Both the position numbers and the translations under genes were made by a program. Source: Metapseudomonas boanensis (GTDB lineage Bacteria; Pseudomonadota; Gammaproteobacteria; Pseudomonadales; Pseudomonadaceae). Taken from it: a stretch of 64,000 nt of DNA. This document shows, piece after piece, positions 1-64,000 of the stretch. The stretch spans positions 682,001 to 746,000 of the forward strand of contig NZ_JAGTIS010000001.1 of assembly GCF_018704125.1 (NCBI RefSeq), read 5' to 3'. The notes below the pieces were generated by a model. That model was given only the letters and a program-made list of their open reading frames with translations, was not told where the DNA came from and did no database searches. Numbering within the stretch: the stretch's first letter is position 1; each line of letters opens with the position of its first letter.

Positions 1-778
1 CGGCAATTACGGGGTACAGGAATGGCTTACCGCCCAGTTCGGCGCGAACTTCCATGACTTTGCCGGTTCCGTGGTCGTGCATGCCGTTGGTGGCTGGTTG
101 GCATTCGCAGCCGTCGTCCTCCTCGGTCACCGCAATGGTCGCTACCGCGAAGGGCGTCTGGTGGCCTTCGCGCCGTCGAACATCCCGTTTCTCGCGCTAG
201 GCTCCTGGATCCTGATCGTGGGCTGGTTCGGCTTCAATGTGATGAGTGCCCAGACGCTGCAGGGCGTCAGTGGCCTGGTGGCGGTCAACTCGTTGATGGC
301 GATGGTCGGGGGCACGGTGGCGGCCCTGGTGGTGGGGCGCAATGACCCGGGCTTCCTGCACAATGGCCCACTGGCTGGTTTGGTTGCGGTCTGTGCGGGT
401 TCCGACCTGATGCACCCGGTGGGAGCGCTGGTCACGGGCGCAATTGCTGGGGGGTTGTTTGTTTGGGCGTTCACCGCCACTCAGGTGAAGTGGAAGCTTG
501 ACGATGTGCTGGGTGTCTGGCCTTTACATGGCCTGTGCGGTGTTTGGGGCGGCATCGCCTGCGGCATCTTCGGTCAGCAGGCTCTGGGTGGAATTGGCGG
601 AGTAAGCCTGGCCAGCCAGCTTATTGGCACTGCGATGGGAGTGTTGGTGGCGCTGGTAGGCGGCTTTGCCGTATATGGCCTGCTCAAGGCGCTTGTTGGT
701 ATTCGCCTGAGCCAGGAGGAGGAGTACTACGGCGCGGACGTGTCGATCCACAAGATTGGTGCAACGTCTCAGGATTGA
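1..778 (+). CDS. amtB: Ammonium transporter AmtB, C-terminal part (5' end outside window)
   Basis: Inner-membrane ammonium channel of the Amt/Rh family. The reading frame is open from base 2 with no start, so the gene begins before the window; about 258 C-terminal residues are visible. They include the family segment DFAGSVVVHAVGGW near base 58-100, several glycine-rich membrane helices, and a cytoplasmic tail rich in Glu and Tyr. In the family, AmtB is usually co-transcribed with the PII gene glnK, which would lie upstream and cannot be seen. The next gene is convergent (oprD-like, minus strand). The family call is firm; the substrate is inferred from the family. Confidence 0.93.
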   Translation, partial: GNYGVQEWLTAQFGANFHDFAGSVVVHAVGGWLAFAAVVLLGHRNGRYREGRLVAFAPSNIPFLALGSWILIVGWFGFNVMSAQTLQGVSGLVAVNSLMAMVGGTVAALVVGRNDPGFLHNGPLAGLVAVCAGSDLMHPVGALVTGAIAGGLFVWAFTATQVKWKLDDVLGVWPLHGLCGVWGGIACGIFGQQALGGIGGVSLASQLIGTAMGVLVALVGGFAVYGLLKALVGIRLSQEEEYYGADVSIHKIGATSQD

Positions 779-837
779 GGAGGTATGAGGCGAATGCGCG
801 ATCATTGATTCCGTGCTTCGCACCACACTTTAGCCAT

Positions 838-860
838 GAAAAGCCCGCCATACGGCGGGC
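838..860 (-). terminator. Rho-independent terminator of the OprD-type porin gene
   Basis: A perfect 7-bp GC stem (843-849 with 854-860, loop of four bases) is followed on the minus strand by TTTT. It starts 8 bases after the porin stop codon. Confidence 0.75.
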
Positions 861-867
861 GGCAAGT

Positions 868-2139
868 TTACCAGAGCGGCAGCACGTAGCTGACGATCAG
901 GCGGTTTTCATCCAGGTCGTTGCCGAAGTTGGTCGAGCGAACCGTCGCGTTACGCCATTTGAGGCCGAGGTTCTTCATTGGGCCGTCCTGGAACACATAG
1001 GCGATGTCGGTGTTGCGCTCCCATTCCTTGCCTTCCGGCTTGGCGGCGCCGAGGTCGATGTTGTCCCCGGAGAGGTAGCGGGTCATGAAGGTCAGGCCGG
1101 GAATGCCGATGCTGGCGAAGTTGTAGTCGTAGCGGGCCTGCCAGGATTTCTCGTCCTTGTTGGCAAAGTCGCCGATCTGCACGTAGTTCACCAGGAATGG
1201 GTCGGTGCCGTTGATGTAGGCGTATCCGGTGTCGCCGCTCATGCTCTGGTAGCCGAGACCGAAGGCATGGCCACCGAGGGCGTAGGTGAACATGGCGCCG
1301 AAGGCCTTGTTGTCGATGTTGCTGGTGCCTTCGTCGGTGGAGCGCGCGTAGCGCAGATCGCTCTTCAGCGATTGTTTGTCGCCCAGCGGCAGGGTGTGCA
1401 GGACGGTGAAGATGTGCTGCTTGTAGAACTCGTCCAGATTGCCGTAGTTGTAGCCAGTGGCCAGGCTGTCGCTCCACTTGTAGGTGGCGCCGGCGAAGTT
1501 GAATTCATCGCTGGTCTGTCCGCCTCGGACGGTGATGCCCCGGGCCCCGCCGTTGGTGGTGGTCATGTCCTCGTAGTTCGAGGAATCGCGCTGATTGACC
1601 TGCTTGAGCTGGCCGGCATCGACAGTCAGGCCATCGATCTCCATGGAGTTCAGATGACCGCCCTGGAAGGTCTGGGGCAGGAGGCGCGAGTCGTTGTACT
1701 GCACGGTGGGCACTTTGGGCAGCAGGGTGCCGACCTTCAGGACGCTCTTGGAGGCGCGCAGCTTGGCGGTGACGCCGACTTCTCCGTACTCGTCCTGGGC
1801 GCGCTTGGGCGCTTCGTTGTCGCGCTGGAGCAGCCCTGTGCCGGCACGGTCCGGGCTGGAGTCGAGCTTGACGCCGAGCAGGCCTATGGCATCGACGCCT
1901 AAGCCCACGGTGCCCTCGGTGAAGCCGGATTCGTAGCGCAGGAGAAAGCCCTGGGCCCATTCCTCGGCCTTGGACTGGGAGGCGTTGTCCTGACGGAAGT
2001 CGCGGTTGAAGTAGAAGTTGCGCAGTTCCAGGCTCGTTTTGCTGTCCTTGATGAACTCGGCCTGGGCAATGGTCGGAAGGGTGAGGCTGGCCCCAAGCGT
2101 GGCCAGCGCCACGGCTTGGGAGAGCGACGTCTTGCTCAT
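868..2139 (-). CDS. OprD-family outer-membrane porin
   Basis: Predicted 423-residue substrate-selective porin of the OprD/Occ family, which takes up amino acids, aromatic acids or similar small molecules across the outer membrane of pseudomonads. A signal peptide ends near residue 27 (AQA-E), followed by the family start FIKDSK and alternating beta-strand segments. The C-terminus ends in YVLPLW, the aromatic-terminated outer-membrane signature. A GAGGA ribosome site lies 9 bases before the ATG. It stands alone, with a terminator behind it. Which OprD subtype (and so which substrate) cannot be told from sequence reading. Confidence 0.9.
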   Translation of the reverse strand: MSKTSLSQAVALATLGASLTLPTIAQAEFIKDSKTSLELRNFYFNRDFRQDNASQSKAEEWAQGFLLRYESGFTEGTVGLGVDAIGLLGVKLDSSPDRAGTGLLQRDNEAPKRAQDEYGEVGVTAKLRASKSVLKVGTLLPKVPTVQYNDSRLLPQTFQGGHLNSMEIDGLTVDAGQLKQVNQRDSSNYEDMTTTNGGARGITVRGGQTSDEFNFAGATYKWSDSLATGYNYGNLDEFYKQHIFTVLHTLPLGDKQSLKSDLRYARSTDEGTSNIDNKAFGAMFTYALGGHAFGLGYQSMSGDTGYAYINGTDPFLVNYVQIGDFANKDEKSWQARYDYNFASIGIPGLTFMTRYLSGDNIDLGAAKPEGKEWERNTDIAYVFQDGPMKNLGLKWRNATVRSTNFGNDLDENRLIVSYVLPLW

Positions 2140-2243
2140 TCTTATTAGATCCTCGTGGTTGTAGGTCGGTCGGGTCGTCCTGTTACAACGAGGTGACTAA
2201 ATCATTTCGTTTCCCATTTTTCCCTTAGACCATCGTCTGCCAG

Positions 2244-3110
2244 TCACTCAACCCAGTTCGGGTAATAGCCGAGCTTGTCGTGCACTTTCGCATCATGTGC
2301 CGGGACTACGGTCAGCTTGGGTTCGCGTTGCAGCAGCTCATGGACTTTCCGCAGCTGTGCGTGGGTGGCTTCGCGGTCATTGTCGACCATCAGGCGGCTG
2401 AGCCAGAACTTCTCATGGGGGCCGGTGAAGCCTTCCAGGCGCCAGCTGGTATCGCCGCTGAAAAAGAAACGGCGGCCGTCGTCCAGCGTCAGGAACAGGC
2501 CGACCGAGCCAGGCGTATGACCGCTGAGCGGCACCAGCACAAGACTGCGGTCGCCGAACAAGTCGAGGCTCTCTTCAAAGCCCATGAAAGGGGCCGGCAG
2601 GAAAGTGAACGGATGCCACTTCACCGGGTGCGCAAACTGACTGGGCAACACAGCCGGCGGGGCTGAAATCTGGGCAAACTCGATCTCTTCGTAGGGCGCC
2701 CAGATCGGCACTTCCGGGAAGTCCACCAGGGCCGAAGCATGGTCCCAGTGGGCATGGCTGAGCAGGATACGGTCGATGCGGATGCCATTCCGGTCCAGTT
2801 GGTCGCGTGCCGGGCTGACCTGGCCGTATTGCAGCAGGGGTTTGTCCCACCAGGGCATTTCGCTGTCGAACTGTTGGTCTACCTGGCGCCCGAGTCCGGT
2901 ATCGAACAACAAAGTGGCGGCATGGTGCTCGATGAGCACGGCAACATGGTTGGCCGTAGCCTTTTTCGTCCAGCTGCCGCCGGAGACCGTGAAGGCGTCC
3001 AGCGCCTCAGTCTCCGAGGTTTTGACGAGGGCGAAGCGCAAGCCGGCGGCGTCGGCCGCAAGGCTGCAGAGACCGAGGAGGACAAGCATGAGCATGGAAG
3101 ACGGGCGCAT
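2244..3110 (-). CDS. Secreted metallo-beta-lactamase-fold hydrolase
   Basis: 288-residue MBL-fold protein. A signal peptide covers roughly residues 1-22 (AADAA-G), so it is probably periplasmic. The metal-binding HAHWDH motif is at residues 119-124, followed by GHTPGS, SGDTSW and PAHD segments that complete the two-metal site. This layout is typical of the lactonase-like MBL branch (AHL lactonases and relatives), but the substrate is unknown. It is the third gene of a minus-strand operon with a GST and a PNPOx-like protein, 3 bases after the latter. An AAGGA ribosome site supports this start. Confidence 0.85.
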   Translation of the reverse strand: MRPSSMLMLVLLGLCSLAADAAGLRFALVKTSETEALDAFTVSGGSWTKKATANHVAVLIEHHAATLLFDTGLGRQVDQQFDSEMPWWDKPLLQYGQVSPARDQLDRNGIRIDRILLSHAHWDHASALVDFPEVPIWAPYEEIEFAQISAPPAVLPSQFAHPVKWHPFTFLPAPFMGFEESLDLFGDRSLVLVPLSGHTPGSVGLFLTLDDGRRFFFSGDTSWRLEGFTGPHEKFWLSRLMVDNDREATHAQLRKVHELLQREPKLTVVPAHDAKVHDKLGYYPNWVE

Positions 3111-3113
3111 GAG

Positions 3114-4034
3114 TCAGAGTCCTTGTGGCAGGAAAGGTGAGGGCTGTGCGGAGTCGAATGCCAGCGGCAGCCGGCCGCGACGCAGGCGCCAGCGCCCCGG
3201 CCTCAGGGCTATCAGGCGTTCCGCGCCTGGTAGGGTCGGCAGGCCGAGTGATTCGCCTGGCCAGTGAATCGTCGCGTGGGCCTCCACCTGCAACAGGTCG
3301 CCCGTAGTGAAGTCCACCCAGAGCAGGCCGCAACGTGGCTCAAGTAGCAGGTTGCCGAGGGTGTTGAACATCAGGTTGCCGCTGTAGTCGGGTAACCACA
3401 GCTGTCCATCGTTCGACAGCCTGACAAAACCGGCCGGGCCACCGCGGTGGGAGACATCCACTCCGCCGACGAGGGGGTCGCTGTGCTGGCTCGCGATGAA
3501 GAGGGTGTCGCTGCGGCTGACCAGGTCCAGCCAGCGCTGGTCGAGGCCTTTGCCTTGTTCCTTCGGGCCCGACGATCGCTGCTCGGGACGCCATTCGCGC
3601 GCCTGGATGTACTTGGGGCAGTTGCCGAAGGACTGGTGCACGGCGACGGTGAAGCCGCCATCATCATTCTCCACTACCGGACCGTTCATGCGATTGCGGC
3701 GCCGAGTTGGCAGTTCGAGACCGAGCAGGCCAAGCCGGCTATCGGGTTCAAGGTTTCCATCCAGAGGGTCATCAGCTTCAGGGCGGGCGTTGATCCTGAG
3801 CAAGGTGGCTTCAGGCGACCGAACGAATCCTGGCGCGCCCCACAGCACCGAGGCATGGGGCTGGCCGGATTCGTCCACGCTGCCAACCAGCAGCCAGGGC
3901 AGCAGGCCGAAGAATTCTCGGTGTTGTTCCAGCATGTGATCACGTATCACCCGGCTACCGAAATCCTCGACTTTTTCACGTACGCCCGAGCGAGCTTGCA
4001 GGGAATGTTCGCCGGGATGAAATGGGCTATTCAT
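3114..4034 (-). CDS. Pyridoxamine 5'-phosphate oxidase-like flavin-binding protein
   Basis: 306-residue member of the PNPOx-like split-barrel superfamily. The segments DVSHRGGPAGFVR and YSGNLMFNTLGNLL are characteristic of the FMN-binding barrel of this group. It is longer than true PdxH (about 215 residues), so vitamin B6 synthesis is unlikely; the family contains uncharacterised flavin reductase-type enzymes. The ATG at 4034 is preferred over the in-frame one at 4046 because GGAG lies 6 bases before it. It is the middle gene of the gst-PNPOx-MBL operon, whose role may be detoxification (inference). Confidence 0.8.
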   Translation of the reverse strand: MNSPFHPGEHSLQARSGVREKVEDFGSRVIRDHMLEQHREFFGLLPWLLVGSVDESGQPHASVLWGAPGFVRSPEATLLRINARPEADDPLDGNLEPDSRLGLLGLELPTRRRNRMNGPVVENDDGGFTVAVHQSFGNCPKYIQAREWRPEQRSSGPKEQGKGLDQRWLDLVSRSDTLFIASQHSDPLVGGVDVSHRGGPAGFVRLSNDGQLWLPDYSGNLMFNTLGNLLLEPRCGLLWVDFTTGDLLQVEAHATIHWPGESLGLPTLPGAERLIALRPGRWRLRRGRLPLAFDSAQPSPFLPQGL

Positions 4035-4051
4035 GGTGGGCTCCATGCCGC

Positions 4052-4648
4052 TCAGCGGCCGGGTAGCTCAAGGTAGCCAGGCAGGGCGCGAATGCGGGCG
4101 AACCAGGCGTTCAGATGGGCGTAAGGCGTCAGGTCCAGGCCGCCTTCATTGGCCATGGCCAGGTAGGGGTAGACGGCAACGTCTGCAATGCTCGGATGTT
4201 CGCTGCCTACCAACCAAGTCTTACTCTGGAGATGGCTGTCGACCAGTTCCAACACGCGGCGCCCGCGTTCCTGTGCTGCGGCGAGGTCGACTGTCCGGCC
4301 GAACTTCAGGCCAACCCGCGCCAGGGCAGGGCCATGGTGAACTTCGTTTGCGGTAAAACTGAGCCAGTTAGCGATTTGGCCTTGGGTCAGGGCATCCAGC
4401 GGGTACCAGGTTGTATCGGCATAGCGTCGTGCCAAATAGACAAGGATCGCCTGGGAGTCGCCAAGAGATTCGCCATCGTCGACCAGCACCGGCACCTGTC
4501 CACGAGGGTTGAGCGCGAGGAACGGCGGTTGCTTGTGGGCGCCTGCCATCAGGTCGACTGGCAGCAGTTCGCAGGGGCTACCGATCAGGCTAATGAAGAG
4601 TCGGACTTTGTAGCAGTTTCCGGAGAGATGGAAGTCATGGAGCTGCAT
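4052..4648 (-). CDS. Glutathione S-transferase family protein
   Basis: 198-residue cytosolic GST. The N-terminal thioredoxin-like domain (about 1-80) has the GNCYKVRL helix start and the RGQVPVL and ESLGDSQAIL glutathione-binding segments; an all-alpha domain follows. The ATG at 4648 is chosen because AGGGA lies 8 bases upstream and the conserved domain begins immediately. The upstream in-frame extension lacks homology-like features and crosses the palindromic operator at 4690-4703. It is first in a three-gene operon and divergent from a TetR-type regulator. The electrophilic substrate is unknown. Confidence 0.88.
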   Translation of the reverse strand: MQLHDFHLSGNCYKVRLFISLIGSPCELLPVDLMAGAHKQPPFLALNPRGQVPVLVDDGESLGDSQAILVYLARRYADTTWYPLDALTQGQIANWLSFTANEVHHGPALARVGLKFGRTVDLAAAQERGRRVLELVDSHLQSKTWLVGSEHPSIADVAVYPYLAMANEGGLDLTPYAHLNAWFARIRALPGYLELPGR

Positions 4649-4689
4649 GGCGGGTTCCCTGCGTGGTTGTTGTGGATTAGATAATAGAC

Positions 4690-4703
4690 AGACAGATCTG
4701 TCT
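4690..4703. promoter_or_regulatory. Palindromic operator between gst and tetR-type gene
   Basis: AGACAGATCTGTCT is a perfect 14-bp palindrome, with further matching flanks (ATAGAC left, CTAT right). It is centred in the 142-bp divergent intergenic region. The position and symmetry fit the binding site of the neighbouring TetR-family repressor, controlling both directions. Binding by that protein is inference. Confidence 0.65.
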
Positions 4704-4790
4704 ATTTCAAGCAACAATGAACACTTCATGGCCAACCGCTTTGAGCCAAGCGTGGTGGATGCGCATAATGCGCCGGTCAGGAGGCAGCAG

Positions 4791-5348
4791 ATGACATCGA
4801 GCAAACGCGATCAACTGGTCAATACCGCCCTCGAACTCTTCTATCGGGAGGGTTTCCATGCGACCGGGATCGACCGCATCCTGGCTGAATCCGGGGTGGC
4901 GAAAATGACCTTGTACAAGCATTTCAAATCCAAGGACGAGCTGATCCTTGCCGCGCTGGATTCGCGAATGCGACCAGCTGCCGAGCAAATGGCCAAGGCA
5001 CTCGAACGCCTGCCGCCGCGCGACGCCATCCTGCGCGTGTTCGACGGGTTGCATGCATTACTGAACGAGAAAGAGTTCTTCGGCTGCGCCTTCATCAACG
5101 CCGCAGCGGAGTTCCATGAGCGCGACCACCCGATCCACCGTCTTGCTGCCACGCACAAGGCCAACGTGCTGGCGCACTTCCGCACCGCATTGGAGCGCTT
5201 GCAGGCGTCAGATCCCGAGCGGCTAGCCAGGCAAATTCAGTACTTGATGGAAGGAGCGATCAGCATCGCCCATATCCAGGGGCCGGGCAGCCAGGCGATG
5301 GAGGCCAGGGCCGCCGTCGATACCTTGCTGCGCGCCGAGGGGCTCTGA
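4791..5348 (+). CDS. TetR-family transcriptional repressor
   Basis: 185-residue regulator. The N-terminal helix-turn-helix (about residues 8-55) has the family pattern FYREGFHATGIDRIL followed by MTLYKHFKSKDELI. The C-terminal ligand domain has the TetR_C form with CAFINAAAEF and HRLAATHKA. The ATG at 4791 is chosen because AGGAGG sits 5 bases upstream; two earlier in-frame ATGs lack such a site. It faces away from the gst operon across a palindrome, so it probably represses that operon and itself. The inducer is unknown. Confidence 0.88.
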   Translation: MTSSKRDQLVNTALELFYREGFHATGIDRILAESGVAKMTLYKHFKSKDELILAALDSRMRPAAEQMAKALERLPPRDAILRVFDGLHALLNEKEFFGCAFINAAAEFHERDHPIHRLAATHKANVLAHFRTALERLQASDPERLARQIQYLMEGAISIAHIQGPGSQAMEARAAVDTLLRAEGL

Positions 5349-7310
5349 TCAGTCCTGGCCCGCCAGAAGTCTGGACTCACCTGCCTCGATGGCCGCCAGC
5401 GTCCCCGAAATCAGCACTGCATCTCCCACCATCAAGCTCAGGCTGTGCGCCAGCGGAACCTCCTGGCCATCCCGACGCACACCCTGAAGTTCCAGTTCCA
5501 GATCCTCCAGCGCCAGTTCCTCAAGCGTCCGACCGCAAGCGAATGCATCCTCATTGAGGTTGACCGCATGCAACAGGCGCCTCGGTTGCTCGCCGGCATC
5601 GAGGAGGTTGGCCTGGGCGCCATGGTAGTAACCATGTAGAAGCCGATAGCGGTTGCGACGAACTTCATCCAGATGCGTTTTCACCCGGCCGTGGGACAGA
5701 CCCAGTAGAAGCAGGGCGTGGGAGGCGAGCATCAGGCTGGATTCCAGCACTTCGGGGACCACTTCGCTGGCGCCGGCCTGCTGAAGCTCCTCGAGTCGGC
5801 TATCGTCCCGGGTTCGAACCAGAATCGGCAGTGACTCGTGAAGGTGGCGTGCCTGCTCGACGATGCTCAAGGCAGAGTCCGTATCGTTCACGGCCACCAC
5901 CAGCAGCTTGGCGCGTGCGGTACCCACGGCTTCAAGCAGGTCAGCGCGGCGCGAGTCACCGAAGTGCACATTGCTTTCGCCTGCAGTGGCCTCTTGCACC
6001 CTGACCGGATCGTCGTCGAGCGCGACGAAGGGAATTTCCTCACGGCGCAGAATACGTCCGATCGACTGGCCAACCCGGCCGTAGCCGCAGATCACCACAT
6101 GATGCTCGAGGCTGGCGCTACTCGCGGCGACATCATCTACCCGATAATGCTCTCGATTTTTACGCCGCAAGTGGGCTGCCAGACGTGGTGCACTGCGCAG
6201 CAGCAGCGGCGTGATAGCCATGGAGCAAAAGGTCGCGGTCAGCAGGAGGCTACCAATCGAGCCGGCCAGCAGCGAACTCTTTTGCGCCTGGGCCACCAGG
6301 GCGAAGCAGAACTCACCGCCTTGGGCCAGGGCGAGACCTGTACGCCAAGCGCCTTCGAAGTCATCGCCTCGCAGCTTGGCCAGCAGCGCCACCACCGTAC
6401 CCTTGATCGTCAGCAGCAGTAGAGTCAGGCCGAGAATCAGCCAGCCCTCGTCGACGAACTGCCGCAGGTCGATCAGCATGCCGACGCTGACGAAAAAGAG
6501 GCCCAGCAGAATGTCGCGGAATGGTCGGATATCTGCCTCGATCTGATGGCGGTAATGGCTTTCACCGAGCAACATGCCCGCGAGGAAGGCGCCCAAGGCC
6601 ATCGATAGACCCAAAAGGTGGGTGAGCCAGGCGGTCAGCAGCACGATGACCAGTGCCAGCATCACGAAGAGCTCGGCGGAATGGGCCTGAGCGACCTCAT
6701 GGAACAGGCGTGGCAGCAGCCAGCGACTGACAACCAGCAAGCCGGCGAACAACAAGCCGGTCTTGGCCAGCGTGATCGGCAATGCCCAGTACCACGGTTG
6801 CTCGCCCTGGCCGGCGAGGGCGGGCAACATGGTCAGTAGTAGCACGGCTACGAGATCCTGGAAGATCAGCACGCCAATCGCATTCTGGCCGTGAGTCGAG
6901 AACACCTCACCGAGGCTGCTCAGTTCCTTGCCAACGATAGCAGTGGAGGAAAGCGCGAGGCTCGCGCCCAGCATGACAGCCGCAATTGGCCCGAGACCCA
7001 GCCAGAGCATCAGGCCGGCGAGTGGGATGCCACAGCAGATCACCTGCAAACTGCCCAGGCCGAATACCACACGGCGCAAGGCAATCATTCTGGCCAGTGA
7101 GAATTCCAGGCCCAAGGTAAAGAGCAGGAACACCACGCCCATCTCCGCCAGCTGCGGCAGATTCTGATCGTAGTTCACCCAGTTCAGGGCCGAGGGACCC
7201 AGCATCAGGCCAACGCAGAGGTAACCGAGCACCGGTGGCAGGCTCATGCGGCGGAAGAGGGCGATGACCAGCAGCGAAGCCGCCAGGATGATCAGCAGGT
7301 TGGCAGACAA
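5349..7310 (-). CDS. CPA2-family monovalent cation:proton antiporter (KefB/YbaL type)
   Basis: About 653 residues. The N-terminal two thirds are a 12-13 helix Na+/H+ exchanger domain (LPPVLGYLCVGLMLGPSAL near the start; LSSTAIVGKEL; QGGEFCFALV). A TrkA-N nucleotide-binding domain with HVVICGYGRVGQSIGRIL and a C-terminal TrkA-C domain follow. Homologues exchange K+ or Na+ for protons in the inner membrane, gated by NAD(H) or glutathione adducts. I chose a TTG start at 7310 because AAGGGAG lies 8 bases upstream and the protein then begins directly with the first membrane helix. An ATG at 7385 would add 25 unsupported residues. Confidence 0.87.
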   Translation of the reverse strand: MSANLLIILAASLLVIALFRRMSLPPVLGYLCVGLMLGPSALNWVNYDQNLPQLAEMGVVFLLFTLGLEFSLARMIALRRVVFGLGSLQVICCGIPLAGLMLWLGLGPIAAVMLGASLALSSTAIVGKELSSLGEVFSTHGQNAIGVLIFQDLVAVLLLTMLPALAGQGEQPWYWALPITLAKTGLLFAGLLVVSRWLLPRLFHEVAQAHSAELFVMLALVIVLLTAWLTHLLGLSMALGAFLAGMLLGESHYRHQIEADIRPFRDILLGLFFVSVGMLIDLRQFVDEGWLILGLTLLLLTIKGTVVALLAKLRGDDFEGAWRTGLALAQGGEFCFALVAQAQKSSLLAGSIGSLLLTATFCSMAITPLLLRSAPRLAAHLRRKNREHYRVDDVAASSASLEHHVVICGYGRVGQSIGRILRREEIPFVALDDDPVRVQEATAGESNVHFGDSRRADLLEAVGTARAKLLVVAVNDTDSALSIVEQARHLHESLPILVRTRDDSRLEELQQAGASEVVPEVLESSLMLASHALLLLGLSHGRVKTHLDEVRRNRYRLLHGYYHGAQANLLDAGEQPRRLLHAVNLNEDAFACGRTLEELALEDLELELQGVRRDGQEVPLAHSLSLMVGDAVLISGTLAAIEAGESRLLAGQD

Positions 7311-7549
7311 AGCGATAACTCCCTTCGCATCGCGATGGTGGGTTGAGCTATTTATAGTGCCAGCCTGCCAAGGCGTGCGCTGCAAAGGCTTGCGCTAGCG
7401 CAGTAGTGTGGCCATGAATGGGGGGCGTAATACTCTCGACGCGCGGGTTACCCGACCGGCTGTAGCCCCTGCCGGACAAGGCCTCGCAGCGATCCAGATG
7501 GCGCATCGTGCTAGACTTTTCTCCTCGCAGGTCTTCGAGATAGGTTTCC

Positions 7550-7789
7550 ATGCTTCCTGAATGCCAACTCTTCGGCACCCTTGGCTGTCACTTGTGTGAG
7601 GTCGCTGAAGGTGTGCTCATGCCATTCGTAGAGCGTGGCCTGTTGGTTGAGCTGGTGGATATCGCTGAGCGTGAGGAGTGGGTCGACCTATACGGCATGC
7701 GTATCCCGGTGCTGCGTCGTTGCGACAGTGGCGCGGAAATGGGCTGGCCTTTCGATGCTTGCCAGATAGCCGCCTTCCTTTCCAGCTGA
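7550..7789 (+). CDS. Glutaredoxin-like thiol protein (DUF836)
   Basis: 79-residue small thioredoxin-fold protein. It has LFGTLGCHLCEVAE near the N-terminus (CxxC redox pair) and the cis-proline segment MRIPVLRR, as in the glutaredoxin-like DUF836 family. It probably acts as a cytoplasmic thiol-disulfide oxidoreductase, partners unknown. It is divergent from the antiporter and followed by a strong terminator and a tRNA. Confidence 0.85.
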   Translation: MLPECQLFGTLGCHLCEVAEGVLMPFVERGLLVELVDIAEREEWVDLYGMRIPVLRRCDSGAEMGWPFDACQIAAFLSS

Positions 7790-7849
7790 GTAGGTCATTG
7801 ACCAGCTTCCCGAAGGGGAGGGGGCACCATCAAAAATCGCAGGCAATAA

Positions 7850-7875
7850 AAAACCCGCCTTTTAGGCGGGTTTTT
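7850..7875. terminator. Bidirectional rho-independent terminator
   Basis: AAAACCCGCCT and AGGCGGGTTTT form an 11-bp stem with a TTT loop. A-tract on one side and T-tract on the other let it work in both directions: for the glutaredoxin-like gene (+) and for tRNA-Pro (-), whose 3' end is at 7883. Confidence 0.85.
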
Positions 7876-7882
7876 CGGGATT

Positions 7883-7959
7883 TGGTCGGAGCGACTGGAT
7901 TCGAACCAGCGACCTTCTCGTCCCGAACGAGACGCGCTACCAAGCTGCGCTACGCTCCG
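7883..7959 (-). tRNA. tRNA-Pro (anticodon CGG)
   Basis: 77-nt cloverleaf on the minus strand. The acceptor stem CGGAGCG pairs with CGCTCCG, the discriminator is A and CCA is encoded. The D-arm includes AGCTTGGTAGC, the anticodon loop is TTCGGGA (anticodon CGG, reading CCG), and the T-loop is GGTTCGAATCC. Confidence 0.97.
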
Positions 7960-8111
7960 TTGTGTGCCGCGCATTCTACAGAAAACTTTATGGTGTACAA
8001 GGGGTTAGCTGAAATTTTTTTAAGCTGCCGCTTGATGTGGAGCGTTGCAATGTTTCAGCGCGGTCTGGACCGCATGGTTAGCGGGCGGGCGAGGGTGGGA
8101 CGGTTGGGGAG

Positions 8112-8140
8112 GCCCGCCCCTCGGCATGGGCGGGGCGGGC
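8112..8140 (-). terminator. GC-rich hairpin after the small lipoprotein gene
   Basis: A 9-bp perfect stem (8112-8120 with 8132-8140) lies 7 bases downstream of the lipoprotein stop codon on the minus strand. There is no T-tract, so intrinsic termination is uncertain. Confidence 0.4.
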
Positions 8141-8147
8141 TCGAGGG

Positions 8148-8369
8148 TCAGAGTTCCTTGATGGTACGTACCTGATCCTTGTTCACCTTGGCTTGCTTAC
8201 CGTCGAGTTCTTCGAACTCGTAGAAGCCTGTGTCTTCGTCATAGTCGGGTTTGTCCACGGCCTGAAACTCGCGCCCGTCATTCAGGGTGATCACGGTTGG
8301 CGAAGAGCAGCCAGCCAGAGTGAAAAAGCCCAGTGCGAGCAGGAAGGCGGGAACTGTCCGCTGGTTCAT
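8148..8369 (-). CDS. YgdI/YgdR-family small lipoprotein
   Basis: 73-residue predicted lipoprotein. The signal peptide ends in the lipobox LAGC (Cys near residue 20). The mature part is the YgdI/YgdR domain with VITLNDGREFQAVDKPDYDE. The function is unknown; homologues are small SH3-like outer- or inner-membrane lipoproteins. The ATG at 8369 has AAGGAG 8 bases upstream and is preferred over the TTG two codons earlier. It is a single-gene unit between tRNA-Pro and mobA. Confidence 0.85.
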   Translation of the reverse strand: MNQRTVPAFLLALGFFTLAGCSSPTVITLNDGREFQAVDKPDYDEDTGFYEFEELDGKQAKVNKDQVRTIKEL

Positions 8370-8523
8370 CGTCAATCTCCTTGAGGATTACGCTAGGTGT
8401 ACGAGCGTTCTGACGTGAATCTTCCTGGCAAGTTCCGGAAATAATACGGGCTGTATCTGGGCGCGCGTGGAAATGCTTGGCGTGCCGAAGATCCTGTAAG
8501 GACAGCTGTGCCCTGCTGCGCCT

Positions 8524-9111
8524 TCAGTGCTGCGCTTGGGTAGCGTCGAGCAATTCCGGCGTATTCAGATTGGCCAGTCGTGGGTCATTGGGAGGGCAGT
8601 AGACTGCCACGGGGTCGAGCTGGCGCAGGACGCGTTGGGGGCTTCGCTCACCCGCTTGCCAGGCACGTTCGATCCGCGGCAGCAAGGATCGTGGCAGGAC
8701 GCTGAACAGCGGCTCCCAGAAGTCACCCTGGCGCAGCATGACCGGCCGCTCCCCCGCCGCGTTCAGCAGTGCGTCCAGGAGCTCTCGATCGAGCAAAGGG
8801 GCGTCGCAGGGCAATATCAGGAGGTGGTCATGACGGGCGGCGGCCAAACCAGCGCGTATTCCCGCCAGTGGGCCGGGGAAGTCCGGGCTGTCATCCTGCA
8901 CCAATTGATCCGCCCAAGCACAGTAGCGGTCGGCGTTGCGATTGCAGGAGATGATCAGGTCATCGGTGAGTGGCCGCACGCGCTCATGCAGCCAGGCAAT
9001 CAGCGGCCGGCCTTGCCACTCGATCAGGCCCTTGTCGCGGCCACCCATGCGCTGCCCGCGTCCGCCGGAAAGCAACAGGATTGAGCAGGGCGGAAAAGGC
9101 GTGTCGGACAT
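8524..9111 (-). CDS. mobA: Molybdenum cofactor guanylyltransferase MobA
   Basis: 195-residue cytoplasmic enzyme that joins GMP (from GTP) to molybdopterin-Mo, giving the bis-MGD cofactor of the DMSO-reductase family, such as nitrate reductases and formate dehydrogenases. The nucleotidyltransferase signature [17 protein letters not shown] is at about residues 12-28, and LPCDAP marks the metal-binding aspartate. The ATG at 9111 places this motif at the usual distance from the N-terminus; the longer in-frame upstream extension overlaps moaB. It is divergent from moaB-moeA, consistent with a shared cofactor role. Confidence 0.94.
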
Positions 9112-9177
9112 GGCAGTTCTCCAGTGCGGGGCTGTGATATAACACCGGCCATTCACTCTAACAACTGGAAGCCAGCC

Positions 9178-9717
9178 ATGAGTCACAAGGCCGAGGCGGT
9201 GTTCGTGCCGCTGAATATTGCTGTTCTCACCGTTAGCGATACCCGCACCCTGGAAACCGATACCTCCGGACAACTGTTCGTCGATCGTCTGACCGCCGCG
9301 GGCCACAACCTGGCGGCCCGGGTGCTGTTGAAGGACGATCTATACAAGATCCGCGCCCAGGTAGCGACCTGGATCGCCGATGACAGTGTGCAGGTGGTGC
9401 TGATTACCGGCGGTACGGGGTTTACCGGTCGTGATAGTACGCCGGAAGCGGTGACCTGCCTGCTGGATAAACAGGTGGAAGGTTTCGGCGAATACTTCCG
9501 GCAGATTTCCGTGGCTGACATCGGCACTTCGACCATGCAATCCCGCGCCCTGGCGGGGCTGGCAAACGGCACCCTGGTGTGCTGCCTGCCGGGCTCCACC
9601 AACGCCTGTCGCACCGCCTGGGACGGCATCCTGGGTGAACAGCTGGACAACCGTCATCGCCCCTGCAACTTCGTGCCGCACCTGAAGCAGGTTGGGGCGT
9701 GCGAGAGCCGCGGATGA
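9178..9717 (+). CDS. moaB: Molybdenum cofactor protein MoaB
   Basis: 179-residue MogA/MoaB-family protein that binds molybdopterin. The family's role is adenylylation of molybdopterin before metal insertion, though E. coli MoaB itself is non-essential. Conserved segments are [26 protein letters not shown] and CLPGSTNAC. The ATG at 9178 has GGAAG upstream. Its stop overlaps the moeA start (ATGA), so the two are translationally coupled. Confidence 0.93.
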
Positions 9718-10928
9718 ATGGCTGTGACCATCCCGGCCTGCTGCCGGTAGAGGAGGCACTTGCCCGTCTGCTGGCGCTGGCGGAGTCCGCCCCAATTGCA
9801 GGCGATGAGCAAGTGGTCCTCGCCGAGGCTGATGGTCGCGTCCTCGCTGTGCCCCTGGTGGCCGGGCTTGACCTGCCGCCCTGGGCCAACAGCGCGATGG
9901 ACGGTTATGCCCTGCGCCTGGCGGACTGGACTGGCGAGCCCCTGGTCGTGAGTCAGCGGATTCTGGCCGGCAGCGCGCCGCAGCCGCTACAACCGGGCAC
10001 CTGCGCGCGCATCTTTACCGGTGCACCCCTACCCGAAGGGGCCGACACAGTGGAGATGCAGGAGAACGCTGATGTCGAGTCCGATGGCCGAGTGGCCTTC
10101 AGTGAGCCGCTGAGGCAAGGCCAGAACGTCCGCCCCCAAGGGCAGGAGACGCGCCGGGGCGAAACGGTACTGCCAGCCGGCACTCGCATGGGCCCGATCG
10201 AGATGGGGCTTGCCGCATCCCTCGGTGCAGCTGAGCTGACTGTGCGACGCCGGCCTCGGGTGGCCGTTGTGTCTACGGGGGATGAGTTGGTGCCGCCGGG
10301 CCAGCCGCTGGGGCCGGGACAGATTTATAACAGCAACCGCGCCCTGCTGATTGCCTGGTTGAAGCGCCTGGGTTGCGCCGTGGTGGATGCCGGTATCCTC
10401 GCCGACGACCTGGAGCTGACGCGTGCCGCGTTGACGGGGTTGTCGGATGTGGACTTGATTCTTTCTACGGGCGGCGTTTCCGTCGGCGAGGCGGACTTTC
10501 TCGGCCATGCATTGCGTGAGGAGGGCGAACTGGCTCTCTGGAAGCTGGCGATCAAACCAGGAAAACCGCTGACCTTTGGGCATTTTCGTGGTGTACCGGT
10601 GATTGGCTTACCCGGGAACCCAGCCTCGACGCTGGTGACCTTCGGATTGCTGGCGCGGCCTTACCTGCTGCGTCGTCTTGGGGTTCAGGAGGTCGAGCCG
10701 CTGGGCTTCACGGTGGCCGCCGGTTTCGTCTGGAAGAAGCCGGGCAATCGTCGCGAATACTTGCGTGCGCGCCTGGAGCATGGTCGCGCGGTCATTTACC
10801 CGAACCAGAGTTCAGGCGTGCTGCGCAGCGCGGCCTGGGCTGAGGGGCTTGTGGAGGTGCTGGAGGGCACCACGCTGGCTGAGGGTGACAGCGTGCGTTT
10901 TATTCCGCTGAGCGAAATTCAGGCGTAG
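9714..10928 (+). CDS. moeA: Molybdopterin molybdenumtransferase MoeA
   Basis: 404-residue enzyme inserting molybdate into adenylylated molybdopterin. Landmarks: PWANSAMDGYALR near residue 60, IFTGAPLPEGAD, LSTGGVSVGEADF, AIKPGKPLTFG and GLPGNPAS. The ATG at 9714 overlaps the moaB stop by four bases; the alternative GTG five codons earlier lies inside moaB. The pair moaB-moeA is divergent from mobA. Pseudomonads often carry a second moeA elsewhere, so this may be one of two paralogues. Confidence 0.94.
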   Translation: MNGCDHPGLLPVEEALARLLALAESAPIAGDEQVVLAEADGRVLAVPLVAGLDLPPWANSAMDGYALRLADWTGEPLVVSQRILAGSAPQPLQPGTCARIFTGAPLPEGADTVEMQENADVESDGRVAFSEPLRQGQNVRPQGQETRRGETVLPAGTRMGPIEMGLAASLGAAELTVRRRPRVAVVSTGDELVPPGQPLGPGQIYNSNRALLIAWLKRLGCAVVDAGILADDLELTRAALTGLSDVDLILSTGGVSVGEADFLGHALREEGELALWKLAIKPGKPLTFGHFRGVPVIGLPGNPASTLVTFGLLARPYLLRRLGVQEVEPLGFTVAAGFVWKKPGNRREYLRARLEHGRAVIYPNQSSGVLRSAAWAEGLVEVLEGTTLAEGDSVRFIPLSEIQA

Positions 10929-10952
10929 CACTGGGGCTAGCATGCACTAACC

Positions 10953-11049
10953 CTGTGGGGGAATTCACTCGCCCAGCGTGCCATTGGCCTGCCCTTCAAG
11001 GGCCATGGGGCCGCTTTGCGACCCTTCGCGAATGAATTTGCCCCTACAG
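10953..11049. repeat. REPIN-like inverted pair of REP sequences
   Basis: The left arm (10953-10974) and the reverse complement of the right arm (about 11024-11049) are near copies: CTGTGGGGGAATTCACTCG against CTGTAGGGGCAAATTCATTC. They face each other across about 50 bases that include a small GCCCTT/AAGGGC hairpin (10991-11003). The element fills the gap between convergent moeA and the AraC gene. This is the usual site and size of a Pseudomonas REPIN, mobilised in trans by RAYT transposases; none is in this window. Confidence 0.7.
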
Positions 11050-11056
11050 AAAGTGA

Positions 11057-12085
11057 TCAGCCCCCAGCTCGCCGTTTCGCCTCGCGGTATTCCCCTGGTG
11101 TCTGCCCGGTCCAGGCCTTGAAGCTGCGATGGAAGGAGCGCGATTCGGTGAAGCCGAGGTAGCTGGCGATGTCCTGGATCGGCAGGTCGCTGCGCAGCAG
11201 ATAGTGTTCGGCCAGGTCCTGGCGCAGCTCATCGAGGATTTGCTGGTAGCTGGTGCCGGCCTGCTGCAGATGGCGTTGCAGAGTGCGCACCGTCATGTGG
11301 AATTTCTCCGCCACGCGCTCCTTGCGCGGTAGTCCGTCTTTCATCAACAAACGCAGCGCGTTCTTCACGCGCTGTGGCAGCGGCTCGTCGTCGTCCAGCC
11401 CGGCCATCAGGGCCAGGGCGTGTTCTTCCAGGGTGCGCAGCAGGTTAGCGTCGGCCTGGCGTAGCGGGACGCTCAGGTACTCGAGCGGTACCAGCAGGGC
11501 GTTGCAAGGCTGCTCGAAGCGTACCGGGCAACCGAAGACTTCTTCGTAATCCTCCAGGCGAGTGTCTATCGGCTGCGTGTGCTCGAACCAGACTTCGCGC
11601 GGGGAGCGCCGCATGTCGGCGATCCAGCGCGCATAGAGCAGCCAGGAGGCGAGCACGTTCTCCACCATGTGACGGCGGATGGCCGGGTCCTGGTGACGGC
11701 AGCTCCAGATCATCCGCACTAGGTCGTCTTCAGCTTCGATGCGGCTGGTGCCCATGTCACCCACGAGCTTTTCGTAGGGCGCAATACGGCTCATGGCTTC
11801 GCCCAGGGTGGCGCAATTCATGGTGATGTAGCCCAGCACGCTCCAGGACCCCGGCTGCACGAAGCGCGCCGAGTGCAAGCCGAAGAGCGAATCGCCAGAC
11901 ATCTGGATAAAGTGCTTTAGCAGGCGTTCGTGGGTTTCGCTGGGCAAGCGTTTGCCATTGTCGGCCAGGTCCTGAGCGCTGAGGCCTGCGGCCTGCAGCG
12001 CGACACTCTGGTCGAGGCCAAGCTGTTCGGCGTGGCGAAGGTATTTGAGAAGGGCGGGGACTGAGGTATAGCCAAGCGATTGCAT
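11057..12085 (-). CDS. AraC-family regulator with arabinose-binding-like N-domain
   Basis: 342-residue transcription factor. The N-terminal domain (about 20-210) resembles the Arabinose_bd type of AraC regulators, e.g. GYITMNCATLGEAM. The C-terminal double helix-turn-helix contains VAEKFHMTVRTLQRHLQ and IASYLGFTESRSFHRSFKAW. The ATG at 12085 starts the conserved region; no strong ribosome site is visible. It is divergent by 131 bp from the AGPS-like / GlpD-like / FGGY operon, making it the likely regulator of that operon. The effector is unknown. Confidence 0.88.
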   Translation of the reverse strand: MQSLGYTSVPALLKYLRHAEQLGLDQSVALQAAGLSAQDLADNGKRLPSETHERLLKHFIQMSGDSLFGLHSARFVQPGSWSVLGYITMNCATLGEAMSRIAPYEKLVGDMGTSRIEAEDDLVRMIWSCRHQDPAIRRHMVENVLASWLLYARWIADMRRSPREVWFEHTQPIDTRLEDYEEVFGCPVRFEQPCNALLVPLEYLSVPLRQADANLLRTLEEHALALMAGLDDDEPLPQRVKNALRLLMKDGLPRKERVAEKFHMTVRTLQRHLQQAGTSYQQILDELRQDLAEHYLLRSDLPIQDIASYLGFTESRSFHRSFKAWTGQTPGEYREAKRRAGG

Positions 12086-12216
12086 GTGAGTTCTTGTTCT
12101 GGGTTGTCCTGATTGGCGAGGGTCGCTGTCCCGATCCGACAGTGACGTCCTTGCGCGGCTGGCTAGTATAGGCAGCCATTGAAAAGCTCCGAAACAACTC
12201 GAACAAGGAGAGCGGC

Positions 12217-13812
12217 ATGCGACGTTGGAATGGCTGGGGAGATGAGGCAACAGTGGTGGAACTGCCCTCCAATGGGCAGGCGTTCCTGGCTGCCCGCATC
12301 GGCGCCGGCCAGCCTTTGGCCGATGCAAGCCTGGCGCAGGTGCTGGCACAGGTGCCGGCTTCGCGCCTCGCCGCTCACCCGTTGGTCAGCCTGGATGCCG
12401 AGGTGCGCGTGCGCCACGCCCGTGGCCAGAGCCTGCCGGATTGGCTGGCAATGCGCGAAGGCACCTTTGGTTGCTTTCCCGATGGAGTGGCCTTCCCCGA
12501 GACAGCAGAACAGGTTCGCCAGTTGCTGGCCTGGGCTGCCGAGCAGGATGTCCTGTTGATTCCCTACGGCGGCGGAACGTCGGTAGCCGGGCATATCAAC
12601 CCCCAGGCCGGCGCCAGACCTGTGCTGACCCTGTCGCTGGCGCGCATGAATCGCCTGCTGGAACTGGACGAGGCTAGCCAGATTGCAACCTTCGGGCCGG
12701 GGGCCAACGGGCCGCAGGTGGAGAGCCAGCTGCGCGCGCGGGGCTTTACCCTTGGGCATTTCCCGCAATCCTGGGAGCTTTCGACCCTCGGCGGCTGGGT
12801 GGCCAGTCGTTCCAGTGGCCAGCAGTCGCTGCGTTATGGGCGCATCGAGCAACTCTTCGCTGGTGGCACCCTGGAAACCTTCGCCGGCCCGTTGGAGTTA
12901 CCGACCTTCCCGGCCTCGTCGGCGGGGCCTGATCTGCGTGAGTTGGTGCTAGGTTCGGAAGGGCGTTTCGGTGTCATCTCCGAGGTCAAGGTGCGGGCCA
13001 GTCGGTTGGCGGAGGATGAGGCGTTCTACGCTGTGTTCATGCCCAGTTGGGAGCAGGCCTTGCAAGGCATCCGCACCTTGGCGCAAGCGCGGGTGCCGCT
13101 GTCCATGCTGCGGCTGTCCAACGCGATTGAGACCGAAACCCAGCTCGCTCTGGCAGGACATCCGGGGCAGATCTCATTGTTGGAGAAGTACCTGGCGCTG
13201 CGTGGCGCCGGTATCGGCAAGTGCATGCTGACCTTTGGCGTCACCGGCAGTCGGGCGCAGAACGCCTCCTCGTTGAAGCAGGCAAAACAGCTGCTCAAAA
13301 GGTTCGGCGGCGTGTTCACAGGCACCGTGCTTGGGAAGAAATGGGCCGCGAACCGCTTCCGCTTCCCTTATCTGCGTCATGCGCTGTGGGCGGCGGGCTA
13401 TGTAGTGGACACCCTGGAAACCGCGACCGACTGGGTGAACGTCGACCACCTGCTTGATCTGATCGAGGGCGGCTTGCGCAATGGCCTGGCGGAGGAGGGC
13501 GAGCAGGTGCATGTCTTTACCCACCTCTCCCATGTCTATGGTGAGGGTTCGAGCATCTATACCACCTACGTCTACCGTCCCGGTGGCAGCTACGCACAGG
13601 CCCTGCGGCGCTGGCGCAAGCTGAAGACGGCGGCCTGCGAAGCCATAGCCCACAATCGCGGCACCATCAGCCATCAGCATGGCGTGGGACGCGATCATGC
13701 CCCCTGGTTAGCGTTGGAGAAGGGGCCTCAGGGCATGGCGGCATTGCGGGCGATTGCGGCGCATTTCGACCCCGAGCGACGCCTGGCTCCAGGCGTGCTG
13801 ATCGAGGATTGA
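12217..13812 (+). CDS. FAD-binding oxidase, alkyldihydroxyacetonephosphate-synthase-like
   Basis: 531-residue flavoprotein of the VAO/PCMH fold. The FAD domain shows PYGGGTSVAG (116-125) and HFPQSWELSTLGGWVASR (181-198), resembling alkyl-DHAP synthase (AGPS), the ether-bond-forming enzyme of plasmalogen synthesis. The C-terminal substrate domain ends with GTISHQHGVG (482-491), in the place where AGPS has its catalytic histidine cluster. AAGGAG precedes the ATG. The next gene starts 3 bases after it. Whether it makes or breaks an ether, or acts on another substrate such as a hydroxy acid, is not decided by sequence. Confidence 0.82.
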   Translation: MRRWNGWGDEATVVELPSNGQAFLAARIGAGQPLADASLAQVLAQVPASRLAAHPLVSLDAEVRVRHARGQSLPDWLAMREGTFGCFPDGVAFPETAEQVRQLLAWAAEQDVLLIPYGGGTSVAGHINPQAGARPVLTLSLARMNRLLELDEASQIATFGPGANGPQVESQLRARGFTLGHFPQSWELSTLGGWVASRSSGQQSLRYGRIEQLFAGGTLETFAGPLELPTFPASSAGPDLRELVLGSEGRFGVISEVKVRASRLAEDEAFYAVFMPSWEQALQGIRTLAQARVPLSMLRLSNAIETETQLALAGHPGQISLLEKYLALRGAGIGKCMLTFGVTGSRAQNASSLKQAKQLLKRFGGVFTGTVLGKKWAANRFRFPYLRHALWAAGYVVDTLETATDWVNVDHLLDLIEGGLRNGLAEEGEQVHVFTHLSHVYGEGSSIYTTYVYRPGGSYAQALRRWRKLKTAACEAIAHNRGTISHQHGVGRDHAPWLALEKGPQGMAALRAIAAHFDPERRLAPGVLIED

Positions 13813-13814
13813 CC

Positions 13815-15389
13815 ATGGTCGCCTGGAATGCCGAGTGGCGCGCCCAATGTCTAGCCGAGCTGGCCGCGCAGGAGTGGGACCTGATCGTGGTCGGCGGCGG
13901 TATCTGCGGCGCCGGAATTCTCCGCGAAGCGGCCCGGCTTGGTTGGAAGTGCCTGCTGCTGGAGCAGCGCGACTTCGCCTGGGGCACCTCCAGCCGCTCC
14001 TCGAAAATGGTGCACGGTGGGCTGCGCTACATCGCCACAGGTCAGCTCGCGTTGACGCGTGCCTCGGTGCGCGAGCGCCAGCGCCTGCTTGCGGAGGCGC
14101 CGGGGCTGGTCGAACCGCTGAGCTTCGTCATGCCTCATCGCGGCGGTTTTCCTGGGCCCAAGGTCTTTGGCGGTCTGCTGACGCTCTACGATGCGCTGGC
14201 CGGCCGGCGAAACCACAGCTACTTCCCGTTGCAACAATTGCGTTACCTGGTACCAGGTTTGAAAGAAGAAGAGCTGCAGGGCGGCACGCGATTCTTCGAT
14301 GCGGTCACCGATGATGCGCGGCTGGTGATGCGGGTGCTCAGCGAAGCTCGGAGCGAAGGCGGCGAAGCCTTGAACGGCATGCGGGTGCTGGAGCTGACGC
14401 GAGCCAACGGGCAGGTGTCCGGCCTGCAGGCCGAGGACGTGGAAAGCGGGCGGCGCTTGGACATCCGTGCCCGGGCCGTGGCGCTGGCCACTGGTGCCTG
14501 GGCGGATCGTCTGCGTCCTGCCGGAAGTTCCGAGCGGATTCGTCCATTGCGTGGCAGCCACTTGCTATTGCCCGGCTGGCGCTTGCCGTTGGCTCACGCG
14601 ATCAGCTTCATGCATCCGGCCGATGGGCGGCCGGTGTTCGTCTTTCCCTGGGAAGGTGCCACGGTGATCGGTACGACCGATCTTGATCATGCCGACAACC
14701 TGGACCAGGACGCGCGCATCAGTTCGGAGGAGGTCGACTATCTCCTGGCGGCCTGTGCCGCGCAGTTTCCTGCCGCAGCGATTTCACGAGGCGATGTGCT
14801 ATCTACCTGGTCGGGCGTTCGCCCGGTGGTCAGCGACGGCGAGGCACGGGTCAAGCCTTCTGCCGAAAAGCGCGAGCATGCGATTTGGGTTGAACCGGGC
14901 TGCGTGACCCTGGCGGGCGGCAAACTGACGACTTTTCGCCTGCTGGCCCTGGAGGTGCTGCAGGCGTGCAGCGGCTTTGTCGGCCGCCCCTTGGGCGATA
15001 GCGACGCCGAGGTCTTCGCGCCCTCTGCCGCCCCGGCGTTATCCGGCCTCTCGCCGGCCCGGCAGCGGCGGCTGGCCGGTCGCTATGGGCGTGCGCTACC
15101 TGAGCTCGCGCGCTGGGTCGAACGCTTGGGCGCCGAGCGCGTAGGTGTAACCGACACGCTCTGGGCGGAGTTGGCCTGGGCGGCTCAAGGCGAATTGGTC
15201 CTGCATCTCGATGACCTGTTGCTGCGACGGACGCGTCTGGGCCTGTTGCTGCCGGCTGGCGCGCAGGCAGAGCTCCAGCGGATCCGGACCCTGTGTCAGC
15301 CGTTGCTGGGCTGGGACGATGAGCGTTGGTCGAGTGAAGTCCAGCAGTACCAGGCGCTATGGCAGCGTTGCTACAGCTTGCCTGAATAA
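13815..15389 (+). CDS. FAD-dependent glycerol-3-phosphate dehydrogenase-like oxidase
   Basis: 524-residue GlpD/GlpO-family flavoprotein. The FAD-binding motif is at residues 22-38 ([14 protein letters not shown]), then [17 protein letters not shown] and IGTTDLDH, the classical GlpD signatures. GlpD enzymes oxidise sn-glycerol 3-phosphate to dihydroxyacetone phosphate and pass electrons to quinone at the inner membrane. The context (AGPS-like enzyme before, FGGY kinase after) suggests a paralogue dedicated to a substituted glycerol phosphate rather than the housekeeping GlpD. GAGG lies 7 bases before the ATG at 13815; a TTG two codons earlier overlaps the previous stop. Confidence 0.87.
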
Positions 15390-15408
15390 CAAGAACAAGG
15401 ACCGTACC

Positions 15409-16968
15409 GTGAGCGAAAAGAGTTACCTGCTGGCCATCGACAACGGCACCCAGAGCGTACGCGCCCTATTGTTCGACCTGGATGGCAACCTGGTGGGCAA
15501 GGGCAAGGTGCCACTGGAGGCCTATTTTTCCAGCCAGCCGGGCTGGGCCGAGCAGGACCCAGAATATTACTGGGCCAGTCTGGGGGAGGCGTGCCAGCGC
15601 CTCTGGGCTTCGGTAGACATCGACAAGCGATTGATCCGTGGTGTCTCGCTCACCACGCAGCGCGGCACGGTGATCAATGTTGATCAGCAGGGTGCGCCTT
15701 TGCGCCCGGCAATCCTCTGGCTCGATCAGCGTCAGGCCGAGGTGCGGGATCGCATCAAGGGGCCTTGGGGGTGGCTGTTCAAGCTGATAGGTGAAGAAGC
15801 CACGGTGGACTATTTTCGTGCCCAGGCCGAAGCCAACTGGGTGGCGCAGAACCAGCCTGAGGTGTGGTCGCGCACCCACAAGGTCCTGCTCCTATCGGGT
15901 TTTCTCACCCATCGCCTGTGCGGTCGCTTCGTGGATTCGGTGGCCTGCCAGGTTGCCTATCTGCCGTTCGACTACAAGCGCTTGCAGTGGGCCGCCCCGC
16001 GTGACTGGAAGTGGCAGTCCATGCCAGTACGCCGCGAGCAGTTACCGGAGCTCTGCAAACCGGGTGAGCGCTTGGGCAGCATCAGCGCGACGGCCAGCCG
16101 ACACACAGGCATCCCCGAAGGCCTGCCGCTGATCGCCGCTGGTGCTGACAAGGCCTGCGAAGTGCTCGGGGCGGGTGGGGTGGAGCCGAGTATTGCGTGC
16201 CTTTCCTACGGCACCACCGCGACGATCAACACCACGCGGAACAAGTACCTCGAGACGATTGCGCTGATACCGCCGTATCCGGCGGCGATCCCGGATCAGT
16301 TCAATACCGAGGTGATGATCTACCGGGGTTTCTGGATGGTCAGCTGGTTCAAGCAAGAGTTCGGCTTGCATGAGATGCAGCGAGCCGGGGAGCTGGGGGT
16401 CGAGCCAGAAGACTTGTTCGACGAGCTGGTGAACAGCGTACCAGCGGGCTCCATGGGGTTGATGTTGCAGCCGTACTGGTCGCCGGGCATCCGCGAGCCG
16501 GGCCTGGACGCCAAGGGCTCGATCATTGGTTTTGGTGATGTGCATACGCGTGCTCATCTCTACCGCGCCATTCTCGAGGGGCTGGCCTACGCCCTGCGCC
16601 AGGGCAAGGAGCGCATTGAAAAGCGCTCGGGAACGCGGATCAGCCGGCTGCGGGTATCCGGTGGCGGTTCGCAGAGCGATGCGGCGATGCAGATCACCGC
16701 CGATATCTTTGGGCTGCCGGCGGAAAGGCCGCATGTCTACGAGACCTCAGGGCTGGGTGCCGCCATCGACTGCGCGGTGGGGCTGGGGTTGTATCCCGAC
16801 TTCCCCAGCGCAATCAGCGCCATGACGCGGGTCGGTCAGGTATTCCACCCAAACCCGCAGGCGCAGGGTATCTATGAGCGACTGTATCGTGAGGTCTATC
16901 AGGAGATGTACCAGCAGCTGCGGCCGCTGTATCGGAAGATTCGCGAGATCACAGGATATCCGGCCTGA
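15409..16968 (+). CDS. FGGY-family carbohydrate (glycerol/polyol) kinase
   Basis: 519-residue sugar kinase of the FGGY family, which phosphorylates glycerol, xylulose and similar polyols with ATP. The N-terminal phosphate-binding segment [17 protein letters not shown] and the C-terminal [18 protein letters not shown] and [15 protein letters not shown] are family hallmarks. It starts at GTG 15409 with AAGG 8 bases upstream; an upstream in-frame ATG lies inside the previous gene. It is the last gene of the three-gene operon. The substrate is probably a glycerol derivative, judging from the GlpD-like partner (inference). Confidence 0.87.
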
Positions 16969-17023
16969 CGTGTTTGGGCGGCGCTGCTGCCCGTCACCCT
17001 GTGGGAGAGGGGCAGCAGTTGTA

Positions 17024-17722
17024 TCAGGCCACATCCACCAGGACGATTTCACTGTCTTCGCTGGCGGTGAAACTGAGGACCTCGACGTCGCTCACCGCAA
17101 CACCGTCGCGCGCTTCGGCGGGAACGCCGTTGACCTCATAGCGGCCCGTGGCGGCGACCAGGTAGGCCTTGCGGCCTTTTTCCAAGCGGTACTCGGCAGT
17201 CTGCCCAGCCTTGATCGTTGCCGCCACCAGGCGGGCATTGGCGCGGATAGGCAGGGCGTCGCCACCTTCATCGATGCCGCTCGCCAGGGTTACGAAGCTG
17301 CCGGAGCGCTCCCCCTTGGGAAACGGGCGTGTACCCCAGGACGGCGCGGTGCCGTACCGCGTTGGCATGATCCAGATCTGGAAGATCCGGGTGGTCTCAT
17401 CTTCCAGGTTGTACTCGCTGTGGGCAATGCCGGTACCGGCGCTCATCACCTGCACATCGCCCGCCTCGGTGCGGCCCTTGTTGCCCAGGTTGTCCTGGTG
17501 GGTAATCGCGCCATCTCGGACGTAAGTGATGATTTCCATATCCTGGTGCGGGTGCGGCGGGAAGCCTGAATGCGGTGCGATCTCGTCATCGTTCCAGACC
17601 CGTAGCTGGCCCCAGTTCATGCGCTGGCTGTCGTAGTAGCCGGCGAATGAGAAATGGTGGCGGGCATTCAGCCAGCCGTGGTGGGCGCCGCCCAGTTCGG
17701 CAAAGGGGCGTACTTCGATCAT
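17024..17722 (-). CDS. Pirin-family cupin protein
   Basis: 232-residue bicupin. The N-terminal pirin motif contains HHFSFAGYY and GFPPHPHQDMEIITYV, which supplies the metal-binding His and Glu residues; AGTGIAHSEYN completes it. Bacterial pirins include quercetin 2,3-dioxygenases and regulators of central metabolism; the role here is unassigned. It is a single-gene minus-strand unit, convergent with the FGGY kinase operon. Confidence 0.9.
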   Translation of the reverse strand: MIEVRPFAELGGAHHGWLNARHHFSFAGYYDSQRMNWGQLRVWNDDEIAPHSGFPPHPHQDMEIITYVRDGAITHQDNLGNKGRTEAGDVQVMSAGTGIAHSEYNLEDETTRIFQIWIMPTRYGTAPSWGTRPFPKGERSGSFVTLASGIDEGGDALPIRANARLVAATIKAGQTAEYRLEKGRKAYLVAATGRYEVNGVPAEARDGVAVSDVEVLSFTASEDSEIVLVDVA

Positions 17723-17931
17723 GGTCGGATCTCCTCTCTGATCGTGGGGCTGCTTCCCCGCGATGGATGGCCGGCATGTTCTATCAACTTACTATCGATA
17801 AAAAGCGCAAATAGTCGGGATTTCCAATCTAATAAATGAATATATCTTGAGTGATTAGGCATTCGCTGAAGAGAAGGGGGCTTGCTTTTGCCGGCCTATA
17901 CTCCGGCGATTGAACCCTTCCGGAGCGGTTG

Positions 17932-18831
17932 ATGAGTGAGCGCAAGGCGTTGCTGATCCTGCATGGCAAGCAGGCGATCAATGAAGAGGTGCGGGCCGCC
18001 GTGCAGCGACGACGCAAGGCAGGCTGGGGGCTGGCTGTGCGAGTGACCTGGGAGGCCGGCGATGCCCAGCGGTTGGTGAACGAGGCGCTGGCTGCCGGCT
18101 ACTCGACCCTGATCGCGGGTGGTGGTGATGGCCTGGTCAGGGAAGTAGCGGAGGCCATGGCGCTTGCCCGAGCCGATGCCAGCCTGGTGTTAATGCCCCT
18201 CGGCACTGCCAATGACTTTGCGCGTGCGGCAGGCGTGCCGCTGCTTCCGAACGAAGCGCTGGCAATGCTGGATGTGCAGGCGCGTCCCGTTGATCTGGGG
18301 GAAGCCGATGGCCACCTGTTCCTCAATATGGCCACTGGCGGTTTCGGCTCGAAGATCACCGCCAATACCCCGGAAGAGCTGAAAAAGGTGCTGGGTGGTG
18401 CAGCTTACCTGCTCACCGGATTGAGTCACTTTTCCGAAGTCCATTCTGCTTACGGTCGATTCCGCGGGCCGAATTTCAAGTGGAAAGGTGAGTTTCTTGC
18501 CCTGGGTATTGGCAATGGCCGCCAGGCCGGGGGCGGTCATGTGCTTTGCCCTCAGGCTGAAATCGATGACGGATTGCTTGATCTTTGCATCGTCCCCGCT
18601 CCTCAGGATGTTGTGGGCACTCTAGCGACGCTGCTCTCCGGTGGTGTGCTGGGACTCGAGTCCGTGTCCATCAGTGCGCGTTTGCCCTGGGTCGAAGTGG
18701 AGGCGCCTGAAGGTCTGGACATCAATCTCGATGGCGAGCCGTTGGAGAGTCGTGGTTTGCGATTCAGCGCACGCTCCGGTGCCGTGCGTATTCACCTGCC
18801 GCCAGACTCGCCTTTGCTCGGGGCCCGATGA
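17932..18831 (+). CDS. yegS: Lipid kinase YegS
   Basis: 299-residue diacylglycerol-kinase-like enzyme that uses ATP to phosphorylate lipids, with phosphatidylglycerol reported for E. coli YegS. The catalytic-domain motif AGGGDGLVREVAEAM is near residue 60 and PLGTANDFARA follows; the C-terminal beta domain contains LDINLDGEPLES. GGAG lies upstream of the ATG at 17932; a TTG one codon before is not preferred. It is preceded by a 209-bp AT-richer intergenic stretch that probably holds its promoter. Confidence 0.92.
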   Translation: MSERKALLILHGKQAINEEVRAAVQRRRKAGWGLAVRVTWEAGDAQRLVNEALAAGYSTLIAGGGDGLVREVAEAMALARADASLVLMPLGTANDFARAAGVPLLPNEALAMLDVQARPVDLGEADGHLFLNMATGGFGSKITANTPEELKKVLGGAAYLLTGLSHFSEVHSAYGRFRGPNFKWKGEFLALGIGNGRQAGGGHVLCPQAEIDDGLLDLCIVPAPQDVVGTLATLLSGGVLGLESVSISARLPWVEVEAPEGLDINLDGEPLESRGLRFSARSGAVRIHLPPDSPLLGAR

Positions 18832-18959
18832 ATGCCCTGGGCTGGTGTCAGGGTATTGGCTTTGGCATGACAGCGCGGTGCTGTAGGGCTTCAGTTTTTC
18901 CGGCTGCTGCCGATGACTTGCCATAGCTACCCGTACCCATCGCAGCAGAGGAGGTTTCA

Positions 18960-19883
18960 ATGGCCGGCATTCTCGACACCGTCGATCAACGCACTCAACT
19001 GGTGGGCGAGAACCGACTGGAAATTCTCATGTTCCGCCTCAGCGGCCGCCAGCTTTTCGCCATCAACGTGTTCAAGGTGCAGGAGGTGCTGCAGCTGCCG
19101 AAGATGACGCTGATTCCGCAGCGTCACCCGGTGGTTTGTGGTGTGGTCAACCTGCGCGGCCAGACGTTGCCGGTGATCGATCTTTCCCAGGCCATCGGCA
19201 TGCGCCCGCTGGTGCCGGATGAGCGCAGCACGATCATCGTCACCGAGTACAATCGTTCGGTGCAGGCATTCCTGGTCGGAGGGGTGGATCGAATCCTCAA
19301 CCTCAACTGGGAATCCATCATGCCGCCGCCGGGCGGAGCAGGGCGGCAGCATTATCTGACCGCCATCACCAAGGTCGACGAGCAGATCGTTGAAGTCATC
19401 GACGTCGAGAAGGTGCTGGCCGAAATCGTGCCCATGAGCACTCGCGTTTCCAACGAGCGCCTCGGCGAGCCGCTCCTGCAACAGGCCGTAGGCCGTGAGG
19501 TGCTGCTGGTGGACGACTCCAGTGTCGCCCTGACGCAGTTGCGGGAGACGCTTTCCCAACTGGGCATGCGCATGCACATGGCCAGCGATGGCTTGAAGGC
19601 CCTTAACCTGCTCAAGAAATGGGCCGACAGCGGCGAGGACATGACCGACAAGCTGCTGATGGTGTTCACCGATGCGGAAATGCCGGAAATGGACGGCTAT
19701 CGCCTGACCACGGAGATTCGCAACGACCCGCGCCTGCGCGACCTCTACGTGGTCATGCACACGTCCCTGTCCGGCAGCTTCAACGACGCCATGGTGAAGA
19801 AGGTCGGATGTGACAACTTCCTCTCGAAGTTCCAACCGGACCGCCTGGTGGACGTGGTGCTGGATCGCTTGCGCCGCGAGTAG
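18960..19883 (+). CDS. cheV: Chemotaxis coupling protein CheV
   Basis: 307-residue cytoplasmic scaffold linking chemoreceptors to CheA. The N-terminal CheW domain (about 20-155) contains LFAINVFKVQEVL and VVNLRGQTLPVIDL. The C-terminal response-regulator domain (about 180-305) has LLVDDSS, the phospho-acceptor in FTDAEMPEMDGY, and HTS. GAGGAGG lies just before the ATG. It stands outside any chemotaxis operon, as CheV genes often do in pseudomonads. Its stop codon lies within a REP-like sequence. Confidence 0.94.
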   Translation: MAGILDTVDQRTQLVGENRLEILMFRLSGRQLFAINVFKVQEVLQLPKMTLIPQRHPVVCGVVNLRGQTLPVIDLSQAIGMRPLVPDERSTIIVTEYNRSVQAFLVGGVDRILNLNWESIMPPPGGAGRQHYLTAITKVDEQIVEVIDVEKVLAEIVPMSTRVSNERLGEPLLQQAVGREVLLVDDSSVALTQLRETLSQLGMRMHMASDGLKALNLLKKWADSGEDMTDKLLMVFTDAEMPEMDGYRLTTEIRNDPRLRDLYVVMHTSLSGSFNDAMVKKVGCDNFLSKFQPDRLVDVVLDRLRRE

Positions 19884-19902
19884 GAGCGAGTTTGCTCGCG
19901 AA
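19880..19902 (+). repeat. REP-like palindromic sequence
   Basis: GTAGGAGCGAGTTTGCTCG followed by CGAA matches, from memory, the common extragenic palindrome of Pseudomonas (GCGAG/CTCGC stem, 19886-19899). It overlaps the stop codon of cheV. Only a single copy is seen here, so it is a REP singlet rather than a REPIN. Confidence 0.6.
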
Positions 19903-20021
19903 TGGATCGTGGGCCGGATCCGTCAACAAACTCGTATCGACAGCGTTTGAAAGGGTTGGACTGTGCACGCAGCTTCCGTATAACAGCTGTTTCGCTGTTT
20001 AGCCGAACAGGACGCTGGCCG

Positions 20022-20825
20022 ATGTTGCGACTCTCCGAGATCTATCGTTACCCCATGAAATCTGCCATCGGTGAAGCGCTGCAAAGCGCTCGTATCGATG
20101 CGCTGGGCCTGGCAGGCGACCGACGCTGGATGCTGGTGGATGCCGAGAATGGCCGTTTCCTCACCCAGCGGGCCTACCCGGTCATGTCGCAGCTGATGGC
20201 CCGCTGGAATGCCGCAGGCGGTCTGAGGCTAAGCGCAGAAGGCCTCGCGACCCTGGAAGTTGCTTTGCCGGATGCCGATGCGAATCTGCGTGGCGCTTTC
20301 GTCTGGGGCTCATCCATGCATGTGCCGGACGCTGGCGATGAGGCGGCGGAATGGCTCAGCGGCTTCCTCGGCAAGGCTTGTCGTCTGGTGCATGTGCCGG
20401 ATCACCGGGCACGAGACATTCCGGGAAGCCTCCTGCCAGAGGAGAAAGTGGGGTTCGCCGATGGCTTTCCGCTGCTGCTGATCGGCCAGGCTTCACTGGA
20501 TGATCTCAGTGAACGAGTAGGACGCCCGCTGGAGATGCTGCGCTTCCGACCGAACCTGGTGGTGGAGGGAAGCGCGCCTTATGCCGAAGACGGGTGGAAG
20601 CGTATTTGCATCGGTGGCATCGAATTCAGCGTGGCCAAGGGCTGCAGCCGATGCATCCTCACCACCATCGATCCGAAGACCGGGGAGCGAAGTGCAGACC
20701 GGGAACCGCTGACTACGCTCAAGACTTATCGCGAGCGTGAGGGGGAGGTGTACTTCGGGCAGAACCTGATCAACAGGGGTTCCGGGGTTCTCGACGTGGG
20801 GATGCAAGTTGAGGTGCTGGAATAG
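20022..20825 (+). CDS. MOSC domain protein with N-terminal beta-barrel
   Basis: 267 residues. The N-terminal MOSC_N barrel (about 1-120) has LSEIYRYPMKSAIG and LAGDRRWMLVD. The C-terminal MOSC domain has LRFRPNLVVEG and the conserved-cysteine segment KGCSRCILTTIDPKTG. Relatives (YcbX, mARC) are molybdenum-cofactor enzymes that reduce N-hydroxylated compounds, and this architecture matches YcbX without its ferredoxin domain. A molybdenum cofactor role fits the moa/moe genes 10 kb away only loosely. The ATG at 20022 is preferred because the domain begins there. Confidence 0.87.
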   Translation: MLRLSEIYRYPMKSAIGEALQSARIDALGLAGDRRWMLVDAENGRFLTQRAYPVMSQLMARWNAAGGLRLSAEGLATLEVALPDADANLRGAFVWGSSMHVPDAGDEAAEWLSGFLGKACRLVHVPDHRARDIPGSLLPEEKVGFADGFPLLLIGQASLDDLSERVGRPLEMLRFRPNLVVEGSAPYAEDGWKRICIGGIEFSVAKGCSRCILTTIDPKTGERSADREPLTTLKTYREREGEVYFGQNLINRGSGVLDVGMQVEVLE

Positions 20826-20839
20826 ATTCCAGCCCCTAA

Positions 20840-20869
20840 GAAGAAGGGCGCCATCCGGCGCCCTTCTTC
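20840..20869. terminator. Bidirectional terminator between MOSC gene and slt
   Basis: A perfect 13-bp stem (20840-20852 with 20857-20869, loop ATCC) sits between the two convergent genes, 5 bases from the slt stop. The stem ends are GAAGAA/TTCTTC rather than a pure T-run. Confidence 0.7.
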
Positions 20870-20874
20870 ATGTC

Positions 20875-22800
20875 TCACTGATCGTCAAAGTACCGCTCGT
20901 GCCAGTCCACCAGAGGCTGCGGCGCGTTGAGCTTGTGCCCATAGATCACCGAGTAGGACAGTACGTTCTGCACGTACTGCCGGGTTTCGTCGAATGGAAT
21001 GGTTTCCACCCAGACGTCGAACGACAGGTGGTTGGCCCCGCGCAGCCACTGGCGTACGCGACCAGGGCCGGCGTTGTAGGCGGCGGATGCCAGCACGCGG
21101 TTGCCGTTGAACTGGCCATGCACTTGGCTCAGGTAGGCGGCACCCAGCTGAATGTTCACGTCGGGGTTGAACGCCTGTTTCGGCGAGCCCAGGGGAATAC
21201 CGAACTTGCGCGCGGTTTCCTTGGCCGTGGCAGGCATCAGTTGCATCAGGCCCATGGCGCCGACTCCTGAGCGCGCATCGGCCATGAAGGCGCTTTCCTG
21301 ACGGGTGATCGCGAAGACCCAGCTGGAGTGGAGGCCGCGGACCTTGGCTTGCTGGGTGAGAGCGGAGCGGTGTGCCATCGGGAAGCGGATATCCAGGTCG
21401 TCCCAGTACTGCGCCTGGCTGATGGTGCGAATAGCCGGGAAGTACCACTGCATGTCGTAGGCCAGTTTTGCTTGCGCCACCAGTTCGTCGCGGTTGAACA
21501 GGCGACTGACGTGGTACCACTCGCGGCGGCCGTCGACGATCTGACCGCGAGCATGGAACTCAAGGGCGCGGCGTATGCCTGCAGTGTTGCGAACCTTCTG
21601 CACGACCTTGGGGTCGAGCGCCAGCGGCTTGTTATTGAGCTGGTATGGCGCCTGGATGCGGTCAGCGGCGAGGAAACCGTAGAAATCGCGCTCGCGGGCC
21701 ACCGGCTGGTATAGCGGGACTGGCTGCTGGCTCTGGGGCTGGGCCAGTTGCAGGCTGCGAGCCTGCCAGTAGCGCCAGCGGTTGGTCTTGGACAATTCCT
21801 CGGGCATGCGCTGGGTCAGCTGGTAGGCGTCCTGCCATTGGCCCAGGCGCAGCATCAAGCGGGCACGCCACTCACTGACGGTGTTGTCGCGCAGTTCGGG
21901 GTCGTACTGGGCCATCACCTTTAGGGCGCGGGAGTCGAAGCGTTTGGCGAGTGTCAGTCCGACTTCGCGGGCGATGGCCACCTTTTCCTCCTTGGAGAAG
22001 GGTAGGCGGGCGGAATAGGTTTCCAGCAGGTCCAGGGCCTTTTCCGGATCCTGGCGGGCCAGACGACGCAGACCGAGACCGACAACGTCCGCCATATGCC
22101 GGTCAGCAGGGACGAATCGCCCAGGTTGGGTGAGCATCAGCGGTTTCTGTGCGACTTCCACCAGCAGTTTGCCCTGCGTGCCCAAGCGGGGCATGGTCTT
22201 CACCAGGTGACTGGCCAGGCCATAGTTGCGAGCCTCGGCGGCCAGCTTCGCCCGTTTCCAGCGCATTTCCTCGGTCAGCTGGCCGGTCGCGCTCCACATG
22301 CCGAACAGCACGTCACAGGCCTCAGGCTGCGACTTGCCCACCAGCCAGAGCTTCTGCGCAGTGGCGCTGCCTTCGGCTTTCATGCCGTGCTTGAGCTGGT
22401 ATTGGCCGTACAGGCAGTCCAATTCGGTGAAATTGAGCTTGGGGTCGTAGTAATTGACGAACGTCTGCCAATCGCCGCGTTCAGCCTGCCAGCGCAGCCA
22501 GCGCAGCTTCATCCATCCGGACTGGGGCAGGTCGCCGTGTTCGGCCAGGAACTTCTCGATCTCATCATTGCTTGCCCATTTCAGACGGGCGGTCAGCTCG
22601 TCATAGGCGAGGTAGGGCTCCAATGGATAGTCGCGCAGGGCATTGGCGTAACGCTGGTAGGGGCCTGAGTCTCCTTTGGCGAGCGCACGCTTGGCTTCGT
22701 CATACATCAGGCGCTGTTGCGCGAGAGATGCTGACGCAGCCTCCAGGCTGATAGTGGAGAGAAGCAAGCAGGAAAACAGGCTGAGCAGACGACCGCGCAT
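20875..22800 (-). CDS. slt: Soluble lytic murein transglycosylase
   Basis: 641-residue periplasmic enzyme that cleaves peptidoglycan between MurNAc and GlcNAc, forming 1,6-anhydro-MurNAc. The signal peptide spans residues 1-25. A long alpha-superhelical U-domain follows, and the C-terminal goose-lysozyme-like domain contains ITRQESAFMADARSGVGAMG with the catalytic Glu, then LMQLMPATAKETA and SAAYNAGPGRVRQW. The length matches Slt70. The start at 22800 is chosen because the signal peptide begins there; the upstream extension is not supported. Confidence 0.93.
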   Translation of the reverse strand: MRGRLLSLFSCLLLSTISLEAASASLAQQRLMYDEAKRALAKGDSGPYQRYANALRDYPLEPYLAYDELTARLKWASNDEIEKFLAEHGDLPQSGWMKLRWLRWQAERGDWQTFVNYYDPKLNFTELDCLYGQYQLKHGMKAEGSATAQKLWLVGKSQPEACDVLFGMWSATGQLTEEMRWKRAKLAAEARNYGLASHLVKTMPRLGTQGKLLVEVAQKPLMLTQPGRFVPADRHMADVVGLGLRRLARQDPEKALDLLETYSARLPFSKEEKVAIAREVGLTLAKRFDSRALKVMAQYDPELRDNTVSEWRARLMLRLGQWQDAYQLTQRMPEELSKTNRWRYWQARSLQLAQPQSQQPVPLYQPVARERDFYGFLAADRIQAPYQLNNKPLALDPKVVQKVRNTAGIRRALEFHARGQIVDGRREWYHVSRLFNRDELVAQAKLAYDMQWYFPAIRTISQAQYWDDLDIRFPMAHRSALTQQAKVRGLHSSWVFAITRQESAFMADARSGVGAMGLMQLMPATAKETARKFGIPLGSPKQAFNPDVNIQLGAAYLSQVHGQFNGNRVLASAAYNAGPGRVRQWLRGANHLSFDVWVETIPFDETRQYVQNVLSYSVIYGHKLNAPQPLVDWHERYFDDQ

Positions 22801-22978
22801 GACACTTCCGGGTAGTTGAATCGTTGTGAATGCCTGTTTCCAAGCACCTGATGTGACTAGCTTAGCTGTTAGCCAGAAGTGGTGAAAGCATCGTGCCAGC
22901 GCACAGTGGTGACGAAAAATGCAGGCGAGCAGCCGCCGCAAGTCAGGTAGAATGCGCCCCCTGATTCAGGAGGCCCTC

Positions 22979-24889
22979 ATGACGTTGCTCAAGTTCACCG
23001 ATGTATCCCTCGCCTACGGCGCCATGCCGCTGCTGGACCATGTGTCCTGGCAGATTGCCCGTGGCGAGCGGGTCTGCATCATCGGGCGCAATGGTACGGG
23101 GAAATCCAGCCTGCTGCGCCTGGTCAAGGGCGACCAGTTTGCCGATGACGGCGAGATCTGGCGCGCGCCAGGGCTGAAGATTGGCGAGTTGCCCCAGGAA
23201 TTGCCGCGTGCCGACGAACGCACGGTTTTCGATGTGGTCGCCGAAGGGCTGGCCGGGGTTGGCGCCCTGCTGGCCGAGTATCACCACCTGAGCCAGAACA
23301 TCCACACCGATGCCGACCTGGCCAAGCTCACCCATGTCCAGCAGGAGCTGGAAGCGCGTGACGGCTGGAGACTCCAGCAATTGGTGGACAGCACCTTGAG
23401 CCGCCTGCAGCTGCCGGCAGACAAGACCCTGGCCGAACTGTCCGGTGGCTGGCGTCGTCGTGTGTTGCTGGCCCAGGCCCTGGTTGCCGAGCCTGACCTG
23501 CTGTTGCTGGACGAGCCGACCAACCATCTGGACATCGGTGCCATTGCCTGGCTGGAGGAGGCCTTGCTGGGCTTCAGCGGCGCCGTGTTGTTCATCACGC
23601 ACGACCGCTCCTTCCTGCAGAACCTGGCGACCCGCATCCTCGAGCTGGATCGCGGCCACCTGATCGACTGGAACGGCGACTACGCCAGCTTCCTGGTGCA
23701 CAAGGAGCAGCAGCTGGCGGCAGAGGAAACGGCCAACGCCCTGTTCGACAAGCGTCTGGCCCAGGAAGAAGTCTGGATTCGCCAGGGCATCAAGGCACGC
23801 CGTACCCGTAACGAAGGGCGCGTGCGGGCGCTCAAGGCGATGCGCGCCGAGCGTTCGGAGCGACGCGAGCGTCAAGGTAAGGCCAGCATCCAGCTGGAAG
23901 CAGCGGACAAATCGGGCAAACAGGTGATGGTTGTTGAGAACGTCACCTTCGCCCATCCTGGCGGCGAGCCACTGATCCGTGACTTCTCCATGGTCTTGCA
24001 GCGCTCGGACCGGATTGGCCTGCTGGGTGCCAATGGTACCGGCAAGACAACGCTGCTCAAGCTGCTGCTGGGTGATCTGCAGCCCACCAGCGGCAAGGTC
24101 GAAGTCGGTACCCGCCTGGAAGTCGCGTATTTCGACCAGCTGCGCCACCAGCTCGAGCTCGAGAAGACCGTGATCGACAACCTCGCTGAGGGCCGTGAGT
24201 TCATCACCATCGATGGCCAGAATCGTCACGTACTGAGCTATCTCGGCGACTTCCTGTTCAGCCCTCAGCGGGCGCGCACACCGGTCAAGGCGCTCTCTGG
24301 TGGCGAGCGGGCGCGACTGCTCCTGGCCAAGCTGTTCAGCAAACCGGCAAACCTGCTGGTACTGGACGAACCGACCAACGACCTCGACGTGGAAACCCTG
24401 GAGCTGCTGGAGGAAGTGTTGTTGAGCTTCCCGGGCACCGTGCTGATGGTCAGCCACGACCGGGCTTTCCTCGACAACGTCGTCACCAGCACGCTGGTGT
24501 TCGAAGGTCAGGGGCGCGTCCGTGAGTACGTCGGTGGTTACCAGGACTGGCTGCGCCAGGGTGGCTCGCCGCGTCTGCTCGGCGTAGGGGAGTCTCGCGA
24601 GACCAGGGCAGCAGCACCGAAAGCAGCTGAGACTGCTCCGGTAACAGCGGCACCAGTCGAGATGGCCAAGAAAAAGCTGAGCTACAAGTTGCAGCGGGAG
24701 CTTGAGGCCATCCCGGGGCAGATCGAGGCCCTGGAGGAAGAGCAGGTGGGGTTGCAGGAGCAGATCTCCGATCCGGCCTTCTACCAGCGTCCGGCCGAAC
24801 AGACGCACCAGGTGCTGGAGCGCTTGGATACCCTGCAAAAGGAACTGGATCAGCTGATCGAGCGTTGGGCTGAACTGGAAGACAGCTAA
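22979..24889 (+). CDS. uup: ABC-F ATPase Uup
   Basis: 636-residue soluble ABC-F protein with two ATPase domains and no membrane part. Walker A motifs are GRNGTGKSS and GANGTGKTT; signatures are LSGGW and LSGGE; both Walker B regions read LDEPTN. The charged C-terminal coiled coil (after about residue 560) distinguishes Uup from EttA. Uup-type proteins act on ribosomes or on branched DNA. AGGAGG lies 5 bases before the ATG at 22979. It is followed closely by a conserved hypothetical gene, probably co-transcribed. Confidence 0.9.
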   Translation: MTLLKFTDVSLAYGAMPLLDHVSWQIARGERVCIIGRNGTGKSSLLRLVKGDQFADDGEIWRAPGLKIGELPQELPRADERTVFDVVAEGLAGVGALLAEYHHLSQNIHTDADLAKLTHVQQELEARDGWRLQQLVDSTLSRLQLPADKTLAELSGGWRRRVLLAQALVAEPDLLLLDEPTNHLDIGAIAWLEEALLGFSGAVLFITHDRSFLQNLATRILELDRGHLIDWNGDYASFLVHKEQQLAAEETANALFDKRLAQEEVWIRQGIKARRTRNEGRVRALKAMRAERSERRERQGKASIQLEAADKSGKQVMVVENVTFAHPGGEPLIRDFSMVLQRSDRIGLLGANGTGKTTLLKLLLGDLQPTSGKVEVGTRLEVAYFDQLRHQLELEKTVIDNLAEGREFITIDGQNRHVLSYLGDFLFSPQRARTPVKALSGGERARLLLAKLFSKPANLLVLDEPTNDLDVETLELLEEVLLSFPGTVLMVSHDRAFLDNVVTSTLVFEGQGRVREYVGGYQDWLRQGGSPRLLGVGESRETRAAAPKAAETAPVTAAPVEMAKKKLSYKLQRELEAIPGQIEALEEEQVGLQEQISDPAFYQRPAEQTHQVLERLDTLQKELDQLIERWAELEDS

Positions 24890-24909
24890 GGGATTGGGGC
24901 GCAGCGCCT

Positions 24910-25596
24910 ATGACCATCGAATACCAAATCAGCCTGGATGAACTGCACGAGTTCAACTATCGCATTGAGCTCGAGCGTGGTTACGACCTTGCGCAGGCAG
25001 AAAGGGCGCCCAAATGGACGCGGCTGGAACACCACCAGTGCAGCAATTGTCCATTGAGCCAGACTGTGCACAGCCACTGCCCGGCGGCAGTCGACCTGCA
25101 TCGTGTAATCGAGGACTTCCAGGGGTTGCCTGCGTTCAAGAAAGCGCAGGTCCGCGTACTTACGCCGGAGCGCGAATACGTCAAAGTGGTGGGGCTGGAG
25201 GAGGGCTTGCGAGCCCTGCTGGGTGTGATCATGGCGACCAGCGCCTGTCCGGTATTGGGCAGGCTGAGGCCAATGGCGCATCAGCACCTGCCTTTTGCCA
25301 GTAACCAGGAGTTCATCCTGCGCGCTGTTTCGCTTTACCTCGCGCGGCAATACTTCAACTTCCGTGAAGGGCGCCATGCGGATTGGGAGCTGAAGGGGCT
25401 GGTGCGTCTGTTCCAGCAACTCCAGTTGGTCAATCAGGCGTTCTGGCAGCGGATCCACGATACCTGTGAAGGGGACTCCAACCTCAAGGCATTCCTGACG
25501 TTCTTCTCGATGGCGTCGAGCATGACCTACTCGCTGGAGACCCAGTTGCAGAAGATCCGGCCGTTGGTGATGAGCGCCGGCGAAGGCTTCGAGTAA
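24910..25596 (+). CDS. Conserved hypothetical protein with Cys/His cluster
   Basis: 228 residues, cytoplasmic, no signal or membrane segment. I do not recognise a named family. A compact cluster CSNCPLSQTVHSHC (residues 44-57) could bind zinc or an iron-sulfur centre. The rest looks mostly helical (FFSMASSMTYSLETQLQKI). It begins 20 bases after the uup stop, so it is probably in the same transcript. From memory it corresponds to an uncharacterised gene at the same place in P. aeruginosa. Confidence 0.8.
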   Translation: MTIEYQISLDELHEFNYRIELERGYDLAQAERAPKWTRLEHHQCSNCPLSQTVHSHCPAAVDLHRVIEDFQGLPAFKKAQVRVLTPEREYVKVVGLEEGLRALLGVIMATSACPVLGRLRPMAHQHLPFASNQEFILRAVSLYLARQYFNFREGRHADWELKGLVRLFQQLQLVNQAFWQRIHDTCEGDSNLKAFLTFFSMASSMTYSLETQLQKIRPLVMSAGEGFE

Positions 25597-25624
25597 AGCC
25601 TGCGCCGATGCGTTTCGGACGGAA

Positions 25625-26065
25625 TCAGGCGGGCTTCTTCAGTCGTACCGCGAGCACGTCGCAAGGCGCGCCGTGAAGCACGTCGTTCGCAGTGGAACCC
25701 AGTAGCAACGCCAGGCCGTGCCGGCCGTGGCTACCGACGACGATCAGGTCGCAGCCCTGTTCTTCGGCGAGTCGATGGATCTCCTGGCGCGGCTGGCCAT
25801 AAGCCAAGTGGCGCTGGTCGGCAAGCAGTTCGGGGTAGCTGCCAGCGAAGGTGTTCAGCCTTTCTCTCGCCTGGTCGAACTGCTGCTGCTGGAGCATCGA
25901 CAGGTCCATGGGGACGTCGCCGCCGAAGGCCATGGCCATCGGTTCGACGATATGCACCAGCGACAGCTTGGCGTTGCTGGCTTGGGCCAGCGCTTGGGCA
26001 CGGCGTACCACGGGGTGGCATTCATCGGTCAAGTCGACGGCGACCAATATGTGCTGGTAGGGCAT
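25625..26065 (-). CDS. Universal stress protein UspA family
   Basis: 146-residue single-domain Usp. The N-terminus PYQHILVAVDLTDECHPVV and the ATP-binding motif GSHGRHGLALLLGSTANDVL near the C-terminus are typical of ATP-binding family members. These are cytoplasmic dimers induced by stress or anaerobiosis. AAGGAGG precedes the ATG at 26065, which is preferred over an ATG 11 codons upstream. It is convergent with the preceding gene and divergent from the next. Confidence 0.93.
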   Translation of the reverse strand: MPYQHILVAVDLTDECHPVVRRAQALAQASNAKLSLVHIVEPMAMAFGGDVPMDLSMLQQQQFDQARERLNTFAGSYPELLADQRHLAYGQPRQEIHRLAEEQGCDLIVVGSHGRHGLALLLGSTANDVLHGAPCDVLAVRLKKPA

Positions 26066-26151
26066 GGATGACTCCTCCTTAAGGTGCTGCATGATCACAA
26101 GTATGGCTGCCTGGAACGTTTAACACAGGCTTTTACGTAGGGATAACTGTT

Positions 26152-26586
26152 ATGACCTTCTGGATTGTCCTGTTGCTCCTGCTGGCGGTGCTTAGCCCGC
26201 TGGTTTGGCTGCTGCCATCCAAGCGCTTGCGTGGGCGCATGGAGCTGCGCCTGGAGGCTCGTCGCATGGGGCTTGCGATGCAGTTGTCGCGCCAGGAGTG
26301 GCCGCATTGGTTGAAAGAGGAGCCGCCAGGGTCCTGTGCCCAATACCACCGTGCACGGCTGCGCGGGCGTGACAGTTGGTGCTATTGGCAGGATGGGCCA
26401 GGAGCCTGGGTCAATCAGTGGCGCGAGCCCTGCGTCGATGCGCGGCTGCTGGCGCATCTGGCGGGGTTGCCAGCGGATGTCTACAAAGTCGAGGCCAGCG
26501 CGCAGATGATCGCCCTGTGGTGGGGGGAGCGGGGTACCGTCGAAAACCTGCAGCAGATCGCCGAAGCGCTCAAGGCGCTGGCCTGA
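26152..26586 (+). CDS. Membrane-anchored hypothetical protein
   Basis: 144 residues. A single N-terminal membrane segment (about 3-22, FWIVLLLLLAVLSPLVWLL) is followed by a basic cytoplasmic stretch and a soluble domain rich in Trp (WPHWLKEE, WCYWQDGPGAWVNQW). I do not recognise the family. It is convergent with the next gene. Confidence 0.72.
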   Translation: MTFWIVLLLLLAVLSPLVWLLPSKRLRGRMELRLEARRMGLAMQLSRQEWPHWLKEEPPGSCAQYHRARLRGRDSWCYWQDGPGAWVNQWREPCVDARLLAHLAGLPADVYKVEASAQMIALWWGERGTVENLQQIAEALKALA

Positions 26587-26636
26587 GATGCAGGCGCGGC
26601 AAGCGGGAGGGGCTCATCGCGCTGGTACTGTATGGC

Positions 26637-27449
26637 TCAGAGCTGAACCTCCGCGTAGCGCGCAGAAACGTCCTCCAAGCCTTCAGTGATCCGGTCTGAA
26701 TACTTGTTCACCAGGAAGGGCACGCTTTTTTCGTTGTAGTTCTTCAACGACTTCTCGATATACCGCCATTTGGTGCCGATCTCGCCCAGGGCTTCCCTGA
26801 TCTGCGGGGTGTTCTGCGGCGCGCCCTGCAGGTCTGCCAACTGGCTGGTGAATTCGCCAGCCAGTTGGTCGATGGCTTTGCTGCCATTGGCGCCGATAAA
26901 GCTACCGCCCACCGATGCACTACGTGACGCATAGTCGACCGCTATGGTCTGCATCAGCAGGCTTTGTTCGCGGCTGCGCTGGGTCAAGGGGGGAACAACA
27001 GTCGCACCTTCCTGCTGGATCGTGCTGTAGAGCTCACTGCTCAGCGCTAGCAGGCGCTGATTGCGGACGGTGAGGTCGGCTACGGGCTGCAGGTCAGTGA
27101 AGCCTTGCTGCTTGAGTGCGGCCATCAAATTTGCCAAGTCCTTGGCGTAGGCCTTCCACTCCTGCTCCAGCTGCTGGCGCAGGGCACTGGAGGCTTCTCC
27201 GGGCATCCCGGTCAGTTCCTTCAGTCGAGCGTCGGCGAGCTGTACCGATACGTCGATCATCCGCGCATAGCGCTGATCACCCTCCATCCCGTTGTACATA
27301 TAGAAGTCACCCAGACTGCGCTGCGCAGCCAGGCGCATCTGGTGCAACTTGAGGAGACTGGTGGCTGGATCTGCAGCGTGTGCGGATGAAGTCCAGGCGG
27401 GAAGGATGAAAAGGGCGCATAGCAGAATGGCAAGCAAACGGCTCGTCAT
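26637..27449 (-). CDS. Periplasmic helical protein, possibly PilJ-N-like sensor
   Basis: 270 residues with a clean signal peptide (about 1-25, SSAHA-A) and no further membrane helix. The mature protein is all-helical with two related halves: RLAAQRSLGDFYMY near residue 39 and RSREQSLLMQTIAVDYASRS near 165. These resemble the repeated helical sensing modules of PilJ/NarX-type proteins, but the match is only by eye. It could bind a ligand in the periplasm. The ATG at 27449 gives the signal peptide directly; the upstream extension is rejected. Confidence 0.7.
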   Translation of the reverse strand: MTSRLLAILLCALFILPAWTSSAHAADPATSLLKLHQMRLAAQRSLGDFYMYNGMEGDQRYARMIDVSVQLADARLKELTGMPGEASSALRQQLEQEWKAYAKDLANLMAALKQQGFTDLQPVADLTVRNQRLLALSSELYSTIQQEGATVVPPLTQRSREQSLLMQTIAVDYASRSASVGGSFIGANGSKAIDQLAGEFTSQLADLQGAPQNTPQIREALGEIGTKWRYIEKSLKNYNEKSVPFLVNKYSDRITEGLEDVSARYAEVQL

Positions 27450-27928
27450 GGTGCTTCTCCGTGGGCCGTCAGGCCTCGATTGTTGTTGTTCTGGTGGCTT
27501 GGAGGCATTGCACCGACCAGGCTGGGGCGAATGTACCGTTGGCCGAGGCCATTTGCCAACCGCCCGATTGATCGGGACTCCGGCCGGAGTCATGGATCTT
27601 GATGGCGCCTCATCGCGCTCATGAATGTGGATGAGGCCGTACCAGTCACGCTCGTCTAAATGCAGCCTCATGGAGTTCTGGCTGTGGCCGACTGGTCACG
27701 TTATGGAATTGACAAGCGCCGACTTTTCCCTGAATCTCCGCTCACCCAAATCAAACGGGCGTATGAATCAAGCGTTTGTCTTGCCAGGCACGTCTGATCC
27801 AGCCCGAATATCGCGTCGGCGGGTATGCCATACCGATTGGGACTATGCTCCGACGGCTGCGCCGCGGACGAGTCCGCCGGTTGGCTCCGATGTGTACAGT
27901 CCAGTTTCCAAACCGTGGAGATCAGTTG
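27450..27928. other. 479-bp intergenic region upstream of fadBA
   Basis: No convincing gene is seen. It carries the divergent promoters of the periplasmic protein and of fadBA, a candidate TTGACA at 27709-27714, and a tandem PsrA-type operator at 27752-27778. The operator lies about 150 bases before the fadB start, so a long 5' leader is likely. Confidence 0.6.
27752..27778. promoter_or_regulatory. Tandem PsrA-type operator upstream of fadBA
   Basis: Two 14-bp boxes of the form (G/C)AAAC-N4-GTTT(G/C) share base 27765. Box A is CAAAC-GGGC-GTATG (27752-27765) and box B is GAATC-AAGC-GTTTG (27765-27778). Each has one mismatch, in the inner half-site; the outer halves are perfect. P. aeruginosa PsrA is known to repress fadBA5 through this motif. 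The same one-base-overlap design recurs at the psrA promoter. Confidence 0.7.
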
Positions 27929-30076
27929 ATGATTTACGAAGGTAAAGCCATCACGGTTAAGGCTCTTGAGGGCGGTATCGTCGAACTGAAATTCGACCTC
28001 AAGGGTGAGTCCGTCAATAAATTCAACCGTCTCACCCTGAATGAGCTGCGTGGCGCAGTCGAAGCCATCAAGGCCGACGCTTCGGTCAAGGGCATTATCG
28101 TCAGCAGCGGCAAGGACGTATTTATCGTCGGCGCCGATATCACCGAATTCGTCGACAACTTCCAGCTGTCCGACGAAGAACTGATGGCCGGCAATCTCGA
28201 AGCCAACAAGATCTTCAGCGCATTCGAGGACCTCGAAGTCCCCACAGTCGCCGCGATCAATGGCATCGCCCTGGGTGGGGGGCTGGAAATGTGCCTGGCC
28301 GCCGACTACCGCGTCATGAGCGTCAACGCCAAGATAGGCCTGCCGGAAGTCAAACTGGGCATCTACCCAGGCTTTGGCGGCACCGTGCGCCTGCCGCGCA
28401 TCATCGGTACCGACAATGCCATCGAATGGATCGCCTCCGGCAAGGAAAACAATGCCGAGGACGCGCTGAAAGTCGGCGCTGTCGACGCCGTCGTTGCGCC
28501 TGAGTTGCTGCAGGCCGGCGCCCTGGACCTGGTCAAGCGTGCCATCGCCGGCGAGCTGGACTTCAAGGCCAAGCGCAAGCCCAAGCTGGAGAAGCTGAAG
28601 CTCAACGCCATCGAGCAGATGATGGCCTTCGAGACCGCCAAGGGTTTCGTCGCTGGCCAGGCCGGACCGAACTACCCGGCACCGGTCGAAGCTATCAAGA
28701 CCATCCAGAAAGCGGCCAACTTCGGTCGCGACAAGGCGCTGGAAGTCGAGGCCGCTGGTTTCGTCAAGCTGGCCAAGACCCCGGTCGCTGCCAGCCTGAT
28801 CGGACTGTTCCTGAATGACCAGGAACTGAAGAAGAAAGCCAAGTACTACGACGAGGCTGCCAAGGACGTGAAACTGGCTGCCGTGCTCGGCGCCGGTATC
28901 ATGGGTGGCGGTATCGCCTACCAGTCCGCGGTGAAGGGCACTCCGATCCTGATGAAGGACATCCGCGAGGAAGCCATCCAGCTCGGCCTGAACGAGGCCA
29001 GCAAGCTGCTGGACAAGCGTGTCTCCCGTGGCAAGCTGCCGGCCGCCAAGATGGCCCAGGCGCTCAACGCCATTCGCCCGACCCTGTCCTATGGTGATTT
29101 CGCCAATGTCGACATCGTGGTCGAGGCCGTGGTTGAGAACCCGAAGGTCAAACAAGCCGTACTGGCTGAAGTGGAAGGCGTGGTGAAAGAGGACGCAATC
29201 CTGACCTCCAACACCTCCACCATTTCGATCAGCCTGCTGGCCAAGGCGCTGAAGCGTCCGGAAAACTTCTGCGGCATGCACTTCTTCAACCCGGTACACA
29301 TGATGCCGCTGGTGGAAGTGATTCGTGGCGAGAAATCCGGCGAAACTGCAATCGCCACCACCGTCGCCTACGCCAAGAAGATGGGCAAGACCCCGATCGT
29401 GGTCAATGACTGCCCTGGCTTCCTGGTCAACCGCGTGTTGTTCCCGTACTTCGGTGGCTTCTCCAAGCTGCTGGGCTTCGGTGTCGACTTCGTGCGCATC
29501 GACAAGGTGATGGAGAAGTTCGGCTGGCCCATGGGCCCGGCCTACCTGTCCGACGTCGTCGGCATCGATACCGGCCACCACGGCCGCGACGTGATGGCCG
29601 AAGGCTTCCCGGATCGTATGGCGGTTGAGGGCAAGACTGCCGTTGACGCCATGTACGAGGCTAACCGCCTGGGCCAGAAGAACGGTAAGGGCTTCTACTC
29701 CTACGAGATGGACAAGCGTGGCAAGCCGAAGAAAGTCACCGACCCGGCGGCCTATGAAGTGCTCAAGCCGATCATCATCGAGCAGCGTGAAGTCACGGAC
29801 GAAGACATCATCAATTTCATGATGATCCCGCTGTGCCTGGAAACCGTTCGCTGCCTGGAAGACGGCATCGTCGCCACCGCTGCCGAGGCCGATATGGGCC
29901 TGATCTACGGCATCGGCTTCCCACCCTTCCGCGGTGGTGCGCTGCGCTACATCGATAGCATCGGCGTGGCTGAGTTCGTAGCCCTGGCCGACAAGTATGC
30001 CGACCTGGGCGCGCTGTATCACCCGACCGCCAAGCTTCGCGAAATGGCCAAGAACGGCCAGAAGTTTTTCGGCTAA
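27929..30076 (+). CDS. fadB: Fatty acid oxidation complex alpha subunit FadB
   Basis: 715-residue multifunctional enzyme: enoyl-CoA hydratase and isomerase in the N-terminal half ([18 protein letters not shown] near residue 110), and L-3-hydroxyacyl-CoA dehydrogenase in the C-terminal half (NAD motif [17 protein letters not shown] near 318; [18 protein letters not shown]). With FadA it forms the cytoplasmic trifunctional beta-oxidation complex. The ATG at 27929 has GTGGAG upstream and gives the standard FadB length. FadA follows after 19 bases. Expression is probably PsrA-controlled. Confidence 0.97.
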
Positions 30077-30080
30077 TTGA

Positions 30081-31271
<1,191 letters not shown>

Positions 31272-31285
31272 GCACTAAGAAGATG

Positions 31286-31316
31286 AAAAAACCGGGGCCT
31301 TGTGCCCCGGTTTTTG
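31286..31316 (+). terminator. Terminator of fadBA
   Basis: CCGGGGC and GCCCCGG form a stem (31292-31298 with 31304-31310) extended by A-T pairs and followed by TTTTT. Confidence 0.88.
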
Positions 31317-31420
31317 CTTTATTGAGGAAAATGCGTCGAAAAGGCTGGCCTGCGAACGCCTGAATCGGCACCATGCGCAACTTTTGCGGCTTAGGCCATC
31401 GTTATCACTTCGAGGGAACC

Positions 31421-31657
31421 ATGAGCTTGCAGCCAGGACTTTATCGTCATTACAAGGGGCAGGAGTATCGCGTCATCGGTACTGCCCGGCACTCGGAAAC
31501 CGAGGAAGAGCTGGTGGTCTACCAGGCCCTGTATGGTGAGTTCGGGCTTTGGGTGCGGCCATTGAGCATGTTTACCGAAACGGTGCAGGTGGACGGCGAA
31601 CAGATTGCGCGCTTCGCTTTGGTGAGCGCTGAAGCCGATCTCTTTCCGCGGCCCTGA
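31421..31657 (+). CDS. DUF1653 family protein
   Basis: 78-residue small protein matching the DUF1653 pattern: [42 protein letters not shown] and FALV. It probably has a small beta-barrel fold; the function is unknown. GAGGG precedes the ATG at 31421. It sits between fadBA and topA in its own short unit. Confidence 0.85.
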
Positions 31658-31770
31658 GGGCTGCACGGTTCGAGGTGCGCTTGACCGGGCCTCGCTGGCC
31701 ACTATATATAGCGGTGCCGCGACAGGCGGCTGCCGCCTTTTACTTTTTACATTCAGGAACAAACCGATCA

Positions 31771-34377
31771 ATGGGCAAATCGCTGGTCATCGTGGAATCC
31801 CCGGCCAAGGCCAAGACCATCAACAAGTACCTGGGCAACCAGTACGTGGTGAAGTCGAGCATCGGCCATATCCGTGACCTGCCTACCAGTGGTTCGGCCA
31901 GTGCGAGCAAGGAGCCTGCCAAGCGCGGCAAGGCTGCGGCCGAGGCGCCGGCACTTTCTCCCAAGGAGAAGGCCAAGCGGCAGTTGGTCGCGCGAATGGG
32001 CGTAGACCCCGAGCACGGCTGGAAGGCCAAGTACGAGATCCTGCCTGGCAAGGAAAAGGTGATCGAGGAGCTGCGGCGCCTCGCCAAGGATGCTGACACA
32101 ATCTATCTCGCAACCGACTTGGACCGCGAAGGGGAGGCCATCGCCTGGCACCTGCGGGAATCCATCGGCGGTGAAGACAGCCGCTACAAGCGCGTGGTGT
32201 TCAACGAAATTACCAAGAAGGCGATCCAGGAGGCGTTCTCCCGGCCCGGGGAGCTGGACATCAACCGTGTCAACGCCCAGCAGGCGCGTCGTTTCCTCGA
32301 TCGCGTAGTCGGCTATATGGTTTCGCCCCTGCTTTGGCAGAAGATTGCCCGTGGCCTGTCCGCCGGCCGAGTGCAGTCGGTCGCGGTCAAGCTCGTTGTG
32401 GAACGCGAGCGCGAGATCCGCGCCTTCGTCCCGGAAGAATACTGGGAAGTGCATGCCGATCTCGGCACTGCCAAGGGCGCCAAGGTGCGTTTCGAAGTGG
32501 CGCGGGAGAATGGCGAGGCCTTCAAACCGGTCAACGAAGCCCAGGCCATGGCGGCCCTTGAGAAGCTCAAGGCTTCCTCGTACAGCGTCACCAAGCGCGA
32601 AGATAAGCCGACCTCCAGTCGTCCGTCCGCGCCGTTCATCACGTCCACCCTTCAGCAGGCAGCGAGCAACCGCCTGGGCTTTGGCGTGAAGAAGACCATG
32701 ATGATGGCCCAGCGCCTCTACGAGGCCGGCTACATCACCTATATGCGTACCGACTCGACCAACCTCTCGGCCGACGCCATCGGGATGGTCCGTGGCTTCA
32801 TCGAGGGCGAGTTCGGGCAGAAATATCTGCCGGCCAAACCAAACGTATACTCCAGCAAGGAAGGCGCCCAGGAGGCCCACGAGGCGATCCGGCCTTCTGA
32901 CGTGAACCTGCGTCCGACGCAACTTTCCGGCATGGAGCGAGATGCCGAGCGTCTCTACGACCTGATCTGGCGCCAATTCGTCGCCTGCCAGATGCCACCG
33001 GCGGAATACCTGTCCACCAGCGTCAGCGTTTCAGCTGGCAAATTCGAGCTGCGTGCCAAGGGCCGCATCCTCAAGTTCGACGGTTACACCCGCGTCCTGC
33101 CACAACAGAGCAAGCCGGGCGAAGACGATGTGCTGCCGGAGATGAGCGAAGGCGAACTGCTCGAATTGCTGAAGCTGGACCCCAGTCAGCACTTCACCAA
33201 GCCGCCGGCGCGTTACTCCGAAGCCAGTTTGGTAAAGGAGCTGGAAAAGCGCGGCATTGGCCGTCCGTCTACTTACGCCGCGATCATTTCGACCATCCAG
33301 GAGCGTGGCTACGTCACGGTGCATAACCGCCGTTTCTATGCCGAGAAGATGGGCGATATCGTCACCGAACGGCTCAATGAAAGCTTCGCGAACCTGATGG
33401 ACTACGGCTTTACCGCCGGGATGGAAGAGCATCTGGACGACGTGGCCCAGGGGGAGCGTGACTGGAAGCACCTGCTCGATGAGTTCTATGGTGACTTCAG
33501 GACGAAGCTGGAGCTCGCCGAGGGCGCGGAAAAAGGTATGCGCGCCAACCAGCCAACCCTGACCGACATTCCCTGCCGCGATTGCGGTCGGCCGATGATG
33601 ATTCGCACGGCCTCAACCGGTGTGTTCCTGGGTTGCTCCGGCTACAGCCTGCCGCCGAAGGAGCGCTGCAAGGCTACCGTCAATCTGGTGCCGGGCGACG
33701 AGATCGCTGCTGATGACGAGGGTGAGTCCGAGTCCCGCGTTCTGCGCGGCAAGCATCGCTGCCCAATCTGTTCGACTGCGATGGATGCCTACTTGCTGGA
33801 CGAGACCCGCAAGCTGCACATCTGCGGCAACAACCCGGATTGCTCGGGCTACGAGATTGAGCAGGGCCAGTACCGCATCAAGGGCTATGAAGGTCCAAGC
33901 CTTGAGTGTGACAAGTGCGGCAGCGAGATGCAGCTCAAGACGGGTCGTTTCGGTAAGTTCTTCGGTTGCACCAATGCCAGTTGCAAGAACACGCGAAAGC
34001 TCCTCAAGAGCGGTGAGGCAGCTCCGCCGAAGATCGATCCGATCCGCATGCCGGAGCTGAAGTGCGAGAAGGTCGACGACATCTATGTTCTGCGTGACGG
34101 AGCTTCCGGCCTGTTCCTGGCGGCCAGTCAGTTCCCGAAAAACCGCGAGACCCGCGCTCCGCTGGTGATGGAGCTGATCCCCCATAAGGACGAACTGGAT
34201 GCGAAGTACCATTACTTGCTGGATGCGCCGAAGAAGGATCCCGAAGGGCGCCCTGCGGTGATCCGCTTTAGTCGCAAGACCAAGGAGCAGTACGTGCAAA
34301 CCGAGGTCGAGGGTAAGCCTACCGGCTGGCGCGCCTTCTACGACGGCGGCAAGTGGAAGGTCGAAGACAAGCGTTGA
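31771..34377 (+). CDS. topA: DNA topoisomerase I
   Basis: 868-residue type IA topoisomerase that relaxes negative supercoils. The TOPRIM domain begins at [20 protein letters not shown] and contains [13 protein letters not shown]; the catalytic tyrosine in YITYMRTDS is Tyr324. The C-terminal part has several zinc-ribbon repeats with paired cysteines ([30 protein letters not shown]). The ATG at 31771 gives the standard N-terminus. Confidence 0.97.
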
Positions 34378-34451
34378 TCGGTTGTTGCGCGCCCGGCACA
34401 GCCTTGCTGGGCGCGCATATACTGCTTGAGTTCCCTTTGGAGGGCGCCGTC

Positions 34452-34976
34452 ATGGCCCACGAACGTTATACTCGCACGAATCAGAAACTGTTCTTTGCCG
34501 GCCTGTCCCTGGAAGCTTGGCGCAAGGCCGAAGAGGCGCGGGCAATGAATGCCCAGGCCGTGGTTCAGGCAGAGCGGGAAGCTGCGCTGTTCCATCTTTA
34601 CGGTGCTTTGCTCGGGCTCTGTCATGAGATTGCCGGTTACTACCGGTTGTCCGAAGCTGATGAACCAAGGGTCGAGTCGCTGCTCAAGCCCGAAGTGCTG
34701 GCGGCAGCCCCTTGCCCTGAGCTGAGTGAGTTGCTTGAGCTTGCCCAGAACCCTGAAACCTGGCTTGCCCAGTTGCTTGATTCTTACGCTGCGCTGTTCC
34801 AGCCGCCGCAGGCCCCTAAGGTTGCAAAGGTCGACCCGACGTTACCCCTCATTCCGACTGTGAAGGCCGAGGACGCGGCTGATGCTGCGCCTTTGAGCCC
34901 TGCAACGCTTGAAGAATGGCGGCAGAGCCTGAAGGGCCTTGCGCTTCGCTTCCGGGAAAGCCTCAGCGAATGCTGA
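34452..34976 (+). CDS. DUF6586-like hypothetical protein
   Basis: 174-residue cytoplasmic protein, mostly helical, without signal or membrane segments. The N-terminal part (YTRTNQKLFFAGLSLEAWRKA) is well formed, and a Pro/Ala-rich linker (about 115-145) separates it from a final helix (EEWRQSLKGLALRFRESL). From memory, the same gene lies behind topA in other pseudomonads. The function is unknown. The ATG at 34452 follows a GGAGG-like site (TTTGGAGGGC). Confidence 0.78.
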   Translation: MAHERYTRTNQKLFFAGLSLEAWRKAEEARAMNAQAVVQAEREAALFHLYGALLGLCHEIAGYYRLSEADEPRVESLLKPEVLAAAPCPELSELLELAQNPETWLAQLLDSYAALFQPPQAPKVAKVDPTLPLIPTVKAEDAADAAPLSPATLEEWRQSLKGLALRFRESLSEC

Positions 34977-35047
34977 TTTGATCGGCGGGCTAGGGCGCGA
35001 GAGTGGCTGGCTGTTACAATAGCCACCTTTCGTGGAGATCAAATCTT

Positions 35048-35281
35048 ATGCCTACGTCCTTTCTGGAAATCGTCGAGTTGCCCGACGGGCGCATTATCCT
35101 GCGTCGGGCTGAGGACGAGGAGGCGCTTGTAACGCTGGACTTTTCCTCTGACGCCAAAGCCTTCCTCCAGGGGCACCATCTGGAGATTGCGAAAGCCATG
35201 CTCAATGTCGGTGTTCAAATGGCCGGTCGTCTGGCTGAAGGCGAAATGGACCACGAAGAGGGTCCGCGCGTCCTTCACTGA
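35048..35281 (+). CDS. Small conserved hypothetical protein
   Basis: 77 residues, acidic, no signal. The N-terminus SFLEIVELPDGRIILRRAEDEE suggests a short beta-hairpin; a helix and an acidic tail follow (EGEMDHEEG). No family is recognised with certainty. It lies convergent to sulA, 90 bases away, and close behind the previous hypothetical gene, probably in one transcript. Confidence 0.72.
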   Translation: MPTSFLEIVELPDGRIILRRAEDEEALVTLDFSSDAKAFLQGHHLEIAKAMLNVGVQMAGRLAEGEMDHEEGPRVLH

Positions 35282-35371
35282 CACCGTGCTTGATCCGGCA
35301 GCAGGTTGATCATTAGTGGAGCTGGTTACAGCTTGATGTCAGCCGGGCGCAGCAGAACGCTTTTGACACGC

Positions 35372-35845
35372 TTATCCCAGCAAGATGTTCAGGCTTTGTG
35401 CGCTGCCTTGGCGCGCGGCGTGAGCAAGTTGCTGTCGAGCCTTTGCGCTCAAGCGAATCCAGCTGACTACAGTATGGCTGCGGCCCAGGCGTAGGGCTTC
35501 GCAGGCCAGTTCCAGTGCGCTCTGCTCTCCACGAGACTGCAGGAGCAGGATGCGTTCGCGATTCAGGCCCGATTCGCGCAGCCAGGCCTGGGTCAGGCTA
35601 GGTGGGGCGTCGATCAGGGTCAGCCAGCGAGCATCCAGCTCCTCGCTCAGCTCGCGGAGTATAGAGGCCAGCAAGTGCCGGCAGTGGCCGGAAGCGCCTC
35701 TAAGCGACAATTCGCTGAAGGCTTCTGGCTCGTTCTGAGGCGGACTGCTCTCAATCTCTGTCAGGATCGGGGCAGCAGGATTGGCTAGGATGGCATCGTG
35801 GAACAGTGGAAGCTGAGACCGGCCGAGCGACTGCGGGAACTGCAT
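35372..35845 (-). CDS. sulA: SOS cell division inhibitor SulA
   Basis: 157-residue SulA homologue, which binds FtsZ and stops septation during the SOS response. It has the family's conserved core: RWLTLIDAPPSLTQAWLRESGLN, then ILLLQSRGEQSALELACEALRLG and TVVSW. It begins 10 bases after the lexA stop, with AAAGGAGG next to that stop, so it is the second gene of a lexA-sulA operon and shares the LexA boxes upstream of lexA. Confidence 0.92.
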   Translation of the reverse strand: MQFPQSLGRSQLPLFHDAILANPAAPILTEIESSPPQNEPEAFSELSLRGASGHCRHLLASILRELSEELDARWLTLIDAPPSLTQAWLRESGLNRERILLLQSRGEQSALELACEALRLGRSHTVVSWIRLSAKARQQLAHAARQGSAQSLNILLG

Positions 35846-35855
35846 GGAGCCTCCT

Positions 35856-36467
35856 TTAGCGGCGAATTACGCCGACACTCAAACCTTCGATCACCAGATC
35901 CTGTTGATCCAGATCTACCTCGATGGGGGCAAACTCGGCATTTTCTGCGATCAGCCAGACCTTGTCGCCATCGCGCCTGAAGCGCTTGACCGTTACCTCG
36001 TCATTCAGCCGTGCCACGACAACCTGGCCGTTGCGGACCTCGCGAGTGCTATGGACTGCCAGGAGGTCTCCATCAAGAATGCCGATGTCCTTCATGCTCA
36101 TGCCGTGGACACGAAGCAGGTAGTCGGCGCGAGGATGGAAGAAGCCCGGGTTGATACGGCAAGATTCTTCGATGTTCTGTTGCGCCAGGATAGGGGCGCC
36201 TGCCGCTACGCGACCCACCACGGGAAGTCCGTCTTCTTCGTTGTTTCCAGGCTCGAAGCCGGGGATGCGGATCCCGCGTGATGCGCCGGGCGTCATCTCG
36301 ATGGCGCCCTTGCGAGCCAGCGCCTTGAGGTGTTCCTCGGCAGCATTGGGGGATTTGAAGCCGAGTTCCTGAGCGATTTCCGCTCGGGTCGGTGGGAAGC
36401 CGTTGTCTTCAAGGCAGCGCTTGATGAATGCGAGAATCTCGGCTTGGCGGGGCGTCAGTTTCAGCAT
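35856..36467 (-). CDS. lexA: LexA repressor
   Basis: 203-residue SOS repressor and autoprotease. The winged-helix DNA-binding domain spans residues 1-65 ([26 protein letters not shown]). The Ala89-Gly90 cleavage site is in VGRVAAGAP. Ser124 in VHGMSM and Lys161 in DEVTVKRF form the catalytic dyad. RecA-stimulated self-cleavage induces the regulon. Two LexA boxes lie directly upstream, indicating autoregulation. No strong ribosome site is visible before the ATG at 36467. Confidence 0.97.
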
Positions 36468-36476
36468 GGCGGCGCT

Positions 36477-36492
36477 CTGTTTTTTTATACAG
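36477..36492. promoter_or_regulatory. LexA box 1 (proximal)
   Basis: CTGT-N8-ACAG, a perfect match to the gamma-proteobacterial SOS box, 10 bases upstream of the lexA start codon and just downstream of the predicted transcription start. Confidence 0.9.
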
Positions 36493-36495
36493 TGA

Positions 36496-36511
36496 CTGGA
36501 ATTATATACAG
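36496..36511. promoter_or_regulatory. LexA box 2 (distal)
   Basis: CTGG-N8-ACAG on the plus strand (CTGT-N8-CCAG on the minus), one mismatch from the SOS consensus, 19 bp centre to centre from box 1. It covers the predicted -10 element of the lexA promoter. Confidence 0.85.
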
Positions 36512-36528
36512 TGCTTGGCGCTTGGCAA
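36501..36528 (-). promoter_or_regulatory. Sigma-70 promoter of lexA-sulA
   Basis: On the minus strand, TTGCCA (36528-36523), a 16-bp spacer and TATAAT (36506-36501). The -10 lies inside LexA box 2, so bound LexA would block polymerase. Confidence 0.75.
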
Positions 36529-36664
36529 TGCTTCTTTCTTCGATTGTTGCGCGGGGCTCTCTGAGTGTGGACGAAAGAGGTGTACCGTCCGCGGCATTCC
36601 GGGCGTCTTTTACGGGCGGTGCCAGCCTTGTATGACCATTGCGTCAGATACTGAAGGGTCCGAC

Positions 36665-36694
36665 TTGACAAGTGGCGGTTATGAAACGTATGTT
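36665..36694 (+). promoter_or_regulatory. Sigma-70 promoter of psrA
   Basis: TTGACA at 36665-36670, an 18-bp spacer and TATGTT at 36689-36694. The -10 is buried in the first PsrA-type box, which predicts autorepression. Confidence 0.65.
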
Positions 36695-36709
36695 TCAAAC
36701 AAGTGTTTG
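36683..36709. promoter_or_regulatory. Two overlapping PsrA operators upstream of psrA
   Basis: Box 1 is GAAAC-GTAT-GTTTC (36683-36696) and box 2 is CAAAC-AAGT-GTTTG (36696-36709). Both are perfect matches to the published PsrA pattern (G/C)AAAC-N4-GTTT(G/C), and they share one base. They end 15 bases before the psrA ATG. Confidence 0.85.
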
Positions 36710-36724
36710 TCAGGCGGAGGAGCC

Positions 36725-37432
36725 ATGGCCCAGTCGGAAACCGTCGAACGCATCCTTGATGCTGCGGAACAGCTGTTCGCGGAGAAAGGCTTCGCCGAAA
36801 CCTCGCTGCGCCTGATCACCAGCAAAGCCGGGGTCAACCTGGCTGCAGTGAATTACCACTTCGGTTCGAAGAAGGCCCTTATCCAGGCAGTATTCTCGCG
36901 TTTCCTCGGTCCTTTCTGCCAAAGTTTGGAGCGCGAACTAGACCGTCGCCAGGCCAAGCCTGAGAACAAGGCGAGCCTTGAAGAGTTGCTGGAGATGCTG
37001 GTCGAGCAGGCGCTTGCGGTCAAGCCTCGAAGTGGAAACGACCTATCGATCTTCATGCGCCTGCTGGGCTTGGCATTCAGTCAGAGCCAAGGTCACCTGC
37101 GCAAGTACCTTGAAGAAGTCTATGGAAAGGTTTTCCGTCGTTACATGCTGCTGGTGAACGAGTCCGCGCCAAAAGTTCCACCGCTGGAGCTTTTCTGGCG
37201 GGTGCATTTCATGCTCGGCGCTGCTGCCTTCAGCATGTCCGGTATCAAGGCGCTCCGTGCCATGGCAGAGAACGATTTCGGGGTCAACACCTCGATCGAG
37301 CAGGTCATGCGTTTGATGGTGCCGTTCCTTGCGGCTGGCATGCGTGCCGAGACTGGGGTGTCTGACGAGGCGCTGGCCAAGGCAGTGCTCAAACCGCGCA
37401 ACAAGACTGCGACCACGCCTGTAAAGGTCTGA
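36725..37432 (+). CDS. psrA: Fatty-acid-responsive regulator PsrA (TetR family)
   Basis: 235-residue TetR-type regulator. The helix-turn-helix covers residues 5-55 ([36 protein letters not shown]); the large C-terminal domain binds the ligand. In P. aeruginosa, PsrA senses long-chain fatty acids, represses fadBA5 and itself, and activates rpoS. GGAGG lies a few bases before the ATG at 36725. The tandem operator just upstream and the matching one at fadBA support the assignment here. Confidence 0.94.
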
Positions 37433-37474
37433 GGCTATGGGCGCGGGAGGTCTGATCGGCTAAGCTTGCGGCCC

Positions 37475-37999
37475 ATGCGCCAGCTAGATCTCCTGTACAT
37501 ATCACTTGCCGACCAACAGCTGTACGGATTCTCTGCCGGACAGCTTCTAATTCGCCTGCCTGTTTCCACTGCGCTTAACGGCCCGGGGGAGCTCAATGGC
37601 TCCGGTTGTACTCCGCGCGGCCTTCACCAGATAAGAGCCAAGATTGGCACCGGGCTGCCCTTGGCGGCTGTGCTGCGCGGGCGGCGCTGGACCGGGGAGG
37701 TCTGGAGTGCGGAGTTGCACGGGCAGTTTCCGGGGCGTGACTGGATACTCACCCGAATTCTCTGGCTGAGTGGTTGCGAGCCTGGTCAGAATCGCCTGGG
37801 CAACGTCGACAGCTTCCGGCGATACATCTACCTTCATGGCACCCCGGACAGTGAGCCGATGGGCGTGCCACGATCCCACGGCTGCATTCGCTTACGCAAT
37901 GCCGATATGTTGGAACTCTTTGACCTTGTACCCGTCCACTGTGCGGTACGCATCGATGAAGCGCCGTGTCCGGATTGGGCGGCGGCCACACTCTCCTAA
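37475..37999 (+). CDS. L,D-transpeptidase (YkuD domain)
   Basis: 174-residue protein consisting of a single YkuD domain. The catalytic motif reads IYLHGTP followed by VPRSHGCIRLRNADM, with the active-site Cys in SHGC. Such enzymes make 3-3 peptidoglycan crosslinks or attach proteins to murein, normally in the periplasm, yet I see no signal peptide from the ATG at 37475. It starts 42 bases after psrA and lies just before nagZ, both fitting a cell-wall theme. Confidence 0.88.
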   Translation: MRQLDLLYISLADQQLYGFSAGQLLIRLPVSTALNGPGELNGSGCTPRGLHQIRAKIGTGLPLAAVLRGRRWTGEVWSAELHGQFPGRDWILTRILWLSGCEPGQNRLGNVDSFRRYIYLHGTPDSEPMGVPRSHGCIRLRNADMLELFDLVPVHCAVRIDEAPCPDWAAATLS

Positions 38000-38008
38000 G
38001 GATTTTCC

Positions 38009-39007
38009 ATGCAAGGTTCCTTGATGCTGGATATCGGCGGCACTTGGCTGACCGCTGAAGATCGCCAGATCCTGCGTCAGCCGGAAGTCGCCGGCTTGAT
38101 CATCTTCGCCCGCAATATTGAACATCCTCGCCAGGTTCGTGAATTGTGCGCTTCTATTCGTGCGATTCGCCCTGACCTCATCCTGGCGGTCGATCAGGAA
38201 GGTGGTCGCGTGCAGCGGCTGCGACAGGGTTTCTTGCGGTTGCCGGCGATGCGCGCATTGGCCGACAACCCGAATGCTGAGCAGCTTGCCGAACAGTGCG
38301 GCTGGTTGATGGCTACCGAGGTATTGGCTGCCGGACTCGATATCAGCTTTGCGCCGGTGCTTGACCTGGATCATCAGCGAAGCGCAGTGGTCGGGAGTCG
38401 AGCGTTCGAATCAGATCCGGGCCGTGTGACGCGCCTGGCGGCTGCCTTTATCTGTGGCCTGCGTAGCGCTGGCATGGCGGCAACTGGAAAGCACTTCCCT
38501 GGACATGGCTGGGCCGAGGCCGACTCTCACGTGGATATTCCGACTGACGAGCGCAGCCTTGAGCAAATTCGGCAATGCGACCTGGTTCCCTTCGCGCGCT
38601 TGGCCTCGAAGCTGGACGGCATGATGCCGGCCCACGTCATCTATCCTCAGGTCGATTTGCAGCCTGCCGGTTTCTCTAGGAGGTGGCTGCAGGACATCCT
38701 GCGCGGTGAGCTTAAATTCTCTGGTGTCATTTTCAGCGATGATTTGTCCATGGCCGGCGCCCATGTGGTGGGTGATGCAGCTGCACGTATCGAGGCGGCG
38801 CTGTCCGCTGGCTGCGACATGGGGCTGGTGTGCAATGACCGTGGCGCTGCTGAGCTGGCGCTTTCGCGTCTGCAGCAGCTTGGCGTCAAGCCCGCGCCAA
38901 GTCTGGTACGGATGCGCCGCCGGGCCTTCCCGGGCACCGAATATCGCCAAGACCCGCGCTGGCTGCAGGCCGCTGCAGCATTGCGTGAAGCCCAGTTGAT
39001 CGATTGA
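38009..39007 (+). CDS. nagZ: Beta-N-acetylhexosaminidase NagZ
   Basis: 332-residue cytoplasmic glycoside hydrolase family 3 enzyme. It removes GlcNAc from GlcNAc-1,6-anhydroMurNAc peptides during wall recycling, producing the signal for AmpR-controlled beta-lactamase. Conserved segments are DQEGGRVQRLR, KHFPGHGWAEADSH (with the catalytic loop His and Asp) and FSDDLSMAGA (nucleophile Asp). AAGGA precedes the ATG. It follows the L,D-transpeptidase by 9 bases and precedes the phosphorylase gene by 9 bases, so an operon is likely. Confidence 0.96.
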   Translation: MQGSLMLDIGGTWLTAEDRQILRQPEVAGLIIFARNIEHPRQVRELCASIRAIRPDLILAVDQEGGRVQRLRQGFLRLPAMRALADNPNAEQLAEQCGWLMATEVLAAGLDISFAPVLDLDHQRSAVVGSRAFESDPGRVTRLAAAFICGLRSAGMAATGKHFPGHGWAEADSHVDIPTDERSLEQIRQCDLVPFARLASKLDGMMPAHVIYPQVDLQPAGFSRRWLQDILRGELKFSGVIFSDDLSMAGAHVVGDAAARIEAALSAGCDMGLVCNDRGAAELALSRLQQLGVKPAPSLVRMRRRAFPGTEYRQDPRWLQAAAALREAQLID

Positions 39008-39754
<747 letters not shown>

Positions 39755-39768
39755 GAGTTGTAGGGTGG

Positions 39769-39792
39769 GATGGGCATTGGGGGATGCCCGTC
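39769..39792. terminator. Hairpin between convergent phosphorylase and helicase genes
   Basis: GATGGGCAT and ATGCCCGTC form a 9-bp stem (one G-U pair) with loop TGGGGG, 14 bases after the phosphorylase stop. There is no T-tract, so its function as a terminator is uncertain. Confidence 0.35.
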
Positions 39793-39864
39793 AGCTGCTT
39801 GTGGTTGTTGCTTGCAGTCGGTTTGGGCGGTCGCCCCATGCTGCGCGGCTGCTGGGGGCCAGGC

Positions 39865-42501
39865 TCAATTGAGACGGGGCAGGGGGGCCAGCAGGGCTTC
39901 GATGTCGTCCTCCTGAAGCCGCCAGTCCTCCTGGCCGCGTCCGTCTAGGACGCCCTGGGCCAGCGCGGCTTTTTGCGCCTGCAGTTGCTGGATCTTCTCT
40001 TCCACGGTTCCCCTCGAAATCATCCGGTAGACGAATACCGGCTTTTCCTGGCCGATCCGGTAGGCGCGATCCGTGGCTTGCCGTTCGACGGCGGGATTCC
40101 ACCAGGGATCGTAGTGGATCACGGTGTCTGCTGCGGTCAGGTTCAGGCCCGTACCGCCGGCTTTCAAACTGATCAAGAACAGTGGTACTTCACCGCTCTG
40201 GAAGCGTTTGACCGGGTTCCGCCTGTCCCGGGTATCGCCTGCGATCCGCACATAGTCTATGCCGCGTTTGTGCAGTTCTGCCTCGATCAGTGCGAGCATG
40301 CTGGTGAACTGGGAGAACAGCAGCACGCGGCGACCTTCGTCGAGCAATTCCTGCAGCATCTCCAGTAGGCTATCCAGCTTGCCCGAGCTGCTGCCCCGAG
40401 TCCTGGCACCAGGTTCTTCGATCAGTCGAGTGTCGCAGCAGACCTGTCGCAGCTTGAGCAGGGCCTCGAGGATGATGATCTGGCTGCGGGCCAGACCTTT
40501 GCGGCCGATTTCGTCGCGGACCTTGGTGTCCATCGCGAGTCTCACGGTTTCGTACAAATCGCGCTGGCGGTCGCTAAGCTCGACCCATTGGGTTATTTCG
40601 GTCTTGGCAGGCAATTCCGTTGCGACGGATTCCTTACTGCGCCTGAGCAGGAATGGCTTGATGCGGGCGGTGAGGTGGCTCAGTCGTGCGCTGTCACCGT
40701 GCTTTTCGATTGGTATGCGGTAGTTGTGATTGAAGTGTTTGCTGTCGCCCAGCCAGCCGGGCATCAGGAAGTGAAAGAGCGACCAGAGCTCGCCCAGATG
40801 ATTTTCCAGGGGTGTACCGGTTAGGCACAGGCGCTGACGGGCTTCCAGCTGGCGCACGGCCTGTGCGGCCTTGCTGTTCGGGTTCTTGATGTATTGCGCT
40901 TCATCGAGGATGAGTACATGTAGCGGGAGCGCTTTGAGCTGCTCCAGGTCGCGGGGCAGTATTGCGTAGGTGGTCAGCAGCAAGTCGTGTTCTGCCAGTT
41001 GATCGAAAAGCTTCTTCCTGCCGGGCCCGTGCAATGCCAGTACGCTTAGGCTCGGAGCGAATCGCGCGGCCTCGTCCTGCCAGTTGGGGATCAGGCTGGT
41101 CGGCATGACGACTAGTGCAGGGCGCTCCAGGCGTCCCGCTTCCTTCTCCGTGAGCAGGTGGGCGAGTGTCTGGAGCGTTTTGCCCAGACCCATGTCGTCG
41201 CCCAGGATACCGCCTGCCTCGACCTCCCGGAGGGTCTGCAGCCAGGCCAGTCCTTCTTGCTGGTAGTGGCGAAGCTCAGCCTTGAGTCCCGCTGGTGGTC
41301 GAATCGGAGTTGTGTTGCTGTCACGCAGTCTGGCTGCAAACTGGCGCAGCTGTTCTCCGCCTTGCCACTGGAGATCAAGAGACTCCAGCAGGCTCAGTCG
41401 TGCGGCGTCAGGTCGGCCGAGACGAATCGCCTGGCTGGGTTCCTGATCGCGCAGGTAAAGCTCGCCCAGCGTCGCCAGCAGTGGCTTGAGTCGGGCAAAT
41501 GGCAGCATCACCTGCAGCGGACGGCCGTCGGATTCCCGGAGTGCATCGAGTTGCAGGCGTAGCTGCTCGTCGTCCTTGTGTTTCTGGAGGTGGTTTGGGT
41601 CCAGCAGTTCCGGATTGCGCTGGATAAGCCTGAGCAAGACCGGGAGCAAGCTGATTCGACGTCCTTCGACGACGATGCCGAGCTCCAGGTCGAACCAGTC
41701 GTGGCTGGGTGTTTCGTCAACCTCGGCGTACCAACCTTCGACCTGGCTGAGATCGAACTGGAATCCGGGGCGGATCTCGATCTGCCAACCAGCTTCCCGC
41801 AGCGCTGGGAGTCGATGCCTCATGAAGTCCAACCAATGCTCGTCGCTGGGCAGCTCGAACATCTCGCCGCTGTTGGCCGGCAGCGCCTGGCTCTGTCGCA
41901 GGGATTCCTTGAAGCCCAGCTGGCGGAGGTTGTCGCGCAACTGCTGTTCGACCTTGGATTGGCGGGCGATGGCGATGCGCTCGCCGTTGATTCGATGCTT
42001 GAGGCGTTCGGGCTTGGTGGTCTTTCCGTGGGTCTGCAGGCCTGCGTAATCGAATGTCAGGCCGGCACGGTGCTGTTGGCTGCCCACCATGCGTCCACTG
42101 CGCAGGTCGTATTGGCTCTGGGCGTGGCTGCCCAGGGTCAGGTGGGGAGTTGGCATGATGTCGTCCACTTGGCGCACTTCCATGGGGGCTGGACTTGCAG
42201 CGGGGAGTGCGTCCTCTGGAAGCGAAAGCAGGTAGGTGAGGGTGGCGACACAGTGTTTGCAGTTGTAGCTGACTGGGCAGCTGCAGCGGCCGACTACGCC
42301 CAGCCCGCGCGGGGCGAGGCGTATCAGCTGCGTATAGCGCTTGCCGGCCGAGCCTTCACAGCTGCTCTCGACGGTCGTCTCGCCAAGGCTCAGCAGGCGA
42401 ACCCGGTCCTGTCGGGCGTAGTCCAGGCCGCGGCTCAGGGCGCCTTGGTCGAAATCAAGGCGCCAGTCCAGCTGCCGCAGTTGGTCGAGCAGGGCGCTCA
42501 T
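39865..42501 (-). CDS. SNF2-family helicase with SWIM zinc finger
   Basis: 878-residue DNA-dependent ATPase. A SWIM zinc finger lies at residues 73-83 (CSCPVSYNCKHC), then a long middle domain, then the SNF2 core: Walker A GDDMGLGKTLQTLAHLL, DEAQ box LILDEAQYIKNP, LTGTPLENHLGELWSLF, and the helicase C-domain with FSQFTSML and DRAYRIGQEKPV. Bacterial SNF2 proteins of this type probably remodel protein-DNA complexes; the exact role is unknown. It ends convergent to the phosphorylase; csiV lies just upstream on the same strand. Confidence 0.92.
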   Translation of the reverse strand: MSALLDQLRQLDWRLDFDQGALSRGLDYARQDRVRLLSLGETTVESSCEGSAGKRYTQLIRLAPRGLGVVGRCSCPVSYNCKHCVATLTYLLSLPEDALPAASPAPMEVRQVDDIMPTPHLTLGSHAQSQYDLRSGRMVGSQQHRAGLTFDYAGLQTHGKTTKPERLKHRINGERIAIARQSKVEQQLRDNLRQLGFKESLRQSQALPANSGEMFELPSDEHWLDFMRHRLPALREAGWQIEIRPGFQFDLSQVEGWYAEVDETPSHDWFDLELGIVVEGRRISLLPVLLRLIQRNPELLDPNHLQKHKDDEQLRLQLDALRESDGRPLQVMLPFARLKPLLATLGELYLRDQEPSQAIRLGRPDAARLSLLESLDLQWQGGEQLRQFAARLRDSNTTPIRPPAGLKAELRHYQQEGLAWLQTLREVEAGGILGDDMGLGKTLQTLAHLLTEKEAGRLERPALVVMPTSLIPNWQDEAARFAPSLSVLALHGPGRKKLFDQLAEHDLLLTTYAILPRDLEQLKALPLHVLILDEAQYIKNPNSKAAQAVRQLEARQRLCLTGTPLENHLGELWSLFHFLMPGWLGDSKHFNHNYRIPIEKHGDSARLSHLTARIKPFLLRRSKESVATELPAKTEITQWVELSDRQRDLYETVRLAMDTKVRDEIGRKGLARSQIIILEALLKLRQVCCDTRLIEEPGARTRGSSSGKLDSLLEMLQELLDEGRRVLLFSQFTSMLALIEAELHKRGIDYVRIAGDTRDRRNPVKRFQSGEVPLFLISLKAGGTGLNLTAADTVIHYDPWWNPAVERQATDRAYRIGQEKPVFVYRMISRGTVEEKIQQLQAQKAALAQGVLDGRGQEDWRLQEDDIEALLAPLPRLN

Positions 42502-42507
42502 GACGCC

Positions 42508-43029
42508 TTAGAGCGGGCTGACGCGGATCAGGATGCCGAGGCTGGAGTGGTCCAGATAGGTCAGCTCGCCATTCTTCAGACGGGTGGTCTGGTGGATGCG
42601 CTCGCTACCGCTGAGCAGGCCGTCGGCGTCGAACTGATTGACCCAGAAATCGGTGCGGGCCTCGATATTGCGGTCAATGCTCAGGATCAGGGTACCTTCC
42701 ACCGGGAAGTGGCCCAGTTGCTGGTTGCCCGAGGTCACGGATACAGTGCTTGGAGCGGTGGAGATGTTCTGTGACCAAGCCTTGTGGAGCAATACCTGGT
42801 AGCCCTTGGATGGGTCGAGTTTGGCAGCCTCCCCGTCCAGCGCCGTTCCGCGCTCGCTGCCTTCGATACTCTGGCTGCCATTTGCCCAGTCATCGGGGGC
42901 GGGTTGGCTGGATGGAATGGGCTCGCCGGCCTGGCGGAACAGGATCATTTCGACTTGGTAGAGGCCGTCGGCAAAGGCTGCGGGCGCGAACAGGGCGATC
43001 AGTAGGGCGAAGTAACGGATGGCACGCAT
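42508..43029 (-). CDS. csiV: CsiV-family periplasmic protein
   Basis: 173 residues with a signal peptide (about 1-20, AAFA-D). The mature domain contains YQVEMILFRQ near its start and the C-terminal ERIHQTTRLKNGELTYLDHSSLGILIRV, typical of the CsiV family. In Vibrio cholerae, CsiV is a peptidoglycan-binding protein that supports LpoA and cell shape; the role here is inferred from that family. It follows mfd by 34 bases and precedes the SNF2 gene by 6, so mfd-csiV-SNF2 may be co-transcribed. Confidence 0.85.
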   Translation of the reverse strand: MRAIRYFALLIALFAPAAFADGLYQVEMILFRQAGEPIPSSQPAPDDWANGSQSIEGSERGTALDGEAAKLDPSKGYQVLLHKAWSQNISTAPSTVSVTSGNQQLGHFPVEGTLILSIDRNIEARTDFWVNQFDADGLLSGSERIHQTTRLKNGELTYLDHSSLGILIRVSPL

Positions 43030-43063
43030 GGATTGTTCCTTGTAATGACTATGTTTCCGGAGG

Positions 43064-46000
43064 CTACTGCTGTTGGGGCGCCAGACGTTCGAACAGCGCC
43101 TCCAGTGTATTGAAGCGTTCGTCAAGGCGTTCCATGGGGGCCTGGAACTTGAACAGGGTGGCTCCTTCGAACTTGTAACGCTTGGGTTGGCCCTGGATCA
43201 GCTTGATCAGCACCAGGGGATCGACGCAGGTATCGGCGGCGAACTCGATGCGTCCGCCTTGGGGGCCGGCGTCGACCTTGCGGATGCCAAGCTTCTCGGC
43301 CTGGAGCTTGAGTTGGGTCAGGCGAACCAGGTTCTTGGTGGGTTCTGGAAGCAGGCCGAAGCGGTCGATCATCTCCACTTGAAGTTCTTTCAGACCCTCT
43401 TCGTCCGCTGCCGAAGCAATGCGCTTGTACAGGATCAGGCGGGCGTGGACATCCGGGAGGTAGTCCTCTGGGATCAGCGCTGGCAGGCGCAGGTTGATCT
43501 CGGGGCCGCCGCTGAGCGGCTGCTCCAGGTTGGGTTGTTCGCCCTTTCGGATGGCCTTGACGGCGCGTTCGAGCATTTCCATGTAGAGGGTGAAACCCAC
43601 CGCCTGGATCTGGCCGCTCTGGCCTTCGCCCAGCAATTCGCCGGCGCCGCGGATCTCCAGGTCGTGGGTGGCGAGGACGAATCCGGCACCGAGATCCTGG
43701 GCATTGGCGATGGCCTCGAGGCGCTTCTGGGCATCGTCAGTCATCTGCTTGCGCGGTGGTGTCAGCAAGTAGGCATAGGCCTGGTGGTGACTGCGCCCGA
43801 CCCGACCGCGCAGCTGGTGTAGCTGAGCCAGGCCGAATTTGTCGGCTCGCTCGATGATGATGGTGTTGGCGCTGGGGACGTCGATGCCGGTTTCGATGAT
43901 GGTCGAGGCTACAAGCACATTGAAGCGCTTGTGGTAGAAGTCGCTCATCACTTGCTCCAGCTCGCGTTCGCGCATCTGGCCGTGACCGACGGCGATGCGT
44001 GCTTCGGGCACCAGCTCAGCCAGTTCGGCGGCGCACTTCTCGATACTCGCCACTTCGTTGTGCAAGTAATACACCTGGCCACCACGCAGCAGTTCGCGCA
44101 GCAGCGCCTCTTTCACGACAGGCTGCTGGCGCTCCATGACAAAAGTGCGCACGGACAGGCGGCGGGCCGGCGGTGTGGCGATGATGGAGAGGTCGCGCAT
44201 GCCGGCGACGGCCATGTTCAGGGTGCGTGGTATCGGTGTGGCGGTGAGGGTGAGGATGTCTACTTCGCTGCGCAGTGCCTTGAGCTGTTCTTTCTGGCGT
44301 ACGCCGAACCGGTGCTCTTCGTCGATGATCACCAGCCCGAGGTTCTTGAACTTGACATCGCCCTGCAGCAGCTTATGGGTGCCGATGACGATGTCCACCT
44401 TGCCTTCTGCCAGTTGCTGCACGGCACCGTCGACTTCCTTGGCCGACTTGAAGCGGCTCATGACCTCGACGGTCACGGGCCAATCGGCAAAGCGATCACG
44501 GAAGCTGTTGTAGTGCTGCTGGGCGAGCAGGGTAGTAGGGACCAGGACGGCAACCTGCCTGCCGCTATGCACGGCAACGAACGCCGCGCGCATGGCAACT
44601 TCCGTCTTGCCGAAGCCAACGTCGCCGCAGACCAGGCGGTCCATTGGCTTGGGTGCAAGCATGTCCGCCACCACGGCTTCGATGGCCGTCTGCTGGTCTG
44701 GGGTTTCTTCGAAGGGGAAGCCGGCGGCGAACGTGGCGTAGTCGGCCTTAGGGTCGGTGAAGGCAAAGCCTTCGCGGGCAGCACGACGGGCATAGATGTC
44801 GAGCAGTTCGGCAGCGACATCGCGAACCTGCTCGGCGGCCTTGCGCTTGGCCTTCTGCCAGGTTTCCGAGCCCAGGCGGTGCAGGGGCGCGAGGGCGTCG
44901 TCGCTGCCTGTGTAGCGGGCGATCAGGTGCAGGCTGGCGACAGGCACGTAGAGTTTGGCGTCCTCGGCATACTGGAGCGCGAGGAATTCTGCGGCCTGGC
45001 CTTCGATTTCCAGCGTGATGAGTCCCAGGTAGCGGCCGACACCGTGGTCGATGTGTACCACGGGTGCACCCTCGCGCAGTTCGGCGAGGTTCTTGATGAC
45101 GTTGTCGCCGGCATCGCCCCGACGTTCGCGGCGGCGGCGCTGCATCACGCGCTGGCCAAACAGCGGGCTTTCGGCGATCAGGGCCAAGCCTGGATCGTCG
45201 AGCAGCAGGCCTTCGTCCAGCGGTGCGATGGTAATGGCGAAACGTTCGTCACTGGCGACGAAGGTGGACCAGCCATCGACTTCCTGAGGGCGCAGCTTGA
45301 TGCGTGCGAGCAACTCGAGCAGGACTTCGCGGCGCCCCGCAGACTCTGCACTGAAGAGGACGCGGCCGGGGAAGTCGTCGAGGAAGCGGCGCAGGGCCGC
45401 GAGGGGTTCCGTGGCCTTGGCCTGGATCGCCAAGTCGGGCAGGGCGCGGGCGGAGAAACGTTCGCGGCCAACACCGGGCTCGATGTCGTCCTGGCTGAGC
45501 ACCAGGCGTGGGGAGCCTTTCAGGCGGGCGAAACAGTCTTCCACCGGCAGGAATAGCTCTGCTGGCGGGACCAGTGGGCGTTCGGGGTCGACCCGGCGAT
45601 CTTCGTAACGGTTACGAACATCATTCCAGAATTGCTCCGCAGCCTGCTCGATGCCCGGCAGGGAAAAGACCTGGGTGTCCTGCGGCAGATAGTCGAAGAG
45701 GGTCGCAGACTCTTCGAAGAACAGCGGCAGATAATACTCGATACCGGCAGGGGTGATGCCGCTGGCCAGGTCCTGGTAGATGGGGCAGCGACGGAAGTCG
45801 ACGTCGAAACGTTCACGGAAGCGACCGCGAAAATCAGTGACAGCCTTCTTGTCCAGTGGGAATTCCCGAGCCGGTAGCAGGCGGATTGATTGGACCTTGT
45901 CGATGGAGCGCTGTGTTTCGGGATCGAAGGTGCGCAGCGTCTCGATTTCGTCATCGAACAGGTCGATGCGGTAAGGTTGTTCGCTACCCATCGGGAATAG

Positions 46001-46516
46001 GTCGATCAGGGCGCCGCGTACTGCGAACTCGCCATGTTCATAGACCGTGTCCACGCAGCGGTAGCCGGCTGCCTCGAGGCGCAGGCGCATCTCGTCCACG
46101 GCCAGCTTCTGGCCCACGTCCAGTACCAGGCTCGAGCCCAGCAGGAAGCGTGTTGGCGCTAGCCGGTGCAGGGCGGTGGTGATCGGGACCACCAGCACGC
46201 CGCGCTTGACGCCCGGCAGCCTGTAAAGGGTGTCGACACGCTGGGAGATGATGTCCTGGTGCGGCGAGAACTGGTCGTAGGGCAGGGTTTCCCAGTCCGG
46301 GAAGTGCAATACGGCGAGGTCTGGGGCGAAGAAGCCGAGCTCCTGCTCCAGGCGCTCAGCACTCTGGCTGTCGGCGGTGAGCAGCAGGGTGAACCGCTGG
46401 GTGGCACTGGCGGCTTCGGCGATCGCCAGGCTGAGTGTGGCACCGGGCAAGTTGCCCCATTGCTGTTTGCCAGCGGCAGCTGGGAGGGGCGGTAGACGCA
46501 ATACGGACACGGGCAA
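43064..46516 (-). CDS. mfd: Transcription-repair coupling factor Mfd
   Basis: 1150-residue ATPase that displaces stalled RNA polymerase and recruits UvrA to lesions. Order of domains: UvrB-like interaction region (N-terminal 350 residues), RNA-polymerase-interacting CarD-like domain (VVHIDHGVGRYLGL near 485), translocase with Walker A GDVGFGKTEVAMRA and DEEHRFG box, then helicase C-domain (VGRSHHQAYAYLL) and the TRCF C-terminal domain. The length matches the family. The start codon is TTG at 46516, with GGAG five bases upstream. Confidence 0.96.
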   Translation of the reverse strand: MPVSVLRLPPLPAAAGKQQWGNLPGATLSLAIAEAASATQRFTLLLTADSQSAERLEQELGFFAPDLAVLHFPDWETLPYDQFSPHQDIISQRVDTLYRLPGVKRGVLVVPITTALHRLAPTRFLLGSSLVLDVGQKLAVDEMRLRLEAAGYRCVDTVYEHGEFAVRGALIDLFPMGSEQPYRIDLFDDEIETLRTFDPETQRSIDKVQSIRLLPAREFPLDKKAVTDFRGRFRERFDVDFRRCPIYQDLASGITPAGIEYYLPLFFEESATLFDYLPQDTQVFSLPGIEQAAEQFWNDVRNRYEDRRVDPERPLVPPAELFLPVEDCFARLKGSPRLVLSQDDIEPGVGRERFSARALPDLAIQAKATEPLAALRRFLDDFPGRVLFSAESAGRREVLLELLARIKLRPQEVDGWSTFVASDERFAITIAPLDEGLLLDDPGLALIAESPLFGQRVMQRRRRERRGDAGDNVIKNLAELREGAPVVHIDHGVGRYLGLITLEIEGQAAEFLALQYAEDAKLYVPVASLHLIARYTGSDDALAPLHRLGSETWQKAKRKAAEQVRDVAAELLDIYARRAAREGFAFTDPKADYATFAAGFPFEETPDQQTAIEAVVADMLAPKPMDRLVCGDVGFGKTEVAMRAAFVAVHSGRQVAVLVPTTLLAQQHYNSFRDRFADWPVTVEVMSRFKSAKEVDGAVQQLAEGKVDIVIGTHKLLQGDVKFKNLGLVIIDEEHRFGVRQKEQLKALRSEVDILTLTATPIPRTLNMAVAGMRDLSIIATPPARRLSVRTFVMERQQPVVKEALLRELLRGGQVYYLHNEVASIEKCAAELAELVPEARIAVGHGQMRERELEQVMSDFYHKRFNVLVASTIIETGIDVPSANTIIIERADKFGLAQLHQLRGRVGRSHHQAYAYLLTPPRKQMTDDAQKRLEAIANAQDLGAGFVLATHDLEIRGAGELLGEGQSGQIQAVGFTLYMEMLERAVKAIRKGEQPNLEQPLSGGPEINLRLPALIPEDYLPDVHARLILYKRIASAADEEGLKELQVEMIDRFGLLPEPTKNLVRLTQLKLQAEKLGIRKVDAGPQGGRIEFAADTCVDPLVLIKLIQGQPKRYKFEGATLFKFQAPMERLDERFNTLEALFERLAPQQQ

Positions 46517-46594
46517 GATGGCTCCGGTCGGAAAAAGGATCAGCGGATTGTAACTATCCCGACTAGCGGATGTCAGTCTTCAAGCCGCTGCTGA

Positions 46595-46623
46595 TTGCCG
46601 ACGCCTGCATGCGCCGTCATAAT
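46595..46623 (+). promoter_or_regulatory. Probable sigma-70 promoter of gap
   Basis: TTGCCG (46595-46600), a 17-bp spacer and CATAAT (46618-46623), 43 bases upstream of the chosen GTG start. Confidence 0.5.
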
Positions 46624-46665
46624 GTAGCCCCTTTTTTCATCCCCTACATGTGGAAGGTACTGCCC

Positions 46666-48114
46666 GTGACTCAGAAGCCCGACCAGTGTCTCGGTGAATG
46701 GATCGATCGTGAAGCCCTCGCGGAAGCCATGATTCCGATGATTGGCCAGCTCTATCGCAACAACAACGTTGTGACTTCGATCTATGGCCGTGGCCTGATC
46801 AACCGCTCCGTGATTGCCATCCTCAAGGCTCACCGCTTCGCGCGCCACCGTCTGGCTGAAGAAGCCGGGCTGTCCGTGCACGAAACCTTCCCGATCCTCA
46901 AGACTATGAGCGAGCTCAAGCTGGGCGCCGCTTCGGTCGATCTTGGCAAGATGGTTGCCAAGTTCAAGGAAGAAGGTAACGGCCGCAGCATCGAGCAGTT
47001 CACCAAAGACGAGCTGGCCGATGTGGTTGGCAAGCAGAACGGGGCCGCCCGCGAGGGTACCGACGTTGTGCTCTACGGCTTCGGTCGTATCGGTCGCCTG
47101 CTGGCTCGCATCCTGATCGAGAAGACTGGCGGTGGCGATGGTCTTCGCCTGCGCGCAATCGTTGTTCGCAAAGGCGCGGAAAACGATCTGGTCAAACGCG
47201 CCAGCCTGCTGCGTCGCGATTCGGTGCACGGCCCGTTCGATGGCACCATCGTCATCGATGAAGAGAACAACACGCTGACTGCCAACGGCAACCTGATCCA
47301 GGTGATCTACTCCAACGACCCGGCGTCCATCGACTACACCCAGTACGGCATCAAGAATGCCCTGCTGGTGGACAACACTGGCAAGTGGCGCGATGCGGAA
47401 GGGCTGGGTCAGCACCTCAAGTGCCCAGGCATCGATCGCGTTGTCCTGACCGCTCCGGGTAAAGGCGCGCTGAAGAACATCGTTCACGGCATCAACCATG
47501 GCGACATCTCCGCCGATGACAAGATCATCTCCGCGGCTTCCTGCACCACCAACGCCATCGTGCCGGTGCTGAAGGCGGTGAACGACCAGTACGGCATCAT
47601 CAATGGCCACGTCGAAACCGTTCACTCGTATACCAATGACCAGAACCTGATCGACAACTTCCATAAAGGCAGCCGCCGTGGTCGCAGCGCTCCGCTGAAC
47701 ATGGTGATCACCGAGACGGGGGCAGCCACCGCAGCCGCCAAGGCCCTGCCGGTGTTGAAGGGCAAACTGACCGGAAATGCCATTCGCGTTCCGACGCCGA
47801 ACGTCTCCATGGCCATTCTCAACCTGAACCTGGAGAAGGCCACCACCCGCGACGAAATCAACGAATACCTGCGCCAGATGGCCATGCATTCGGATCTGCA
47901 CAAGCAGATCGATTACGTCAGCTCGCAGGAAGTGGTGTCCTCTGACTTCGTCGGTTCCCGTCACGCTGGCGTGGTGGACGCCGAGGCAACTATCTGCAAC
48001 GACAACCGGGTTGTCCTCTACGTCTGGTACGACAACGAGTTCGGCTACAGCTGCCAGGTCGTACGCGTGATGGAGGACATGGCTGGTGTCAACCCGCCGT
48101 CTTTTCCGCGCTGA
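46666..48114 (+). CDS. gap: Glyceraldehyde-3-phosphate dehydrogenase with N-terminal extension
   Basis: 482 residues, about 145 longer than classical GAPDH. The first 130-140 residues form a helical extension of unknown role (LINRSVIAILKAHRFARHRL). The Rossmann start then appears as VVLYGFGRIGRLLARIL, and the catalytic Cys293 lies in AASCTTNAIVP. Pseudomonas species carry this long form beside a shorter GAPDH; it probably works in gluconeogenesis, converting 1,3-bisphosphoglycerate with NAD(P)H. GTG at 46666 is chosen since GGAAGG lies 8 bases upstream; ATG 46648 would add six residues. It is divergent from mfd. Confidence 0.93.
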   Translation: MTQKPDQCLGEWIDREALAEAMIPMIGQLYRNNNVVTSIYGRGLINRSVIAILKAHRFARHRLAEEAGLSVHETFPILKTMSELKLGAASVDLGKMVAKFKEEGNGRSIEQFTKDELADVVGKQNGAAREGTDVVLYGFGRIGRLLARILIEKTGGGDGLRLRAIVVRKGAENDLVKRASLLRRDSVHGPFDGTIVIDEENNTLTANGNLIQVIYSNDPASIDYTQYGIKNALLVDNTGKWRDAEGLGQHLKCPGIDRVVLTAPGKGALKNIVHGINHGDISADDKIISAASCTTNAIVPVLKAVNDQYGIINGHVETVHSYTNDQNLIDNFHKGSRRGRSAPLNMVITETGAATAAAKALPVLKGKLTGNAIRVPTPNVSMAILNLNLEKATTRDEINEYLRQMAMHSDLHKQIDYVSSQEVVSSDFVGSRHAGVVDAEATICNDNRVVLYVWYDNEFGYSCQVVRVMEDMAGVNPPSFPR

Positions 48115-48126
48115 GCTGCAGTAAAA

Positions 48127-48163
48127 GAAAAACGGGAGCTCTCGGGCTCCCGTTTTTTATTTT
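48127..48163 (+). terminator. Terminator of gap
   Basis: AACGGGAGC and GCTCCCGTT form a 9-bp stem with a six-base loop, followed by TTTTT and a second T-run. Confidence 0.88.
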
Positions 48164-48208
48164 TGGGTCTGTAATCGGTTAACACGTATCTCGATTGGGA
48201 ACTCCCTG

Positions 48209-49609
48209 ATGGAAGGACATCACCTGCACACCGGTCCGCTCAAGCGTGGACTTAAGAACCGCCACATCCAGCTGATCGCGCTCGGTGGCGCCATCGGTAC
48301 CGGCCTGTTCCTCGGCTCTGCTGGCGTGCTCAAGTCGGCCGGCCCTTCGATGATCCTTGGTTATGCAATTGCAGGCTTCTTTGCTTTCCTGATCATGCGC
48401 CAACTGGGCGAAATGATCGTGGAGGAACCGGTTGCTGGTTCGTTCAGTCATTTTGCGCACAAGTACTGGGGCGGCTATGCGGGCTTCCTTTCCGGCTGGA
48501 ACTACTGGGTGCTTTATGTGCTGGTGGGCATGGCCGAACTGACGGCCGTGGGCAAGTACATCCAGTTCTGGTGGCCGGAAGTGCCAACCTGGGCGACGGC
48601 TGCGGCTTTCTTCGTGCTTATCAATCTGATCAACCTGGCCAATGTGAAGGCATTCGGCGAGACCGAGTTCTGGTTCGCCCTGATCAAGGTGGTGGCCATC
48701 ATCGGCATGATTGTGCTCGGCGTCTACCTGCTGGTCAGTGGTGAGGGTGGGCCCCAGGCCGCGGTCAGCAACCTCTGGAGCCATGGCGGCTTCTTCCCCA
48801 ATGGTCTTGAAGGCCTGGTGATGGTGCTGGCGATCATCATGTTTTCATTCGGGGGCTTGGAGTTGATCGGTATCACTGCCGCTGAGGCGAGCGAGCCGAA
48901 GAAAGTGATCCCTAAAGCGATCAATCAGGTCATCTATCGCATCCTGATCTTCTACATTGGTGCCCTCAGCGTGTTGCTGATGCTCTATCCGTGGGACAAG
49001 CTGCTGGAGACCCTGGGTGCTGCCGGTGACCCCTATAGTGGCAGCCCTTTCGTGCAGATCTTCTCCCTGATCGGCAGCGATCTGGCGGCGCACATCCTCA
49101 ACTTCGTGGTGCTCACTGCGGCTCTGTCCGTCTATAACAGCGGTGTCTACTGCAACAGCCGGATGCTTTACGGCCTGGCCGAGCAGGGTGATGCCCCGAA
49201 AGCGCTGATGAAGGTCGACTCGCGTGGTGTGCCGGTTCTGGCGATCGGTCTATCGGCGCTGGTCACGCTCCTGTGCGTGGTGGTCAACTATCTGGCTCCG
49301 CAGAAAGCACTGGAACTGCTGATGGCCTTGGTGGTGGCGGCCCTGGTAATCAACTGGGCAATGATCAGTCTGTCGCACTTGATGTTCCGGAAGGCCTTGC
49401 AGGCCAGAGGTGTCGAGCCTTTCTTCAAGTCTCTGTGGTATCCGGTCAGCAACTACCTGTGCCTGGCATTCGTTGCGCTGATCCTTGCCGTGATGCTGAT
49501 GATTCCGGGCATCAACGTTTCGGTTTATGCCATTCCCTTCTGGCTTGGGTTCATTGCTATCTGCTACTTCTTCAAGCGTTCAGCGAAAGGTACGGTTGCG
49601 CAGCGATGA
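48209..49609 (+). CDS. aroP: Aromatic amino acid permease AroP type (APC superfamily)
   Basis: 466-residue inner-membrane transporter with 12 predicted helices. The N-terminal signature LKRGLKNRHIQLIALGGAIG and GTGLFLGSAGVL mark the amino acid permease branch; GEMIVEEPVAGSFSHFA and ITAAEASEPKKVIPKAINQV are typical of AroP/PheP-like proton symporters. Aromatic amino acid uptake is the family's usual job, but specificity within this branch is hard to assign. It stands alone between two terminators. Confidence 0.87.
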   Translation: MEGHHLHTGPLKRGLKNRHIQLIALGGAIGTGLFLGSAGVLKSAGPSMILGYAIAGFFAFLIMRQLGEMIVEEPVAGSFSHFAHKYWGGYAGFLSGWNYWVLYVLVGMAELTAVGKYIQFWWPEVPTWATAAAFFVLINLINLANVKAFGETEFWFALIKVVAIIGMIVLGVYLLVSGEGGPQAAVSNLWSHGGFFPNGLEGLVMVLAIIMFSFGGLELIGITAAEASEPKKVIPKAINQVIYRILIFYIGALSVLLMLYPWDKLLETLGAAGDPYSGSPFVQIFSLIGSDLAAHILNFVVLTAALSVYNSGVYCNSRMLYGLAEQGDAPKALMKVDSRGVPVLAIGLSALVTLLCVVVNYLAPQKALELLMALVVAALVINWAMISLSHLMFRKALQARGVEPFFKSLWYPVSNYLCLAFVALILAVMLMIPGINVSVYAIPFWLGFIAICYFFKRSAKGTVAQR

Positions 49610-49611
49610 AG

Positions 49612-49640
49612 AAACGGGGGCTTTCGCTCCCGTTTTTTTT
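49612..49640 (+). terminator. Terminator of aroP
   Basis: AAACGGGGGC and GCTCCCGTTT form a 10-bp stem with one wobble pair and a TTTC loop, followed by a T-run, directly behind the stop codon. Confidence 0.85.
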
Positions 49641-49760
49641 GAGTGGTTCTGCGGTGGGTTTGCGATGGTTGGACAGTCGTTAAAGGACCAGGCATGCTCA
49701 TTTGTTACTTAATATCCGGGAAAACAATGGCTTGGCTGGCCATGCAGGTAATCCGCTCTC

Positions 49761-49766
49761 TATAAT
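49761..49766 (+). promoter_or_regulatory. Candidate -10 element for the nqr operon
   Basis: A perfect TATAAT hexamer lies 129 bases before nqrA, in the 285-bp gap after aroP. No good -35 is found at 16-18 bp, so an activator-dependent or extended promoter is possible. Confidence 0.35.
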
Positions 49767-49894
49767 CTCTCGCCTAATTCGCCCAGATCCCGATTTGTAC
49801 GTCGCGCCTACCCAATGGTCGGCGCGATCTGTTCTATTTTTGCCTGCGGGTGAAAAGCGATCTCTGGGCAGTCATTCAGTGTCAGGCGAAACCT

Positions 49895-51232
49895 ATGATT
49901 AGAGTCAAAAGAGGATTGAACCTGCCGATAGCAGGGGAGCCGACGCAGCGGGTCGAGGATGCTCGCCCGGTTCGCAGCGTTGCCGTCATCGGCTTCGATT
50001 ATCACGGCATGAAGCCCACAATGGAGGTCCAGGTAGGCGATCGAGTCAAGCTCGGTCAGCCACTGTTCTCCGACAAGAAGACGCCCGGTGTGGTCTTTAC
50101 TGCTCCCGGAGCAGGCGTTATCAGCGCAATCCATCGTGGCGAGAAGCGAGTCCTGCAGTCGGTGGTCATCGACCTCGCGGGGGACGACGAGGTCCACTTC
50201 AACCAGTTCAGCATCGGCCAGCTGGACTCGCTGGATGCCCAGCAGGTGCGCGATAATCTGGTCCGATCCGGGCTCTGGACTGCGCTGCGTACCCGGCCCT
50301 TCAGCCTTATACCTGCAATCGATTCGACGCCCAGTTCTATCTTTGTGACCGCCATCGACACACATCCGCTGGCTGCGGATCCGCGGGTGGTAATCGGTGA
50401 GCATGCCGCTGACTTCGAGCATGGCTTGAAGGTCCTCTCGCGCCTTGCGCGGGTGTTTCTCTGCAAGGCCGAAGGCGCGAGCCTGCCGGGTGAGGGGTTG
50501 GCCCAGGTCCAGGTTGAAAGCTTCTCTGGACCACATCCGGCTGGTTTGCCGGGCACCCACATCCACTTCCTGGATCCGGTCAGCGCGAGCAAGTGCGTCT
50601 GGCACATCGGCCATCAGGACGTCATCGCCATAGGCAAGCTGTTCACTACCGGTCGCCTCTGGGTCGAGCGCGTGGTGGCCTTGGCCGGTCCCGCAGTCAA
50701 TCAACCGCGCCTGTTGCGTAGCCGCCTGGGCGCGAGCCTGGAAGAGCTCACCGCTGGCGAGCTTGGGTCCGGTAACAACCGCGTCGTATCAGGTTCCCTG
50801 CTGGGTGGCCGTACCGCACATGGTCCCTTCGCCTTCCTGGGGCGCTATCACCTGCAGGTGTCTTGCCTGGGCGAGGGCAACGACCGTGAGTTCCTGCACT
50901 ACCTGCGTGCAGGCGTGAACAAGCATTCGATCCTGAATATCTTCGTGTCCAGGCTGATGGGGGCTCGCAAGTTCGCTTTCAGCACGTCCACCAATGGCAG
51001 CCCGCGCGCCATGGTGCCGGTAGGTAACTACGAGGCGGTCATGCCGTTGGACATCCTGCCCACCCAGCTGCTGCGCTATCTGATCGTCGGTGATACCGAG
51101 ATGGCGCAGAAGCTAGGCTGCCTGGAGCTCGACGAAGAAGATCTGGCGCTGTGCAGCTATGTCTGCGCGGGCAAGTACGAGTACGGCCCGATCCTGCGGG
51201 ATAACCTCAGTCGTATCGAGAAGGAGGGCTAG
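49895..51232 (+). CDS. nqrA: Na+-translocating NADH:quinone reductase subunit A
   Basis: 445-residue cytoplasmic subunit of the sodium-pumping NADH dehydrogenase, containing the region linked to ubiquinone binding. The N-terminus [15 protein letters not shown], the biotinyl-lipoyl-like segment [20 protein letters not shown] and the C-terminal [20 protein letters not shown] are the usual NqrA features. The ATG at 49895 is preferred over an upstream in-frame one because it matches the family N-terminus. It is the first of eight closely packed genes. Confidence 0.96.
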
Positions 51233-51236
51233 GCCC

Positions 51237-52448
51237 ATGAGCCTGCGGAAATTCCTCGACAAGATCGAACACAACTTCGATCAGGGCGGCCGCTATGAAA
51301 AGTGGTACGCCCTCTATGAAGCGATCGACACATTCTTCTACCGCCCGGGCAGCGTGACCCGGACGACCGCTCATGTGCGCGACGGCATCGACCTCAAGCG
51401 GATGATGATTACCGTCTGGCTGTGCACCTTTCCGGCGATGTTCTTCGGCATGTGGAACGTCGGCTATCAGGCCAACCTGGTCTTCGACCAGAGTCCTGAT
51501 CTGCTGGCGGCCCAGGAAGGTTGGCGTATTGCCTTGACCGGCGCGCTGGCGGGGTTCGATCCCAACAGCATTTGGGACAACTTCGTCCAGGGTGCTGCCT
51601 GGTTTCTGCCGATCTACGCGGTGACGTTCATCGTCGGCGGCTTCTGGGAGGTGCTCTTCGCCTCTATTCGGCGCCATGAAGTGAACGAAGGCTTCTTCGT
51701 TACCTCGGTGCTGTTCGCCCTCACGCTTCCGCCGAGCATCCCACTCTGGCAGGTGGCGTTAGGCATCAGCTTCGGCGTTGTGCTGGGCAAGGAAGTCTTT
51801 GGCGGCACTGGCAAGAATTTCCTCAACCCGGCCCTCGCGGGTCGCGCTTTCCTGTTTTTTGCCTACCCGGCACAGATATCCGGCGATGCCGTGTGGACCG
51901 CGGTGGACGGCTTCGCCGGCGCCACTTCGCTGAGCCTGGGCGCGGCTGGTGGCGTCGAGAATATCCTCGGTCACGGCATCACCTGGATGGATGCCTTCCT
52001 CGGCACCATTCATGGCTCCATTGGTGAAACCAGCACCCTGGCCATCTTGATCGGTGGTGGCGTGCTGCTCCTGACTCGCATCGCCGCCTGGCGCATCGTG
52101 GCCGGCGTGATGCTGGGCATGATCGCCATGAGTTACCTGTTCAACGCCATTGGTTCGGCCACCAACCCGATGTTCGCCATGCCGTGGCATTGGCATCTGG
52201 TGCTGGGTGGTTTTGCGTTCGGCATGATGTTCATGGCCACTGACCCGGTTTCGGCGTCCATGACCAACACCGGCAAGTGGCTGTTCGGCGCACTGATCGG
52301 TGTGATGGTCGTACTGATCCGCGTCGTCAACCCGGCTTTCCCGGAAGGCATGATGCTGGCGATCCTGTTCGCCAACCTGTTCGCTCCGCTGATCGATCAC
52401 TTCGTCGTTCAGGCCAACATCAAGCGGAGGCTGGCACGCAATGTCTAG
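51237..52448 (+). CDS. nqrB: Na+-translocating NADH:quinone reductase subunit B
   Basis: 403-residue membrane subunit with about ten helices, carrying riboflavin and a covalent FMN. The FMN attachment threonine is Thr230 in GFAGATSLS. Na+ translocation runs through this subunit. AAGGAGG just upstream lies at the end of nqrA. The last 8 bases overlap nqrC. Confidence 0.96.
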
Positions 52449-53229
52449 TCAGAAAGAATCCACCGTCCGCACGCTGCTGGTGGCCCTCGTGGTCTGCCTG
52501 GTGTGCTCGATTTTCGTCGCCGGCGCGGCCGTGGCGCTAAAGCCGGTGCAGGTCGAGAACCGTGAGCTGGACAAGCAGCGCAGCATCCTGACCATTGCCG
52601 GGCTTGCGCAGCCGGATATGTCGGCCGGGGAGATCCAGGAGCTCTACGCCAACCGCATCACGGCCAAGGTCGTTGACCTGGCCAGTGGCAAGTTCAGTGA
52701 TGACGTCCAGGCTGCCGGCTATGACTCGCTCAAAGCCGCAAAGGACCCCAAGCTCTCCGACGCGCTTTCCGGTGCGCAGGACATCGCCTCGATCAAGCGT
52801 CGCGAGCGCCTGAGCACTGTCTATCTCGTGGAGACCGACGGTAAATTGGACACCCTGATCCTGCCGGTGCGGGGCTACGGCCTTTGGTCGACCCTCTATG
52901 GCTTCTTGGCGCTCAAGGGTGATCTGAGCACCGTGGTTGGCCTGGGCTTCTACCAGCATGGCGAAACACCCGGTTTGGGCGGTGAGGTTGACAACCCGAA
53001 GTGGAAAGCACTGTGGAACGGCAAGAACCTGTTCGACGAACAGGGTCAACTCGCCATCGAGATCATCAAAGGCAGCGTCGACCCGCAGTCGGCCAGCGCG
53101 AAGCACCAGGTCGACGGTCTGGCCGGCGCCACTCTGACCAGCAAAGGCGTGAATAACCTGCTGCATTTCTGGCTGGGCGAGAACGGCTTCGGCCCCTTCC
53201 TGGCCAACTTGAACAAAGGGGAGGCATGA
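52441..53229 (+). CDS. nqrC: Na+-translocating NADH:quinone reductase subunit C
   Basis: 262 residues: one N-terminal membrane helix (about 11-33), then a periplasmic domain with a covalently bound FMN at the threonine of [12 protein letters not shown]. ApbE, encoded downstream, attaches this flavin. It overlaps nqrB by 8 bases and nqrD lies against its stop, so the operon is translationally coupled. Confidence 0.95.
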
Positions 53230-53231
53230 AC

Positions 53232-53900
53232 ATGGCGCAGCCCACTATCCGTCAGGTCCTGCTGGACCCGATCCTGCACAACAACCCCATCGGTCTGCAG
53301 ATCCTCGGGATCTGCTCGGCGCTGGCGGTGACCTCCAACCTCAAGACCGCGCTGGTGATGTCTGCCGCGCTGACCTTGGTCACCGGCTTCTCCAACCTGT
53401 TCATCTCGATGATCCGCAGCCAGATCCCCAGCTCGATCCGCATGATCGTGCAGATGGTGATCATCGCCTCCTTGGTGATCGTGGTCGATCAGGTGTTGAA
53501 GGCCTATGCCTTCAGCCTGTCCAAACAGCTGTCGGTGTTCGTCGGCCTGATTATCACCAACTGCATCGTGATGGGGCGTGCCGAAGCCTTCGCCATGGCT
53601 AACCCGCCGGTGCTGTCGTTTTTCGACGGCATCGGCAACGGCCTGGGCTACAGTGCCATGCTGATCGTCCTGGGCATCATTCGTGAGCTGTTCGGCGCCG
53701 GGAAGCTGCTGGGCTTCGAGGTGCTGCCAGTGATCAACGATGGTGGCTGGTATCAACCCAACGGGCTCCTGCTGCTGCCGCCCTCGGCCTTCTTCCTGAT
53801 CGGCCTGATCATCTGGGCGCTGCGTAGCTGGAAGACCGAACAGAAAGAGGCCCCGGCCTTCAAGATTGCCCCGCAGGTATCCAACAAGGAGGCCTACTGA
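53232..53900 (+). CDS. nqrD: Na+-translocating NADH:quinone reductase subunit D
   Basis: 222-residue six-helix membrane subunit. Cys28 in LGICSALAV and the cysteine in [14 protein letters not shown] are the conserved pair that, with NqrE, hold the intramembrane 2Fe-2S cluster. The ATG at 53232 has GGGGAGG at proper spacing (7 bases); the ATG at 53226, overlapping the nqrC stop, is only one base from it. The homologous RnfA/RnfE pair belongs to the RNF complex, but the nqr context settles the call. Confidence 0.95.
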
Positions 53901-54508
53901 TGGAGCACTACGTCAGCCTGTTCGTGAAGGCCGTGTTCGTCGAGAACATGGCGCTGGCCTTCTTCCTCGGCATGTGCACCTTCATCGCCATCTCCAAGAA
54001 GGTGGAAACCGCCATCGGTCTGGGTGTCGCGGTGATCGTGGTGCAGGCCATTACCGTCCCGGCCAACAACCTTTTGTACTCCTTGTTGCTCAAGGACGGC
54101 GCGCTGGCTTGGGCCGGCCTGCCGGACGTCGACCTGAGCTTCCTCGGCCTGCTCAGCTACATCGGTGTGATCGCGGCTATCGTGCAGATCCTCGAGATGC
54201 TGCTCGACAAGTATGTGCCGTCGCTCTACAACGCCCTCGGCGTGTTCCTGCCGCTGATCACGGTGAACTGCGCCATCATGGCCGGCTCGCTGTTCATGGT
54301 GGAGCGCGACTACAACCTCGGCGAGAGCGTGGTCTATGGCGTCGGCTCAGGCTTTTCCTGGGCCCTGGCCATCGCGCTGCTGGCGGGTATCCGCGAGAAG
54401 CTCAAGTACAGCGATGTGCCGGAAGGCCTGCAGGGCTTGGGTATCACCTTCATCACCATCGGTCTGATGTCGTTGGGCTTCATGTCCTTCTCGGGCGTCC
54501 AGTTGTAA
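53900..54508 (+). CDS. nqrE: Na+-translocating NADH:quinone reductase subunit E
   Basis: 202-residue six-helix membrane subunit, inverted-topology partner of NqrD. Cys26 in [11 protein letters not shown] and the cysteine in [12 protein letters not shown] complete the intramembrane iron-sulfur site. Its ATG shares one base with the nqrD stop. Confidence 0.96.
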
Positions 54509-54517
54509 GGAGAGGAC

Positions 54518-55744
54518 ATGCTGAGCTTTGAGATTTTCCTGGCAATTGGCATGTTCACCGCCATCGTCCTGGGGCTGGTGGTGATCATCCTCGCCGCACG
54601 CGCCAAGCTGGTTTCCAGCGGTGACGTGAACATCGTCATCAACGGCGAGAAGACCATCACGGTCCCAGCAGGCGGCAAGCTGCTGCAGACCCTGGCGGCA
54701 CAGAATATCTTCCTCTCGTCCGCCTGTGGTGGCGGCGGCACCTGCGCCCAGTGCAAGTGCATCGTCGAGAGCGGGGGTGGCGAGATGCTGCCCACTGAGG
54801 AGTCGCATTTCACCCGGCGCCAGGCGAAGGAAGGCTGGCGACTCTCCTGCCAGACCCCGGTCAAGCAAGACATGCAGATCGAGGTGTCGGAAGAAGTCTT
54901 CGGCGTCAAGAAGTGGGAGTGCACGGTGGAGTCCAACCCCAATGTCGCCACCTTCATCAAGGAGCTGACCTTGCGCCTGCCAGAAGGTGAGAGCGTCGAC
55001 TTTCGCGCCGGCGGTTACGTGCAGCTCGAGTGCCCGCCCCACGTGGTCAATTACAAGGACTTCGACATCCAGCCCGAATACCGGGGCGATTGGGACAAGT
55101 TCAACCAGTGGAAGTATGTGTCCAAGGTCGATGAGACGGTGATTCGCGCCTACTCGATGGCCAACTACCCGGACGAAAAGGGCATCGTCAAATTCAATAT
55201 CCGCATCGCCTCGCCACCGCCTGGCAAGGACCACCTGCCGCCTGGGCAGATGTCGTCCTGGGTGTTCAATCTCAAGCCAGGTGACAAGGTCACGGTGTAC
55301 GGGCCGTTCGGCGAGTTCTTTGCCAAGGACACCGATGCCGAGATGATCTTCATTGGCGGTGGTGCGGGTATGGCGCCGATGCGTTCGCACATCTTCGATC
55401 AACTCAAGCGCCTCAAGTCCAGGCGCAAGATCAGCTTCTGGTACGGCGCGCGCTCCCTGCGCGAAGCCTTCTATACCGAAGAGTACGATCAGCTCCAAGC
55501 GGAAAACCCGAACTTCGAATGGCACCTGGCGCTGTCCGATCCGCAGCCGGAAGACAACTGGACGGGGCTCAAGGGCTTCATCCACAACGTGCTATACGAG
55601 AACTACCTCAAGGACCACCCGGCCCCTGAGGATTGCGAGTTCTACATGTGCGGCCCGCCGATGATGAATGCCGCGGTGATCAAGATGCTCACCGACCTGG
55701 GCGTGGAGCGTGAGAACATCCTGCTGGACGATTTCGGTGGCTAG
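54518..55744 (+). CDS. nqrF: Na+-translocating NADH:quinone reductase subunit F
   Basis: 408-residue NADH-oxidising subunit. An N-terminal membrane helix (about 5-27) precedes a 2Fe-2S ferredoxin domain with Cys70, Cys76, Cys79 and Cys111; then come the FAD domain ([13 protein letters not shown]) and the NADH domain ([19 protein letters not shown]). It passes electrons from NADH through FAD and the iron-sulfur centre to the other subunits. AGGAG lies before the ATG. Confidence 0.97.
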
Positions 55745-56744
55745 AGCGCTGTCATTGCTGCTGTCGGCCAGCATGCTGCTGGCAGGTTGCAGTGAGCGAG
55801 TCGAGGAGTTCGGTGGCCCGACCATGGGCAGCACCTACTCGGTGAAGTATGTGCGAAGTGCGTCCGCTCCTTCGGTGGAGCAGGCTCGCGGCGAAGTGGA
55901 AGCGATTCTCGGCGAAGTCGACCGGCAGATGTCCAGCTACCGGGCCGACTCCGATGTCGAGCGTTTCAACGCATTGCCTGCTGGCAGTTGCATGGCCTTG
56001 CCTGCCCCGATGCTGGAGTTGGTGGGGTTCGCGTCTGCCTTGTCCAGAGACAGCGATGGCGCCTTCGACATGACACTTGAACCCCTGCTCAATCTCTGGG
56101 GCTTTGGACCCAAGGGGCGAGGTGGGTATGTGCCGAGTGCCGAAGCCGTCGCCCGGGTACGTGCAGATGTTGGTCATCAGCATCTATCCATCCGTGGCCA
56201 GGAACTGTGCAAGGATGCGGCCGTGCAGCTCGATTTCAACAGTATCGCGGCTGGCTATGCGGTAGATCGAGTCAGTGCGCGGCTGACCGGATTGGGCGCT
56301 ACCAGTTCTCTGGTGGAGATTACCGGCGAACTGAAGGCGGTTGGCCGCAAGCCAGATGGGTCGCCTTGGCGCATCGCGATCGAAGCCCCGCAGGATGATC
56401 GCCAGGTGGCGCAGAAAATTATCAGCCTGGACGGGCTCGCCGTTTCGACGTCCGGCGACTACCGCAACTATTTTGAAGAGAACGGCAAGCGTTACTCGCA
56501 TACCCTGAACCCCAGGACCGGTGCGCCCATCACCCACAACCTCGCTTCGGTGACGGTGGTGGATGAGTCGGCTCTGCAGGCTGATGGGTTGTCCACGCTG
56601 CTGATGGTTCTGGGGCCAGAGGCCGGCGGTGCTTATGCCGAAGCACGTGGGATCGCCGCGTTCTTCGTGGTTCGCAAAGGCGAGGGTTTTGTGAGCCGAG
56701 GCAGCAGTCGGTTCGAGCAGCTATTCGCTGCGAAGGAGGATTGA
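55737..56744 (+). CDS. apbE: FAD:protein FMN transferase ApbE
   Basis: 335-residue lipoprotein that attaches FMN from FAD to threonines of NqrB and NqrC (motif D/SGAT). A lipoprotein signal ends at [29 protein letters not shown] and the metal-binding [12 protein letters not shown] are family hallmarks. It starts at GTG 55737, inside the last codons of nqrF, which puts the signal peptide at the N-terminus. An ATG 9 codons earlier also exists. Being in the nqr operon fits its job. Confidence 0.94.
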
Positions 56745-56745
56745 G

Positions 56746-56973
56746 ATGACCTGGTTACTGGTGTTCGTGATCATGCTGTTGGTGGTACTGGGCATGGCCG
56801 TTGGGGTGATCATGGGACGCAAGCCTATCGCCGGCTCGTGCGGCGGCATCGCCAACCTCGGCATCGAGAAGGAATGCTCGATCTGTGGCGGCAATCGACA
56901 AAAGTGCGAGGAGGTGCAGCGCGGCGGTGATGTAGTGGACGCAAAGCTCGCCTACGACGCGACCAAGCGCTAA
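56746..56973 (+). CDS. nqrM: Na+-NQR maturation protein NqrM
   Basis: 75-residue protein with one membrane helix (about 3-23) and cysteines 32, 44, 47 and 54 (GSCGG, KECSICGGNRQKC). NqrM (DUF539) delivers iron to form the 2Fe-2S site between NqrD and NqrE, and is required for active complex in Vibrio and Klebsiella. It begins one base after the apbE stop and closes the operon. Confidence 0.93.
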   Translation: MTWLLVFVIMLLVVLGMAVGVIMGRKPIAGSCGGIANLGIEKECSICGGNRQKCEEVQRGGDVVDAKLAYDATKR

Positions 56974-57049
56974 TGTGCAGCGCCAACTGACTTGGTTAAG
57001 CTGCACGCCAGTTCTGAAATGCTGCGGTGATGGGTTCCGCAGTCTTGCC

Positions 57050-57072
57050 GGGGGCGCCAATGGGCGCCCCGG
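57050..57072. other. GC hairpin in the leader between nqrM and sthA
   Basis: GGGGCGCC and GGCGCCCC form a perfect 8-bp stem about 20 bases before the sthA start. There is no T-run. It may be a processing or attenuation hairpin, or chance in GC-rich DNA. Confidence 0.35.
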
Positions 57073-57091
57073 CCCGTTATGAGGAGTAAGC

Positions 57092-58486
57092 ATGGCTGTC
57101 TACAACTACGACGTAGTGGTGCTGGGTTCCGGTCCGGCGGGGGAAGGTGCGGCGATGAATGCCGCCAAGGCCGGGTGCAAGGTGGCGGTGGTCGATAGCC
57201 GCCGCGAGGTCGGTGGCAACTGCACCCACCTGGGCACCATCCCGTCAAAGGCGCTGCGTCACTCGGTGCGGCAGATCATGCAGTTCAACACCAACCCGAT
57301 GTTCCGCCAGATTGGCGAGCCGCGTTGGTTCTCCTTCCCTGACGTGCTGAAAAGTGCAGAGAAGGTAATCGCGAAGCAAGTCGCATCTCGCACCGGTTAC
57401 TACGCGCGCAACCGTATCGACACCTTCTTTGGTACCGGCAGCTTCGCCGACGAGCAGACCATCGAAGTGGTCTGCCAGAACGGCGTTGTGGAGCGCCTGG
57501 TGGCCAAGCAGATCATCATCGCCACCGGTTCTCGTCCGTATCGTCCGGACGATGTCGACTTCAGTCACCCGCGGGTTTACGACAGCGACACCATCCTCAA
57601 CCTGAGCCACACGCCGCGCCGCCTGATCATCTACGGAGCCGGTGTAATTGGCAGCGAATACGCTTCCATCTTCAGTGGCCTGGGGGTGCTGGTGGACCTG
57701 ATCGACAACCGCGATCAGCTGCTCAGCTTCCTCGACGACGAGATTTCCGACGCGCTTAGCTACCACTTGCGCAATAACAACGTACTGATTCGCCACAACG
57801 AGGAGTACGAGCGCATCGAGGGACTGGACAACGGCGTGATCCTGCACCTGAAATCCGGTAAGAAGATCAAGGCCGACGCCTTGCTCTGGTGCAACGGCCG
57901 TACTGGTAACACCGACAAGCTGGGTCTGGAAAACATTGGCATCAAGGTCAATAGCCGTGGCCAGATCGAAGTCGACCAGAACTACCGCACCTCCATCTCG
58001 AACATTTACGCAGCGGGCGATGTGATTGGCTGGCCGAGTCTGGCGAGCGCCGCCTATGACCAGGGCCGCTCGGCTGCCGGCAATATCGTCGACAATGACA
58101 GCTGGCGTTTCGTGGATGATGTGCCGACCGGCATTTACACCATCCCGGAGATCAGCTCCATCGGCAAGAACGAGAAGGAACTGACCCAGGCCAAGATTCC
58201 CTATGAAGTGGGCAAGGCGTTCTTCAAGGGTATGGCGCGGGCGCAGATCGCTGTAGAACCGGTCGGCATGCTGAAAATCCTCTTCCATCGCGAGACGCTG
58301 GAGGTTCTGGGTGTGCACTGCTTTGGCTACCAGGCCTCGGAGATCGTGCATATCGGTCAGGCGATCATGAACCAGAAGGGCGAGGCGAATACCATCAAGT
58401 ACTTCGTCAATACCACCTTCAACTACCCGACCATGGCGGAGGCCTATCGGGTAGCTGCGTTCGACGGCCTGAACCGGCTTTTTTGA
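57092..58486 (+). CDS. sthA: Soluble pyridine nucleotide transhydrogenase SthA
   Basis: 464-residue cytoplasmic flavoprotein that interconverts NADPH + NAD+ and NADP+ + NADH. FAD motif [20 protein letters not shown]; the redox position reads [17 protein letters not shown], with only one cysteine where related disulfide reductases have two, as in SthA. The NAD motif is [14 protein letters not shown] and the second FAD motif is [23 protein letters not shown] precedes the ATG. It lies behind the nqr operon, so NADH is handled by both neighbours. Confidence 0.96.
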
Positions 58487-58492
58487 GCGGCT

Positions 58493-58517
58493 CCGACCGG
58501 TGGCCTGAACCGGTCGG
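58493..58517. terminator. Hairpin between convergent sthA and GDPD genes
   Basis: CCGACCGGT and ACCGGTCGG form a perfect 9-bp stem with a 7-base loop, right after sthA and 12 bases from the GDPD stop. There is no T-tract. The loop and arm repeat 12 bases (GGCCTGAACCGG) also found at 58467 inside the end of sthA. Confidence 0.5.
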
Positions 58518-58528
58518 GGTAGATCCGT

Positions 58529-59251
58529 TCAGCAATTCCCAAGGGTGGCGCTGGCCAAACCGGGAAAGTCTGTAATCAGGCTGTCCGCGCCAAAGTCAGC
58601 GAGCCGGCGCATCAGTGCCGGTTCGTTGACCGTCCATACCGACACATGCAAGCCTTCCTTCTGGGCGCGCAAGAGTCGCTCCGGGGTGCACAGCGTCCAG
58701 TTCAGGGCGAGCAGGTTGCAGCCGTGATGCTTGGCGACCTTCAGTGGATCGAGCCAGGCATATTCGGCCACCAGCCCGCGTGAAAGCCTGGGCGTCAGTC
58801 GGTTCAGTGCCCGCAGCACTTCGCGGGAGCTGGAGGTCACCGTGACTTTGTCCACCACGTCGTACCGTTCGGCCAGTTCCTGGATGGCCAGGACTGTGCG
58901 TGCCGCGCGGACCCGAGAGGCGCTTTTCACCTCCAGTTGCCAGTGCTCGAAGTCGCAATGTTCGAATAGTTCGGCAAGCCGGGGAATAGGGCAGGGCTTT
59001 GGCCAATGCGGTCCGCTCATCCGAGCGTCGTATGTCACCAGTTCGTTGGCGTCGTGTTCCGCCACTTTGCCGCGGCGTCCAGTGGTTCGTTTTAGCGTTG
59101 GGTCGTGAATTACCATCAGCTCGCCGTCACGGGACAGGTGCAGGTCCAGTTCGCAGCGTTGCACGCCATGGGACAGGCATTGCTGGAAACTGGCCAGGGT
59201 ATTTTCCGGGCATTCGCCCTTGGCGCCTCGATGGCCGTAGATCAGGGTCAC
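58529..59251 (-). CDS. Glycerophosphodiester phosphodiesterase
   Basis: 240-residue GDPD-family hydrolase that releases glycerol 3-phosphate and an alcohol from glycerophosphodiesters. IYGHRGAKGECPENTLASF holds the catalytic His and metal-binding Glu; CELDLHLSRDGELMVIHD follows. No signal peptide, so it is cytoplasmic (UgpQ-like). The start is GTG at 59251, overlapping the stop of the preceding small gene by 3 bases, so the two are coupled. Confidence 0.93.
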   Translation of the reverse strand: MTLIYGHRGAKGECPENTLASFQQCLSHGVQRCELDLHLSRDGELMVIHDPTLKRTTGRRGKVAEHDANELVTYDARMSGPHWPKPCPIPRLAELFEHCDFEHWQLEVKSASRVRAARTVLAIQELAERYDVVDKVTVTSSSREVLRALNRLTPRLSRGLVAEYAWLDPLKVAKHHGCNLLALNWTLCTPERLLRAQKEGLHVSVWTVNEPALMRRLADFGADSLITDFPGLASATLGNC

Positions 59252-59541
59252 TTGTATTCCCTTGGTGCTCTGGGTTGGTGGTGGCGGACGCTGTCGATCA
59301 CTCGCCCGCTTTCGAAATAGACCGAGAACTCGCGATAGTCCCAGCGACTGATTGGCGGGTTGCCGATAGCTGGTCGCTGTTCGTTCGGAGGGCCAAACCG
59401 CTTGAGTACAGCGTCTTGGGTTTGGCCGCGTAAAGGCAGGGGCAGAGTCGCGTCACCTTGTTGCCCGAGCGGTACTTCGAGGGTTTCGGCGCTCGTGGGC
59501 AGGGCGAGCACAAGGCCAAGCAGCAAGGCGGCGCGCAACAT
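59248..59541 (-). CDS. Small secreted hypothetical protein
   Basis: 97 residues with a signal peptide (about 1-18, TSA-E). The mature part contains LPLRGQTQDAVLKRFGPPNEQ and WDYREFSVYFESGRVIDSV, resembling the SmpA/BamE-like fold of small periplasmic proteins (a glycine-proline turn followed by a strand pair that ends in YFE). It lacks a lipobox. It is coupled to the GDPD gene downstream. The function is unknown. Confidence 0.78.
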   Translation of the reverse strand: MLRAALLLGLVLALPTSAETLEVPLGQQGDATLPLPLRGQTQDAVLKRFGPPNEQRPAIGNPPISRWDYREFSVYFESGRVIDSVRHHQPRAPREYK

Positions 59542-59550
59542 ACGGTGGCC

Positions 59551-60135
59551 TCAGTCGGATGTGGATGGGCGTTGGCGTGCCTGGCGACGCTCCGACGCTT
59601 GCCTCTGCAGGATATGCTTGGCCAGCAATTGGCGCTGGGCATCGGTCAGTGCTTCGAACTCCGCGCCAATCTCGAACTCGTCTTCCCCCTGGGCTTGGCT
59701 ATGCACGACTACGGCACGCAGCTGTAAACCGAGCGCCTGCGGCATCAGTACCATCTTCACTGCGAGGCGGGTGCCAGGTTCGAAGGGTGTTCGATTGCTG
59801 AAGTTGATGCCGGCTTCCGATAACGTCACCTGACGGGCCGGGCCGATATCGTGCAACAGGCTTCGGGCAAGGGCCTGGCCAATCAGGTCGATACGCTTGT
59901 TGATGACCTTCAGGTAGCTTGCCAGTGGGCGATCTCGTTCATGAATATGCCGCAGCAGGTGCTGTGACTCGAAATCCATCAGGTGCAATTCGCTGAGGAG
60001 GCTGAAAAGCTGGGAGGCATCCTCCGGATCGCCATCCACACTGGTTTCGCCAGATTTCAAAGGGCTGATTTCCAGTGCGATCGTATCTTCGATGCGGTAG
60101 TATTCGCGACGGTCTTCCGCGTCTCGTGTCGACAT
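59551..60135 (-). CDS. PilZ-domain protein
   Basis: 194 residues. N-terminal RREYYRIEDTIALEISPL, a helical middle, and a C-terminal PilZ-like barrel with LSEAGINFSNRTPFEPGTRLAVKM. PilZ domains often bind cyclic di-GMP via RxxxR and D/NxSxxG; here YYRIED and LSEAGI replace the canonical residues, so binding is doubtful. The ATG at 60135 is preferred over an in-frame one 33 codons upstream. It is divergent from lolC by 97 bases and followed by the secreted small protein and GDPD genes. Confidence 0.82.
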   Translation of the reverse strand: MSTRDAEDRREYYRIEDTIALEISPLKSGETSVDGDPEDASQLFSLLSELHLMDFESQHLLRHIHERDRPLASYLKVINKRIDLIGQALARSLLHDIGPARQVTLSEAGINFSNRTPFEPGTRLAVKMVLMPQALGLQLRAVVVHSQAQGEDEFEIGAEFEALTDAQRQLLAKHILQRQASERRQARQRPSTSD

Positions 60136-60232
60136 GGCGAACCCATGGCAGCAGTGGTGGTCTGAGTGTAAACGCTGCTTGCCGAGCCCCGCCACAAGGA
60201 CGTCCCTTCTTTCGCCAGCGAACTTCATTTCC

Positions 60233-61483
60233 ATGTTCAGACCGCTGTCTCTGTATATAGGCGCACGCTACACGCGCGCCAAGCGTCGCAATTATTTCGT
60301 CTCCTTCATATCTCTCACTTCGATGATCGGGCTGGCCTTGGGCGTCCTCGTGATGATCCTGGTGTTGTCGGTCATGAATGGTTTCGACCATGAGATGCGC
60401 ACTCGCGTATTGGGCATGGTGCCCCATGCCACGGTGGAGTCAGCCGTTCCCATCGATGACTGGCGCAAGCTGGCCGAGGGGGTGGTGCGGCATCCGGAGG
60501 TCAAAGCCGTAGCACCTTACACGCAGGTTCAGGGGCTGCTGACCGCCGCCGGAAAAGTGCAGAAAGTGCTGGTCAACGCAGTGGACCCACAGGAAGAGGC
60601 CAAGGTCTCGATCATCGAGGACTTCTTTCGGGAGGGGAGCCTCGCAAGCCTCGCCCCAGGTGAGTTCGGCATGGTGATCGGCGACCGGGCCGCGACCAAG
60701 CTTGGCGTCCGTATCGGCGACAAAGTCACCTTCGTCCTGCCCGAAGTCGCGGTAACGCCAGCAGGCGTGTTCCCGCGCATGAAGCGTTTCACCGTGGTTG
60801 GCATCTTCCATGTCGGGGCCGGTGAGCTCGATGGCTACCTGGCCCTTGCAAACATTGCTGATGTTGCCCGCCTGAAACGTTGGCAGCCCCACCAGGTGCA
60901 AGGCCTGCGGCTCAAGCTCGACGACCTGTTCAAGGCGCCGCAACTGGCTTGGCAGATTGCCGGCGAGTTGAAGGGCGAGGACTTCTATGCTCGTGACTGG
61001 ACGCGCTCCCACGGTAACCTCTATCAGGCGATCAAGATGGAGAAGGCCATGATCGGCCTGCTTCTGCTTCTCATCGTCGCGGTGGCTGCGTTCAACATCA
61101 TTTCCACCCTGGTGATGGTGGTGACTGATAAGCGCGGTGACATTGCCATCCTGCGTACCCTTGGCGCGACACCGCGCCAGATCATGGGCATCTTCATGGT
61201 TCAGGGCACGGTCATCGGGGTGGTCGGCACATTGATTGGAGGCCTGCTTGGGATCCTCGCTGCACTCAAGGTGAGCGATGCCATCGGCTGGCTCGAGCGG
61301 CTGCTGGGGCTCAAGTTCCTCAATGCCGATGTCTATTTCATCGACTATCTGCCGTCGCAGCTAATGGTCGAGGATGTGGTGCTGGTCTGCTCGGCCGCGC
61401 TGATCCTGAGTTTCCTTGCCACCCTTTATCCTGCCTGGCGTGCTTCGCGCACCCAGCCTGCGGAGGCTTTGCGTTATGAGTGA
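60233..61483 (+). CDS. lolC: Lipoprotein-releasing system permease LolC
   Basis: 416-residue inner-membrane permease of LolCDE, which extracts lipoproteins from the inner membrane and gives them to LolA. The N-terminal helix follows [20 protein letters not shown]; a large periplasmic domain follows and three C-terminal helices carry [20 protein letters not shown], the coupling region to LolD. The ATG at 60233 matches the start of its paralogue lolE exactly. It overlaps lolD by 8 bases. Confidence 0.93.
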
Positions 61484-62159
61484 TAAGGCTGTCCTGAGTT
61501 GCCGCAACCTCGGCAAGAGCTACGAGGAGGGCCCGCAGTCCGTTGTCGTGCTGTCAGGTGTCGAGTTGGAACTGCATCCAGGCGAGCGAGTGGCCATCGT
61601 CGGCAGTTCCGGTTCTGGCAAGAGTACCTTGCTGAATATGCTGGGTGGTCTGGATACACCCAGTAATGGCAGCGTCTGGTTGGCGGGTGAGGAGCTTTCC
61701 GCCCTCAGCGAGACCGCCCGTGGCCTGTTGCGTAACCGTGCGCTGGGGTTCGTCTATCAGTTCCATCACCTGCTGCCGGAGTTCACGGCTCTTGAGAACG
61801 CCTGCATGCCCTTGCTGATTGGCCGCACACCGATCGCCGAGGCCCGTCAACGGGCTACGGCGCTGCTGGAGCGGGTAGGACTGGGCCATCGCTTGTCGCA
61901 CAAGCCGGCAGAATTGTCGGGTGGCGAACGTCAGCGCGTGGCCATCGCCCGGGCGCTGGTCAACCAGCCGGCCCTTGTGCTGCTCGATGAGCCTACGGGT
62001 AACCTGGACCAGCACACAGCCCACGGTATTCAGGAGCTGATGCTGGAGCTGAGCCGCTCCCTGAAAACAGCCTTCCTGATCGTGACTCACGACCTGCAGT
62101 TGGCCCACCAGATGGATAGGGTACTGCGCCTGGAAGACGGACGTTTGGTGGCTGCCTGA
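61476..62159 (+). CDS. lolD: Lipoprotein-releasing ABC transporter ATPase LolD
   Basis: 227-residue cytoplasmic ATPase driving LolC/LolE. Walker [13 protein letters not shown]-loop region [15 protein letters not shown] (the LolD-specific form), signature [15 protein letters not shown], Walker [12 protein letters not shown]. Start at 61476 inside the end of lolC; lolE begins 1 base after its stop. Confidence 0.96.
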
Positions 62160-62160
62160 G

Positions 62161-63405
62161 ATGTTCAGACCCCTGTCGATATTCATTGGCGCCCGCTATA
62201 CGCGCGCCAAGCGTCGCAACCATTTCATCTCGTTCATTTCGCTGACCTCAATGATCGGCCTGGCCTTGGGCGTGCTGGCCATGATCGTGGTGCTCTCGGT
62301 CATGAACGGCTTCCAGAAGGAAATGCGCTCGCGCATCCTGGGCATGGTTCCTCACGCCACGTTGAGCGCCGAGCAGCCTCTGGACGACTGGCGCAAGGTT
62401 GCTGACAGTGCGATGAAGCATCCCGAGGTGGTCGGCGCAGTGCCTTTCGCCGAGTTGGAGGGGATGCTCTCCTACAAGGGCATGATGCAGCCGGTGCAGA
62501 TCAACGGCATCGATCCGCGTGAAGAGTCCAAGGTTTCCATCATTGGAAAACACATGGTCCAGGGCGATCTGGACGCGCTTGTGCCCGGCGAGTTCGGCGT
62601 CGTCATCGGCGAAATCTCGGCACGTCGCTTTCGTCTCAATGTTGGCGACAAGCTGACGCTGATCGTTCCCGAGGTAAGCAGCGCGCCTGGCGGTATAACG
62701 CCACGCATGCAGCGCTTGACCGTCGTTGGCGTATTCAAGGTGGGCGCAGAACTGGACGGCTCGCTGGCGCTGATCAATGTTGTCGATGCCTCGGCGATCC
62801 AGCGTCTGAAGGACGGCCAGGTGCAAGGCGTCCGAATTGCCCTGAAGGATCTGTTCATGGCGCCCGAAGTGTCGCGGCAGATCGTGGCCGAGCTCGGACA
62901 GGACTACCGCACCGATGACTGGACTCACACCCAGGGCAGCCTTTTCAGCGCAATGAAAATGGAAAAGACCATGATCGGTCTGCTCCTGCTGCTGATCGTG
63001 GCCGTGGCGGCGTTCAACATCATCGCTACCCTGATCATGGTGGTGGCCGACAAACGTGCCGACATTGCGATCTTGCGTACGCTGGGCGCCACGCCGCGGC
63101 AGATCATGGCGATCTTCATGGTGCAGGGTTCGGTGATTGGCACGGTTGGTACGCTGATCGGCACCGTGCTCGGGACGATCACCGCGCTTAACGTGAGTCA
63201 GTGGATTGCCGCTCTGGAGCGTGCGAGCGGTCGGCAGATCTTCAGCTCGGATGTCTACTTCGTAAGCTACCTGCCGTCCGAGTTGCAGGTCGGGGATGTG
63301 CTATTGATCTGTGCTGCTGCGCTGTCGCTGAGCTTCCTCGCCACGCTTTACCCGGCATGGCGCGCGGCCCAGACTCAACCGGCTGAGGCGTTGCGCTACG
63401 AGTGA
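62161..63405 (+). CDS. lolE: Lipoprotein-releasing system permease LolE
   Basis: 414-residue paralogue of LolC: same start [20 protein letters not shown], same C-terminal [20 protein letters not shown] and shared length. In Enterobacteria LolC contacts LolA and LolE binds the lipoprotein; which of the two genes here takes each role is set by order only. A strong terminator lies 23 bases after the stop. Confidence 0.93.
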   Translation: MFRPLSIFIGARYTRAKRRNHFISFISLTSMIGLALGVLAMIVVLSVMNGFQKEMRSRILGMVPHATLSAEQPLDDWRKVADSAMKHPEVVGAVPFAELEGMLSYKGMMQPVQINGIDPREESKVSIIGKHMVQGDLDALVPGEFGVVIGEISARRFRLNVGDKLTLIVPEVSSAPGGITPRMQRLTVVGVFKVGAELDGSLALINVVDASAIQRLKDGQVQGVRIALKDLFMAPEVSRQIVAELGQDYRTDDWTHTQGSLFSAMKMEKTMIGLLLLLIVAVAAFNIIATLIMVVADKRADIAILRTLGATPRQIMAIFMVQGSVIGTVGTLIGTVLGTITALNVSQWIAALERASGRQIFSSDVYFVSYLPSELQVGDVLLICAAALSLSFLATLYPAWRAAQTQPAEALRYE

Positions 63406-63428
63406 TGGCGCTGCGGTTCTTGCCCGCT

Positions 63429-63466
63429 AAACGAAAAACGCCGCACTGATGCGGCGTTTTTCGTTT
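63429..63466. terminator. Bidirectional terminator between lolE and the DUF2062 gene
   Basis: A perfect 17-bp stem (63429-63445 with 63450-63466, loop CTGA). A-tract and T-tract arms serve both convergent genes. Its last base is also the last base of the DUF2062 stop codon. Confidence 0.92.
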
Positions 63467-63990
63467 CAGCGACTTTTCCGGCGAGCTTTCTGGCGTTTGC
63501 GCCAGCTATGGGCCACCCACCAGCGCCAGTAGAGCATCGTCAGCACATAGCCCAGGATGCCTGTCAGCACGCCGCAGACTACCGAGCCAAGCAGGAAAGG
63601 TTGCCAGAGGCTGCTGAGTTCCTGAGTGATCCAGTTCCAGGTCAGTTCATCGGGCAGCACGCGTGGCGGTACTTGCATCAGCCAGGCGCCGAGCTTGTAG
63701 GTGCAGTAGAACACGGGCGGCATGGTGATCGGGTTGGTCAGCCAGACCAGGCCCACCGAGATCGGCAGGTTGGCGCGGACCATAATGGCCAGGCCTGCGG
63801 CGAGGAGCATCTGCATCGGAATGGGGATGAAGGCGGCGAACAGACCCATGGCCATCGCGCGCGCGACCGAGTGACGGTTGAGGTGCCAGAGATTGGGGTC
63901 GTGGATGAGCGAGCCGAGAAAGCGCAGGGACTTGTGTTCCCTGATGGTGTCCGGGTGGGGCATGTAGCGCTTGAAGATACGACGCGGCAT
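63466..63990 (-). CDS. DUF2062 membrane protein
   Basis: 174-residue membrane protein with about three hydrophobic segments. Typical DUF2062 features: VARAMAMGLFAAFIPIPMQM, LTNPITMPPVFYCTYKLG and a basic C-terminus (WRKRQKARRKSR). The function is unknown. It is convergent to lolE. Confidence 0.88.
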   Translation of the reverse strand: MPRRIFKRYMPHPDTIREHKSLRFLGSLIHDPNLWHLNRHSVARAMAMGLFAAFIPIPMQMLLAAGLAIMVRANLPISVGLVWLTNPITMPPVFYCTYKLGAWLMQVPPRVLPDELTWNWITQELSSLWQPFLLGSVVCGVLTGILGYVLTMLYWRWWVAHSWRKRQKARRKSR

Positions 63991-64000
63991 GGGGACTCTC

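Follow-up and report, generated by a model that had tools for sequence, protein, structure and literature searches.

The three-gene operon described here, conserved in many Gammaproteobacteria, has in our judgement an even chance of being a breakdown module for glycerol substituted at C1. It lies in a window of 64,000 nucleotides, the whole stretch of DNA that was analysed, from Metapseudomonas boanensis (GCF_018704125.1, NZ_JAGTIS010000001.1, positions 682,001-746,000, forward strand). From the genes present, how well they are conserved and their active-site patterns we infer three reactions, their direction and their substrate. An FGGY-family kinase would phosphorylate C3 of a 1-substituted glycerol, a GlpD-like enzyme would turn C2 into a ketone, giving a 1-substituted DHAP, and an AGPS-like flavoenzyme would bind C1 via its flavin and put water or another acceptor in place of the substituent. 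DHAP would be released together with the freed group, a fatty alcohol if the substrate is a 1-O-alkylglycerol. The latter is possibly the natural substrate, and the likeliest one, although we propose it tentatively. The regulator, GliR, and its activation of the operon are already known (PMC8151288); what we add is the conservation of the trio, the comparison of its pockets and the patterns of partners of AGPS-like genes across lineages, as they appear in sequences.

The gene gliR, coding for an AraC-family activator (11057..12085, reverse strand; orthologue of PA3027), is divergent from the AGPS-like gene, with 131 bases between them. On the forward strand come the AGPS-like FAD enzyme (12217..13812, ATG start; PA3026 orthologue), the GlpD-like FAD dehydrogenase (13815..15389, ATG start; PA3025 orthologue) and an FGGY-family kinase which is not a canonical glycerol kinase (15409..16968, GTG start; PA3024 orthologue). 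The gaps are 2 bases between the first two genes and 19 bases between the next two; the three-gene operon facing an AraC regulator is thus real, as the earlier note had described it from the same coordinates. Its family assignments were also right: Pfam finds FAD_binding_4 and FAD-oxidase_C in the AGPS-like protein, DAO and DAO_C in the second, FGGY_N and FGGY_C in the kinase, Arabinose_bd and HTH_18 in the regulator, and matches in PDB agree with the three enzyme families. The kinase frame in the list of open reading frames opens upstream, at 15211, within the GlpD-like gene; in the protein read from the GTG, Pfam homology runs from residue 6 on. Further downstream a pirin gene (17024-17722, reverse strand) sets apart from the operon a YegS-type lipid kinase (17929..18831, forward strand; PA3023 orthologue), read from its open reading frame and used as a tblastn probe. 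At 5 of 80 loci this lipid kinase follows the FGGY kinase directly, at a distance of up to 400 bp, and it may belong to the pathway of the operon.

Genes, order and divergent regulator are those of the GliR regulon of P. aeruginosa, PA3027-PA3023, and the paper on that regulon (PMC8151288) mentions a P. mendocina genome in which, just as here, a pirin gene precedes the orthologue of PA3023. Two features differ from the P. aeruginosa region: the pirin gene separates the lipid kinase, and another palindrome is conserved in place of the published motifs A and B. The statement that the P. aeruginosa cluster lacks an assigned function needs to be split. It holds for the biochemical role, not for the regulon, now characterised as that of GliR (PMC8151288). 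Experimental follow-up on the function of the operon was not found in the open-licence literature, and PA3024 and PA3025 are absent from a paper on glycerol-3-phosphate metabolism in P. aeruginosa (PMC9765544).

The collection comprises 80 fetched loci, 37 of them from Pseudomonas. At 75 of them all three genes are found, arranged as here, so that the grouping is not due to chance; the AGPS-like gene comes first in all 75. Three incomplete loci, L028 without the kinase, and L095 and L097 without kinase and GlpD, count against the breakdown reading.

What does the first enzyme resemble? The top PDB matches of the AGPS-like protein are AGPS (2uuu, E 2.3e-64; mammalian AGPS, 1.4e-55), with homology to 2uuu and 4bby over nearly the whole length, and a putative oxidoreductase, glycolate oxidase and D-lactate dehydrogenase come far behind (about 1e-17 to 1e-16). 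By this comparison the protein is closer in sequence to AGPS (EC 2.5.1.26) than to GlcD or D-LDH. Its R299 and Y448 correspond in the alignment to Arg419 and Tyr578 of the mammalian chain, which we take to be catalytic. All 39 of the 39 AGPS-like rows have the equivalents of these two residues; E. coli GlcD has Glu and Met there (PDB 4bca has Phe at position 578). The third signature is altered: where AGPS has His-His-His, the window protein reads SHQHGVG, keeping the first and third His, and unlike AGPS the middle residue is Gln in 10 of the 12 trio rows examined (L029 and L105 have His). This Arg and Tyr are present too in AGPS-like clades that stand beside CoA-transferase or GST genes, and are therefore no proof of a DHAP substrate. 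One might see instead an enzyme akin to GlcD or D-LDH, which would dehydrogenate a hydroxy acid or polyol phosphate, within a trio that degrades a sugar alcohol. The best NCBIfam match is indeed GlcD, though the 104 bits fall short of the 568 that its cut-off requires, and erythritol catabolism uses a kinase and a GlpD-like enzyme, EryA and EryB. Yet the PDB ranking places AGPS far above GlcD and D-LDH, and E. coli GlcD, which lacks equivalents of R299, Y448 and H486, is set apart from every AGPS-like row by a very long branch in a tree drawn with a midpoint root. We hold this interpretation to be very unlikely.

The GlpD-like protein matches glycerol-3-phosphate dehydrogenases and oxidases in PDB (3da1, E 1.9e-65), and falls below the curated GlpD cut-off NF008899 (274.7 vs 360 bits), which makes it a distinct subfamily. 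Positions 50, 54, 55, 233, 317, 332 and 354, which we take to be those of the GlpD substrate site, are identical in 84 of 84 proteins, so that a glycerol-3-phosphate moiety is expected in the substrate of the second step.

The kinase tells another story. Its PDB matches are glycerol kinases and AI-2 kinases, and it stays below the NCBIfam cut-offs for xylulokinase (257 vs 380 bits) and for glycerol kinase (157.5 vs 590 bits for TIGR01311; 160.9 vs 498 for PRK00047). Among the seven residues that we take to be the glycerol contacts of GlpK, Arg83, Trp103 and Asp245 are kept in 82 of 82 trio kinases; the other four are lost, Glu84 and Phe270 in all 82, Tyr135 and Gln246 in 81. Hence the pocket, as read from the alignment, is not that of glycerol kinase. 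The genome has separate GlpK-like and GlpD-like genes elsewhere, and in that GlpK none of the seven contacts is lost. The trio thus draws on the two superfamilies of glycerol catabolism by GlpK and GlpD, with an altered kinase, an added AGPS-like enzyme and the canonical genes at another place. Could it be nothing more than redundant glycerol catabolism next to an unrelated FAD enzyme? The intact GlpD pocket would fit, and redundancy is raised in PMC8151288. It is nevertheless highly improbable in view of the lost contacts, of the genome's own complete pair and of the constant first place of the AGPS-like gene. The same paper (PMC8151288) also reports that deleting the operon caused no phenotype, whether on BIOLOG plates, in rich medium or with citrate or glycerol; the glycerol result argues against redundancy, and the absence of phenotype as a whole counts against the breakdown reading as well.

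A route in the opposite direction has been published as a proposal for this operon (PMC8151288): glycerol would be converted to G3P and then DHAP, an acyltransferase from elsewhere would make acyl-DHAP, and the AGPS-like enzyme would produce alkyl-DHAP on the way to ether lipids. Homology to AGPS, with its conserved catalytic residues, speaks for such a synthesis, and a PlsB/PlsC-type enzyme encoded elsewhere in the genome could act. We consider it unlikely, since the kinase pocket is not that of glycerol kinase, and since GlpD-type enzymes oxidise their substrate. The earlier note had observed that the locus lacks an acyltransferase, and this holds widely: two acyltransferase probes find none beside the AGPS-like gene in 87 trio-type loci (threshold 1e-4), where it is accompanied by a kinase and a GlpD-like enzyme. 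By contrast, three AGPS-like genes of Gammaproteobacteria that do not belong to a trio (L030, L031 and L032) adjoin an acyltransferase, the layout expected for synthesis; the probes are the L030 and L031 genes themselves. One genome, G129, even carries both kinds of AGPS, at L025 and L031.

AGPS-like genes have comparable partners in other lineages. In Actinomycetota, AGPS, GlpD and a lipid kinase occur together at 8 of 34 loci. A cluster of this kind (GlpD - TetR - AGPS-like - YegS/Rv2252 lipid kinase) shares the AGPS-like and GlpD families with the trio and differs by having a lipid kinase for the FGGY kinase and TetR for GliR. The AGPS-like rows of the trio and of Actinomycetota form a supported clade (99/96, 23 rows). 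At 25 of these 34 loci no match to GlpD, lipid kinase or FGGY kinase was found, which counts against the breakdown reading. The M. tuberculosis gene order Rv2249c-Rv2252 has no part in the evidence. Three alphaproteobacterial plasmids associate AGPS with an FGGY kinase, a Ugp-type ABC importer and dehydrogenases. At L161 the order is MFS-kinase-GlpD-AGPS, with a kinase that falls on the GlpK branch and keeps six of the seven glycerol contacts (Ala for Glu84); L161 and L162 both have MFS/sugar transporters. In all, FGGY kinases found beside AGPS-like genes fall on three branches of the kinase tree.

The sequence of steps put forward in the earlier note – kinase, oxidation at C2, AGPS-type chemistry – thus withstands comparison, given the non-GlpK pocket, the separate GlpK and GlpD, and the pairing of AGPS with kinases elsewhere. 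We take the same partners in distant clusters, set against the acyltransferase of L030-L032, to support breakdown, together with the order of the trio, the GlpD pocket and the kept AGPS residues. The alkyl chain that the earlier note places at C1 is another matter: the data do not fix the nature of this substituent. Sugar-type transporters in distant clusters with AGPS and FGGY kinase would suit a small soluble substrate. The module might then act, by the same logic, on a short ether, glycoside, amine or charged derivative of glycerol, rather than on a lipid. FGGY kinases usually take small, soluble compounds, and the replacement of Gln246 by Lys in 81 of 82 trio kinases would fit a charged group on the substrate as well. 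We find this variant rather unlikely: no transporter family is common to many of the trio loci (the MFS cluster occurs at 3 of 53), and in Actinomycetota the AGPS-like proteins that group with those of the trio have a lipid kinase as partner. Furthermore, the GliR response of P. aeruginosa is lipid-flavoured, as phospholipase C and a lipid kinase, PA3023, are also induced (PMC8151288), and this favours a lipid substrate for the proposed breakdown.

The regulator itself passes the GliR equivalog cut-off of NCBIfam (NF050186, 677.6 vs 570 bits), and, being divergent, it adjoins the AGPS-like, GlpD-like and FGGY kinase genes, the arrangement of a GliR operon. A divergent homologue is present within 500 bp at 49 of 80 loci. 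For P. aeruginosa, a 2021 paper describes binding of GliR (PA3027), activation of the promoter and activation of PA3026-PA3023 (PMC8151288). Alignment of 13 upstream regions reveals a candidate operator at 12112..12147 (forward strand): ATTGGC, then the palindrome CTGTC-N7-GACAG (12126-12142), then GTGACG. This conserved palindrome is a candidate GliR site. In a search of 18 genomes, the operator pattern matched perfectly once per genome, at this promoter, in seven genomes and, among the matches listed, in an eighth. Because operator-like elements are restricted to this promoter among the matches listed, we found no regulon link to phospholipase in this genus, a point against the breakdown reading. 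An inverted-repeat scan of 12080-12222 reported no repeat (the palindrome came from the alignment), and a sigma-70 scan of 12050-17100 returned none. The published motifs A and B fared no better than chance at this promoter, where matches need 2-3 mismatches. The window has 375 and 135 matches of that quality, more than the averages of 226 and 74 obtained after shuffling, and such numbers are too high for those at the promoter to be informative.

Ether lipids are chemically hardy, and AGMO is the only enzyme known to break alkylglycerols according to a 2021 review (PMC7911779). AGMO is a monooxygenase, whereas the proposed route is phosphorylative and would use no oxygen at the cleavage step; if true, it would be a second solution beside AGMO, and would explain what this regulated operon of many Gammaproteobacteria is for. 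One may go further and suppose that AGPS-family flavoenzymes act in the breakdown direction in nature: bacteria would phosphorylate glycerol ethers, oxidise them at C2 and open them by flavin-mediated exchange at C1, a path distinct from AGMO, the trio kinase having an alkylglycerol kinase activity, and FGGY or YegS kinases having been recruited several times beside AGPS-like enzymes. We regard this wider view as doubtful for the time being. The proposed route, if true, would also warn against annotating bacterial AGPS-like proteins as makers of ether lipids. Genomic partners, kinase and dehydrogenase as opposed to acyltransferase, sort these proteins into groups that can be tested.

As for the surroundings, clustering of the genes at 53 loci (46 of the 80 in the collection, plus seven class-draw loci, L023-L029) yielded no general partner beyond the trio and the GliR homologue. 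The next commonest cluster, GGDEF/EAL proteins at 13 loci, was treated as background, and clusters common to 10 loci all reflect Marinobacter-type synteny. PF07993, used as a test for fatty acyl-CoA reductase, matches all 14 control genomes and is therefore uninformative. Single cases, which we treat as no more than leads, are a PhoD phosphatase downstream in L071 and in L098, an Fe-alcohol dehydrogenase downstream in Hahella (L072) and, in L103, an upstream gene for an AMP-binding enzyme on the opposite strand.

The earlier note had described a three-gene operon facing an AraC regulator, and this description is confirmed. Searches of Pfam, NCBIfam and the PDB place an AGPS-like flavoenzyme at 12217-13812, a GlpD-like dehydrogenase at 13815-15389 and an FGGY kinase at 15409-16968, all on the plus strand and separated by gaps of 2 and 19 bases, with the AraC gene divergent from this trio (11057-12085, minus strand). 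For the first protein, E-values are 2e-64 and 1e-55 against AGPS structures, but only about 1e-17 to 1e-16 against glycolate oxidase and D-lactate dehydrogenase. The AraC protein is GliR, passing NCBIfam's own cut-off. A pirin gene (17024-17722, minus strand) lies between the operon and a YegS-type lipid kinase gene (17929-18831), as it does before the lipid kinase in P. mendocina, according to a published study (PMC8151288). Just upstream, at 8524-10928, translations read by eye resemble MobA, MoaB and MoeA, which suggests genes for the molybdenum cofactor.

The operon and its regulator are already in print: the GliR regulon of P. aeruginosa has been described (PMC8151288). In that work, GliR (PA3027) acts as an activator that binds the promoter of PA3026, and its excess raises expression of the orthologous kinase, dehydrogenase and AGPS-like genes 173-fold (PA3024), 163-fold (PA3025) and 135-fold (PA3026), together with that of phospholipase C (PA3464, 130-fold), the lipid kinase YegS (PA3023, 47-fold) and a DUF2804 protein (PA3342, 15-fold). 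Strains deleted for GliR or for the operon are reported there to show no change in rich medium, with citrate or glycerol, or on BIOLOG plates. Its authors suggest a route from glycerol via G3P, DHAP and acyl-DHAP to alkyl-DHAP, for which they identified no acyltransferase (PMC8151288). In the open-licence literature, a limited scope, we found no later functional work on the operon. An alignment of the sequences lying upstream at 13 loci shows a common element: ATTGGC followed by the palindrome CTGTC-N7-GACAGTGAC, which has variants, and by GCTAGTAT. This element, whose palindrome lies at 12126-12142 in the window, is a candidate GliR operator, different from the published GliR motifs, which are not informative at this promoter. 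When 18 genomes of the genus were searched for it, allowing up to 3 mismatches, seven fully listed genomes and an eighth partly listed each had, among the matches listed, a single perfect copy, immediately preceding the AGPS-like gene; nothing in these listings points to a second target in the genus.

Partners unlike those of the trio, in a layout to be expected for ether-lipid synthesis, accompany three other gammaproteobacterial AGPS-like genes: a PF01553 acyltransferase at locus L030, the same with an epimerase/PF07993-type reductase at L031, and at L032 a stretch similar to the acyltransferase of L030, adjacent to the AGPS region. The acyltransferases of L030 and L031, used as probes, matched none of 87 loci of the trio type at 1e-4; since the probes match themselves at L030 and L031, independent evidence comes from L032 and from the Pfam results, in a comparison that covered, outside the trio, these three loci and not others of the class and phylum draws such as L157-L160 and L162. 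One genome (G129) holds both a trio (L025) and the acyltransferase type (L031). In L032 a single open frame of 826 codons (286-2763, minus strand) takes in both the AGPS region and the acyltransferase-like stretch and may encode a fused enzyme.

Residues aligned with Arg419 and Tyr578 of mammalian AGPS are present in 39 of 39 AGPS-like rows (structure 4bca has Phe at 578), E. coli GlcD having Glu and Met there. They are also kept in clades adjoining CoA-transferase or GST genes, and are therefore a family mark and no proof of a DHAP substrate. In 10 of 12 trio rows Gln replaces the middle His of the HHH motif. The pockets of the other two enzymes were compared in sequence sets that are redundant (many rows are Pseudomonas). 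E. coli GlpD positions 50, 54, 55, 233, 317, 332 and 354, which we take to be those that matter, are identical in 84/84 sequences. Of the seven residues through which E. coli GlpK contacts glycerol, the trio kinase retains Arg83, Trp103 and Asp245 in 82/82; Glu84 is gone throughout (Gly 69, Ala 9, Tyr 3, Ser 1), Tyr135 is retained once, Gln246 once (Lys in the other 81) and Phe270 never (Thr in 82/82). The genome also has GlpK-like and GlpD-like genes outside the trio, some 2 kb apart, and the GlpK-like one retains all seven. Because the GlpD positions are kept and the GlpK contacts changed, the dehydrogenase still seems shaped for a glycerol 3-phosphate moiety, the kinase apparently not for glycerol.

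The most economical reading of the trio combines phosphorylation, C2 oxidation and AGPS-type C1 exchange: the kinase would phosphorylate a 1-substituted glycerol, the dehydrogenase would oxidise C2, and the exchange at C1 would end at DHAP. AGPS catalyses exchange chemistry, which makes the reverse direction plausible. This is the chemistry that the earlier note had proposed; it survives the tests run and gains new comparative support, so that the note's interpretation is supported in part, even if the regulon was not new. We give breakdown of a 1-substituted glycerol about an even chance; that the substrate is specifically an alkylglycerol is possible, if rather doubtful. FGGY kinases mostly act on small soluble substrates, transporters adjoin distant AGPS plus FGGY clusters, and the trio kinase has its new Lys, all of which would suit a small soluble compound, a slightly less likely substrate. 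In favour of a lipid, the GliR response in P. aeruginosa includes phospholipase C and YegS, a lipid kinase occurs in the clade neighbouring the trio's, trio loci lack a widely shared transporter, and the kinase changes (Glu to Gly, Phe to Thr) make room.

In the AGPS tree, where GlcD, L161 and L162 are long branches, trio-type rows form one clade (14 rows, L095 and L097 included, support 100/100), joined by a nine-row Actinomycetota clade holding GlpD-linked rows (23 rows, 99/96). The alphaproteobacterial FGGY-ABC rows with L161 and L162 make up another clade (100/99), and L031 with L032 (100/100) stand apart. In the kinase tree, the L161 kinase groups with GlpK (100/99), the alphaproteobacterial kinases with XylB (98/94), and the trio kinases lie apart with L162 (100/98). 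Kinases may thus have been recruited beside AGPS-like enzymes three times, a reading and not a proof, since reference kinases are sparse in that tree and the program flags several long branches.

The AGPS-like gene occurs in all 18 genus genomes searched; in G005 (C1:2288628-2290221) the match runs in two frames, a broken gene or a sequencing error. Even sampling of the class matched 10 of 274 genomes at 1e-30, the window's own counted, and a phylum-wide sample gave 18 matches among 299 at 1e-60. When a collection was scanned with the trio-type alignment, at least 581 relatives came up, the best 80 of which were used for locus counts: 37 are titled Pseudomonas, the rest belonging to 14 other named genera or to MAGs without genus name. 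The full trio stands in the same order in 75 of these 80; of the remainder, L096, L102 and L111 run into contig ends, and at L095 and L097 AGPS is the only gene of the three. The kinase is present in six of seven trio-type loci of the class draw (L023-L029), beyond an opposite-strand ORF in L026, and absent from L028. The published study counts twelve genomes with such loci among 1748 (PMC8151288). Of the best 80 loci, 49 have a divergently oriented GliR homologue within 500 bp. Two loci could reflect transfer or a mislabelled contig: L105, where all of the trio is present in a MAG labelled Actinomycetota, and L052, where a trio on a contig labelled Rhodanobacter is 77-84% identical to the window's.

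Among Actinomycetota, 35 of 246 genomes match at 1e-130, one being the MAG of L105. The other 34 loci, some of them short, have GlpD in 9, in 8 of these together with the lipid kinase, and neither in 25, and none matched an FGGY kinase or acyltransferase probe. Two annotated plasmids there read GlpD, TetR, AGPS-like, YegS/Rv2252 lipid kinase. Alphaproteobacterial plasmids of Roseibium, Shinella and Paracoccus carry LacI, AGPS-like, FGGY kinase, Ugp-type ABC importer, glycerol/Fe dehydrogenase and SDR genes. L161 carries MFS, kinase, GlpD and AGPS genes, in this order, on a single strand, at 25-33% identity to the trio; its kinase has six of the seven GlpK contacts, with Ala for Glu84, the position lost in the trio too. 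Fifteen of 41 matching plasmid records were inspected: the FGGY layout occurs in 3, GlpD/lipid kinase in 2, an adjoining GST gene in 3, CoA-transferase in 3, other neighbours in 3, and 1 is unannotated there. In L147, L148 and L151 (plasmids of Sphingopyxis macrogoltabida, Ancylobacter polymorphus and Aminobacter) the AGPS-like gene lies immediately 5' of a GST-domain gene; since degraders of polyethylene glycol or cyclic ethers are among these hosts, cleavage of ethers is a possible role that deserves attention. Another AGPS-like clade adjoins CoA-transferase genes on Polaromonas, Roseovarius and Bradyrhizobium plasmids (L122, L152, L153), two of which also carry tripartite tricarboxylate transporter genes. 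Finally, genes for a thiamine-diphosphate enzyme and a zinc alcohol dehydrogenase lie near AGPS-like genes at four Actinomycetota loci (L256, L261, L262, L264).
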